From positions 1 through 43,726 of the forward strand of contig CALXUV010000001.1 in assembly GCA_944391815.1 (NCBI GenBank): DNA of 43,726 nt, in the 5' to 3' direction. Below, piece after piece: positions 1-43,726 of this stretch (position 1 is the stretch's first letter; every line of letters starts with the position of its first letter). Below the pieces are notes generated by a model, which worked only from the letters and a program-made list of their open reading frames with translations, was not told the DNA's origin and ran no database searches. A program made the translations under genes and the position numbers. This DNA is from an uncultured Clostridia bacterium. Lineage in GTDB: Bacteria > Bacillota > Clostridia > Oscillospirales > CAG-272.

Positions 1-14
1 TGTCCAAATGTCAT
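1..14 (-). CDS. Start of an unidentified gene leaving the left edge (partial)
   Basis: Only the first codons (M-T-F-G) lie in the window. The case for a gene is its upstream signals on the minus strand: an AGGAG Shine-Dalgarno at 22-26, seven bases before the ATG at 12-14, and a sigma-A-like promoter further up. A second ATG at 18-20 is too close to the SD to be the likely start. The product cannot be identified from four residues. Confidence 0.4.
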
Positions 15-37
15 GTGCATTCTCCTAAACATATTAC

Positions 38-85
38 TTGACCGGTCTGTGATTATATTATACCAAGTTTTTAACGATTTGTCCA
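38..85 (-). promoter_or_regulatory. Sigma-A promoter with palindromic operator for the left-edge gene
   Basis: On the minus strand a -35 box TGGACA (80-85) is followed after 17 bases by a -10 box TATAAT (57-62); a second overlapping TATAAT lies at 52-57. Between the -10 and the SD is the palindrome GACCGGTC (40-47), with TT on one side. A palindrome at the transcription start is a typical repressor position, and similar sites are bound by TetR-family regulators. The boxes are seen directly; the regulator type is inference. Confidence 0.55.
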
Positions 86-214
86 CCTCTCGATAATTGA
101 GAGGTTATAAACCGAAAATTGAGTTGGACGTAAAAGCTTGGCGCACCTTGCTCTATCGCAGGTACACCAACCCGGCTTTTTCCTTTGCTTATATAAACCA
201 GTCAGCAGCTTTTA

Positions 215-1546
215 TCAGGAAGCTGCAACGATTTCAACTGCTCCGCTGTCAGGAACTATGTCAACGTAAACAAAACGGTTTCCGTCCGCATCTACCGAAA
301 CCGAAAGAGTCTGCTCTCCGGCTTTAGCGGAAGTCCATGAGTCCGGAACTGTTATTTTGACAGTAAGCGGAACGTTGTAAATCTCGTTTTTTGATTCCCG
401 GTCGGTAAGAACAACGGTAATTTTATCATTTTCGTAAGTTGAAGTCACTTCTGCGGTTGACCATTCACAGTAGTAAAGCATAGCTTCCGTAAAATTTGCA
501 ACCCAGATATCACGACCGAGACTTTGCGTGTAGGCAAAAAGCTGCTCGGCCTGACTTTCCAGTATGTAGTGGCCGTTCATGGGTTGAGGGGAAATATTGT
601 GAATACAGAAACAAGCCCACCCACCTTCGTCAAGAGCTGCGTCGATGTAGCTTTTCCAGTAACTGATACCGTCACCGGCGTTTTTGTCGAGTATCATAAA
701 TGCTTTTACATTCATCCGATCCTCGAGTTTTTTCAGGGATTTGTGGGTGTTAACATAAGAGTCAAAACCGCCGGTTGCCTGGAAAGTCGAGCGTGAACCA
801 ATATAATCGCCGTTATTTATCGCCTGTTTTATAAGCTGATCATAATAAGGCTTGTAGCTTATCACGGTCTTGTCTCCGACAGTTGCAGTCGAGGTCTTTA
901 CCCCTATACCCGGTTCCACCATTGAAATTGCTTTCTGCGATGGATAAAGAGAGCTCGGAAAAAGCTCCTGAAGTATCTGTTTGGAAGCGTAGATTTCTTT
1001 TTTAGTGCTACCTACCGGAAATTCGGAAGATGTATGAAGCTGCCCCGAATTATCTACATAATCGAAAACCCCGCCGTCATCGTTTGTTCCCCAGAAATTA
1101 TGAGTATGAGTATGAGAAACTATTTCTGTCCTTCCGAGGTCGAGAATGGCTTTCCAGTATTCATAGTTACTCGTGTTGATATCATAGACGTATTTTCCGT
1201 CCTGCATAACATATTCCGTTTTGCCGTCGGAAGTTTCTTTTGTTTTAAGTGTTGCAAAGTCCTGAGTTTTTATTGCAAAAGTAAGATTAAGAAGACTGAA
1301 TTCAGACAGCATTGTTTTTGCAATATCTGCCGTTGCCTTGGCACCGTCATCAATCACATAAGTGACAACGGCTGTTGCTCCGTTTTTGTTTACTATTTCC
1401 GCATTGCTTTTAAAAGTTTTCATTTGATCGTCTTCCTCGTCATCGCTGTTATTATCGCAGGCGCACATGAGAATACAAAGTAAAATCGCTTCAAGTATTG
1501 CTGCGATCCGCAGAAAAACCTTTTTTCCTGTTTTTGTTTTCGACAT
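215..1546 (-). CDS. Polysaccharide deacetylase-like lipoprotein
   Basis: A 443-residue protein with an N-terminal hydrophobic signal ending in a lipobox-like M-C-A-C (Cys30) and then an acidic linker, so probably a surface lipoprotein. Residues about 58-150 look like the start of a NodB/CE4-type fold: a strand ending Y-V-I-D-D-G (about 63-68) in the place of the usual T-F-D-D-G, and S-H-T-H-T-H (about 144-149) in the place of the metal-binding H-xxx-H motif. The C-terminal 80 residues look like a beta-sandwich. Such enzymes remove acetyl groups from polysaccharide or peptidoglycan amino sugars; the substrate here is unknown. The ATG has a good SD (AGGAGAAAGG). It is monocistronic, with about 400 bases upstream. 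The family assignment is likely; activity is less sure because the motif is divergent. Confidence 0.7.
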   Translation of the reverse strand: MSKTKTGKKVFLRIAAILEAILLCILMCACDNNSDDEEDDQMKTFKSNAEIVNKNGATAVVTYVIDDGAKATADIAKTMLSEFSLLNLTFAIKTQDFATLKTKETSDGKTEYVMQDGKYVYDINTSNYEYWKAILDLGRTEIVSHTHTHNFWGTNDDGGVFDYVDNSGQLHTSSEFPVGSTKKEIYASKQILQELFPSSLYPSQKAISMVEPGIGVKTSTATVGDKTVISYKPYYDQLIKQAINNGDYIGSRSTFQATGGFDSYVNTHKSLKKLEDRMNVKAFMILDKNAGDGISYWKSYIDAALDEGGWACFCIHNISPQPMNGHYILESQAEQLFAYTQSLGRDIWVANFTEAMLYYCEWSTAEVTSTYENDKITVVLTDRESKNEIYNVPLTVKITVPDSWTSAKAGEQTLSVSVDADGNRFVYVDIVPDSGAVEIVAAS

Positions 1547-1943
1547 AACCTTTCTCCTGTTCTTAAATATATCAGACTTTAATTAAGTTTCAGTTATTTC
1601 CTTAAAAATTCCGGTGGGGAAAAGTTGAAATTCATCCTGAAAAAGATTTCAGGTAATCAGTGCCTGAAAATTAAAAAATAAACTGTAATTTTTGGCGGAT
1701 ATTTGATTTAAAAGCGTCAGCAGTTTTTTAAAAAATTTAAAATTCAGACTCGGGAATTTTTTTAACATGCTTGCATTTCTTTAAAACAATGAATGAGACG
1801 GTAAGTGATTCGGGTAAAATTCGGGTTATCAGTGCAAAACACTAAATCAGATGATTACTATGTTAGCCGGGTGAGGTATTCAGCTAAATAGTGAAAATAT
1901 ACGGCGGAGAAAAATGTGCTTAAATAGCAGAAAAAATATAAGA
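1547..1943. other. Intergenic region, no gene seen
   Basis: About 400 AT-rich bases between the deacetylase start and the glycyl-radical fragment stop. Apart from the deacetylase SD (within 1547-1560) I see no convincing promoter pair, terminator hairpin or ORF. Confidence 0.5.
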
Positions 1944-2579
1944 TCAGGAAAACCGCGCAATCATCTCATCCTGAAGTTCTTTGGGCAGATCGACAAAATG
2001 CGCCGAGACTCCCCAAAGACGCACGATAAGATCTTTGTATTTTAAAGGCTCTGCCTGTGCGGCTTTAAACAGTTCAACGTCAGAAACATTTGGCTGATGT
2101 TGAAGTCCACCGAGGCTGAAATAAGACGTAATTAATTTTTTCAGTAAGTTTTTTCCGTCATTACCTTTGAAAACAGAAGAAAAATAATTTACCATCACGC
2201 AGAAATTCCACTGAATAAGACGGTTGTTGATTTTTGATGCTGATTTGAGAGCCGCAGTAGGACCGTTTTTCATGGTGCCGCTTTCCGGGGTAAGAGTTAC
2301 AGCGACGGGTGCGCCTTTGTTTCTGCCTTCAGGTGTTGCCATAAGAGTAGCACCGGTAGGAACAGGATGAGGCTGATGAATGCCTCCGAGCTGTTTACCG
2401 CCGGAAAAAGTACGGTATTTTTCGGATTCAGTAAGAGTGAATTCAAGAATATCCCTTGCAATTATGTCAACATAATCTTCGTCATTTCCCCATTTTGGCG
2501 CACTGAACAGTATGCTCTGCATAATTTTTTGTTCTTTGGTTTCGTAGTTATAAAAAAGCAATTTTGCTCTGAGTTTCAA
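1944..2579 (-). CDS. Glycyl-radical domain fragment (PFL/dehydratase family C-terminus; possible pseudogene)
   Basis: The 211 residues match only the C-terminal quarter of a pyruvate formate-lyase-type glycyl radical enzyme (normally about 750-800 residues). Visible family features in order: KWGNDEDYVD (29-38), ATPEGR (81-86), GPTAALKS.SK (106-116), GGLQHQPN (157-164) and the radical loop VRLWGVSAHF (186-195) with the radical-bearing Gly190, which is intact. The barrel with the catalytic Cys pair is absent. The frame opens with a TTG, and neither that nor the later ATG (residue 20) has a good SD, which points to a 5'-deleted remnant. Against simple decay, the frame is clean through the radical motif and the matching activase lies just upstream. 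A GrcA/YfiD-like stand-alone radical domain is the alternative. The ending F-V-D-L-P-K-E-L-Q-D-E resembles dehydratase-type enzymes more than PflB. Confidence 0.65.
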   Translation of the reverse strand: MKLRAKLLFYNYETKEQKIMQSILFSAPKWGNDEDYVDIIARDILEFTLTESEKYRTFSGGKQLGGIHQPHPVPTGATLMATPEGRNKGAPVAVTLTPESGTMKNGPTAALKSASKINNRLIQWNFCVMVNYFSSVFKGNDGKNLLKKLITSYFSLGGLQHQPNVSDVELFKAAQAEPLKYKDLIVRLWGVSAHFVDLPKELQDEMIARFS

Positions 2580-2759
2580 AAAACTGAAAATCTTTTGAAA
2601 AGTTGAGTAAAAAAGCTAAGAACGATATTTGAAAAAATCAAAATAAAAAGCGTTCATAACCGGAACGGAACCAAAAGTTGCGTATGATTTTTTGAAAATC
2701 AGAATCCGATTTGAACGCAGAAAAATTGAAAATTCAGTTAAACATTTTTGACTTCTCAG

Positions 2760-3623
2760 TCAATCCGATACGGTATCATCGATGGTTGATAAAGCTTTGT
2801 TTCCGAAAATTTCCGAAAGATGACGTGTTTTTTCGGGAGAGACGTTTTTTTCAGTGTTGAACCTGCACGACATTCCCAAATTCGGATATTTGCTCTTGCC
2901 GAGAGTATGATAGGGAATAAGCGTTATCCTTTCTATACATGAACCGTCAGTATTTTTTGTACAGCCACGGATAATATCGTTTAAAGCCGTCATTTCTTCC
3001 GCACTGTCGTTTACGTCCGGAATAACGGGTATTCTTATCCGGATTTTTTTACCGGTGTGGCAAAGTTTTTCAAGATTAGATACTATCAGAGAATTGTTGT
3101 GACCTGTATATTTCTTGTGAATAACAGAGCCGGCGGCTTTCAGATCATAAAGATAAAGATCGCAGTATTCAAGCGTTTGCTCGATATTTTCGTATGGAAC
3201 AAACCCGGCGGTATCAATAGCCGTGCCGATATTTTCTTTTTTGAGTTCTTTCATCACCGAGGTGACAAAATCAGACTGAAGAAGACACTCTCCACCTGAA
3301 AATGTAACGCCACCGTCATCACCGTAAAAAATTTTATCTCTGAGCAATTCGGTCAAAAGTTCCTTAGCTGTCACTTTTGTGCCGCAAACGGAAAGCGCTC
3401 CTGTCGGACAACGCTCCGGATCGCTGAAATCCGGAGGCGTGGAGCACCTTCCGCAACGGATACAATTTGATTTATCAAATTTCAGCTGAGGCTCGGGAGA
3501 CAGACCTTCCGGATTATGACACCAGGCGCACCTGAGTGAGCAGCCCTTCATAAAAACAGTGGTCCTGATACCCGGTCCGTCATGGACGGAAAAACGCTGA
3601 ATATCGAAAACAGTACCGATCAT
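2760..3623 (-). CDS. Glycyl-radical enzyme activating protein (radical SAM)
   Basis: A 287-residue radical-SAM activase of the PflA/HpdA/CutD group, which installs the glycyl radical on a partner enzyme using S-adenosylmethionine and a [4Fe-4S] cluster. The N-terminus has the family opening (DIQRFSVHDGPGIRTTVF), then C28-xxx-C32-xx-C35 for the SAM cluster. A ferredoxin-like insert with C54, C57, C60 and C72 follows, as in activases of dehydratase-type enzymes but not PflA itself. The G-G-E motif (TFSGGE) is present. It starts 27 bases after the sugar-kinase stop, with no clear SD, and is probably cotranscribed. The only partner visible locally is the C-terminal fragment downstream, so the true substrate may be encoded elsewhere. 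Confidence 0.9.
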   Translation of the reverse strand: MIGTVFDIQRFSVHDGPGIRTTVFMKGCSLRCAWCHNPEGLSPEPQLKFDKSNCIRCGRCSTPPDFSDPERCPTGALSVCGTKVTAKELLTELLRDKIFYGDDGGVTFSGGECLLQSDFVTSVMKELKKENIGTAIDTAGFVPYENIEQTLEYCDLYLYDLKAAGSVIHKKYTGHNNSLIVSNLEKLCHTGKKIRIRIPVIPDVNDSAEEMTALNDIIRGCTKNTDGSCIERITLIPYHTLGKSKYPNLGMSCRFNTEKNVSPEKTRHLSEIFGNKALSTIDDTVSD

Positions 3624-3650
3624 GGAATACCAAGGCAGTGCGGCGTCAGA

Positions 3651-4670
3651 TTATCTCTGAACTCTTCCGCTTCCGCCGGTTTTGAGAAGATTGTTTACTT
3701 CATCAAGAGAAACGAGGTTGAAGTCTCCCTCAATTGAATGTTTAAGAGCAGAAGCAGCAACTGCGAACTCTATCGCATCCTGGGGGTTCTTTCCGGAAGA
3801 AAGTGCATAGATAAGACCTCCGCCGAAGCTGTCTCCGCCGCCGATTCTGTCGACGATGTGCAGGTGGTAAGTTTTAGAGAAATAGCATTCTTTTCCGTCG
3901 TAGAGCATAGCCGCCCAGTCGTTATCGAAAGCGGAAATACTTGTGCGGAGCGTGAAAGCAACATATTTCATACCGAAACGGTCTGCAAGCTGTTTTGCGC
4001 AGTCTTTGTAACCTTCGTAATTAAGCTTACCTGTTTCCGTATCGGTTCCGTCAGAAGTGATACCGAAAACCTTTTCTGCATCCTCTTCGTTTGCTATGCA
4101 GACGTCAACATATTTGCAAAGCTCACCCATGACCTGACCTGCTTTTTCGCTTGACCAAAGGTTTTTGCGGAAGTTAAGGTCGCAGGAAACGGTAATGCCT
4201 TTTTTCTTAGCTGCCTTGCAGGCATCAAGAGTAATGGCGGCAGCGTTGTCGGAAAGAGCGGGAGTGATACCAGTCCAGTGGAACCAGTCAGCACCGTCAA
4301 ATATTTTATCCCAATCGAAATCGGAAGGTTCGGCGGCAGCGATAGAGGAGTACTTACGGTCGTAAATGACCTTTGAACCTCTCTGAGAAGCACCTTTTTC
4401 AGCAAAGTAAATACCGAGTCTTTCTCCGCCTCTGACAATGTTGCTCGTATCGACACCGAGTGCGCGGATACCGTTGATACCGGCCTGAGCTATGTCGTTT
4501 TTGGGCATTTTGGTAACAAAAGAAGCGTCAAGTCCGTAATTTGCGCAGGAAACTGCTACGTTGGCCTCCGCACCCGAATAGGTAGCGCCGAAGGAACCGG
4601 CCTGAATAAATCTCTCGTAGCCGACGGGGCTGAGACGAAGCATCATTTCACCAAAGCATACAACTTTCAT
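3651..4670 (-). CDS. kdgK: PfkB-family sugar kinase, probable 2-dehydro-3-deoxygluconokinase
   Basis: A 339-residue ribokinase-family kinase. The N-terminus (FGEMMLRLSP, then G-A-E-A-N-V-A near 33-39) matches the KDG kinase subgroup, and the C-terminal catalytic motif reads G-G-G-D-S-F-G-G-G, with the catalytic Asp in the place of the usual GAGDSF. The expected reaction is ATP-dependent phosphorylation of 2-keto-3-deoxygluconate to KDPG, the last specific step of hexuronate catabolism. This fits the nearby heparinase-like proteins, whose products would feed uronates into that route. The ATG has an AAGGAG SD and a strong sigma-A promoter. It is the first gene of a minus-strand unit with the radical activase. 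Fructokinase is the main alternative. Confidence 0.85.
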   Translation of the reverse strand: MKVVCFGEMMLRLSPVGYERFIQAGSFGATYSGAEANVAVSCANYGLDASFVTKMPKNDIAQAGINGIRALGVDTSNIVRGGERLGIYFAEKGASQRGSKVIYDRKYSSIAAAEPSDFDWDKIFDGADWFHWTGITPALSDNAAAITLDACKAAKKKGITVSCDLNFRKNLWSSEKAGQVMGELCKYVDVCIANEEDAEKVFGITSDGTDTETGKLNYEGYKDCAKQLADRFGMKYVAFTLRTSISAFDNDWAAMLYDGKECYFSKTYHLHIVDRIGGGDSFGGGLIYALSSGKNPQDAIEFAVAASALKHSIEGDFNLVSLDEVNNLLKTGGSGRVQR

Positions 4671-4705
4671 TTTGAAAATCTCCTTGTTAGTTTTTGTTCG
4701 TTCCT

Positions 4706-4734
4706 ATTATAGCAAATAGAGCCGCGTTTGTCAA
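4706..4734 (-). promoter_or_regulatory. Sigma-A promoter of the kdgK unit
   Basis: On the minus strand TTGACA (4729-4734) is followed after exactly 17 bases by TATAAT (4706-4711). Both boxes are perfect consensus. It lies about 36 bases upstream of the kdgK ATG. Confidence 0.85.
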
Positions 4735-4740
4735 TAAGAG

Positions 4741-5033
4741 AAAGACAAAACTGTGCTTATTATTTCGGTTCATTGCTGAAATTTTATGAACAGGAAACCG
4801 TTCTTACTTTTATTACACCTGTAATTTTAATTTTGGTTGTTCCTGAAAGGTCACCGGAAAAAATCATAAACGCTTTTTCTTAGAGAAAAACTGTTTTTTA
4901 GTTTTTCAACATTCAAAAAATACACAGCATAACACACTGTTGATTCTTTTCCTCAGTAATCCTCTTCAAAGTACCATTCACTATTTTCTCAGCTTATATG
5001 TCCTGCAACAATCATTTAATGTTAGTATTTTGC
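4741..5033. other. Intergenic region, no gene seen
   Basis: AT-rich DNA between the kdgK promoter and the tRNA terminator. No ORF with an SD and no convincing hairpin. Confidence 0.5.
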
Positions 5034-5037
5034 TATC

Positions 5038-5080
5038 AAAAAACAAAAATCGGTTGGAATAATCTCTGATTCCAACCGAT
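5038..5080 (-). terminator. Intrinsic terminator of tRNA-Val
   Basis: A perfect 12-bp inverted repeat (5049-5060 with 5069-5080, arms ATCGGTTGGAAT and its complement) with an 8-base loop. On the minus strand it is followed by a T-rich run (complement of 5038-5048). It lies directly downstream of the tRNA. Confidence 0.9.
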
Positions 5081-5085
5081 TTGTA

Positions 5086-5162
5086 TGGTGGAGACAACTG
5101 GGATCGAACCAGTGACCTCATGCATGTCAAGCATGCACTCTAACCAGCTGAGCTATGCCTCC
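5086..5162 (-). tRNA. tRNA-Val (anticodon GAC)
   Basis: A 77-base cloverleaf on the minus strand. The acceptor arms GGAGGCA and TGTCTCC pair, with the 3' CCA encoded (5086-5088). The D-arm is GCTC...GAGT, the anticodon stem CATGC/GCATG has loop TTGACAT (anticodon GAC, reading GUC and GUU valine codons), and the T-arm is ACTGG-TTCGATC-CCAGT. Its own promoter and terminator flank it, so it is a single-gene unit. Confidence 0.95.
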
Positions 5163-5184
5163 GTCTGCCACATGTTACCTTGAT

Positions 5185-5213
5185 ATTATATCATACTTTT
5201 TTGAAAAAATCAA
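5185..5213 (-). promoter_or_regulatory. Promoter of tRNA-Val
   Basis: Minus-strand TTGATT (5208-5213), 17-base spacer, TATAAT (5185-5190), about 23 bases before the tRNA 5' end. Confidence 0.75.
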
Positions 5214-5261
5214 TTGTTAAAATCTTACAAAAAATTAGTGCGAAATTGTGCAAAATACATC

Positions 5262-5290
5262 TTGAATTGATAGTTTTCGGCAGGTATAAT
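5262..5290 (+). promoter_or_regulatory. Promoter of the heparinase-like tandem genes
   Basis: TTGAAT (5262-5267), 17-base spacer, TATAAT (5285-5290). The ATG at 5333 lies about 36 bases after the expected start. It probably drives both paralogues, since no comparable promoter is seen between them. Confidence 0.75.
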
Positions 5291-5332
5291 AAGTTAAACC
5301 TTTAAGGTTAAAAAAATTATGAGGTAGTGATT

Positions 5333-7183
5333 ATGGGAAGAAGAATTTTTGAGGAAAAGAATTTCAATTTAAATGGCAAAGTTCTGCCTTTCGATGATTT
5401 TAAACTCTTTATCGACAAACCGCAGGGATTCAAAATCAACGAGGAGCATTATCCGAAAATAATAGCGAAAGCCGAATCGTGGCTTGCAAAGGATATTCCG
5501 ATCTGTTATGCAAGTGAGTACATGATGTTCAAGCGTGACGGAAACAGATCCATATATGAAGACAAGTTTTTCCCGAGAAGAGATGCATTGCTTTCATTGG
5601 CTACTGCCGAGTATGTCGAAAGAAAAGGCAGATTTACAGATAAACTCATAGATGTTCTGTGGCTGATACTCGAAGAGACCACATGGGTGGTTCCTGCACA
5701 CAACCCCGGAAAGCAGGGAGTCAATACCTGTCTGCCTTACGCATATAAGGGAGATGTAGATTACATAGACCTTTTCTCTGCGACAACGGCAGCTTCTCTT
5801 GCATTCACATATCACCTCTGTCATGATATTTTTGACGGAGTAACAACCCTTATCAACGACAGAATACTGTACGAACTTGACAGGAGAATAATAAAACCAT
5901 TCCTTAACGATGTTTATGTATGGGACAAATGCTGGTGGGCAGGAGTAAGGGGCAATACAGTCAACAACTGGTGCCCGTGGATAGTTTCCAACATACTTAC
6001 GGTTACTGCGCTTACTGTAAGAGATACTTCGACAAGAACGGTTATAGTAAAGAAATGTCTGCCGATGCTTGACGCATTTACGTCTGTGTATTTCGATGAC
6101 GGAGGATGTGACGAGGGACCGGGATACTGGAACGCCGCCGGAGGAGCGCTGTACAACGCCTGCTGCGTACTTTACGACATGACAAACGGATATGTGAATA
6201 TTTACAAGGATCCGCTGTTCAAAAACATGGGTGAATACGAAGTAAAGGTTGTTGTTACAAATAACCGTGTACTGAATTTTGCGGATTCGCCGGCAAAGCT
6301 CAACCCAAGTGCCATACTTCTTTATGACTGGGGCGTTGCCTCTGATTCCGAGATGATGAAGTCTTACGGACTGAACAAACTCGGAGGACAGCTGATTTAT
6401 CCGGGAGTTGATTCATCGATGTGCTACCGCGCATACAGATTCCTTACCGAGGAAAGACATCAGCCCGTTGAATTCAAGGCTCCGAAAAAGTTCTTCCTTG
6501 ACGGTATAGTGATCGCCGGAACGAGGGAGACGGATTCAACTGACAAAGGACTTTACCTTGCATTCAAGGGCGGTCACAATGCGGAAAGCCATAATCACAA
6601 CGATGTAGGAACACTCGTTGTGTTTGCTGACGGCAATCCGATCTTCATTGATGCAGGTTCCGGCAGATATACGAGAAGAACATTCAGTTCCGAAAGATAT
6701 ACAATCTGGGCAATGAGTTCGGATTATCATAACTGTGCAACATTTAACGATACTCCGCAGCAGGCAGGTATTCAGTACCGTTCCGAGGACAGTGTGTATG
6801 ATGAAAAGAGCGGAAAACTTACGCTCAATCTGAAAAACGCCTACCCGGATAAGGCGGGAATAGAAAGCTATCACAGAAGCGCAGTTCTTGAAAATTCGGT
6901 TATAACGGTTGAGGACGATGTAAGCCTGAAGGAGCCCGGAAAGGTGATGTTCAGCTACATACTTGTAAAAGAACCGGAAAATGTGACAGAAACAAGTTTT
7001 GAAATATTCGGAAAAACAGTGACGTTTGATAAGTCGCTGAAATACGAAGTTGAGGCGCTTGACAAGACATGGCCTGAAACAGAGGGACTCCCGAGAAACT
7101 GGGATACGGAACAGCTGTACAGGGTAAAGCTTACCTCAAAGGAACCTGTCAAGGATAAAAAATATATTCTGACTGTAAAATAA
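5333..7183 (+). CDS. Heparinase II/III-family protein, copy 1
   Basis: A 616-residue protein. The N-terminal two-thirds looks like the alpha-helical toroid of heparinase II/III and alginate-lyase-like proteins. The C-terminal third is the heparinase II/III beta-sandwich, with the family core at about residues 413-445 (KGGHNAESHNHNDVG, then FIDAGSG), whose His and Asn residues contribute to the active site. These lyases cleave uronic-acid-containing polysaccharides by beta-elimination. No signal peptide is visible, so it probably acts in the cytoplasm on imported oligosaccharides. The ATG at 5333, with GAGG at 5321-5324, is chosen over the GTG two codons earlier; it gives the same length as the paralogue downstream. 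Substrate unknown; heparin itself should not be assumed. Confidence 0.85.
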   Translation: MGRRIFEEKNFNLNGKVLPFDDFKLFIDKPQGFKINEEHYPKIIAKAESWLAKDIPICYASEYMMFKRDGNRSIYEDKFFPRRDALLSLATAEYVERKGRFTDKLIDVLWLILEETTWVVPAHNPGKQGVNTCLPYAYKGDVDYIDLFSATTAASLAFTYHLCHDIFDGVTTLINDRILYELDRRIIKPFLNDVYVWDKCWWAGVRGNTVNNWCPWIVSNILTVTALTVRDTSTRTVIVKKCLPMLDAFTSVYFDDGGCDEGPGYWNAAGGALYNACCVLYDMTNGYVNIYKDPLFKNMGEYEVKVVVTNNRVLNFADSPAKLNPSAILLYDWGVASDSEMMKSYGLNKLGGQLIYPGVDSSMCYRAYRFLTEERHQPVEFKAPKKFFLDGIVIAGTRETDSTDKGLYLAFKGGHNAESHNHNDVGTLVVFADGNPIFIDAGSGRYTRRTFSSERYTIWAMSSDYHNCATFNDTPQQAGIQYRSEDSVYDEKSGKLTLNLKNAYPDKAGIESYHRSAVLENSVITVEDDVSLKEPGKVMFSYILVKEPENVTETSFEIFGKTVTFDKSLKYEVEALDKTWPETEGLPRNWDTEQLYRVKLTSKEPVKDKKYILTVK

Positions 7184-7272
7184 GCAAACCTGATTTGCCG
7201 ATAGCGTGAAACGTCCGGATTAGACGGATATGCGTTATCAGTGAACCGGAAAGGGGTGGCAAAGCAACTGCT

Positions 7273-9123
7273 ATGGGGCGAAGAATTTTTGAGGAAAAGA
7301 AATTTAACCTTGACGGAAAGATCCTGCCGTTTGAGCAGTTCAGACTTTTTGCGGATAAACCGCAGGGATTTGAGATCAACAAGGAACATTACCCGGCAAT
7401 AATCGCAAAAGCCGAACGTTGGCTTGATAAAGATATACCTGTTTGTTATGCCGGCGATTATATGATTTTCAGCCGTGAGGGCAACAGGGGCAGGTATGAC
7501 GAAAAGTCCTTGCCGAGGAGAGACGCACTGCTCGCACTGGCGACAGCTGAGTATGTAGAAAGAAAAGGCAGATTCACAGACAAACTGATAGACGTTATAT
7601 GGCTGCTTCTTGAAGAAACAATGTGGGTGCCTCCGGCACACAATCCCGGAAGAGAGGGAGCTGTCAACTGTCTGCCGTACGCTTACAACGATGATTTGCA
7701 TTACATAGATCTTCTGGCAGGAAACACCGCTGCAAATCTCGCCTTTGTGTACTATCTGTGCCGTGATATCCTTGACGAAGTTACTACGCTTATATGCGAC
7801 AGGATACTGTATGAGCTTGACAGACGGATAATAAAACCGTTTCTTGACGACGTATTTGTACGGGCTAAATTATGGTGGACAGGAGAAAGGGGAAATACTG
7901 TCAATAACTGGTGCCCGCGGGTGGTGTCCAATATACTTACAGTTACCGCTCTTACGGTAAAAGATACGTCAGTGAGGACAGTGATAGTAAAAAAATGTCT
8001 ACCGATGCTTGATTCGTTCATTTCCGGGTATTCTGACGACGGAGGCTGTGACGAAGGGCCTTCATATTGGAATGTCGCCGGAGGAGCACTTTACAACGCC
8101 TGCTGTGTACTGTACGATATGACAAACGGATACATAAACATATATGACGATCCGCTGTTCAGAAAAATGGGAGAATATGCCGTAAAGGTGGTTGTTACGG
8201 AAAACCGTTCGCTTAATTTTGCGGACTCACCCGGAAGATTCAGCCCGGATGCAATGCTTCTGTACGATTGGGGCAGAGCGACCGGTTCTGAAATGATGAT
8301 GTCTTACGGACTGAACAAACTCGGAGGACAGCTTATTAATCCCAATGTAGATACTTCCATGTGTTACCGTGCGTACAGATTCCTCACTGAGGGAAGACAT
8401 GAGCCGGTAGAATTCAAAGCACCGAAAAAGTTCTTCCTTGACGGAATAGTCATAGCGGGAACCAGAGAATCCGAGGCGACGGACAAAGGACTTTACCTTG
8501 CATTCAAAGGGGGACATAACGGAGAAAGCCATAATCACAATGATGTCGGCACAATTATTGTATTTGCGGACGGCAAGCCGGTGTTTATAGACGCAGGCTC
8601 CGGTGGCTACACAAGGCGGACGTTCAGTCCGGAAAGATATACCATCTGGGCAATGAATTCCGACTACCATAACTGTGCCACATTCAACGATACACCTCAG
8701 CTGCCGGGCAGTCAGTACAGGTCTGAGGACAGCGTGTATGACAGCCAGAGCGGAAAGCTGACGCTTAACCTTAAAAACGCCTACCCGGATAAGGCGGGAA
8801 TCGAAAGCTATCACAGAAGCGCAGTTCTTGAAAATTCGGTTATAACGGTTGAGGACGATGTAAGCCTGAAGGAGCCGGGAAAAGTAATGTTCAGTTATAT
8901 CCTTGTAAAAGAACCGGAAAATGTGACAGAAACAAGTTTTGAAATATTCGGAAGAACAGTGACGTTTGATAAGTCGCTGAAATACGAAGTTGAGGCACTT
9001 GACAAAACATGGTCTGAAACGAAGGCGTTGCCGAAAAACTGGGATACGGAACAGCTTTACAGAGTAACCCTGACTTCGCAAGAACCGGTTAAAGATAAGA
9101 AGTATGTTCTGACTGTAAAATAA
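7273..9123 (+). CDS. Heparinase II/III-family protein, copy 2 (tandem paralogue)
   Basis: A 616-residue paralogue of the preceding protein, colinear over its whole length and starting M-G-R-R-I-F-E-E-K. The same C-terminal lyase core (KGGHNGESHNHNDVG, FIDAGSG) is present, and no signal peptide is visible. Most of the gene has drifted clearly at the DNA level, but the segment 8773-8996 is almost identical to 6833-7056 of copy 1, which suggests gene conversion. The 89-base gap to copy 1 contains an A-rich AAAGGGG about 16 bases before the ATG, a rather distant SD. Different residues elsewhere (for example in the toroid) could give a different oligosaccharide preference. Confidence 0.85.
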   Translation: MGRRIFEEKKFNLDGKILPFEQFRLFADKPQGFEINKEHYPAIIAKAERWLDKDIPVCYAGDYMIFSREGNRGRYDEKSLPRRDALLALATAEYVERKGRFTDKLIDVIWLLLEETMWVPPAHNPGREGAVNCLPYAYNDDLHYIDLLAGNTAANLAFVYYLCRDILDEVTTLICDRILYELDRRIIKPFLDDVFVRAKLWWTGERGNTVNNWCPRVVSNILTVTALTVKDTSVRTVIVKKCLPMLDSFISGYSDDGGCDEGPSYWNVAGGALYNACCVLYDMTNGYINIYDDPLFRKMGEYAVKVVVTENRSLNFADSPGRFSPDAMLLYDWGRATGSEMMMSYGLNKLGGQLINPNVDTSMCYRAYRFLTEGRHEPVEFKAPKKFFLDGIVIAGTRESEATDKGLYLAFKGGHNGESHNHNDVGTIIVFADGKPVFIDAGSGGYTRRTFSPERYTIWAMNSDYHNCATFNDTPQLPGSQYRSEDSVYDSQSGKLTLNLKNAYPDKAGIESYHRSAVLENSVITVEDDVSLKEPGKVMFSYILVKEPENVTETSFEIFGRTVTFDKSLKYEVEALDKTWSETKALPKNWDTEQLYRVTLTSQEPVKDKKYVLTVK

Positions 9124-9216
9124 ATCAGCAGAGTAACTTAGCTTTTATCTGAAAGCCGTTTTAATACAGTTCAGGGCAAGGTTTTGTAAAAGACTATTCA
9201 AATGAATAAAATGAAG

Positions 9217-9297
9217 CATCCCCGGCTTGCGGTTGGTCAGGCACAAAGAGAGACGCAGAATCTGTTTGCCAAAGCCAAAGAAAATAAGCCGGGGATG
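9217..9297 (+). repeat. Long hairpin (12-bp perfect inverted repeat) before the GH43 pseudogene
   Basis: Arms at 9217-9228 (CATCCCCGGCTT) and 9286-9297 are perfect complements. Inside them, TTGG/CCAA and GGCA/TGCC can extend the stem. No T-run follows, so it is not a standard terminator. It ends just ahead of a GAGGAG SD (9304-9310). It may be an mRNA-stabilising or processing structure, or a decayed terminator of the heparinase genes. Confidence 0.5.
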
Positions 9298-9315
9298 GAT
9301 TTCTGAGGAGAAGAA

Positions 9316-10259
9316 ATGAAATTCAAAAACCCTGTAATTCCGGGATTTAATCCGGATCCGAGTATATGCAGAGTGGGAGACGATTTTTATCTGGTTACAA
9401 GCAGCTTTGAATATTTTCCGGGAGTGCCGATTTATCACAGTAAAAACCTGATAAACTGGGAACATATCGGCTATTGTCTTGACAGAGAAAGTCAGCTACC
9501 GCTTGAAAACTGCCGTAACAGCGGAGGAATTTACGCTCCGACGATAAGGTACAATAACGGAACTTTTTACATGACGACAACGAATACTACCGGCGGAGGA
9601 AACTTTATAGTCAGAACGGACGATCCGAGAGGAAGCTGGAGCGAGCCGATTTATATGAAAGATTTCCGCGGAATCGATCCGACACTGTTCTTTGATGACG
9701 ATGGCAAGGTCTATTATGCCACAAACGAAGGAATGGGCGGAAAAAGAGGTATAGTTGCCGGTGAAATTGACATAAATACCGGTAAACTTATCGGTGAAAA
9801 GAAGCTTATCTGGACCGGAACCGGAGGAAGATGTGCAGAGGCTCCGCATCTGTACAAACATAACGGTTACTATTATCTGATTATAGCCGTTGCGGAGAAA
9901 ACCGGTACGGAGTAACCGTTTTTTATGACAATACAAGACATTTTGATTTAGCATTGACTAAAAACAGAATAACTGTTCAAAAGACATTTGACGATATCAG
10001 AGAGATAACGTTTTCCGGTGATTACGATTCTGACGAAGTGATTTTTTACGTAAGCGGAAACAAAACCAATTATTTCTTCGGATACGGCAAGGACGAAAAC
10101 GAGGCGAAAAATAACATAGTCGCCAAAGGACTTACAAGACACGTTTCAACAGAAGTTTCAAAGATAAGTTTTACAGGGGTGTATCTCGGTATTTTTGCCG
10201 ACGGTGACGGATCAGGCTCTGCCCATGTTTCATATTTTAAATACGAAGGCAAAGACTGA
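9316..10259 (+). pseudogene. GH43 glycosidase pseudogene (internal deletion with frame change)
   Basis: Residues 1-195 read from 9316 match the N-terminal part of a GH43 beta-xylosidase/arabinofuranosidase. They show N-P-D-P-S-I (catalytic base Asp), G-I-D-P-T-L-F (pKa-modulating Asp) and C-A-E-A-P-H-L-Y-K (catalytic acid Glu). The frame stops at 9913-9915. From about 9900 a different frame, open to 10259, encodes the C-terminal beta-sandwich of the same family (R-Y-G-V-T-V-F-Y-D-N, later G-V-Y-L-G-I-F-A-D-G and a final Y-F-K-Y-E-G). An intact enzyme would be about 500 residues, so roughly 200 middle residues are missing and the two ends are out of frame. The SD (GAGGAG) is intact. No signal peptide. 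The truncated N-part lacks the full five-bladed propeller and is unlikely to work. Confidence 0.85.
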
Positions 10260-10360
10260 AATATTTTGCTGTCTGAAAAACGCAAAGAGTTTAACTTCTG
10301 AAACTTGTAGGCAAGCCAGCGAAGCGAAGTAAAAATTTCTGATCAAAAACTGTTGCTACC
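10260..10360. other. Intergenic region after the GH43 pseudogene
   Basis: About 100 bases with no ORF or promoter that I can support, leading into the terminator at 10361. Confidence 0.5.
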
Positions 10361-10436
10361 CCCGGCATTGGCACTTTTATGTTTCCGGAATTCCGGAGAA
10401 TTTAAGTAAAAGTCAGATGCCGGGGATTTTTTTGCG
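10361..10436 (+). terminator. Long-stem intrinsic terminator
   Basis: Outer arms CCCCGGCAT/ATGCCGGGG, a middle ACTTTTAT/GTAAAAGT pairing and an inner self-complementary CCGGAATTCCGG form one long hairpin, followed by seven T. It closes the heparinase/GH43 unit. Its outer arms resemble those of the hairpin at 9217-9297. Confidence 0.8.
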
Positions 10437-10463
10437 ACATATTCAAAAAAAGTCCGCCCTCTA

Positions 10464-10492
10464 TTGACAAAATAAAGGGTTTGTTGTAAACT
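10464..10492 (+). promoter_or_regulatory. Promoter of purB
   Basis: TTGACA (10464-10469), 17-base spacer, TAAACT (10487-10492). The leader of about 75 bases contains a hairpin (CTGT-TT-CCGTCA, 10511-10522, with TGACGG-ACAG, 10532-10541). No purine-riboswitch aptamer core is recognisable in it. Confidence 0.7.
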
Positions 10493-10573
10493 ATAAATAT
10501 GTATTGTCGTCTGTTTCCGTCATCTGAGATTTGACGGACAGAGTCAAAGCGGCATTCAGGAAAGGTAAAAGCT

Positions 10574-12007
10574 ATGAGTGACAAAGAAAATTATATTTCA
10601 CCGTTTTCAACGAGATATGCTTCTAAAGAAATGCAGTATGTCTTTTCGGAAAAATTCAAATTCACCACATGGAGAAAACTGTGGATCGCTTTGGCAAAGG
10701 CGGAAAAAGCTCTCGGTCTCAATATAACTGATGAACAGATAAGCGAAATGGAAGCCAATGTCGACAATATAAATTTTGAAGTAGCCGAAGAGCGTGAAAA
10801 GACTGTACGTCACGATGTTATGAGCCACGTGTATGCTTTCGGCAAACAGTGTCCGAGTGCTGAACCGATTATACACCTCGGTGCGACATCGTGTTATGTA
10901 GGAGACAACACTGATGTGATTATCCTGCGTGAGGCATCAAAAATTATTCTTAAAAAGTCAGCACAGGTACTGAAAAATCTTTCGGATTTTGCACTGAAAT
11001 ATAAGGATATGCCTTGCCTTGGTTATACTCATCTTCAGCCTGCGCAGCTTGTGACAGTAGGCAAACGTGCTACACTTTGGGCTTATGAGCTTGTTCAGGA
11101 TATGGAAGAGCTCGAGCATCGTATTTCCACACTTAAACTTCTCGGTTCTAAAGGTACAACCGGTACGCAGGCGAGCTTTATGGAGCTTTTCGACGGAAAT
11201 GAAGAAAAGATTCTACATATGGAAGAAATGATTGCAGAAGAGTTGGGTTTTGACGATGTTGTTCCGGTTTCCGGTCAGACCTATTCAAGAAAGGTCGATG
11301 CATATTTTCTGTCGGTGCTTAGCGGATTTGCTCAGAGTGCTCATAAATTTGCAACAGATCTCAGAATTCTGCAGTCTTTTGAAGAACTTGAAGAACCGTT
11401 TGAAAAAAATCAGATAGGCTCTTCGGCAATGCCATATAAGAGAAATCCTATGAGAGCGGAGCGTATATGCGCTCTTGCGAGATATGTGATCGCTGACAGC
11501 ATTAATCCCGCTTTCACAGCAGCAACACAGTGGATGGAAAGGACTCTCGACGACAGCGCAAACAAGAGAATTTCGGTAAGCGAAGCTTTTCTTGCTGTCG
11601 ATTCGATTCTCAATATTTATATTAACATAACTTCAGGTCTGGTTGTTTACCCTAAGGTAATTGAACGCAGAGTAATGGAAAAACTTCCGTTTATGGCAAC
11701 AGAAAATATTATGATGCTGGCAGTCAAAAACGGCGGAAACAGGCAGGTGCTTCATGAGAAGCTAAGAGTTCATTCTCACGCAGCGTCCTACGGTGTGAAA
11801 ATGGAGGGAAAGAGCAACGATCTGATCGACAGAATCTGCAACGACAGTGATTTTAACTTAAAATATGAGGATGTTGAAAAAACGCTTGATCCGAAGCTTT
11901 ATACAGGCAGATGCGCTTCTCAGACGGAATGCTTTGTAAATGATGTAGCTCAGCCGATGATAAGTAAATATTACATCGGTGACGTTTCCGAGCAACTCAA
12001 AGTTTAA
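10574..12007 (+). CDS. purB: Adenylosuccinate lyase
   Basis: A 477-residue member of the fumarase/aspartase superfamily. It catalyses two steps of purine synthesis: SAICAR to AICAR plus fumarate, and adenylosuccinate to AMP plus fumarate. The signature loop [11 protein letters not shown] (about residues 282-292) carries the catalytic Ser. The T-R-H-D-V-like motif (VRHDVMSHV) near 78-86 and H-L-G-A-T-S near 97-102 are also present. The length is normal for the eukaryote-like/Clostridial PurB subgroup. The start is supported by an AGGAAAGG SD. It is followed after 22 bases by fhs, another one-carbon/purine gene, and is likely cotranscribed with it. Confidence 0.95.
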
Positions 12008-12029
12008 TTTGTACGAAAGGAAAACAAAA

Positions 12030-13691
12030 ATGCTTACTGATATAGAGATAGCACAGGCGGCAAAACTCAGAAAAATAACTGAAATAGCAGAAAAAGCCGG
12101 AATACCGGAAGACTGTATCGAGCTTTACGGAAATTTCAAGGCCAAGATCGACACAAAAGGACTTGCCGACAGAAAAAGCGGTAAGCTTATACTTGTTACC
12201 GCAATAACTCCGACTCCAGCAGGAGAAGGTAAAACCACTACCACCATAGGACTTGCTGATGCACTGAGTTTGCTTGGTGAAAAAGTGGTTGTTGCACTCA
12301 GAGAGCCGTCACTCGGTCCGGTTTTCGGAATAAAAGGCGGAGCCGCCGGTGGCGGATATGCTCAGGTAGTGCCGATGGAGGATATCAACCTTCATTTTAC
12401 CGGTGATTTCCACGCAATAGGAGCGGCAAATAACCTGCTGGCTGCAATGGTTGACAACCATATATATCAGGGCAACACTTTGCAGATAGATCCTAAGACA
12501 ATAGTCTGGAAGAGATGCGTTGATATGAATGACCGTCAGCTCAGAAACGTTGTCGACGGTCTTGGCGGAACCGTAAACGGCTGCCCGCGTGAGGACGGTT
12601 TTGACATAACCGTTGCCTCAGAAGTGATGGCGGTTCTTTGCCTTGCGGATTCACTCTCTGACTTGCGTCAAAGACTTGGACGGATTATTGTCGGTTATAC
12701 ATACGCAGGTAAGCCTGTGACTTGTGCCGAGCTTAAAGCTAACGGAGCAATGGCGGCACTTCTTAAAGACGCTGTAAAGCCGAACCTCGTTCAGACGCTT
12801 GAAGGAACACCGGCGATAGTGCATGGCGGTCCGTTTGCCAATATAGCACACGGCTGTAACTCTGTTATAGCAACAAAAACCGCAATGCGTCTCGCTGATT
12901 ACACAGTTACCGAAGCAGGATTCGGGGCAGATCTCGGAGCGGAAAAGTTTTTTGATATCAAATGCAGGTCGGCAGGACTAAAACCTGATGCCTGCGTTAT
13001 TGTGGCTACGGTAAGAGCTCTTAAAATGCACGGCGGACTTGCCAAAAATGAGCTTTCCGAGGAAAATCTCACCGCACTTGAAAAGGGGCTTCCGAACCTT
13101 CTGAGGCATGTTTCAAATATAAAGAATGTTTACGGTCTTCCTTCTGTTGTGGCAGTAAACCGCTTCCCGACAGATACGGAAAATGAAATAGAGCTCATTT
13201 GCAATAAATGTAAAGAACTCGGAGTAAATGTTGTTCTGTCTGAGGTGTGGGCAAAAGGCGGTAAAGGCGGCACGGAGCTTGCAAAAGAAGTAATAAGACT
13301 TTGCGGACAGGATAACAGTTTCGGATACTGCTACGATCTTGATCTTCCGATTGAAGAAAAAATCGGAGCGGTAGTCAGAAAGGTCTACGGCGGAAGCAAA
13401 GTGAATATTTTACCGCAGGCGAGAAAACAGCTTGCAAAAATCAAGGAAAACGGTTTTGACGGCTTGCCGGTGTGTATAGCAAAAACTCAGTACAGTTTTT
13501 CCGATGATCCGACTAAACTCTGCGCACCCGGTGATTTTGAGGTTACCGTTAAAAATATGAGAGTCAGTGCGGGTGCCGGGTTTGTGGTTGTACTTACCGG
13601 GGATATTATGACAATGCCCGGTCTTCCGAAAGTACCTGCGGCAGAAAACATAGATGTTTCTCCCGAAGGAAAGATAACCGGACTTTTCTGA
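12030..13691 (+). CDS. fhs: Formate-tetrahydrofolate ligase
   Basis: A 553-residue enzyme that makes 10-formyl-THF from formate, THF and ATP, supplying one-carbon units for purines (two formylation steps) and, in acetogens, the methyl branch. The P-loop-like motif [11 protein letters not shown] (about 57-67) and [16 protein letters not shown] are diagnostic. The ATG at 12030, with GAAAGG upstream, gives the usual length of about 555 residues; earlier in-frame codons overlap purB and are rejected. No other Wood-Ljungdahl genes are in the window, so a role in purine supply is the simpler reading. A terminator follows at 13859. Confidence 0.96.
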
Positions 13692-14018
13692 TTATAACTT
13701 CACCACACTTTATTTTGCAATTAAGTAATCTTTGATGAATATATAATTTTTAAACAACGAAATTCGGTACGATTAAACCCATAAATTTCCGATCATCGTA
13801 TATACGGACTTGACAACAGCATTATAAAACAAGATAGTTTTTTAGTCCAGGCTTAAAGCAAGGTCACCTGAGTATGGTGGCCTTGTTTTTTTGCAGATTC
13901 TGAAGGTAATATCAGTCAAAAATCAATGAATAAGCCCCGTTGTTTTTCTTTATTGTACGAATGTCAGCATTCCAGTGACAAATATGAAATATAATTATGG
14001 CATTTTTTATAAAAACAC
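13692..14018. other. Intergenic region; holds the purB-fhs terminator and a possible short transcript
   Basis: Besides the terminator at 13859-13892 it holds TTGACA (13810-13815) and, 17 bases later, GATAGT (13833-13838). That would start an RNA of only about 50 bases ending at the terminator. The -10 is weak, so this is speculative. No ORF is credible. Confidence 0.35.
13859..13892 (+). terminator. Intrinsic terminator after fhs
   Basis: Stem CAAGGTCACC/GGTGGCCTTG with one mismatched or wobble position, a 7-base loop and seven T. It is 167 bases past the fhs stop. Confidence 0.8.
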
Positions 14019-14047
14019 TTGAAATTATAACTCAGGGATGTTATAAT
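14019..14047 (+). promoter_or_regulatory. Promoter of the acidic protein/LRR gene pair
   Basis: TTGAAA (14019-14024), 17-base spacer, TATAAT (14042-14047), about 70 bases before the ATG at 14116, which has a GGAGG SD (14105-14109). Confidence 0.75.
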
Positions 14048-14115
14048 TAACACAATACCGGTGGTCTTTAATGTAAAATTTGTTTAATCGGTAAAGCTAT
14101 TCACGGAGGTAACGG

Positions 14116-14814
14116 ATGTTCTGGTCAAAACACAAACGTAGTAAAAATATTGAAGCTTCGTCTGAAAACGAGTATAAAACAGAGAATGCCGAGGAAAATG
14201 AAGCCGACATGTCAGTCCTGACTGACGAGGCAGAAGAAAGTGTAAGCGAAGAGGAAATTCTCAGTATTCTTGAAAATGATGACGATTCGGAAGAGACCGA
14301 TGCCGAAGAAATACAAAAAGAAGAAAAGGTAACAAAAATACTCACTTCAGCCGACGAAATGATCGAATTTATTAATTCAAAGAGTGTCGGCAGAATACAG
14401 TACATGAGAAAGTCTGATTTTGAAGCTTTTGAAATAGGAGATGCTCACCTGAGAATTGCGGAAATCTGGGGAAGCGTTTCTATGGGAAGAGAGTATAAGC
14501 CGAGCGAATATGCAAGAATTATGCTTGCGGCAGAGGTACGGGCAAATCCGGAAAATTTTTATATTCTTCCGTCGCTTTCGGATGAGGAAATAGAAAAATC
14601 GATTTTGACATTTTGTGACGAACATTATGCCGTAAATGGCAAAAAATATCTGAAAGACAGGCATAAGTTTGCAAAACTTGTTAAAGAAAACGATGATGAA
14701 GAGGAATGGCTTAGTTTCAACCGTACTCTGACAGCAAAAAAAGTTCTTGACTTTTGCAAGGAAAACAATATCGAATTTTTAAGTGAGGAGATCAGTTCCG
14801 AAGATGAACAGTAA
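14116..14814 (+). CDS. Acidic protein of unknown function
   Basis: A 232-residue protein that I do not recognise. Residues 1-12 are basic (MFWSKHKRSK). Residues about 15-75 are a low-complexity, very acidic stretch rich in Glu, Asp and Ser, probably disordered. Residues 75-225 are mixed helical, with no transmembrane segment or signal peptide. It has a good SD and its own promoter. Its stop overlaps the start of the next gene (membrane LRR protein) by 11 bases, so the two are translationally coupled and may work together. An adaptor or a cytoplasmic partner of the membrane protein is possible, but no function is supported by sequence. Confidence 0.75.
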   Translation: MFWSKHKRSKNIEASSENEYKTENAEENEADMSVLTDEAEESVSEEEILSILENDDDSEETDAEEIQKEEKVTKILTSADEMIEFINSKSVGRIQYMRKSDFEAFEIGDAHLRIAEIWGSVSMGREYKPSEYARIMLAAEVRANPENFYILPSLSDEEIEKSILTFCDEHYAVNGKKYLKDRHKFAKLVKENDDEEEWLSFNRTLTAKKVLDFCKENNIEFLSEEISSEDEQ

Positions 14815-16291
14815 CGAGTCTGCAACCGCTACCGTTAAGGATGAACCGGTAATAAAGAAAACTCAGCTTTGCAAGTGCGGAAAAAAAGCAGAGTTTATAA
14901 AGGACTACTGGGTGACCGAAAACAAGCTTCTCAAAGAAAAAGACAGCGAGGACACAATAACAAGAAAACTCGAAAATGCCTGCGGAATACTGAGGAGAAG
15001 ATACTGCGGTGCCTGTCTCGGAAAAATCGCAGCAAACCAAAGAAGAATAAACAAAAAGCTCAATTTCCGGATAGTTATATCGATAATGATACCTTTACTG
15101 CTCGGTACTGCGCTTTCGGCAGTTTCATATTTTGTCCTTGACGATAAATCATCGCTTTTCAACGTGATCGGACTTTCAGCTCTGACAGTTGCAGCCGCTG
15201 TAATACTTCCGCTCATTCTTTCCGGAGCTCAGAGAAAAAGAAAAAAGGTAGAGCGTGGAATTTACAAAGATACAGCAGCCGTCGAAGCAATTCTCGACTC
15301 ACTGAATTTTGCTTTGAGTGATCCTTCTCTGCTGAAAGAGCTTCCTTCTACTGATGTAATCGTTGACGGTGACGGACGTGTAAATTACGAAATGGAAAGA
15401 TCCGGCTACTATATGAAGGTGCGGTATGACGGAAAAATCAGTATGGAGCCGATGCGTCAGCGTATACTTTATCCGTTCTCAGGAGATTCAGAGTACATAA
15501 AGAAAACCTACACAATTGCCGGACTGCTTGATGACAATATAAGAAGCAAGAAGATAAAGGAGCAGTCGGATAAGGATTTTGATATACGCGGAGGAGTGCT
15601 TCACAGATACAGCGGACTTGCGGTTGAGGTAAAGATTCCTGACGGAGTTACCAAAATAGCTGTCGGCGCTTTTAAGAACAGTAAAAACTGCGAAAAGATC
15701 ACAATGCCTGACACAGTAACAGAAATAGAAAAAGAAGCATTTCTTTCCTGTCCTGTCGGTGATATCCGTTTTTCTGTAAACCTGAAATCGATAGGTTCGT
15801 TTGCTTTCTATAAAAGCGGAATAGCTTCGGCTGTTTTGCCGGAAGGTCTGGAAAAAATAGAGGACAATGCTTTCGGTGAATGCTATGCTTTACAACAGCT
15901 TTCGGTACCCGGAAGCGTCGCAAAGATTTCCGAGGCTGCCTTCAAGAACTGCGTGTCACTGGAAAAAGCTGAGCTGGCTGAGGGAATCGAATCGATTACC
16001 GACTATGCATTCAACGGTTGCCGGGCGCTTAAAGAAATAAATGTTCCGGAAGGCTGCTATGAGCTTGGGAATTTTGCTTTTGAAGGTTGCGCAGCATTGG
16101 AAAAGGTGTTTTTACCGGATACCATTCAGTTTGTGGGGGGCAGAGTTTTTGAGGGAGACGTTCATCTCTGCATCTACGGCAGGAAAAATTCATTTGCTGA
16201 AAAGTATGCGGCAGAGCAGAGGCTGCGCTTTTCGCTCATCAACGACGAAAAATTCAAATTAAAGAAAACTCATAAAACAAACGGCAGATAA
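14804..16291 (+). CDS. Membrane-anchored leucine-rich-repeat (BspA/LRR_5-type) protein with Cys-rich N-terminus
   Basis: A 495-residue protein. Near residues 22-25 there is C-K-C-G, and near 68-71 C-G-A-C, a spacing that could make a zinc-ribbon-like site. Two hydrophobic helices follow (about 88-110 and 118-140), then a basic segment (R-K-R-K-K) suggesting a cytoplasmic return. From about residue 255 there are BspA-like LRR units of about 23 residues (for example V-T-K-I-A-V-G-A-F, L-E-K-I-E-D-N-A-F, I-E-S-I-T-D-Y-A-F). By the positive-inside pattern both ends may be cytoplasmic, unlike secreted BspA proteins. The ATG at 14804, with GAGGAG upstream, is preferred over the GTG at 14783. A protein-interaction role is likely; the partner is unknown, possibly the upstream acidic protein. 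Confidence 0.8.
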   Translation: MNSNESATATVKDEPVIKKTQLCKCGKKAEFIKDYWVTENKLLKEKDSEDTITRKLENACGILRRRYCGACLGKIAANQRRINKKLNFRIVISIMIPLLLGTALSAVSYFVLDDKSSLFNVIGLSALTVAAAVILPLILSGAQRKRKKVERGIYKDTAAVEAILDSLNFALSDPSLLKELPSTDVIVDGDGRVNYEMERSGYYMKVRYDGKISMEPMRQRILYPFSGDSEYIKKTYTIAGLLDDNIRSKKIKEQSDKDFDIRGGVLHRYSGLAVEVKIPDGVTKIAVGAFKNSKNCEKITMPDTVTEIEKEAFLSCPVGDIRFSVNLKSIGSFAFYKSGIASAVLPEGLEKIEDNAFGECYALQQLSVPGSVAKISEAAFKNCVSLEKAELAEGIESITDYAFNGCRALKEINVPEGCYELGNFAFEGCAALEKVFLPDTIQFVGGRVFEGDVHLCIYGRKNSFAEKYAAEQRLRFSLINDEKFKLKKTHKTNGR

Positions 16292-16403
16292 TTTTCCAAA
16301 AAGAGCCGAAGATTTTTGATATTATACCGACTCTGTTCAAATTTAGATATATATACCAATCTCAGGATTTTCAGGAAATTTTCAGATTACAATTGCATAA
16401 AAG

Positions 16404-16430
16404 AAAGCGGAGACCGAAGTCTCCGCTTTT
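16404..16430. terminator. Bidirectional terminator between the LRR and DUF11 genes
   Basis: An 11-bp stem AAAGCGGAGAC/GTCTCCGCTTT with a CGAA tetraloop and flanking T/A runs, between convergent genes. Confidence 0.85.
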
Positions 16431-16475
16431 GCTTTACCATAAATAATAACGATAAATATCCGCTGAACAGTTATT

Positions 16476-17327
16476 TCAGATGTTTCCGCTGATTTTCAGA
16501 ATTCCGACGCCAGGTGTGACATTTATCAGCCCGGTCGATTTATCCTGATCGTAAGTTGCGGCGGCAACCGTCAGTTTTCCTGAGATTGTCATGAAGTCGC
16601 CCGTTTCCGGATTATACTGATAGTCAACATCTTTGGTAAGCGTCTGCGAATTGTAAGTTACCGTTATATTTTTCAGAATCGGATCGAATATATCGGTTAC
16701 AACAACTTTGTCTTCGGGTTCGGCAGCAGTATTGCCGTTGTTTTCGATAACAAAGGTGTAAGTCAACTGACCGTTTTCCGCAACGCTTGACGGACAGATG
16801 GCTTTGCTTATTGAAAGTATAGCACTTTCTTCCGCTTTGACAGAAGATGAAACTGTTATATCGGAAATATTGCTTCCGCAGATGACAGCGGTGTTTACTA
16901 TTTCCGCACCTTTATCTAACGGCGCAAAACGGTTGACCTGAGCCTGATAAATCAGAAGCGCATTTCCGTTTGCGGGAATGCTTAAATTGCAAATTTCAAG
17001 CGGGGAATAAGATTTTATTTCAGGAGCAGGTTGCAGTATACCGTTTATAAATAGTTTAAGGGAATTGTTTATATAAGTGAGCGGTACGAGTTCCGTCGAA
17101 CAGAAGTTATACTTTCCCAGATTATCGGTTATTTTTATATCGGAATACGGCATATTTCCGGAATTTACAACCGAAATTACGTAGGTCAGTATTTCATTCT
17201 GTGTATAAGAAGCGGAAACAGCGTATTTGTCTGCACTCAGTACCTCAACGATTTCACCCGTGACCACATTTGAATTCGTAACGGTATTGTTATAATATAA
17301 GGTAGCCTGATTATAAAATACAGCCAT
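16476..17327 (-). CDS. DUF11-domain repeat protein
   Basis: A 283-residue protein with two DUF11-like beta-sandwich units. Unit one spans about 20-135 (typical L-T-Y-V-I-S-V-V-N-S-G-N near 47-58 and I-T-D-N-L near 66-70). Unit two spans about 170-280 (L-T-Y-T-F-V-I-E-N-N-G-N, then V-V-T-D-I-F-D). DUF11 units are normally found in secreted or cell-wall proteins. Here there is no signal peptide, no sortase motif and no membrane segment: the chain begins M-A-V-F-Y-N-Q-A-T-L directly. It has a sound SD (AAAGGAA) and its own promoter, so it does not look like a truncated gene. Function unknown; a non-classically exported or structural protein is possible. Confidence 0.75.
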   Translation of the reverse strand: MAVFYNQATLYYNNTVTNSNVVTGEIVEVLSADKYAVSASYTQNEILTYVISVVNSGNMPYSDIKITDNLGKYNFCSTELVPLTYINNSLKLFINGILQPAPEIKSYSPLEICNLSIPANGNALLIYQAQVNRFAPLDKGAEIVNTAVICGSNISDITVSSSVKAEESAILSISKAICPSSVAENGQLTYTFVIENNGNTAAEPEDKVVVTDIFDPILKNITVTYNSQTLTKDVDYQYNPETGDFMTISGKLTVAAATYDQDKSTGLINVTPGVGILKISGNI

Positions 17328-17376
17328 ACATATTTCCTTTCATAATAGAAAAACTTCCGGGAAAAGTCCCTGCTAC

Positions 17377-17405
17377 ATTATATGTAAAAAAAATATATAT
17401 GCCAA
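17377..17405 (-). promoter_or_regulatory. Promoter of the DUF11 gene
   Basis: Minus-strand TTGGCA (17400-17405), 17-base spacer, TATAAT (17377-17382). It is divergent from the pst promoter, with about 48 bases between it and the first Pho repeat. Confidence 0.75.
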
Positions 17406-17452
17406 CGAAACCCGAATATATTTTAACCATGAAGAGATACTAAAAATAAGAC

Positions 17453-17507
17453 TTAACACAGAGTTAACACAGCTGAGATTTCACAGTTAACACACGGGTG
17501 ATAAAAT
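17453..17507 (+). promoter_or_regulatory. Pho-box promoter of the pst operon
   Basis: Direct TTAACA repeats at 17453-17458 and 17464-17469 (11-base period), a third at 17487-17492, and a TTCACA at 17480-17485. The Gram-positive PhoP box is TT(A/T/C)ACA repeated with about 5-base gaps, so the first pair is an exact match. A -10-like TAAAAT sits at 17502-17507, and no good -35 is present, as expected for an activator-dependent promoter. The likely activator is the PhoP encoded at the end of this operon. Confidence 0.8.
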
Positions 17508-17537
17508 GCAGACATCAAACGAAAAGGAGAAAATAAC

Positions 17538-18395
17538 ATGAAAAAGAAAATAGTGGCAATACTGATGACATGCGTAACAGTGCTTATGCTGTTTTGCAGT
17601 TGCGGCGGTGGAATGAGCGGTATAACGGTAATAACCAGAGAAAAGGGTTCCGGAACAAGAAGCGCTTTCATTGAGATCACCGGAATCGAAGCTAAGAACG
17701 AAGAGGGAACAAAAGTCGACAGAACAATGGCTGAAGCTGAAACACAAAGCAGCACGGCGGCAGTAATAACCAGTGTAAGCAATACGAAAAATGCCGTAGG
17801 TTATATATCTCTCGGATCTCTTGACGATACGGTAAAAGCAGTAAAGGTTGACGGAGTAGAAGCAACTGTTGAAAACGTCAAAAACGGAACATACAAGCTT
17901 GCAAGACCTTTCAATATAGCTTACAAGGGAGAGCTTGATGCTGCAACTCAGGACTTTATTAACTTCATAATGAGCTCAAACGGACAGAGCATAATAGAAG
18001 AGGACGGCTACATCAAGATAAAAGACGACGCAACCGCCTACACTTCTTCAAACCTTAGCGGAACAGTTAAAATAGCAGGTTCGTCTTCGGTTTCTCCGGT
18101 TATGGGCAAGTTAAGAGAGGCTTATATAGCTCTCAATCCCAATGTATCGATAGACATCCAGACAAGTGATTCTACAACAGGTATGAATGAAGCTGCGGAA
18201 AAGCCCGGTACCATCGGTATGGCTTCAAGAGAAGTAAAGCAGAGTGAACTTGACAAAGGACTTACCGGACTTACCATAGCTAAAGACGGAATTGCGGTAA
18301 TAGTAAATAAAGAAAACGAATGTTCCGACCTTACACTCGAGCAGATAACAAAAATCTACATCGGTGAAGTAAAAGAGTGGTCCGGACTTAACTGA
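17538..18395 (+). CDS. pstS: Phosphate-binding lipoprotein PstS, circularly permuted
   Basis: A 285-residue ABC-transporter binding protein. A signal peptide (1-21) ends at Cys22 (F-C-S-C), so it is a membrane-anchored lipoprotein that captures phosphate. The domain order is unusual. Residues 29-162 are what is normally the second half of PstS (I-T-V-I-T-R-E-K-G-S-G-T-R near 29-41, A-V-G-Y-I-S-L-G-S-L near 86-95, ending G-Y-I-K-I). Residues 175-285 are the normal first half (V-K-I-A-G-S-S-S-V-S-P-V near 177-188, then S-D-S-T-T-G-M, and D-G-I-A-V-I-V-N). Both sets of phosphate ligand loops are present, so a working circular permutant is likely. The SD is AAGGAG. It is the first gene of the pst-pho operon. 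Confidence 0.9.
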   Translation: MKKKIVAILMTCVTVLMLFCSCGGGMSGITVITREKGSGTRSAFIEITGIEAKNEEGTKVDRTMAEAETQSSTAAVITSVSNTKNAVGYISLGSLDDTVKAVKVDGVEATVENVKNGTYKLARPFNIAYKGELDAATQDFINFIMSSNGQSIIEEDGYIKIKDDATAYTSSNLSGTVKIAGSSSVSPVMGKLREAYIALNPNVSIDIQTSDSTTGMNEAAEKPGTIGMASREVKQSELDKGLTGLTIAKDGIAVIVNKENECSDLTLEQITKIYIGEVKEWSGLN

Positions 18396-18408
18396 CGACA
18401 AAATACTG

Positions 18409-18451
18409 AAAGGGCCGGCGCAGCAAACAGAACAGCGCGCTGGTCCCTTTT
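18409..18451 (+). terminator. Imperfect hairpin between pstS and pstC (possible attenuator)
   Basis: AAAGGG...CC.GGCGC pairs with GCGC.GCTGG.TCCCTTT, with one bulge, and is followed by four T at 18448-18451. It probably ends part of the transcripts or protects the pstS 3' end, giving more PstS than membrane components. The short T run makes full termination unlikely. Confidence 0.5.
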
Positions 18452-18473
18452 GCCGTACGGGGGAAAGCAAAGA

Positions 18474-19397
18474 ATGGCAGTAATTAAAGAGAGAGTAATG
18501 AAATACGTGTTTATGCTTACCGCTACAATAAGCATTCTTGCGGTACTGCTTATATGCTATTTCATTTTTGCAAACAGTATTCCCGCGATTAACGAAATAG
18601 GAATAATAAATTTCCTGTTCGGGAAAATATGGGATCCCGATCAGGATCTTTACGGAATACTTCCGATGATAATCGGTAGTATCTATGTAACAGCGGGAGC
18701 TATAATTGTCGGGGTTCCGATAGGACTTATGAGTGCGGTTTTCATGGCGTTTTACTGTCCGGCAAAAATATACCGTCCGCTTAAATCGGCAATAGAGTTG
18801 CTTGCGGGAATACCTTCGGTAGTTTACGGTTTCTTCGGACTTGTAGTAATTGTGCCGGTGATACAGAAGATATTCGGAACCAGCGGAAAAGGAGTCCTGA
18901 CGGCATCTCTTATGCTCGGGATGATGATTTTGCCTACAATAATCAATATAAGTGAATCGGCTCTGCGAAGTGTACCGACAAGTTATTACGAAGGAGCACT
19001 TGCACTTGGTGCTACGCACGAAAGAAGCGTTTTCAGCGCAGTTTTTCCTGCCGCAAAATCCGGAATACTCGCTGCTGTGATACTCGGAGTCGGAAGGGCA
19101 ATCGGAGAAACCATGGCAGTTATACTTATCGCAGGAAATCAGACAGTTATACCCAAAAGTATTCTGTCCGGAGTCAGAACTATGACGGCGCACATAGTTA
19201 TGGAAATGGGATATGCGCAGGATCTTCACAGGGAAGCACTAATAGCAACTGCGGCGGTACTATTCGTCTTTATTCTTATTATAAATCTTTGTTTTTCCGC
19301 AGTTAAATCGAGTTCAGAGCGTGAAGGCAAAAAAAATAAAAAGAAAATAAGTACAGAAAAAGGCGACGGAAAGGAGGCGACCGGCAATGAAGGCTGA
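18474..19397 (+). CDS. pstC: Phosphate ABC transporter permease PstC
   Basis: A 307-residue inner-membrane permease with about six transmembrane helices, the first at about 10-32. The cytoplasmic coupling loop E-G-A-L-A-L-G-A-T (about 172-180) is the EAA-like motif that contacts PstB. The segment L-A-G-I-P-S-V-V-Y-G-F-F-G is strongly conserved in PstC/PstA. The ATG at 18474 is preferred over the TTG eight codons earlier because a GGGGGAAAG SD precedes it. The C-terminus is long and lysine-rich. Its stop overlaps the pstA start by 11 bases, so the two are translationally coupled. Confidence 0.95.
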   Translation: MAVIKERVMKYVFMLTATISILAVLLICYFIFANSIPAINEIGIINFLFGKIWDPDQDLYGILPMIIGSIYVTAGAIIVGVPIGLMSAVFMAFYCPAKIYRPLKSAIELLAGIPSVVYGFFGLVVIVPVIQKIFGTSGKGVLTASLMLGMMILPTIINISESALRSVPTSYYEGALALGATHERSVFSAVFPAAKSGILAAVILGVGRAIGETMAVILIAGNQTVIPKSILSGVRTMTAHIVMEMGYAQDLHREALIATAAVLFVFILIINLCFSAVKSSSEREGKKNKKKISTEKGDGKEATGNEG

Positions 19398-20268
19398 AAC
19401 ACAGAACAGGGGAATTAATTATGTAAGTCTGAAACAGAAACTCAGCAATTACAGAAAGCATAAAGTTTCTTTTGTGATAATGCTTTTGGTGTTCGGATGT
19501 ATGCTTATAACTCTGCTTTCCGTTCTTGTTCTTATACTTTACATTCTGATAAAAGGAATACCAAATCTGAGACCGTCGCTGTTTTCACCGGTTTATACAG
19601 AGGATAACGTTTCTATGTTGCCGGCTATAATCAATACAGTTATAATGACATTGATGTCACTCGGAGTAGCGGTTCCGATAGGAATATTCACAGCAATTTA
19701 CCTTGTCGAATACGCAGCTAAGGGAAATAAACTTGTCAAAGTAATAAGGATAACTGCTGAAACTCTTTCGGGAATCCCGTCGATAGTATACGGACTTTTC
19801 GGATATCTGTTTTTTAATCTTGCGCTTAAATTCGACTATTCACTGCTTGGCGGTGCGCTTACGCTTTCAATAATGATCCTTCCTGTTATAATCAGAACAA
19901 CCGAGGAGGCTTTGCTCGCAGTTCCCGATTCCTACCGCGAGGGTGCTTTCGGACTCGGTGCAGGAAGGCTGAGAACTGTTTTCAAAATAGTACTGCCCTC
20001 AGCGGTGTCCGGAATATTTGCCGGTGTTATTCTCAGTATGGGAAGAATAATAGGCGAGACAGCGGCGCTCATCTACACTTCCGGAACAGCAACCAACATA
20101 CCGAAAAACGTAATGGGCTCGGGCAGAACGCTGTCTATTCATCTTTATGTGCTGATGAACGAAGGACTGCACATAAATGAAGCGTATGCTACTGCTGTCG
20201 TCATACTTGTTTTTGTACTGATACTGAACTTTCTCAGCGGCAAAGTTGCTAAAAAATTAAAAAACTGA
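19387..20268 (+). CDS. pstA: Phosphate ABC transporter permease PstA
   Basis: A 293-residue membrane permease that pairs with PstC to form the phosphate channel. Visible features: an N-terminal transmembrane helix at about 27-52, the conserved L-S-G-I-P-S-I-V-Y-G-L-F-G segment, and the coupling loop R-E-G-A-F-G-L-G-A. Its SD (AAGGAGG, 19371-19377) lies inside the pstC end. A gap of about 120 bases, with no obvious terminator, separates it from pstB. Confidence 0.95.
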   Translation: MKAETQNRGINYVSLKQKLSNYRKHKVSFVIMLLVFGCMLITLLSVLVLILYILIKGIPNLRPSLFSPVYTEDNVSMLPAIINTVIMTLMSLGVAVPIGIFTAIYLVEYAAKGNKLVKVIRITAETLSGIPSIVYGLFGYLFFNLALKFDYSLLGGALTLSIMILPVIIRTTEEALLAVPDSYREGAFGLGAGRLRTVFKIVLPSAVSGIFAGVILSMGRIIGETAALIYTSGTATNIPKNVMGSGRTLSIHLYVLMNEGLHINEAYATAVVILVFVLILNFLSGKVAKKLKN

Positions 20269-20387
20269 AAAAGAATCAGTCGGAAAATAAAATTGATACC
20301 GATTCTGTCGGTAAGCACAGTTTGATTTTAAGGCAGCGGAAAATGTGTTAATTTCACGGTTATTTTTGCAATAAACAGAGGTTTAAT

Positions 20388-21137
20388 ATGGAAAAATTCA
20401 GAATAGAAAATTTGGACCTGTACTACGGTGATTTCAAAGCACTGAAAAACGTAAATCTATCCATTCCGGCAGGCAATATTACGGCTTTTATCGGGCCATC
20501 GGGATGCGGAAAGTCGACACTTCTCAAATCTCTCAACAGAATGAACGATCTGATTCAGGGATGCAGAATAGAGGGTAAGATCACACTTGACGGCGAGGAT
20601 ATATACGGAGATATGGATACCGGACACTTAAGAAAAAGAGTGGGAATGGTGTTTCAGAAACCGAATCCTTTCCCGATGAGTATTTACGATAACATAGCAT
20701 TCGGTCCGAGAACTCACGGCATCAGATCCAAAGTAAAACTTGACGAAATAGTTGAGCGGTCGCTCAGAAACGCCGCAATCTGGGACGAAGTCAAGGACAG
20801 ACTGAAAAAAAGCGCACTTGGCCTTTCCGGAGGACAGCAGCAGAGACTTTGTATAGCCAGAGCTTTGGCGGTAGAACCTGAAGTTTTGCTTATGGATGAG
20901 CCGACATCAGCTCTCGATCCTATTTCAACATCGAAAATTGAAGAGCTTGCTCTTGACTTAAAAGAAAAATATACTATAATAATAGTGACGCACAATATGC
21001 AGCAAGCTGTAAGAATTGCAGACAAAACAGCATTTTTCCTGCTCGGTGAGGTAATAGAGTACAGCGATACCGAGCAAATGTTTGATACACCGAAAGACAA
21101 GAGAACCGAAGATTATATTACCGGAAGATTCGGCTGA
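20388..21137 (+). CDS. pstB: Phosphate ABC transporter ATP-binding protein PstB
   Basis: A 249-residue ATPase driving phosphate import. It has Walker [10 protein letters not shown] (33-41) followed by the PstB-typical [11 protein letters not shown], a Q-loop ([10 protein letters not shown]), the signature L-S-G-G-Q-Q-Q-R, Walker [14 protein letters not shown] and the switch His in V-T-H-N-M. The length and motifs are standard. It ends 19 bases before phoU. Confidence 0.97.
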
Positions 21138-21156
21138 TTTTAACGGAGGGGAAAAA

Positions 21157-21816
21157 GTGAGAAAGAATTTTGATAGTCAGCTTGATACGCTTAGCACTGA
21201 GCTTATAACGATGGGGGCAATGTGTGAGGAAGCCATTTCGTATTCGTCGAAAGCTTTGCTTGAACACGAGGAAAGCCTGATAAAAAAAGTTTTCGAGACA
21301 GACAGAATGATCGATGAAAAAGAACGGGAAATCGAGGGTAAATCAATGAGAATGCTGCTTCAACAGCAGCCGGTAGCAAGAGACCTGAGAACTATATCTG
21401 CGGCTCTCCGTATGATTTCCGATATGGAAAGAATAGGGGATCAGGCAGCGGATATAGCGGAAATATCACAGTATGTCACCGAAAACAACCTGCTTGTTAA
21501 GGTTCATATCGCTGAAATGTCCGAGCATGCAATCAAAATGGTGAAAGACAGCGTCGATTCATTTGTTCGGAAAGACATTGAAACAGTAAAAAATGTCATT
21601 TCGCACGACGATATAGTGGACGGATTGTTTTTGCAGGTAAAATCGGAGCTTACCAAGGTTATAAGTGAAACTCCGGAAAAAGCGACTTTGTGTCTTGACC
21701 TTCTGATGATTGCAAAATATCTTGAAAGGATAGCCGATCACGCAGTAAATATAGCAGAATGGGTGGAGTATTCCATCACAGGAGTACATGTCACGGATGA
21801 GGTGCCGCGCGTCTGA
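21157..21816 (+). CDS. phoU: Phosphate signalling regulator PhoU
   Basis: A 219-residue all-helical protein made of two PhoU repeats. Their metal-binding motifs are visible as M-E-R-I-G-D-Q-A-A-D (first repeat) and L-E-R-I-A-D-H-A-V-N (second). PhoU links PstB to the PhoR kinase and represses the regulon when phosphate is plentiful. The start is taken as GTG at 21157 because a GGAGGGG SD (21145-21151) precedes it; the in-frame ATG at 21082 lies inside pstB and has no SD. Confidence 0.93.
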   Translation: MRKNFDSQLDTLSTELITMGAMCEEAISYSSKALLEHEESLIKKVFETDRMIDEKEREIEGKSMRMLLQQQPVARDLRTISAALRMISDMERIGDQAADIAEISQYVTENNLLVKVHIAEMSEHAIKMVKDSVDSFVRKDIETVKNVISHDDIVDGLFLQVKSELTKVISETPEKATLCLDLLMIAKYLERIADHAVNIAEWVEYSITGVHVTDEVPRV

Positions 21817-21837
21817 TTTAATAAGGAGCGACTGAAT

Positions 21838-22524
21838 ATGATATATTTCGTTGAAGATGACAATAATATAAGAAAACTTGTAAGTTACGCACTTAACAGC
21901 AATGGAATAGAGGCGGTTGGATTTGAACTCCCGTCTGAATTCTGGAAAAAAATGAAAGAGCAGCTCCCTTCGCTGATTCTTCTTGATATAATGTTGCCCG
22001 AAGAGGATGGAATAGCTATACTGGAAAAACTGAAAAAAGACGAATTTACAAATAAAATTCCGGTCATAATGCTTACGGCGAAAACTTCAGAATATGACAA
22101 GGTTTACGGACTTGACAGCGGTGCTGACGATTATATTACAAAACCATTCAGTATGATGGAGCTTATAGCGCGTATTAAGGCTTTGCTACGCAGATCAGGT
22201 TTTTCTCCGTCTGAAACAGAAAAGGAAGAATACAGTGTTAACGGACTGAGAATATCTGTACCGCAGCATACGGTGACAGTAGACGGCAAACCGGTAAATC
22301 TTGCTCTGAAGGAATTTGAGCTTTTGCTTGCAATAGTCAAAGCCGACGGAAGAGTTTGTACGAGAAATTATCTGCTCGAAAATATCTGGGGTTATGAATT
22401 TGACGGAGAGAGCAGGACTGTTGACGTACATATCAGAAAACTCCGTGCAAAGCTCGGCGAGGACGAAAAAGAAGAGAAGATAATCGAAACGGTAAAAGGA
22501 ATCGGGTATAAACTAAAAAAATAA
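21838..22524 (+). CDS. phoP: Phosphate response regulator (PhoP/PhoB type)
   Basis: A 228-residue OmpR-family regulator. The receiver domain (1-118) has acidic residues E5/D6/D7, the phosphoacceptor Asp in L-L-D-I-M-L-P (about residue 45), T-A (79-80) and the Lys of T-K-P-F (about 100). The C-terminal winged-helix domain (about 130-228) has L-K-E-F-E-L-L and a terminal G-I-G-Y-K-L. It most likely binds the TTAACA repeats in front of pstS and so controls its own operon. SD: AAGGAG. It is followed after 25 bases by the kinase. Confidence 0.93.
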   Translation: MIYFVEDDNNIRKLVSYALNSNGIEAVGFELPSEFWKKMKEQLPSLILLDIMLPEEDGIAILEKLKKDEFTNKIPVIMLTAKTSEYDKVYGLDSGADDYITKPFSMMELIARIKALLRRSGFSPSETEKEEYSVNGLRISVPQHTVTVDGKPVNLALKEFELLLAIVKADGRVCTRNYLLENIWGYEFDGESRTVDVHIRKLRAKLGEDEKEEKIIETVKGIGYKLKK

Positions 22525-22549
22525 CAGATATGCGAAAGGTAAAACCGAA

Positions 22550-24217
22550 ATGAGTAAAAAAATATTCCGCTCAATTTGTCTGGTGGCGTTAGCGGTTCTG
22601 ATAGTTTCAGTTCTGTTTTTATCCGGAATAATGACAAGAGCCTTTGAAAAGCAGGTGATGGCGGAAATGCAGACGGAGACCGAATATCTGATTTACGGAT
22701 ATAAAATGCAGGGAAGCACATTCCTCGATACCGTAAAGGATGTAAACAAAAGAATAACCGTTATTTCGCCTGACGGAACTGTGCTTTACGACAATAAGGC
22801 CAACAGCGACGAAATGGAGAATCATCTGGAAAGAGAAGAGGTTCAGTCTGCTATTAAAACCGGGTCTGGATTTAGCAGCAGATTGTCTCCCTCCCTGTCT
22901 GAAAAAACAATATATTACGCAAAACTTATGGAAGATGGCAATATTATGCGACTTTCAGTTACTGAGAGTATTATTTATCTTCTTATAAAAGAAAGCATGC
23001 CGGCAGTGATATCAACAGCAGTGCTTACCGTAATAGCAGCGGCGCTTCTTGCCCACAAAGCCGCTGAAATAATAGTCAGACCTATAAATAATATCGATCC
23101 GGAAAACCCTGATGTAAATGAGGTTTATGATGAAATATCACCGCTCGTCTATAATCTTAATAAACAGAAAATGCTGCTGAAAAATCAGATCGAGGAAGCA
23201 CAGAGAAAGCAGAAAGAGTTTTCTCTGATTACCGACAATATGAAAGAAGGCATCATTATTGCCGATAGTCAAAAAAGAATTCTTTTTTATAATCCTGCGG
23301 CTTTGCACTTGCTTCAGAGCAGTAAACCTACTGATAATACGTCTGTATATTCGCTGAACAGAAGCGAGGTGTTCAGAAATGCGGTTGAAAAAGCGTTAAA
23401 CGGTGAAATGAGCGATGAACTGTTAAAAACCGAAAACGGGATCTGCCGTGTTATCGGAAGCCCTTCCTCTGAAGCAACCGGAAGCGTAGGAGCAGTAATA
23501 ATTGTAATGGATGTGACAGAGATCGAGGAAAGAGAAAAGCTGAGACGGGAATTTACTGCAAATGTTTCGCACGAACTGAAAACTCCGCTTACTTCAATTT
23601 CAGGTTTTGCTGAGCTTATGAAAACCGGAACCGTCAGTTCAGGAGACGTAAAAGAATTTTCAGGAGTTATTTACGAGGAAGCGCAAAGGCTTATCACTCT
23701 TGTCAATGATATAATAAAACTATCAGAGCTTGACGAAAATAAAATGAGTGAGAATTTTGAAGCGATTGATCTCAAAGAAATTGCTGATGAAGTAAAAACT
23801 GTTCTTGCGCCATACGCCGCAGAAAAAAAGATAAATTTTGAAGTAGACGGCGAAAATCTCAGAATCTGCGGAAACAAACGGCTTATTTTTGACATTGTTT
23901 ATAATCTGTGCGACAATGCAATCAAGTATAATAAAACGGGGGGCAATGTTTTTGTCTCAGTAAAAAAAGAGGAATCAAAAGTAATCCTTACCGTTCGCGA
24001 TACCGGAATCGGAATCCCGCAAAAGGATACCGAAAGGGTATTTGAAAGGTTTTACCGCGTAGATAAAAACAGATCAAGAGAAATCGGCGGTACAGGTCTT
24101 GGCTTGTCAATTGTCAAACACGCTTGCGCAGTTAACGGTGCGGAAATAAATCTTAAAAGCAGAGAGAACGAGGGAACGGAAGTAACCGTGCTTTTTAAGG
24201 CTTATGACGCCGAATAA
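22550..24217 (+). CDS. phoR: Phosphate sensor histidine kinase (PhoR type)
   Basis: A 555-residue kinase. Transmembrane helix 1 (about 5-27) is followed by an extracytoplasmic segment (about 28-145), helix 2 (about 148-170), a linker coiled coil and a PAS domain (about 225-320, starting S-L-I-T-D-N-M-K-E-G-I). The HisKA domain has the phosphorylated His in N-V-S-H-E-L-K-T-P-L-T, and the HATPase domain has N-L-C-D-N-A-I-K-Y-N, D-T-G-I-G-I-P and G-T-G-L-G-L-S. This is the classical PhoR architecture. It ends the operon; a strong terminator follows at 24475. Confidence 0.93.
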   Translation: MSKKIFRSICLVALAVLIVSVLFLSGIMTRAFEKQVMAEMQTETEYLIYGYKMQGSTFLDTVKDVNKRITVISPDGTVLYDNKANSDEMENHLEREEVQSAIKTGSGFSSRLSPSLSEKTIYYAKLMEDGNIMRLSVTESIIYLLIKESMPAVISTAVLTVIAAALLAHKAAEIIVRPINNIDPENPDVNEVYDEISPLVYNLNKQKMLLKNQIEEAQRKQKEFSLITDNMKEGIIIADSQKRILFYNPAALHLLQSSKPTDNTSVYSLNRSEVFRNAVEKALNGEMSDELLKTENGICRVIGSPSSEATGSVGAVIIVMDVTEIEEREKLRREFTANVSHELKTPLTSISGFAELMKTGTVSSGDVKEFSGVIYEEAQRLITLVNDIIKLSELDENKMSENFEAIDLKEIADEVKTVLAPYAAEKKINFEVDGENLRICGNKRLIFDIVYNLCDNAIKYNKTGGNVFVSVKKEESKVILTVRDTGIGIPQKDTERVFERFYRVDKNRSREIGGTGLGLSIVKHACAVNGAEINLKSRENEGTEVTVLFKAYDAE

Positions 24218-24474
24218 CTCCCATGGAAAACACAAACATATTTAAGTATAACCTTATATTTGAGGCAATTTAAGCTGAAAGTTCAGATCTGTAACCAATA
24301 TAAAATCCTGCTTTGCAGACAAATGACTGAAAAACAACCACGGTGTATATGAAAACTTGTCTTTCCTACAGTTTATCAAAAGAAATTCGCTTAAACTAGG
24401 ACTAATAACAGGACAACTTCAAATGGTCTGATTCATAGCATTGACAAATTCTGAACGCAATGGATAACCATAAC
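24218..24474. other. Intergenic region downstream of phoR, no gene seen
   Basis: AT-rich, with no ORF that has an SD. It contains TTGACA at 24441-24446 with a weak GATAAC 16 bases on (24463-24468), just ahead of the terminator, as at 13810; if used it would give only a very short RNA. Confidence 0.4.
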
Positions 24475-24525
24475 AAAAACCAAGGTCACTTCAAAAAATG
24501 ATTGACCTTGGTTTTTGTTGTTTTT
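24475..24525. terminator. Bidirectional terminator between phoR and the esterase gene
   Basis: A perfect 14-bp stem (24475-24488 with 24503-24516, arms AAAAACCAAGGTCA and complement), a 14-base loop and T-runs on both strands. It lies between convergent genes. Confidence 0.9.
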
Positions 24526-24695
24526 ATATAGCGTAAAAATCAGTTTTTTAAATTTGACTCAACTATTTGAGTTTTTGAATTACAAAAGTAAAAACAGCTG
24601 CTTTAAGTCATATTTTAAAGATATCCACAGGCTTACAGTTTACAGAATTGCTTTTGCTCCCGGATACAATGCTGAATATTATCTGAGCAACAGCA

Positions 24696-25487
24696 TTATT
24701 CGGAAATATAATCAATGTGTTTAAGATATTTACAAAGTCTGTCAGCCCAACCGGAGATATAAGGCAAACTCTCTGCGAGTCCCAGCCCGTGACCTCCCTC
24801 AGGATAAATGTGCATTTCAACAGGAATCGAAAGCTTGCGGAGGGAAATTGCATATTTGTAGGAGTTGATTACGTTAACCGCTTCGTCTGAGGAAGTGTGC
24901 CAAAGGAACATCATCGGGGTTGTTTTATCGCATATCATGTGAGGTGTAACGGAGTCTGCAAGAGCGTCGGCTTTATCACCGAGAAGATTTACAAACGAAC
25001 CTCTGTGTCCCTCGATATCTATAACCGGATAACAGAGTATCTGACAGTTTGGCATAAAGTTTTCTTTATCAATATCATCGACTGACTCTCCGTCTATCGG
25101 CAGCTTATAAGTGGATACAAGAGCGGCAAGATGACCGCCTGCCGAAGATCCCATTACTGCTATTTTGTCCTTGTTTATTCCGAATTTTACAGCGTTGGCA
25201 CGAACAAATCTTACCGCTCTTCTTGCGTCGAGAAGAGGGTAGGGGAAGCGGTTCGGGCTAACTCTGTAATCAACGACAAAACAGTCAATTCCGTTCTTAG
25301 CGAGAAATTCAGCATAACCTCTTCCTTCATGATCTGCCCGCATGGCATAGGCGCCGCCTGGGAAGATAACGACAGCCCCATCGCCTTTTTTGTTTTCACT
25401 CGGATAATATGTAATTTTCGGAATTTCTCCGCCTATGTAACCGGGTGTATCTTTTTCCCAAAGTAAAAATTCTTTTTTCTCAGCCAT
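24696..25487 (-). CDS. Alpha/beta-hydrolase (esterase/acetyl-xylan-esterase-like)
   Basis: A 263-residue serine hydrolase of the BD-FAE/Aes-like type. An oxyanion-hole motif F-P-G-G-A-Y (41-46) stands in the place of HGG. The nucleophile elbow is G-S-S-A-G-G-H (about 111-117), an Asp lies in S-S-D-E-A-V and the catalytic His in E-G-G-H-G-L-G. There is no signal peptide, so it is cytoplasmic. Relatives remove acetyl or feruloyl groups from plant oligosaccharides, in keeping with the lyase and glycosidase genes in the window. The ATG has an AAAGGATC SD. Its substrate cannot be read from sequence. Confidence 0.85.
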   Translation of the reverse strand: MAEKKEFLLWEKDTPGYIGGEIPKITYYPSENKKGDGAVVIFPGGAYAMRADHEGRGYAEFLAKNGIDCFVVDYRVSPNRFPYPLLDARRAVRFVRANAVKFGINKDKIAVMGSSAGGHLAALVSTYKLPIDGESVDDIDKENFMPNCQILCYPVIDIEGHRGSFVNLLGDKADALADSVTPHMICDKTTPMMFLWHTSSDEAVNVINSYKYAISLRKLSIPVEMHIYPEGGHGLGLAESLPYISGWADRLCKYLKHIDYISE

Positions 25488-25627
25488 TTTTTTGATCCTT
25501 TCTGTTAATTTGTTTTTTAATTGGTTTATTATTTTTGGGATATAATAAAACGTTGTTTTTTTAGCGCTTGATGTTATATGACTGCCAAATGAAAATTAAG
25601 TTCTGCGAATTACTTGGTTTTTCGGCA

Positions 25628-26926
25628 TTATTGTTTGTCACACTCTTTGGTTTTCACTGCAAATTTGAGATAAAATATCACGGCAACTGAAATAATAAGC
25701 GCAATAAGAGAAACCGCCTGCTGAGCGTAAATTTCAAATCCGAAAACACTGTTTCCGTTTTTCTGAATAAATGCTATAAGAGGGCTTGCAGCAAGAGTAG
25801 TCAAAAATCCTACTGTTCCGGAGACGGCATTGCTGAAAGCTATAATCGGGACAGCATTTTCACTGCCGAACTGCTCATAAATCAGGTTGTAACTGGCACT
25901 GCCTATTCCTGCTTGCGAGACGGCAAGCAGGACTGAATAAATCATAAAAAACACCTTGCCGTTTTCAGGAACTGTAAGTGTACTGAAAATAAAGGCGCCG
26001 GAAAGTATTCCGAAGGAGAGAAGTAGCATAAATTTGAAAGAATATCTGTCAGCAATTTTTCCGATCGGAATTGAAAACAAAGCACGGATTATTCCTGAAA
26101 CGATGGATATTACCGAAATGTAGGTCATCGACAGACCAAGTTCTTTGATCTGATAAGTTCCGAAAAAAGGAGTTGTAATGTAAGTTGCTACGTACCACAG
26201 AACGAAAACCAGAACAACGGACAATATCTTTCGGTTGCTTATCATATATTTGAGATTCATATGTATTTTTTCAGACTTTCCGGCAGCTATTTTCATGGCG
26301 TACGGATCAGTATCTTTTGAAAACACCAAAGTAACGGTGTGAAGGACCATTGAAATGAATATTGCGACTGAGCAGGTGATAAAAGAGCAGATACTCAATC
26401 CTTCAGCGTCAAAACCGTCTATAAGAATGCCGAGTACAGTAGTGTAGATCATTCCGCCGATAAGCGAAACTATTTCTTTCTTTGCGGTAAAAACCCCTCT
26501 GCAACGCGTATCAACCGATTTCATATACCAGGTAAGTTTTATCGGGGCGATAACATTCGATATAGCAAGACCTATCGCAAAAGATACAATAAACAGTACG
26601 GGTTTAAGTTGAGCCGGAATGTTAAAGAACGGAACAAGATAGATAAGACCGAAAAGCGACTGATTAATGATATGGACTGTGATAAGAGTCGGTTTAACTG
26701 ATCTGATGTTCAGATAGATAGCGATAAACTGAAATGCGACTCCGAGCGAAATCATACCGGTAATTATACCTGTGATTTCATCCGAAATGCCAATATATGA
26801 GGCCAGTTTGGCTATGAATGCTCCGGAAACAGTCAGTGTAATCAGGTATTCAAGCAAAGCTTCTGCAATGTAAAGGCATCGGTTCAGAAGGTAAGGGTAG
26901 CTGCGGTTTTTAAATTCAGACAACAT
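25628..26926 (-). CDS. Major facilitator superfamily transporter
   Basis: A 432-residue membrane protein with about twelve hydrophobic helices split by a central loop near residue 210 (H-M-N-L-K-Y-M-I-S-N), and an R-A-L-F-S-I-P-I-G-K-I-A-D-R-Y motif in the second half that resembles the MFS loop 2-3 signature. The substrate is unknown. The start is placed at the ATG at 26926 (CGGAG SD) rather than the ATG at 26971, because the -10 box lies at 26962-26967 and the upstream ATG would sit inside the promoter. Confidence 0.85.
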   Translation of the reverse strand: MLSEFKNRSYPYLLNRCLYIAEALLEYLITLTVSGAFIAKLASYIGISDEITGIITGMISLGVAFQFIAIYLNIRSVKPTLITVHIINQSLFGLIYLVPFFNIPAQLKPVLFIVSFAIGLAISNVIAPIKLTWYMKSVDTRCRGVFTAKKEIVSLIGGMIYTTVLGILIDGFDAEGLSICSFITCSVAIFISMVLHTVTLVFSKDTDPYAMKIAAGKSEKIHMNLKYMISNRKILSVVLVFVLWYVATYITTPFFGTYQIKELGLSMTYISVISIVSGIIRALFSIPIGKIADRYSFKFMLLLSFGILSGAFIFSTLTVPENGKVFFMIYSVLLAVSQAGIGSASYNLIYEQFGSENAVPIIAFSNAVSGTVGFLTTLAASPLIAFIQKNGNSVFGFEIYAQQAVSLIALIISVAVIFYLKFAVKTKECDKQ

Positions 26927-26961
26927 ATGATAACTCCGACAAAAACTATTATAGTCTGACA

Positions 26962-26990
26962 ATTCTATCATGTAAGAAGATGTTTGTCAA
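26962..26990 (-). promoter_or_regulatory. Promoter of the MFS gene
   Basis: Minus-strand TTGACA (26985-26990), 17-base spacer, TAGAAT (26962-26967). A TATAAT also lies slightly downstream (complement of 26947-26952). Confidence 0.8.
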
Positions 26991-26994
26991 TAGG

Positions 26995-27042
26995 TATTTG
27001 AGTCTGATCGGAAAAAAATATTTGAGTCTGATCGGAAAAAAA
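26995..27042. repeat. Two perfect 24-bp tandem repeats upstream of the MFS promoter
   Basis: Units at 26995-27018 and 27019-27042 are identical (TATTTGAGTCTGATCGG followed by seven A). They lie directly upstream of the -35 box. The core AGTCTGA (27001, 27025) occurs a third time at 26953, beside the -10 box and exactly 48 bases from the first unit. They may be regulator-binding sites. Confidence 0.85.
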
Positions 27043-27477
27043 TATATATCCCGGATAAAAGTGAAAGCTGTACTGAATCGGAACTTAAACCTAAAAGATA
27101 CAAGAAAAAATGCTTGAAATGTAAGCAGAAATTACATTTTTTTGGTATGAATTGAAAAGTATCTGTAATGAATTACAGATGTCGGTGTTATTTTTGTAAA
27201 GTATAAAGATAACTTCTTTTCAAGAGACAAAATTACAAACGGCTTGCGAGTTTTGCGCAAGCCGTTTGGCTGTTTCTTATGGGAAAATAAAATCAATGCC
27301 GTCTTGCTTAATTTAGCTTGTAAAACGGTTACGGCGGAATGAAAGACCAATCAGATAAGTAACATTTTTGTTTAAATGTAAAGACCGTAATGTGAAAACA
27401 ATCGGTATTTAATCAAACGTCAGGTTAACATATCCGGAAACACTTTCCCCGTTACTGATTTACCTTAAACTCACTGA
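27043..27477. other. Intergenic region between the MFS promoter and groEL
   Basis: About 430 AT-rich bases. The only structured element is the hairpin at 27237-27267. No ORF with an SD. Confidence 0.5.
27237..27267 (-). terminator. Hairpin downstream of groEL, possible terminator
   Basis: A perfect 12-bp stem (AAACGGCTTGCG and complement) with a 7-base loop. The following minus-strand sequence is only moderately T-rich, so termination of groESL is plausible but not certain. It lies 210 bases past the groEL stop. Confidence 0.55.
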
Positions 27478-29136
<1,659 letters not shown>

Positions 29137-29183
29137 TCATTTATTTAACCAAACAGTAATATCACGTCAAATATCGGGTCATC

Positions 29184-29520
<337 letters not shown>

Positions 29521-29531
29521 CACTACTTGTT

Positions 29532-29559
29532 ATTGTACACTTCAAAACGAAAAATGCAA
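29532..29559 (-). promoter_or_regulatory. Promoter of groESL
   Basis: Minus-strand TTGCAT (29554-29559), 16-base spacer, TACAAT (29532-29537), followed directly by CIRCE. Confidence 0.75.
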
Positions 29560-29910
29560 TAGGTTTTGATAATATTTCACATTTATTTAACAAATAAAGT
29601 TAAAACGATATTTTCTGAGGGTATATATATGCATTTCAGATTGAAATATGAAAAAACAGCCTCTTATAATCAATTTTAACTATCATTTGATAAACAGTGA
29701 GAATAATTTAAGATCGGACAATTATGATATATGCAAGTAGTACCGATACTTTATCATCAATTTTATCATTTAAAGCATAGCATAAAATTTCCGGATTTTA
29801 ATGAATGAAAACCGGTGACGGATATTTAATATATCCAGTCAGCTATAATATTAAGTTCAGATAAAAATGTAGAGTATAAATATTAAAAAATCGTAATCAA
29901 GTAATCAAAT
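29560..29910. other. Intergenic region between groESL promoter and ftsZ terminator, no gene seen
   Basis: Very AT-rich. No ORF with an SD and no repeat that I can support. Confidence 0.5.
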
Positions 29911-29973
29911 AAAAAACCGCAACGAAATTAACTGCAACAAGGATCACCCAAAATTGCAGTTATTTCATTGCGG
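29911..29973 (-). terminator. Terminator downstream of ftsZ
   Basis: Arms at 29917-29937 and 29954-29973 pair over about 20 positions with two interruptions. On the minus strand the stem is followed by at least six T (complement of 29911-29916). It lies about 185 bases past the ftsZ stop. The stretch in between (29974-30157) holds no credible gene. Confidence 0.8.
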
Positions 29974-30157
29974 TCAGTATGTTAATTAAAACCACTAATC
30001 CTTCTGGTTTGTTGCATAGCAAACCTGTAATTCAAAGAAGGGAAGTGAAATGAAATCATGATCCACGGTTTAACAGGTAAGCTTATAACACAAGTAAGTC
30101 ATAAGTATTGTTTATTATGAAAAAGATTTCAAAAAAGGGTGGAGGTCAGATCAGTGA

Positions 30158-31636
30158 TTATTTTTTGTCGTCGTTTCCGAGGTTATGGTCTTTTCTCATT
30201 GCGACGTTCTGGAGGAATTTGAAATCAAGATCAGTGTAGAAAGAAGCGGGACGCTGCGGAGGAGTCTGATCCTGCGGCTTTACCTGTACAGGTTCCTGGT
30301 GGGTAATCTGCTGCTGTACGGGAGCCTGCTGCTGAACAGGACGCTGAGTCTGCTGAGAAGCCGGGGCAGGAGCGGGAGCAGAGTATGCAGGAGCCTGATT
30401 ATACTGCGGCTGCATTGTCGGCTGATAAGCCGGTGCCTGCTGCGGTGCAGCGTTCATGTCTGCTGAATCAGCCGGAACTTCACTGTAAATCTCTCTCATT
30501 CCGCCGCTTCTGGTAGCAATAACGGTAATTTCGATTCCGTCACCTATTTCAGGATCAAATTTAAGACCCCAGATAATTCTTGCGTTCGGAGAAGCCTCAT
30601 TCTTTATCATCTGAGTAGCTTCGGTAACTTCATTAAGGACGATATTTTCATTAGCTATGATGCTGATAATCATACCGTCAGCTTCTTTGATTGAGGTTTC
30701 AAGAAGAGGACTGTTGATAGCCTGTTCGGCAGCAAGCATAGCCTTGTTTTCTCCGGAAGCGATACCGATACCGATATGTGCATCGCCTGAGTTTCTGAGT
30801 ATTGTTGTTACGTCCGCAAAGTCAAGGTTTATGTAGCTTTCGTCGTTTATAAGACGGCAGATGCTCTGAACACCTTTGATCAGAATTTCATCAGCTGCTC
30901 TGAAAGCTTCTTTAATTTCGAGGGGCTTGTTGGAAATAGTAAGAAGTCTTTCGTTCGGAACAACGATAACAGCATCAACGTTCTGACGAAGCTTATTGAT
31001 ACCGTCTTCTGCGGCAGCCATACGTGCTCCGCCCTCAAATTCAAAAGGTTTGGTTACAACGGCAACTGTAAGGATGCCGAGCTCTTTTGCCGCTTTGGCG
31101 ATCACGGGAGAAGCACCTGTTCCGGTACCGCCGCCCATTCCTGCCGTTATGTAAAGCATGTCCACATTCTGGAGCCTGTTTTTAATGAGTTCAATGGATT
31201 CCTCAGCTGCTTTTCTACCTGCCTCAGGGTTAGCACCTGCACCGTGACCTCTTGTGGTAAGACGTCCGATAGCTATTTTGTGTCTTACAGGCGAACTGCG
31301 GAGTACCGGAATATCGGTGTTGACAACAACCATATCGGCGCTTTTTTCTCCGTTGAGGAACATTCTGTTAACAGCATTGTTTCCGCCGCCGCCAATGCCG
31401 AAGACTTTTATGTGAACCTTCTGAGAGGATTCGTCAAATTCAAAATCGTCCCAACCTTCAATGAAACCGTCAGGCGGATCCATCATGGGAGCAGGATTTA
31501 CCGATACAGGCTCCTGTACGGGCTGGGGAGCAACAGGAGTTACGGGTTTCTGGAATCCGGGAGTCGGTGTAGCGAATCCGGAAGCGGGAGTTGCAAAAGG
31601 GTTTTTCTGGGCGTTGTTTGTGTTATCTATATACAT
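30158..31636 (-). CDS. ftsZ: Cell-division protein FtsZ with proline-rich N-terminal extension
   Basis: A 492-residue tubulin-like GTPase that forms the division ring. Residues 1-70 are an unusual Pro/Ala/Gln-rich extension ending in an acidic D-D-F-E-F-D-E stretch; most FtsZ proteins have only about 10 residues before the GTPase. The GTPase core starts near 74 ([13 protein letters not shown]), with the tubulin signature G-G-G-T-G-T-G at 168-174 and the T7 catalytic loop N-L-D-F-A-D-V at 270-276. Residues 390-470 are a Pro/Gln linker. The C-terminus (D-L-D-F-K-F-L-Q-N) only loosely resembles the usual I-P-A-F-L-R peptide. The start is the ATG at 31636 (GGAAAGGA SD); the ATG at 31759 lies upstream of the promoter. 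No other division genes are adjacent. Confidence 0.93.
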
Positions 31637-31699
31637 TTTAAGTCCTTTCCGCCGCCGCAAGGCGTGGCTCACAGAATAATAATCAAATTCGTTGAAACC

Positions 31700-31728
31700 A
31701 TTATACTTCATTTTTTTTCGCAATGCAA
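31700..31728 (-). promoter_or_regulatory. Promoter of ftsZ
   Basis: Minus-strand TTGCAT (31723-31728), 17-base spacer, TATAAT (31700-31705), about 65 bases before the chosen ATG. It shows that the longer frame from 31759 is not all translated. Confidence 0.65.
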
Positions 31729-31781
31729 TACTATTTACTAAAGTTTTAAAAAAGTTCACAAAATACTTTACATAAAATTTT

Positions 31782-32354
31782 TCAGATGACCATGTAGGTG
31801 ATTTCTGCGGTAGTTTTCCGGAAATAATGTCGTTTTATCAGGAAAAAGTAATCGGTTTTTACAGCAAGCAAATTAAGTGAAAACCACTTTGCCGCGATGA
31901 AATTGTCACGGCAAACAACGATTACGGGATGCGTGAAGTCCGAAGCTTCCGCTTCTGCGATTCTCAAAAACAACTTTTCGTTTTTGTTTGAGAAAATACG
32001 TTCTTTTGTGATAATTACTGTTATTTTTTCAGCTTCAGCCAGCCAAGGTTTTACAGTTTTTCCGAGTTTGATGTAACGGAAAAAACTGACAGCAACAGCC
32101 AACGCGGCAATCACGAGAAGTACAGGTAAAATCAGAAAAAAGCTTCCTGCGAAAAGAAGAAGCACGGCGCTTTTTTCCAGCAATGTAATGAACATGGCAA
32201 AAGCTTTGAAAACAGCGGAGATAAGTGTGTATTTTCTGATTTTTTTGTAAAGATCAGTAAATATGCGTATTATGCCGCCTTTTCTTGATTTGGCGGCGAT
32301 GTAACCGATATAGGTTTTGTAACGAAAGTAATCGTCAGAATTGATTTTTTTCAT
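31782..32354 (-). CDS. Small membrane protein of unknown function
   Basis: A 190-residue protein that I do not recognise. The basic N-terminus (1-42) is followed by two hydrophobic segments (about 43-62 and 65-90), then a mixed C-terminal domain of about 100 residues ending in a basic patch (I-K-R-H-Y-F-R-K-T). Both ends are probably cytoplasmic. It has a CGGAG SD. It lies upstream of ftsZ on the same strand, so read-through into ftsZ is possible, but ftsZ has its own promoter and no division role should be assumed. Confidence 0.65.
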   Translation of the reverse strand: MKKINSDDYFRYKTYIGYIAAKSRKGGIIRIFTDLYKKIRKYTLISAVFKAFAMFITLLEKSAVLLLFAGSFFLILPVLLVIAALAVAVSFFRYIKLGKTVKPWLAEAEKITVIITKERIFSNKNEKLFLRIAEAEASDFTHPVIVVCRDNFIAAKWFSLNLLAVKTDYFFLIKRHYFRKTTAEITYMVI

Positions 32355-32415
32355 AAAGAACTCCGTTTTCGGGTGATATATTCAAAATATTTACAAAGAA
32401 TAGTAACGTTAAGAC

Positions 32416-32444
32416 TTGACAAACGAAAATCAAATTTATATAAT
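32416..32444 (+). promoter_or_regulatory. Consensus promoter of the topoisomerase-like gene
   Basis: TTGACA (32416-32421), 17-base spacer, TATAAT (32439-32444), both perfect. The first likely start codon lies about 30 bases downstream, which rules out the in-frame codon at 32373. Confidence 0.88.
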
Positions 32445-32477
32445 TATAAGGATAATACGTTGAAAGGAACAATGCCG

Positions 32478-34523
32478 ATGCAAAGGGAAACAACCGAATT
32501 GCAATACGGAGATAACAGTATAAGCAGTCTGAAAGGCGCTCAGCGAGTCAGGGAAAAACCGGAGGTCATATTCGGTTCCCGTGACCTTGAGGGCTGCATT
32601 CACGCTTTTTTCGAAATTCTGTCGAATGCCGTCGATGAAGCAAGAGCAGGATTCGGAAAGGTAATAAATGTAACCGCATATAAAGACCGTTCCATCGAAG
32701 TTGAAGATTTCGGACGCGGAGTGCCGCTCGGATATAACGAGAACGAGGGAAGATACAACTGGGATCTGATATTCTGTGAGCTTTATGCCGGCGGAAAATA
32801 CAAAAACTCAAAAGATTCGGCTCAGTATGAGTATGCGCTCGGAACAAACGGTCTCGGAGCCTGTGCAACCCAGTATGCTTCTGAGTACATGCATGTAAAA
32901 TCTTACAACGGTAAAACGCTGTCGGAAATTGATTTTGCTTACGGTGAACCCACAGGCGAGCTGAGAGTAAGCGAGTTAAAGAAAAATGAAATAAGAACAG
33001 GAACTGTTATACACTGGAAGCCGGATAACACAATTTTTACGTCAATAAAGATACGTAAAGAGAGATTTGAGGACATTCTGAAGCGACAGGCCGTTGTAAA
33101 CAGTGGGATCAAGTTTTGTCTTCGCTGGCAGGAAGAGGACGGAAGTTTTACTCAAAGCGAGTATGTTTACGAAAACGGAATTGTTGATTACGTTAAGGAG
33201 ATAGCAGGAAATGACGCTGTTACTCAGCCGGTTTACTGGGAAGAGACGGTGAGCGGAACTGTTACAAATTCTCAGGACGGCGACGACGGAGATGACAGCG
33301 AGGAAGAAGAAAGCCAGACCGGAGAAGAGTATAAGCTGAAAATGACCGTGTCCTTCTGTGTGACTACAAAAAATACCTGTAAGGAATACTATCATAACTC
33401 AAGTTATCTGGAACACGGCGGCTCACCTGAAAAAGCTGTTCAGACTGCTTTCGTTAATGCTGTAGATAAATACTGCCGCGATAACGGCAAATACAACAAG
33501 GGCGAATCAAGACCTGTTTTCAAAGATATTCTTGACTGCCTTGTGATTGTGACAAACTGCTTTTCAAACATCATTTCCTATGAAAACCAGACCAAAAAGG
33601 GAATTTCAAACAGATTCATCCGTGTGGAAATGACATCCTTTTTCAAGAAGAATCTGGAAGTGTATTTTGTTGAAAATCCGATGGAAGCGGAAAGATTCGT
33701 CAGCCGGGTTCTTATCAACAAAAGAAGCCGTGAACAGGCGGAAAGCACCAGAATCAATATAAAGAAAAAACTGACGGGTAACGTTGACATTGCAAACCGT
33801 GTGGAAAAATTTGTGGCTTGCAGATCGAAAGATCCCGAAAAACGTGAGCTGTACATCGTTGAGGGTGACTCCGCCATGACGTCCTGTAAACTTGCGAGAA
33901 ATTCCGAGTATCAGGCGATAATTCCCGTCCGGGGTAAAACGCTTAACTGTCTGAAAAGCACGTATGACAAAATATTCTCCAGTGATATTATAACCGATTT
34001 GATACGTGTTATAGGTTGCGGAGTGGAAGTCGATAAAAAAATCAAGGGAGATATACCCAGATTTGACGCAAACTCGCTGAGATGGAGTAAAATAATTATC
34101 TGTACAGATGCAGACGAGGACGGCTTTCAGATAAGAACTCTTATACTGACAATGATTTACAGGCTTCTGCCGACGCTGATACCGATGGGAAAGGTTTTCA
34201 TAGCGGAATCTCCGCTTTTTGAGATAACATGTTCCGATAAAACTTATTTTGCTTATGACGAAAGAGAAAAAAATCAGATACTGAAGAAAATCGAAGGTCA
34301 GAAGTACGTGTTGCAAAGATCCAAGGGACTCGGTGAAAACGAGCCGGAAATGATGTGGCAGACGACAATGTGCCCGGCAACAAGAAGACTGATAAACGTA
34401 ACAGAAGCCGATGCAGAAGAGACAGCCGAGATATTCGACACACTTCTCGGTGACAACATAACGGCAAGAAAGAAATATATTGCTGACAACGGAAGCAAGT
34501 ATATGGATGAAGCCGATATATGA
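32478..34523 (+). CDS. Divergent type IIA topoisomerase B subunit (GyrB/ParE-like)
   Basis: A 681-residue GHKL ATPase plus TOPRIM protein. ATPase motifs: E46 and N50 (F-F-E-I-L-S-N-A-V-D-E-A), D77-F-G-R-G-V-P, G-T-N-G-L-G-A (122-128; GyrB has G-L-H-G-V-G-A) and the Q-T-K loop at 371-373. TOPRIM: E-G-D-S-A (462-466) and D-A-D-E-D-G (544-549). Then Q-R-S-K-G-L-G-E (613-620), which is Q-R-Y-K-G-L-G-E in GyrB. An acidic insert (264-285) interrupts the transducer domain. All catalytic residues seem to be present, so it should cut and religate DNA with an A subunit, but no gyrA/parC-like gene follows. It is clearly more divergent than the housekeeping GyrB. The ATG at 32478 has AGGA at a spacing of 9; the ATG at 32472 is possible. 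Confidence 0.85.
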   Translation: MQRETTELQYGDNSISSLKGAQRVREKPEVIFGSRDLEGCIHAFFEILSNAVDEARAGFGKVINVTAYKDRSIEVEDFGRGVPLGYNENEGRYNWDLIFCELYAGGKYKNSKDSAQYEYALGTNGLGACATQYASEYMHVKSYNGKTLSEIDFAYGEPTGELRVSELKKNEIRTGTVIHWKPDNTIFTSIKIRKERFEDILKRQAVVNSGIKFCLRWQEEDGSFTQSEYVYENGIVDYVKEIAGNDAVTQPVYWEETVSGTVTNSQDGDDGDDSEEEESQTGEEYKLKMTVSFCVTTKNTCKEYYHNSSYLEHGGSPEKAVQTAFVNAVDKYCRDNGKYNKGESRPVFKDILDCLVIVTNCFSNIISYENQTKKGISNRFIRVEMTSFFKKNLEVYFVENPMEAERFVSRVLINKRSREQAESTRINIKKKLTGNVDIANRVEKFVACRSKDPEKRELYIVEGDSAMTSCKLARNSEYQAIIPVRGKTLNCLKSTYDKIFSSDIITDLIRVIGCGVEVDKKIKGDIPRFDANSLRWSKIIICTDADEDGFQIRTLILTMIYRLLPTLIPMGKVFIAESPLFEITCSDKTYFAYDEREKNQILKKIEGQKYVLQRSKGLGENEPEMMWQTTMCPATRRLINVTEADAEETAEIFDTLLGDNITARKKYIADNGSKYMDEADI

Positions 34524-34543
34524 CTGAAAGAAGAGGTTTAACA

Positions 34544-37492
34544 ATGCTGAGTATAGGGCTTGACATAGGATCAACCACAATAAAAAGCGCCGTAACCGAC
34601 GAAAACGGAAAACTTTTATACAACTCCTATGAAAGACATTATTCCGAAGTTCAGGATAAGGCGATAAAACTAATAGAGAAAATAAAAGACGAATTCAGTC
34701 TTGACGAAAGTTCGGAGGTAAATATCTGCATCTCCGGATCAGCCGGAATGGGATTTGCCGATGACATTGGTCTGCCGTTTGTGCAGGAGGTTTATGCGAC
34801 AAGGACAGCTGTTCTTAAACTTAACCCTGAAACGGATGCAGTAATCGAACTCGGAGGAGAGGATGCAAAAATTCTTTTTCTTACCGGAGAAGAGAGCGGG
34901 GAAAAAGAGCTTGAAGTAAGAATGAACGGCTCATGTGCCGGAGGAACGGGAGCATTTATAGACCAGATGGCAACGCTTCTCGGTATAACTCCGGACGAAA
35001 TGGACGAAGCCGCTAAAAAGCAGGAGAAAATTTACGTTATCGCTTCAAGATGCGGTGTGTTTGCCAAAAGTGACATACAGCCTTTACTTAACCAGGGAGC
35101 GAGGATATCTGATATATCGGCTTCAATTTATTACGCTGTTGTAAATCAGACTGTGGCAGGGCTGGCACAGGGTAGAGTAATAAAGGGCAAGGTGCTTTAC
35201 CTTGGCGGACCGCTTACGTTCCATTCGCAGCTGAGACTCGCTTTTGATAAAACACTCGGAATTAAGGGACTTTGTCCGGAAAATTCTCTTTGCTATGTTG
35301 CGTACGGAGCTGCTCTTGCGCCTGCGGAGAGAAGATACACTGTTTCCGAAATACTCGGTTTGCTGAAAAACAGAAAGCCTTCCGGAACGTATAAAGCCGC
35401 CGAACCGCTTTTTGAAAATGAGGAAGAGTACAGAGAATTTACCGAAAGACATTCTCTTGATAAAGTCGAAAGAGCTGACATAAAGGACGCAACTGACGGA
35501 GTTTATATAGGAATCGATGCCGGTTCAACGACACTCAAATGTGCGGTAATCGACAATAAAGGCAGACTTTTGCATTCGGTTTATATGCCTAACAGCGGAA
35601 ACCCGGTACCTCTTGTTCTTGAATTTCTTAAACATCTTTACAATGATAACCCGGGAATTAAAGTGCTGGGATCAGCCTCAACCGGTTACGGAGAAGAAAT
35701 AATAAAGAACGCGTTCGGAGTCGACATTGGTATAGTTGAAACTGTTGCGCATTTTTATGCCGCAAAGTATTTCAGACCGGAAGTTGATTTCATACTTGAT
35801 ATCGGCGGTCAGGATATTAAGTGTTTTAAGATTGCCAACGGAGCGATTGATAATATATTCCTGAACGAAGCATGCTCATCCGGTTGCGGATCCTTTCTGC
35901 AGACTTTTGCAGGTGCGCTTAATTATAACATTGCCGATTTTGCAAAGCTCGGACTTTTTGCAAAATCACCGGTTGAACTCGGTTCACGCTGCACCGTTTT
36001 CATGAATTCCTCGGTAAAACAGGCTCAGAAAGACGGGGCGACAATTGATAATATTTCTGCGGGACTTTCAATGTCGGTTGTAAAGAATGCGCTTTACAAA
36101 GTAATCAGAGCTACAACAAAGGATGCTTCTGTTTCGCTCGGAAAACATATAGTGGTTCAGGGAGGAACATTCTTTAACGACGCAGTTTTAAGAGCTTTTG
36201 AAAAAGAAATAGGCATGAATGTGGTAAGACCGGATATAGCAGGTCTTATGGGCGCTTACGGAGCCGCACTGTATGCCAGAGAAAAATTCAGGGGAAAGTC
36301 AACTCTTATCGGAAAAGACGACCTTGAAAGTTTTGTTCATGAGGTAAAGGCAACGACGTGCAAGGGTTGTACCAATCACTGCAAACTCACGATAAATACT
36401 TTCGGCACTGAAAACGGAGAGAAGAGAAGATTTATAGCAGGAAACCGCTGTGAAACACCGGTAACCGGAAAAAAGAGCGGCGACAGTGAGCTTAATCTCT
36501 ATCAGTACAAGCTTGATCTTCTTTCGCAGCTTGAAAGCAAACCCGGAAAGCTCGGTAAAATCGGGATACCGCTCGGACTTAATATGTACGAGCTTCTGCC
36601 TTTCTGGCACAGACTTCTTACCGATATAGGTTTTGAGGTTGTGATTTCGCCGGCATCAAACAGACAGCTATACCTCAGAGGACAGCAGACAATACCTTCT
36701 GATACCGTTTGTTTCCCGGCAAAGCTTATGCACGGACATGTTGAGTCGCTTATCGATATGGGTGTTGACACTGTATTTTATCCCTGTATGTCGTACAACC
36801 TCGACGAAGGGCTGGGAGATAATCATTATAACTGTCCGGTTGTGGCTTATTATCCCGAGGTTATCAAGGCAAATGTAAGGGATTTAAGAACAAGAACTTT
36901 TATATGCGATTATTTCGGACTGCACCGGCCGAAGGATTTTGCAAAGAAATTCACCGAAGCAATGAATAAGTATTATCCGGGAAAAATTTCATATCAGACT
37001 GTCAAGAAAGCATCAGAAAAAGCGTATTCCGAATACGAGGAATTTTTAAATAAGGTTGCTGAAAAGGGAAGAGAGATAACCGTTAAGGCAAGAAAAGAGG
37101 GAAAACCGATTATAGTACTTGCCGGAAGACCTTATCACATTGATCCCGAGATAAACCACGGAATTGACAAACTGATTTGTTCGCTCGGAGCTGCAGTTAT
37201 AACCGAAGACAGTATAAGCGGTGAAATGGAAAAATTCAGAGTCGGAGTGCTGAATCAGTGGACATATCACTCAAGACTTTACGCCGCGGCAAAATATATT
37301 GCGGATAAAAGCGATATGAATCTGGTACAGCTTGTATCATTCGGATGCGGACTTGACGCCATTACCACCGACGAAACAAGATCGATACTCGAAAGCGAAA
37401 ATAAGATATATACCCAGATCAAAATAGACGAAATAACAAACCTCGGAGCGGTGAAAATCAGGCTTCGCAGCCTGTTCTCCGCCATAAACTGA
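34544..37492 (+). CDS. Tandem BadF/HgdC-type acyl-CoA dehydratase activase with DUF2229 region
   Basis: A 982-residue protein with two ASKHA ATPase domains of the 2-hydroxyacyl-CoA dehydratase activator family. Domain 1 (about 1-265) has G-L-D-I-G-S-T-T and the cluster-binding Cys motifs S-C-A-G-G-T-G and S-R-C-G-V-F-A. Domain 2 (about 318-585) has G-I-D-A-G-S-T-T, A-C-S-S-G-C-G and S-R-C-T-V-F. A Cys cluster (C-K-G-C-T-N-H-C) follows near 608, then a DUF2229-like region to the end. Activators use ATP to push electrons through a [4Fe-4S] cluster onto a dehydratase or reductase. Many Clostridia have one protein of about 1,400 residues; here the rest is the next gene. The ATG at 34544 (AGAGG SD) is preferred to 34520, which overlaps the upstream stop. 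Physiological partner unknown. Confidence 0.88.
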   Translation: MLSIGLDIGSTTIKSAVTDENGKLLYNSYERHYSEVQDKAIKLIEKIKDEFSLDESSEVNICISGSAGMGFADDIGLPFVQEVYATRTAVLKLNPETDAVIELGGEDAKILFLTGEESGEKELEVRMNGSCAGGTGAFIDQMATLLGITPDEMDEAAKKQEKIYVIASRCGVFAKSDIQPLLNQGARISDISASIYYAVVNQTVAGLAQGRVIKGKVLYLGGPLTFHSQLRLAFDKTLGIKGLCPENSLCYVAYGAALAPAERRYTVSEILGLLKNRKPSGTYKAAEPLFENEEEYREFTERHSLDKVERADIKDATDGVYIGIDAGSTTLKCAVIDNKGRLLHSVYMPNSGNPVPLVLEFLKHLYNDNPGIKVLGSASTGYGEEIIKNAFGVDIGIVETVAHFYAAKYFRPEVDFILDIGGQDIKCFKIANGAIDNIFLNEACSSGCGSFLQTFAGALNYNIADFAKLGLFAKSPVELGSRCTVFMNSSVKQAQKDGATIDNISAGLSMSVVKNALYKVIRATTKDASVSLGKHIVVQGGTFFNDAVLRAFEKEIGMNVVRPDIAGLMGAYGAALYAREKFRGKSTLIGKDDLESFVHEVKATTCKGCTNHCKLTINTFGTENGEKRRFIAGNRCETPVTGKKSGDSELNLYQYKLDLLSQLESKPGKLGKIGIPLGLNMYELLPFWHRLLTDIGFEVVISPASNRQLYLRGQQTIPSDTVCFPAKLMHGHVESLIDMGVDTVFYPCMSYNLDEGLGDNHYNCPVVAYYPEVIKANVRDLRTRTFICDYFGLHRPKDFAKKFTEAMNKYYPGKISYQTVKKASEKAYSEYEEFLNKVAEKGREITVKARKEGKPIIVLAGRPYHIDPEINHGIDKLICSLGAAVITEDSISGEMEKFRVGVLNQWTYHSRLYAAAKYIADKSDMNLVQLVSFGCGLDAITTDETRSILESENKIYTQIKIDEITNLGAVKIRLRSLFSAIN

Positions 37493-37507
37493 GTGAAAGG
37501 CAAAACA

Positions 37508-38785
37508 ATGAAAGAAATAAAAACACACGTAGAGCCGCATTTGCCGTTCACCGGCGATATGAAAAAGAAATATAAAATACTTATACCGGATATGCTGCCG
37601 GTTCACTTTGCCATACTCCGTGAAGTATTCACAAGTTACGGCTATAATCTTGAAATTCTGAAAAACACCGGACCTTCTGTAGCGGTAGAGGGGCTTAAAT
37701 ATGTCCATAACGACACTTGTTACCCGGCGCTGCTTGTAATAGGTCAGATGATAGACGCTCTTAATACCGGAAAATATGATCTTGACAGCACTGCGGTAAT
37801 GATAACACAGACCGGGGGCGGTTGCCGTGCATCCAATTACATTCATCTTCTCCGTAAAGCTATGAAAAAAGCGGGTTACGGAAAAGTTCCGGTAATTTCA
37901 CTGAATATTTCCGGACTTGAAAAGGGAAGCAGCCTGAAGCTGACTATTCCGATGCTTGTAAAGATGCTTTGCGCACTTTGTTACGGAGATCTTATAACTT
38001 TGCTTAAAAATCAGACCGAACCGTATGAAACAGTAGCGGGCGCATCACAGAAAGCGACCGAAAAATGGACAAAAGAGATAGCCGAACAGCTTAAAAAAGG
38101 AAAAGGCTGGTCGTCGAAAGCTTTTGAAAAGAACATGAACGGAATTGCGTCTGATTTTGCGGCAATAGAAAGAAAAGTCACTCCAAAAGTAAAGGTAGGG
38201 GTAGTAGGGGAAATATATGTAAAGTATTCCGCTCTTGCCAATAACAATCTTGAAGAGTTCCTTCGCAGTCAGGACTGCGAGGTAAACGTCCCCGGCATAA
38301 TGGCGTTTATATGCTTCAAAATCGACAACAGAATCGAGGACATAAAACTTTACGGCGGAAGTATGCTGAAAAAAGCGGTTTGCAATCTGCTGCTCGGCAA
38401 AGTAAAGAACATAGAATCAATAATGCATTCGGTAATGAAAAATTACAAACAGTATCAGATGCCGGCGACATACGAACACCTCAAAGAAATGGTTTCCGGA
38501 GTAATCGGATACGGAGCCAAGATGGGAGAGGGCTGGCTTCTTACCGCAGAAATGGTGGAGCTTATCAAAAGCGGATATGAAAACATTGTATGCGCACAGC
38601 CGTTCGGATGTCTGCCTAATCACATAGTCGGCAAAGGAATGGTAAGAAAACTGCGTTCACTTTACCCGACCGCAAACATAGTTCCGATAGATTATGACCC
38701 GGGAGCCACCAGAGTAAATCAGGAAAACAGAATCAAACTTATGCTCGCAGTGGCAAAAGAGAGAATGCAGTCAGGCGAAAATTAA
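37508..38785 (+). CDS. HgdB-like 2-hydroxyacyl-CoA dehydratase-related subunit
   Basis: A 425-residue protein related to the dehydratase component (HgdB/DUF2229 C-terminal part) of the preceding activase. Conserved-looking Cys sites: N-D-T-C-Y-P-A (about 66-72), G-G-G-C-R-A-S-N (about 104-111) and C-A-Q-P-F-G-C-L-P-N-H (about 361-371), which could hold a [4Fe-4S] cluster. It starts 15 bases after the activase stop with an AAAGG SD, so the two are cotranscribed and probably form one complex; together they equal the single large protein of many Clostridia. The real reaction is unknown; neither acyl-CoA transferase nor a classical dehydratase alpha/beta pair is nearby. Confidence 0.83.
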   Translation: MKEIKTHVEPHLPFTGDMKKKYKILIPDMLPVHFAILREVFTSYGYNLEILKNTGPSVAVEGLKYVHNDTCYPALLVIGQMIDALNTGKYDLDSTAVMITQTGGGCRASNYIHLLRKAMKKAGYGKVPVISLNISGLEKGSSLKLTIPMLVKMLCALCYGDLITLLKNQTEPYETVAGASQKATEKWTKEIAEQLKKGKGWSSKAFEKNMNGIASDFAAIERKVTPKVKVGVVGEIYVKYSALANNNLEEFLRSQDCEVNVPGIMAFICFKIDNRIEDIKLYGGSMLKKAVCNLLLGKVKNIESIMHSVMKNYKQYQMPATYEHLKEMVSGVIGYGAKMGEGWLLTAEMVELIKSGYENIVCAQPFGCLPNHIVGKGMVRKLRSLYPTANIVPIDYDPGATRVNQENRIKLMLAVAKERMQSGEN

Positions 38786-38804
38786 AGAAAAACAGCGTAA
38801 ATTG

Positions 38805-38833
38805 TTGACAGATGTCACAAAATAGTATATAAT
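38805..38833 (+). promoter_or_regulatory. Promoter of upp
   Basis: TTGACA (38805-38810), 17-base spacer, TATAAT (38828-38833), about 30 bases before the ATG. Both boxes are consensus. Confidence 0.88.
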
Positions 38834-38862
38834 TTTAGAAAAAAAGAAACGGGGACGTATAA

Positions 38863-39492
<630 letters not shown>

Positions 39493-39534
39493 TAATTTTA
39501 AAAACAGTAAAGCGGTAAGAAAACCGGAGCGGGT

Positions 39535-40503
39535 ATGTACAAAAGTTATACAGTCGGCGAAAACGATAAAGGACAGAGAATAGATAAGTTTATAACGAAA
39601 ACAATCAAAGCTCTTCCGCAGTCAATGATGTACAAGGCGTTCAGAACCAAAAAAATTAAACTGAACGGAAAGAAAACGGAAATAAACAAAAGGCTTGAGC
39701 TTGGTGACGTAGTCGAAGTATTCCTGAAAGACGATTTTTTTGTCACAGACGGAGAAGAAAGTATATATAAGAAAATAATCCCGGCGATCAAGGTCGTTTA
39801 TGAAGACGAAAATATCATTGTCTGTAATAAAAAGCCCGGGATGCTTGTTCATTCTGACGACAGCGAGGGCGTAAATACACTTATAAATCATATACAGGCG
39901 TATCTCTACCGCAAAGGTGAATATGACGGAGATAGAGAAAACAGCTTTGCGCCTGCCCTCTGCAACAGGATAGACAGAAATACTGCCGGACTTGTCATAG
40001 CTGCAAAAAACGCAGAGGCTTTGAGAGTTATAAACGAAAAGATAAGAAACGGCCAGATAACCAAGAAGTATGTCTGCGCAGTGCACGGAATCCCGGAAAA
40101 GAAAAAGGAAGTACTGCACGGATATATAATAAAGGATGAAAAGGAAAACGAAGTAAAAGTTTTTGCCGAAAAGCCGGCAAACGGAAATTTCCGCACAATA
40201 GTAACCGAATATTCCGTGCTCAGGGAAAAAGACGGAAATGCGCTCCTTGAAGTTCGGCTTATAACAGGAAGAACGCATCAGATCAGAGCGCATATGGCAT
40301 TTATCGGACATCCATTGCTCGGTGACGGAAAATACGGTATAAGCCGTGAAGACAGAAAAAAAGGTTATAAATATCAGGCACTTTGTTCAAGGTATATCCG
40401 TTTTGACTTCAGTACGGAAGAAAAGACCATTCTCGATTGTCTCAGAGGAAAGGAAATATCTATTCCTCTTTCGGATATATGGTTTGTAAAAGAATTCATA
40501 TAG
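39535..40503 (+). CDS. RluA-family 23S/tRNA pseudouridine synthase
   Basis: A 322-residue enzyme with an N-terminal S4 RNA-binding domain (about 12-75) and the RluA catalytic domain. The catalytic Asp lies in N-R-I-D-R-N-T-A-G-L (about 141-150; most relatives have H-R-L-D). The later R-T-H-Q-I-R-A-H (about 246-253) is a family hallmark. It isomerises uridines in rRNA or tRNA; the exact position cannot be read from sequence. It is probably transcribed with upp. The start ATG has a weak GGAGCGGG SD. Confidence 0.9.
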   Translation: MYKSYTVGENDKGQRIDKFITKTIKALPQSMMYKAFRTKKIKLNGKKTEINKRLELGDVVEVFLKDDFFVTDGEESIYKKIIPAIKVVYEDENIIVCNKKPGMLVHSDDSEGVNTLINHIQAYLYRKGEYDGDRENSFAPALCNRIDRNTAGLVIAAKNAEALRVINEKIRNGQITKKYVCAVHGIPEKKKEVLHGYIIKDEKENEVKVFAEKPANGNFRTIVTEYSVLREKDGNALLEVRLITGRTHQIRAHMAFIGHPLLGDGKYGISREDRKKGYKYQALCSRYIRFDFSTEEKTILDCLRGKEISIPLSDIWFVKEFI

Positions 40504-40599
40504 GTGTACGACGGAAGTTTTATATTACTGATTTATGAAGTTTTCAGTCGTGGCAGCCGATTTACATCACAATAAATAAGATAGTTCGGGAGTTAAACA

Positions 40600-41241
40600 A
40601 TGAATATTAACGGAATTAAAGCGAATTTTCTCGGCGACAGCATCACAGAAGGAGTCGGAACTTCGGCGCGTAATAAAATATACCATGCGCTGCTTGCCGA
40701 AAAGTGCGGCTTTTCGGTGTGCAGAAACTACGGTATCAGCGCCACGAGGTTAGCAAGGCAGAAGGTGGAAAAGCATCTGCCGACTCCGGACACTGATTTC
40801 TGTAACAGATTTTCATCAATGGATGACGATGCCGATCTTATCGTAGTGTTCGGTGGCACAAACGATTTCGGGCACGGCGACGCTCCCGTCGGAAGTCCCT
40901 CCGACAGAACTCCGGAGACATTTTACGGTGCGTGCCATTTTCTTATGTCAGGACTGCTTGAAAAGTATCCGCAGTCAAGAATCGTGATAATGACTCCGCT
41001 TCACAGGGCAAGCGAGAACTGTCCGAAAGCCGACGGAAGCGTTCTTTACGATTACGTCAGAATATTAAGAGAGGTGGCGGAATATTATTCATTGCCGGTA
41101 CTCGATCTGTGGTCGCTTTCGGGAATTCAGCCATGTGTTGAGAAGATCAGAGAAATGTACTGTCCCGACGGACTTCATCCCAATGACAGAGGTCATGAAA
41201 GAATAGCCGGACTTCTTGAAGAATTCCTTAAAACCCTGTAA
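40600..41241 (+). CDS. SGNH/GDSL-family hydrolase
   Basis: A 213-residue esterase-like protein. Block I is G-D-S-I-T (13-17, nucleophile Ser), block II-like Gly lies near 46, block III is G-G-T-N-D (86-90) and block V is D-G-L-H-P-N (195-200, catalytic Asp and His). No signal peptide is seen, so it is cytoplasmic. Such enzymes often remove acetyl groups from sugars. It may be expressed with the sugar isomerase-like gene that starts 57 bases downstream. SD GGGAG. Confidence 0.88.
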   Translation: MNINGIKANFLGDSITEGVGTSARNKIYHALLAEKCGFSVCRNYGISATRLARQKVEKHLPTPDTDFCNRFSSMDDDADLIVVFGGTNDFGHGDAPVGSPSDRTPETFYGACHFLMSGLLEKYPQSRIVIMTPLHRASENCPKADGSVLYDYVRILREVAEYYSLPVLDLWSLSGIQPCVEKIREMYCPDGLHPNDRGHERIAGLLEEFLKTL

Positions 41242-41298
41242 TACGTATATAATTCTTTGAAAGTTGACAGCTTTCAGAATAAAGAGGAGGAAATAATA

Positions 41299-42141
41299 AT
41301 GAAAATCGGAGCAATGATGGACAGCTTCCGTTTGCCGACAAAGGAAGCGATAAAAAAAGTTAAAGAGGTCGGAGCGTCAGGATTTCAGATGTATTCGACA
41401 AGCGGTGAAAACTCACCGGAAAACCTCACAAAGGAAAAGAGAAAAGAGCTTCTTGCTTACATAAAGGACTGCGGGCTCAGAGTCAGTGCAATTTGCGGAG
41501 ACCTCGGACACGGCTTCGGAGACTCTGAAAAAAATCCGCAGCTTATAGAAAAGTCAAAGAGAATACTCGAACTCGCCAAGGACCTTGAAACCGATGTGGT
41601 GACTACTCACATAGGCGTAGTGCCGTCCGACGAAAATCATCCCAGATATGAGATAATGCAGAAAGCTTGCCGTGAGCTTGCAGAGGCGGCGGATTCTATG
41701 GAGGCGCATTTTGCAGTTGAAACCGGTCCTGAAACGGCAATTACTCTGAAAAAATTTCTTGATTCACTTCAATCGAAAGGTGTCGCCGTCAACCTTGATC
41801 CTGCAAACCTTGTTATGGTTACGGGTGACGATCCTGTCAAGGCGGTTTATACACTTAAGGATTATATAGTCCACACACACGCAAAGGACGGCAAAAAGCT
41901 GTACGACAAGGATCCGGAAATCATTTACGGTATAAAGCCGGGCGACGCACTTGTTACCAGCCCTGCGTTTATTGAGCTTCCGCTCGGAGAAGGTTCGGTG
42001 GATTTTCCTGCATATCTTGCCGCATTGGCAGATATCGGATATGACGGTTACCTTACAATAGAGAGAGAAGTCGGTAGCTCTCCTGAAAAGGATATAGCCA
42101 TGGCGGTAAGATTCCTTGAGGATAAGCTCAGACAGCTTTGA
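41299..42141 (+). CDS. Sugar-phosphate isomerase/epimerase (xylose-isomerase-like TIM barrel)
   Basis: A 280-residue AP-endonuclease-2/IolE-type TIM barrel. Probable metal ligands lie in V-E-T-G-P-E (Glu), N-L-D-P-A-N (Asp), H-T-H-A-K-D (His) and a C-terminal E-R-E. These enzymes interconvert keto- and aldo-sugars or epimerise them; the substrate is unknown. The ATG at 41299 is preferred because AGAGGAGG lies 8 bases upstream; the in-frame ATG at 41257 has no SD. A terminator follows. Confidence 0.88.
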
Positions 42142-42245
42142 AAAATAACCATAAGCTGCAAAGCTTTTACCAAAGTCCGGATTACAACGGAAAGCAAACT
42201 TAATAATTAAATCAAAACGTACGGAATTCTAAAAAATCAGAAATA

Positions 42246-42294
42246 AAAAATCCCCGATAGCAAAAGTCGATTTGACTTATTTTCGGGGATTTTT
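42246..42294. terminator. Bidirectional terminator between convergent genes
   Basis: A 12-bp stem AAAAATCCCCGA/TCGGGGATTTTT with an inner AAGTC/GACTT helix. It gives T-runs on both strands, serving the isomerase (plus) and the HAD gene (minus). Confidence 0.92.
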
Positions 42295-42311
42295 CAATTT
42301 TTAAAACCGGT

Positions 42312-43124
42312 TTATTTCTTTTCGAACAGATAAGAAAAAGAATCGTCATTCAGAAGTTTGTTTATAATAACGGCTACGCCGTCATTTTCACAATTTTCTG
42401 TTACTATGTCGCAAATATTTTTTACTTCGGTCGGACTGTTGCCCATTGCCACAGAAATTCCGGCATACTTAAGCATTTCAAAGTCATTCATCGAATCTCC
42501 GACAGCAACGGAAAGACGGTGGTCAAGATTAAGCTTCTGCTCTGTAAGCATTATTGCATTTCCTTTGTCGCAGCCGAGCGGAACGCACTCAACATAACCG
42601 GGCAGTATCATTACCTTGAACTCGTCTCTCAGCATATTCAGAAATTCTTCACGTTGACGGTCATTGTTATGCAGAGAAAATTTGTTTATAGGCGGGAGAT
42701 TCGTATTTTTTCTGAAAAAGTCAGAAGAGGTGACACGCAAAAAGCCGTGTTTGTCAAACCATTCCTGAGGCTCTCCGATGAAAAACATTTCATCTCTTCC
42801 TTCAAAAATCAGATCGGCAGACAGTTTCATATCAAAAAATGCGTCGGTAATCCGTATAAGCGTCTCTTTTGACAGATATTTTTCAAAAACGGTGTTTCCG
42901 TCGTACTGAATAAAAGTGCCGCATCCACAGCAGAACCCATCAAACAGTCCTGACTTTTTTATCTGATCAGGAATATAAGAGAGAGTTCTTCCGGTATTGA
43001 TAAAGGCTTTGCAACCGTTTGATCTTGCAAGCCTTATCGAATCACAGACAGCGTCTGACGGAAAGTCCTGTCCTTTTCCGAGAATTGTGCCGTCAATATC
43101 AAGAAAAAAATTGAATTTGCTCAT
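42312..43124 (-). CDS. Cof-type HAD-family phosphatase
   Basis: A 270-residue phosphatase. Motif I is D-I-D-G-T-I (8-13, nucleophile Asp), motif II T-G-R (about 46-48), motif III the Lys of C-D-K-G-N-A (about 187) and motif IV G-D-S-M-N-D (about 209-214), with a Cof-type cap between II and III. These enzymes dephosphorylate sugar phosphates or flavin/PLP-like compounds. The ATG at 43124 overlaps the stop of the upstream gene by one base (T-A-A-T-G), showing translational coupling; the longer frame from 43223 lies inside that gene and is rejected. Confidence 0.92.
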   Translation of the reverse strand: MSKFNFFLDIDGTILGKGQDFPSDAVCDSIRLARSNGCKAFINTGRTLSYIPDQIKKSGLFDGFCCGCGTFIQYDGNTVFEKYLSKETLIRITDAFFDMKLSADLIFEGRDEMFFIGEPQEWFDKHGFLRVTSSDFFRKNTNLPPINKFSLHNNDRQREEFLNMLRDEFKVMILPGYVECVPLGCDKGNAIMLTEQKLNLDHRLSVAVGDSMNDFEMLKYAGISVAMGNSPTEVKNICDIVTENCENDGVAVIINKLLNDDSFSYLFEKK

Positions 43125-43726
43125 TATATTATTCCCGCTATTTTGTACATAGTATCTCTTATTACAGGGTGAACATCTGTGTAAACCCAACCGTGTCCGA
43201 GAACATTCTGAGCATAAACACATGTAAGGTGATGATGTGCATCAATACCGACATAAGTACCGGCGGCACCGTCCCAACCGAATTCAAAATCCGTAGGAGC
43301 GTCTGATTGAGCAGCTTTCGGATCAAGCATAGTCCTTACGCCGAAGGCATATCCGTATCCGGGTTTATTTCCTCCCGGATAAATGGTTTCATTCTGATTT
43401 GACCTCATAAGCTCAACGGTTTCCGGCTTTAATACACGGTAGCCGTTGTAGGCAGTACCGTTACATGCAAGAGCGTCTGAGAAAAGAACGTAATCATTTA
43501 CCGTCGAAATAAGTCCGGCACCACCGCTCTGATAATTTTTACCGAGAATGAAAACGCATTTAAGCGGGGCGGGAACGTATTTATCCTGACTCAGGTTATA
43601 AAGCGTGGCAAACCGGCTTTTATCGGAATTTTCAAAATCAAAAGTTGTGCTTGTCATACCGAGCGGATCGAAAATTTCTTTTTTAAGGCAATCTCCGAAT
43701 TTCATCTGACTTGCCACTTCTATGAC
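43124..43726 (-). CDS. Serine hydrolase, beta-lactamase (class C/penicillin-binding) family, C-terminal part
   Basis: The last 200 residues of a gene that continues past the right edge. Family features: D-P-L-G-M-T-S-T-T-F (the typical P-L-G-M-x-x-T), Q-S-G-G-A-G-L-I-S-T-V-N-D-Y, and near the end G-W-D-G-A-A-G-T-Y in the place of the H/K-T-G motif. The S-x-x-K nucleophile would lie outside the window. Such proteins are esterases, D-amino-acid peptidases or beta-lactamase relatives. The frame is open to base 43726. Confidence 0.85.
   Translation of the reverse strand, partial: VIEVASQMKFGDCLKKEIFDPLGMTSTTFDFENSDKSRFATLYNLSQDKYVPAPLKCVFILGKNYQSGGAGLISTVNDYVLFSDALACNGTAYNGYRVLKPETVELMRSNQNETIYPGGNKPGYGYAFGVRTMLDPKAAQSDAPTDFEFGWDGAAGTYVGIDAHHHLTCVYAQNVLGHGWVYTDVHPVIRDTMYKIAGII

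Follow-up and report, generated by a model that had tools for sequence, protein, structure and literature searches.

OpuAC of Bacillus subtilis and ProX of Escherichia coli form a pair of binding proteins in permuted order, with a ligand other than phosphate. TpMglB-2 (Tp0684) from Treponema pallidum is a circularly permuted glucose-binding lipoprotein of Type I. Most of its homologues occur in treponemes and Gram-positive bacteria, and its cut requires a fourth lobe crossing (PMC4990184). The phosphate-binding protein PstS described here is likewise a natural permutation of a lipid-tethered binding protein, but one that seems to be cut inside a single lobe. Canonical PstS of Bacillota (PDB 4q8r; NCBIfam family TIGR02136) shares with it both halves, the phosphate-loop motifs and the place in the operon, but has the reverse order of halves. 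One PDB entry, 4h1x, already contains a permuted PstS. It represents PstS2 of Streptococcus pneumoniae (SP_2084), which belongs to another phylogenetic branch than the organism studied here. The pneumococcal Pst2 system, to which PstS2 belongs, takes up phosphate actively and is restrained by PhoU2; no word starting with 'permut' occurs in the main text of that study (PMC4913102). The open PMC papers listed in literature searches treat permuted binding proteins in general; among them, neither a description of PstS permutation nor the string '4H1X' was found, and a subscription paper or a permutation database may contain one.

The window, i.e. the whole stretch of DNA analysed (43,726 nucleotides from an uncultured Clostridia bacterium), carries an intact pstS gene in which the usual C-terminal half comes first (Table 1). 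In phmmer comparisons with PDB sequences, the protein aligned to the canonical chains 4q8r, 4gd5 and 1twy in two pieces of swapped order. Residues 22 to 162/163 matched the second half of these chains, and residues 173-175 to 282-284 the first half. The initial annotation had placed the swapped halves at 29-162 and 175-285, which is correct within a few residues; an alignment in the normal order, which would have contradicted it, was not obtained. Pfam family PF12849 recognizes the protein across both halves (103 bits, cut-off 27) in two stretches. TIGR02136 also matches in two stretches, with 181.6 bits below the cut-off of 206.6. After the residues had been put back in the usual order, the score rose to 208.1 bits in a single stretch covering profile positions 2-294 of 295. 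The cut-off is thus missed because the order of the halves differs, and whole-length annotation models can overlook permuted PstS. The single stretch also agrees with the proposed joining of the old termini, now connected by the linker. Among permuted proteins, the gap between the half-profile matches has a median of 10 residues (range 8-26).

Table 1. Features of the pst locus in the window.
Feature	Position	Strand	Basis
Pho-box-like direct repeat TTAACA-N5-TTAACA	17453..17469	+	ends 68 bp before the pstS ATG; putative function
pstS, circularly permuted phosphate-binding lipoprotein, 285 aa	17538..18395	+	intact ORF
Signal peptide and lipobox-like Cys22 (residues 1-22)	17538..17603	+	sequence
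Usual C-terminal half, now first (residues 27-163)	17616..18026	+	PDB-sequence matches, alignment of permuted proteins
R-E-x-G-S-G-T phosphate loop (residues 34-40), inside C-terminal half	17637-17657	+	
Linker, old C-terminus to old N-terminus (residues 164-174)	18027..18059	+	alignment
Usual N-terminal half, now last (residues 175-285)	18060..18392	+	PDB-sequence matches, alignment of permuted proteins
G-S-x-S phosphate loop (residues 181-184), inside N-terminal half	18078-18089	+	
Strong RNA hairpin, pstS-pstC gap	18408..18451	+	folding
pstC permease, start codon uncertain	18474..19397	+	ORF, permease domain, conserved position
pstA permease	19387..20268	+	ORF, permease domain, conserved position
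pstB ATPase	20388..21137	+	ORF; named from sequence and conserved operon position
phoU, true start probably further in	21082..21816	+	ORF; named from sequence and conserved position
phoP/phoB-type response regulator	21838..22524	+	ORF; named from sequence and conserved position
phoR-type sensor kinase	22550..24217	+	ORF; named from sequence and conserved position

Both motifs presumed to form the phosphate loops are retained (R34-E-x-G-S-G-T40 and G181-S-x-S184), as had been annotated. Across 45 aligned permuted proteins, R34, E35, G37-T40, G181, S182 and S184 never vary. Cys22 is invariant in a smaller alignment (A1, 11 rows) and is separated from the first strand by a spacer of six residues. 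The protein matches 4h1x end to end in a single match of the same C-half/N-half order, which places it in the permuted group. A predicted model, suggested earlier as a check, retains the fold of 4h1x at 1.8 A. The pstCAB genes lie beside pstS in the conserved order, and pstC and pstA show permease domains. The window protein is very probably a working phosphate-binding protein of circularly permuted fold in a complete pst-phoU-phoPR operon, as judged from the half order, the phosphate-loop motifs, the end-to-end match to a solved structure, the operon neighbours and the wide sharing of the arrangement. Kinship with the active pneumococcal Pst2 system supports such a function.

The rearrangement is natural and common to many Clostridia and to pneumococcal PstS2. 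In a set of 39 related genomes, 22 gave any match; 11 of them (own genome included) showed one match spanning both halves, and others showed the usual two pieces. One relative (G002) encodes a PstS of the same permuted order with 90% identity. In a sample of the phylum, counted among the matches listed and thus possibly missing divergent permuted forms, at least 271 of 398 genomes had some match, at least 13 (own included) a permuted spanning match, and two further genomes tandem forms. Among genome contigs, the best 80 of 545 confirmed relatives were all permuted, which gives no frequency estimate, because a permuted query ranks permuted matches first. Named holders among these 80 are Blautia species, Ruminococcus bicirculans, Peptoniphilus faecalis and Intestinimonas butyriciproducens. 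Metagenome-assembled genomes (MAGs) among them are labelled Roseburia, Oribacterium, Faecalibacterium, Treponema, Avidesulfovibrio and Accumulibacter, labels that may be wrong. The expectation of similarly ordered homologues in other Clostridia is thus borne out by the related genomes and the contig loci, while a limitation to this class is contradicted by S. pneumoniae and by the contigs labelled Treponema, Avidesulfovibrio and Accumulibacter. Two half-profiles were also run against every ORF with a minimum length of 60 codons in 130 loci (L001-L130). They assigned 107 ORFs to the permuted order (CN), 3 of which are copies of the window gene, 24 to the usual order (NC) and 2 to a tandem order (NCNC). 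The 24 NC calls indicate that a usual order, if present, is recognized by this method. Three loci (L027, L070 and L094) contain a second permuted PstS ORF besides the main one, i.e. two CN each.

Permuted PstS may well have arisen once, as the sequences of its permease partner suggest. Trees of PstS itself were calculated with the permuted rows restored to one order and thinned by identity, 39 of them entering the first tree; two copies of the window gene (L101, L102) were left out of trees and spacer counts. The first quick tree (69 rows, 39 permuted) needed four order changes. The second and third trees omitted six rows with long branches or poor half matches (L017-L020, L027_perm2 and 1twy). 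The second needed one change with a support of 87. For these 63 rows, a careful tree needed two; a single permuted clade was not rejected (p-AU 0.39), but it was seen in only 8% of bootstrap trees. The position of 4h1x among the permuted rows was poorly supported. The PstS trees by themselves thus leave a single origin undecided. The permease PstC is not permuted and was analysed for loci with a PstC match of 200 residues; 4h1x is absent from these rows. In a careful tree of 59 rows, rooted at midpoint for drawing only, all 37 PstC partners of permuted PstS fell on one side of a branch with a support of 100/98. The split from the 20 canonical and 2 tandem rows was present in 200 of 200 bootstrap trees. 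For 100 permuted loci (counting the window's own), identity to the window PstC ranges from 46.6 to 100%, with a median of 65; for 20 canonical loci the range is 37.5 to 58.5% and the median 50. Within the best 80 of 545 contig loci, pstC was present at 79 (L092 lacks it), within 600 bp and on the same strand as permuted pstS at 76 and further away at L038 and L070; a separate pstA was found at 76. At L055, permuted pstS lies on the strand opposite to the remaining pst operon. The single supported PstC clade points to one permutation inherited along with the permease, and the earlier suggestion of a lineage trait holds as far as PstC tells.

A route to the permuted order may be seen in G378 and G338, which belong to the same genus and encode PstS as N-C-N-C in one reading frame of 531 and 544 codons. 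Of the 15 genomes from their class, these two have a tandem form. This arrangement corresponds, judged from half-profile matches, to the intermediate expected by the duplication/deletion model for circular permutation, a model named in PMC2395249. The window PstS aligns to the middle of the G378 tandem (261 columns, 43% identity), and each of its halves finds a further match in the outer copies. Only 2-3 residues separate the half-profile matches of the two copies, which indicates that PstS termini can be close. The permutation would have begun with a tandem duplication of pstS as a single event, followed by fusion of the two copies. The first N-half would then have been deleted in frame and the last C-half lost as well, leaving the permuted order, and permuted pstS would since have travelled together with its own pstC. 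The tandem copies group together, and their nearest other rows are canonical in the first quick PstS tree and likewise in the PstC tree. This disfavours them as direct ancestors of the permuted group; they are rather a parallel case showing an open route than remains of the ancestor. These unpermuted tandem genes lie at pst loci (L114, positions 1099-2682, and L115).

Permuted PstS would bind phosphate between two lobes like usual PstS and then hand it over to PstCA. The window model contains long strands at residues 122-130 and 242-256. Secondary structure and the PstS topology, rather than coordinates, suggest these as the two hinge crossings, with one lobe comprising 27-121 and 257-285 and the other 131-241. 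In usual PstS, the opposite lobe is presumably the split one. Binding and closing would stay unchanged, and the tether alone would change lobe.

Misassembly, faulty binning or a damaged gene is a negligible possibility. Nothing was found in favour of such an error, which is refuted by the same order in G002 and other genomes, among them the complete chromosome of the Ruminococcus bicirculans isolate (L081), and by the crystal structure of the permuted homologue. The permutation might have been selected for moving the tether, if opening, reach or the choice between PstC and PstA in docking depends on which lobe is anchored; such a change would suit one PstCA lineage. The association with one PstC clade accords with this explanation, and an anchoring advantage, with no obvious mechanical one, has been raised for permuted TpMglB-2 by the authors of that study (PMC4990184). 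The lipid anchor itself, however, is not a constant of the group. A lipobox, defined by a regular expression and not by a trained predictor, was present in 89 of 105 permuted ORFs (L101 and L102 excluded), in all 20 scorable canonical rows and in both tandem forms; the count leaves out L058, which is cut by a contig end, and four canonical rows that lack the motif. It is missing in 15 of the 104 permuted proteins with complete start. Three of these 15 (L076, L077, L078) come from MAGs labelled as diderms, in which one would expect a PstS free in the periplasm. Blautia records or MAGs account for five others (L034, L035, L072, L073, L090), which have a signal peptide of A-x-A type; in Blautia massiliensis, the lipobox-free permuted protein is the sole PstS match. 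Spacers are similar in length (median 17 in 89 permuted versus 18.5 in 20 canonical proteins), and the tether precedes a strand leading into a phosphate loop in both orders. Seven PstC columns mark the permuted clade (37 permuted versus 22 other rows). Two of them lie in the EAA-loop region, presumably cytoplasmic. Judged by eye, none of the seven forms a clear docking patch, and a PstC docking signature was rejected. With lipobox-free members and no evident docking signature, a tether advantage is unsupported here, and its selection appears rather doubtful. The anchor does now precede the other phosphate-loop strand; the possible change in docking on PstCA that the initial annotation derived from the moved anchor found no support.

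A neutral accident is somewhat probable. Close termini would have allowed duplication and trimming to yield an equally good protein, which drift then fixed and a successful operon carried further. The short fusions of the tandem copies and the retained fold of the model are in line with this course. That the permuted form has persisted across widely diverged lineages and is inherited together with PstC hints at, but does not show, more than drift. A further interpretation, improbable on present evidence, regards permuted PstS and its PstCA as a separate phosphate-importer lineage, tethered by, and perhaps docking through, the opposite lobe, with some members having abandoned the anchor; among type II binding proteins it would correspond to the permuted TpMglB-2. 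Two chain orders of one protein constitute a natural experiment on tether position in a binding-protein-dependent importer, one that also includes a PstC lineage following the permuted order and the present-day tandem form predicted by the duplication model.

The window PstS is the only PstS-like match in its own genome (94.5% complete). The Na/Pi cotransporter family PF02690 was found there, so Pst need not be the sole phosphate route; a profile search of the same genome for PHO4 (PF01384) gave no match. Upstream of pstS, TTAACA occurs at 17453, 17464 and 17487 (the third copy at 17487-17492). The repeat TTAACA-N5-TTAACA has a single exact match in the whole window, while with up to two mismatches 6 matches compare with a shuffle mean of 6.88. 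The stretch 18390-18480, covering the pstS-pstC gap, folds with -30.8 kcal/mol (z -2.62); of 200 shuffled sequences, one was equally stable. Hairpins in other importer operons are suspected of setting expression levels, and by analogy this one possibly sets the PstS level above that of PstCA. Further upstream, the minus strand encodes a DUF11 protein (16476-17327); another neighbour on this side is a leucine-rich repeat protein of BspA type (14783-16291).
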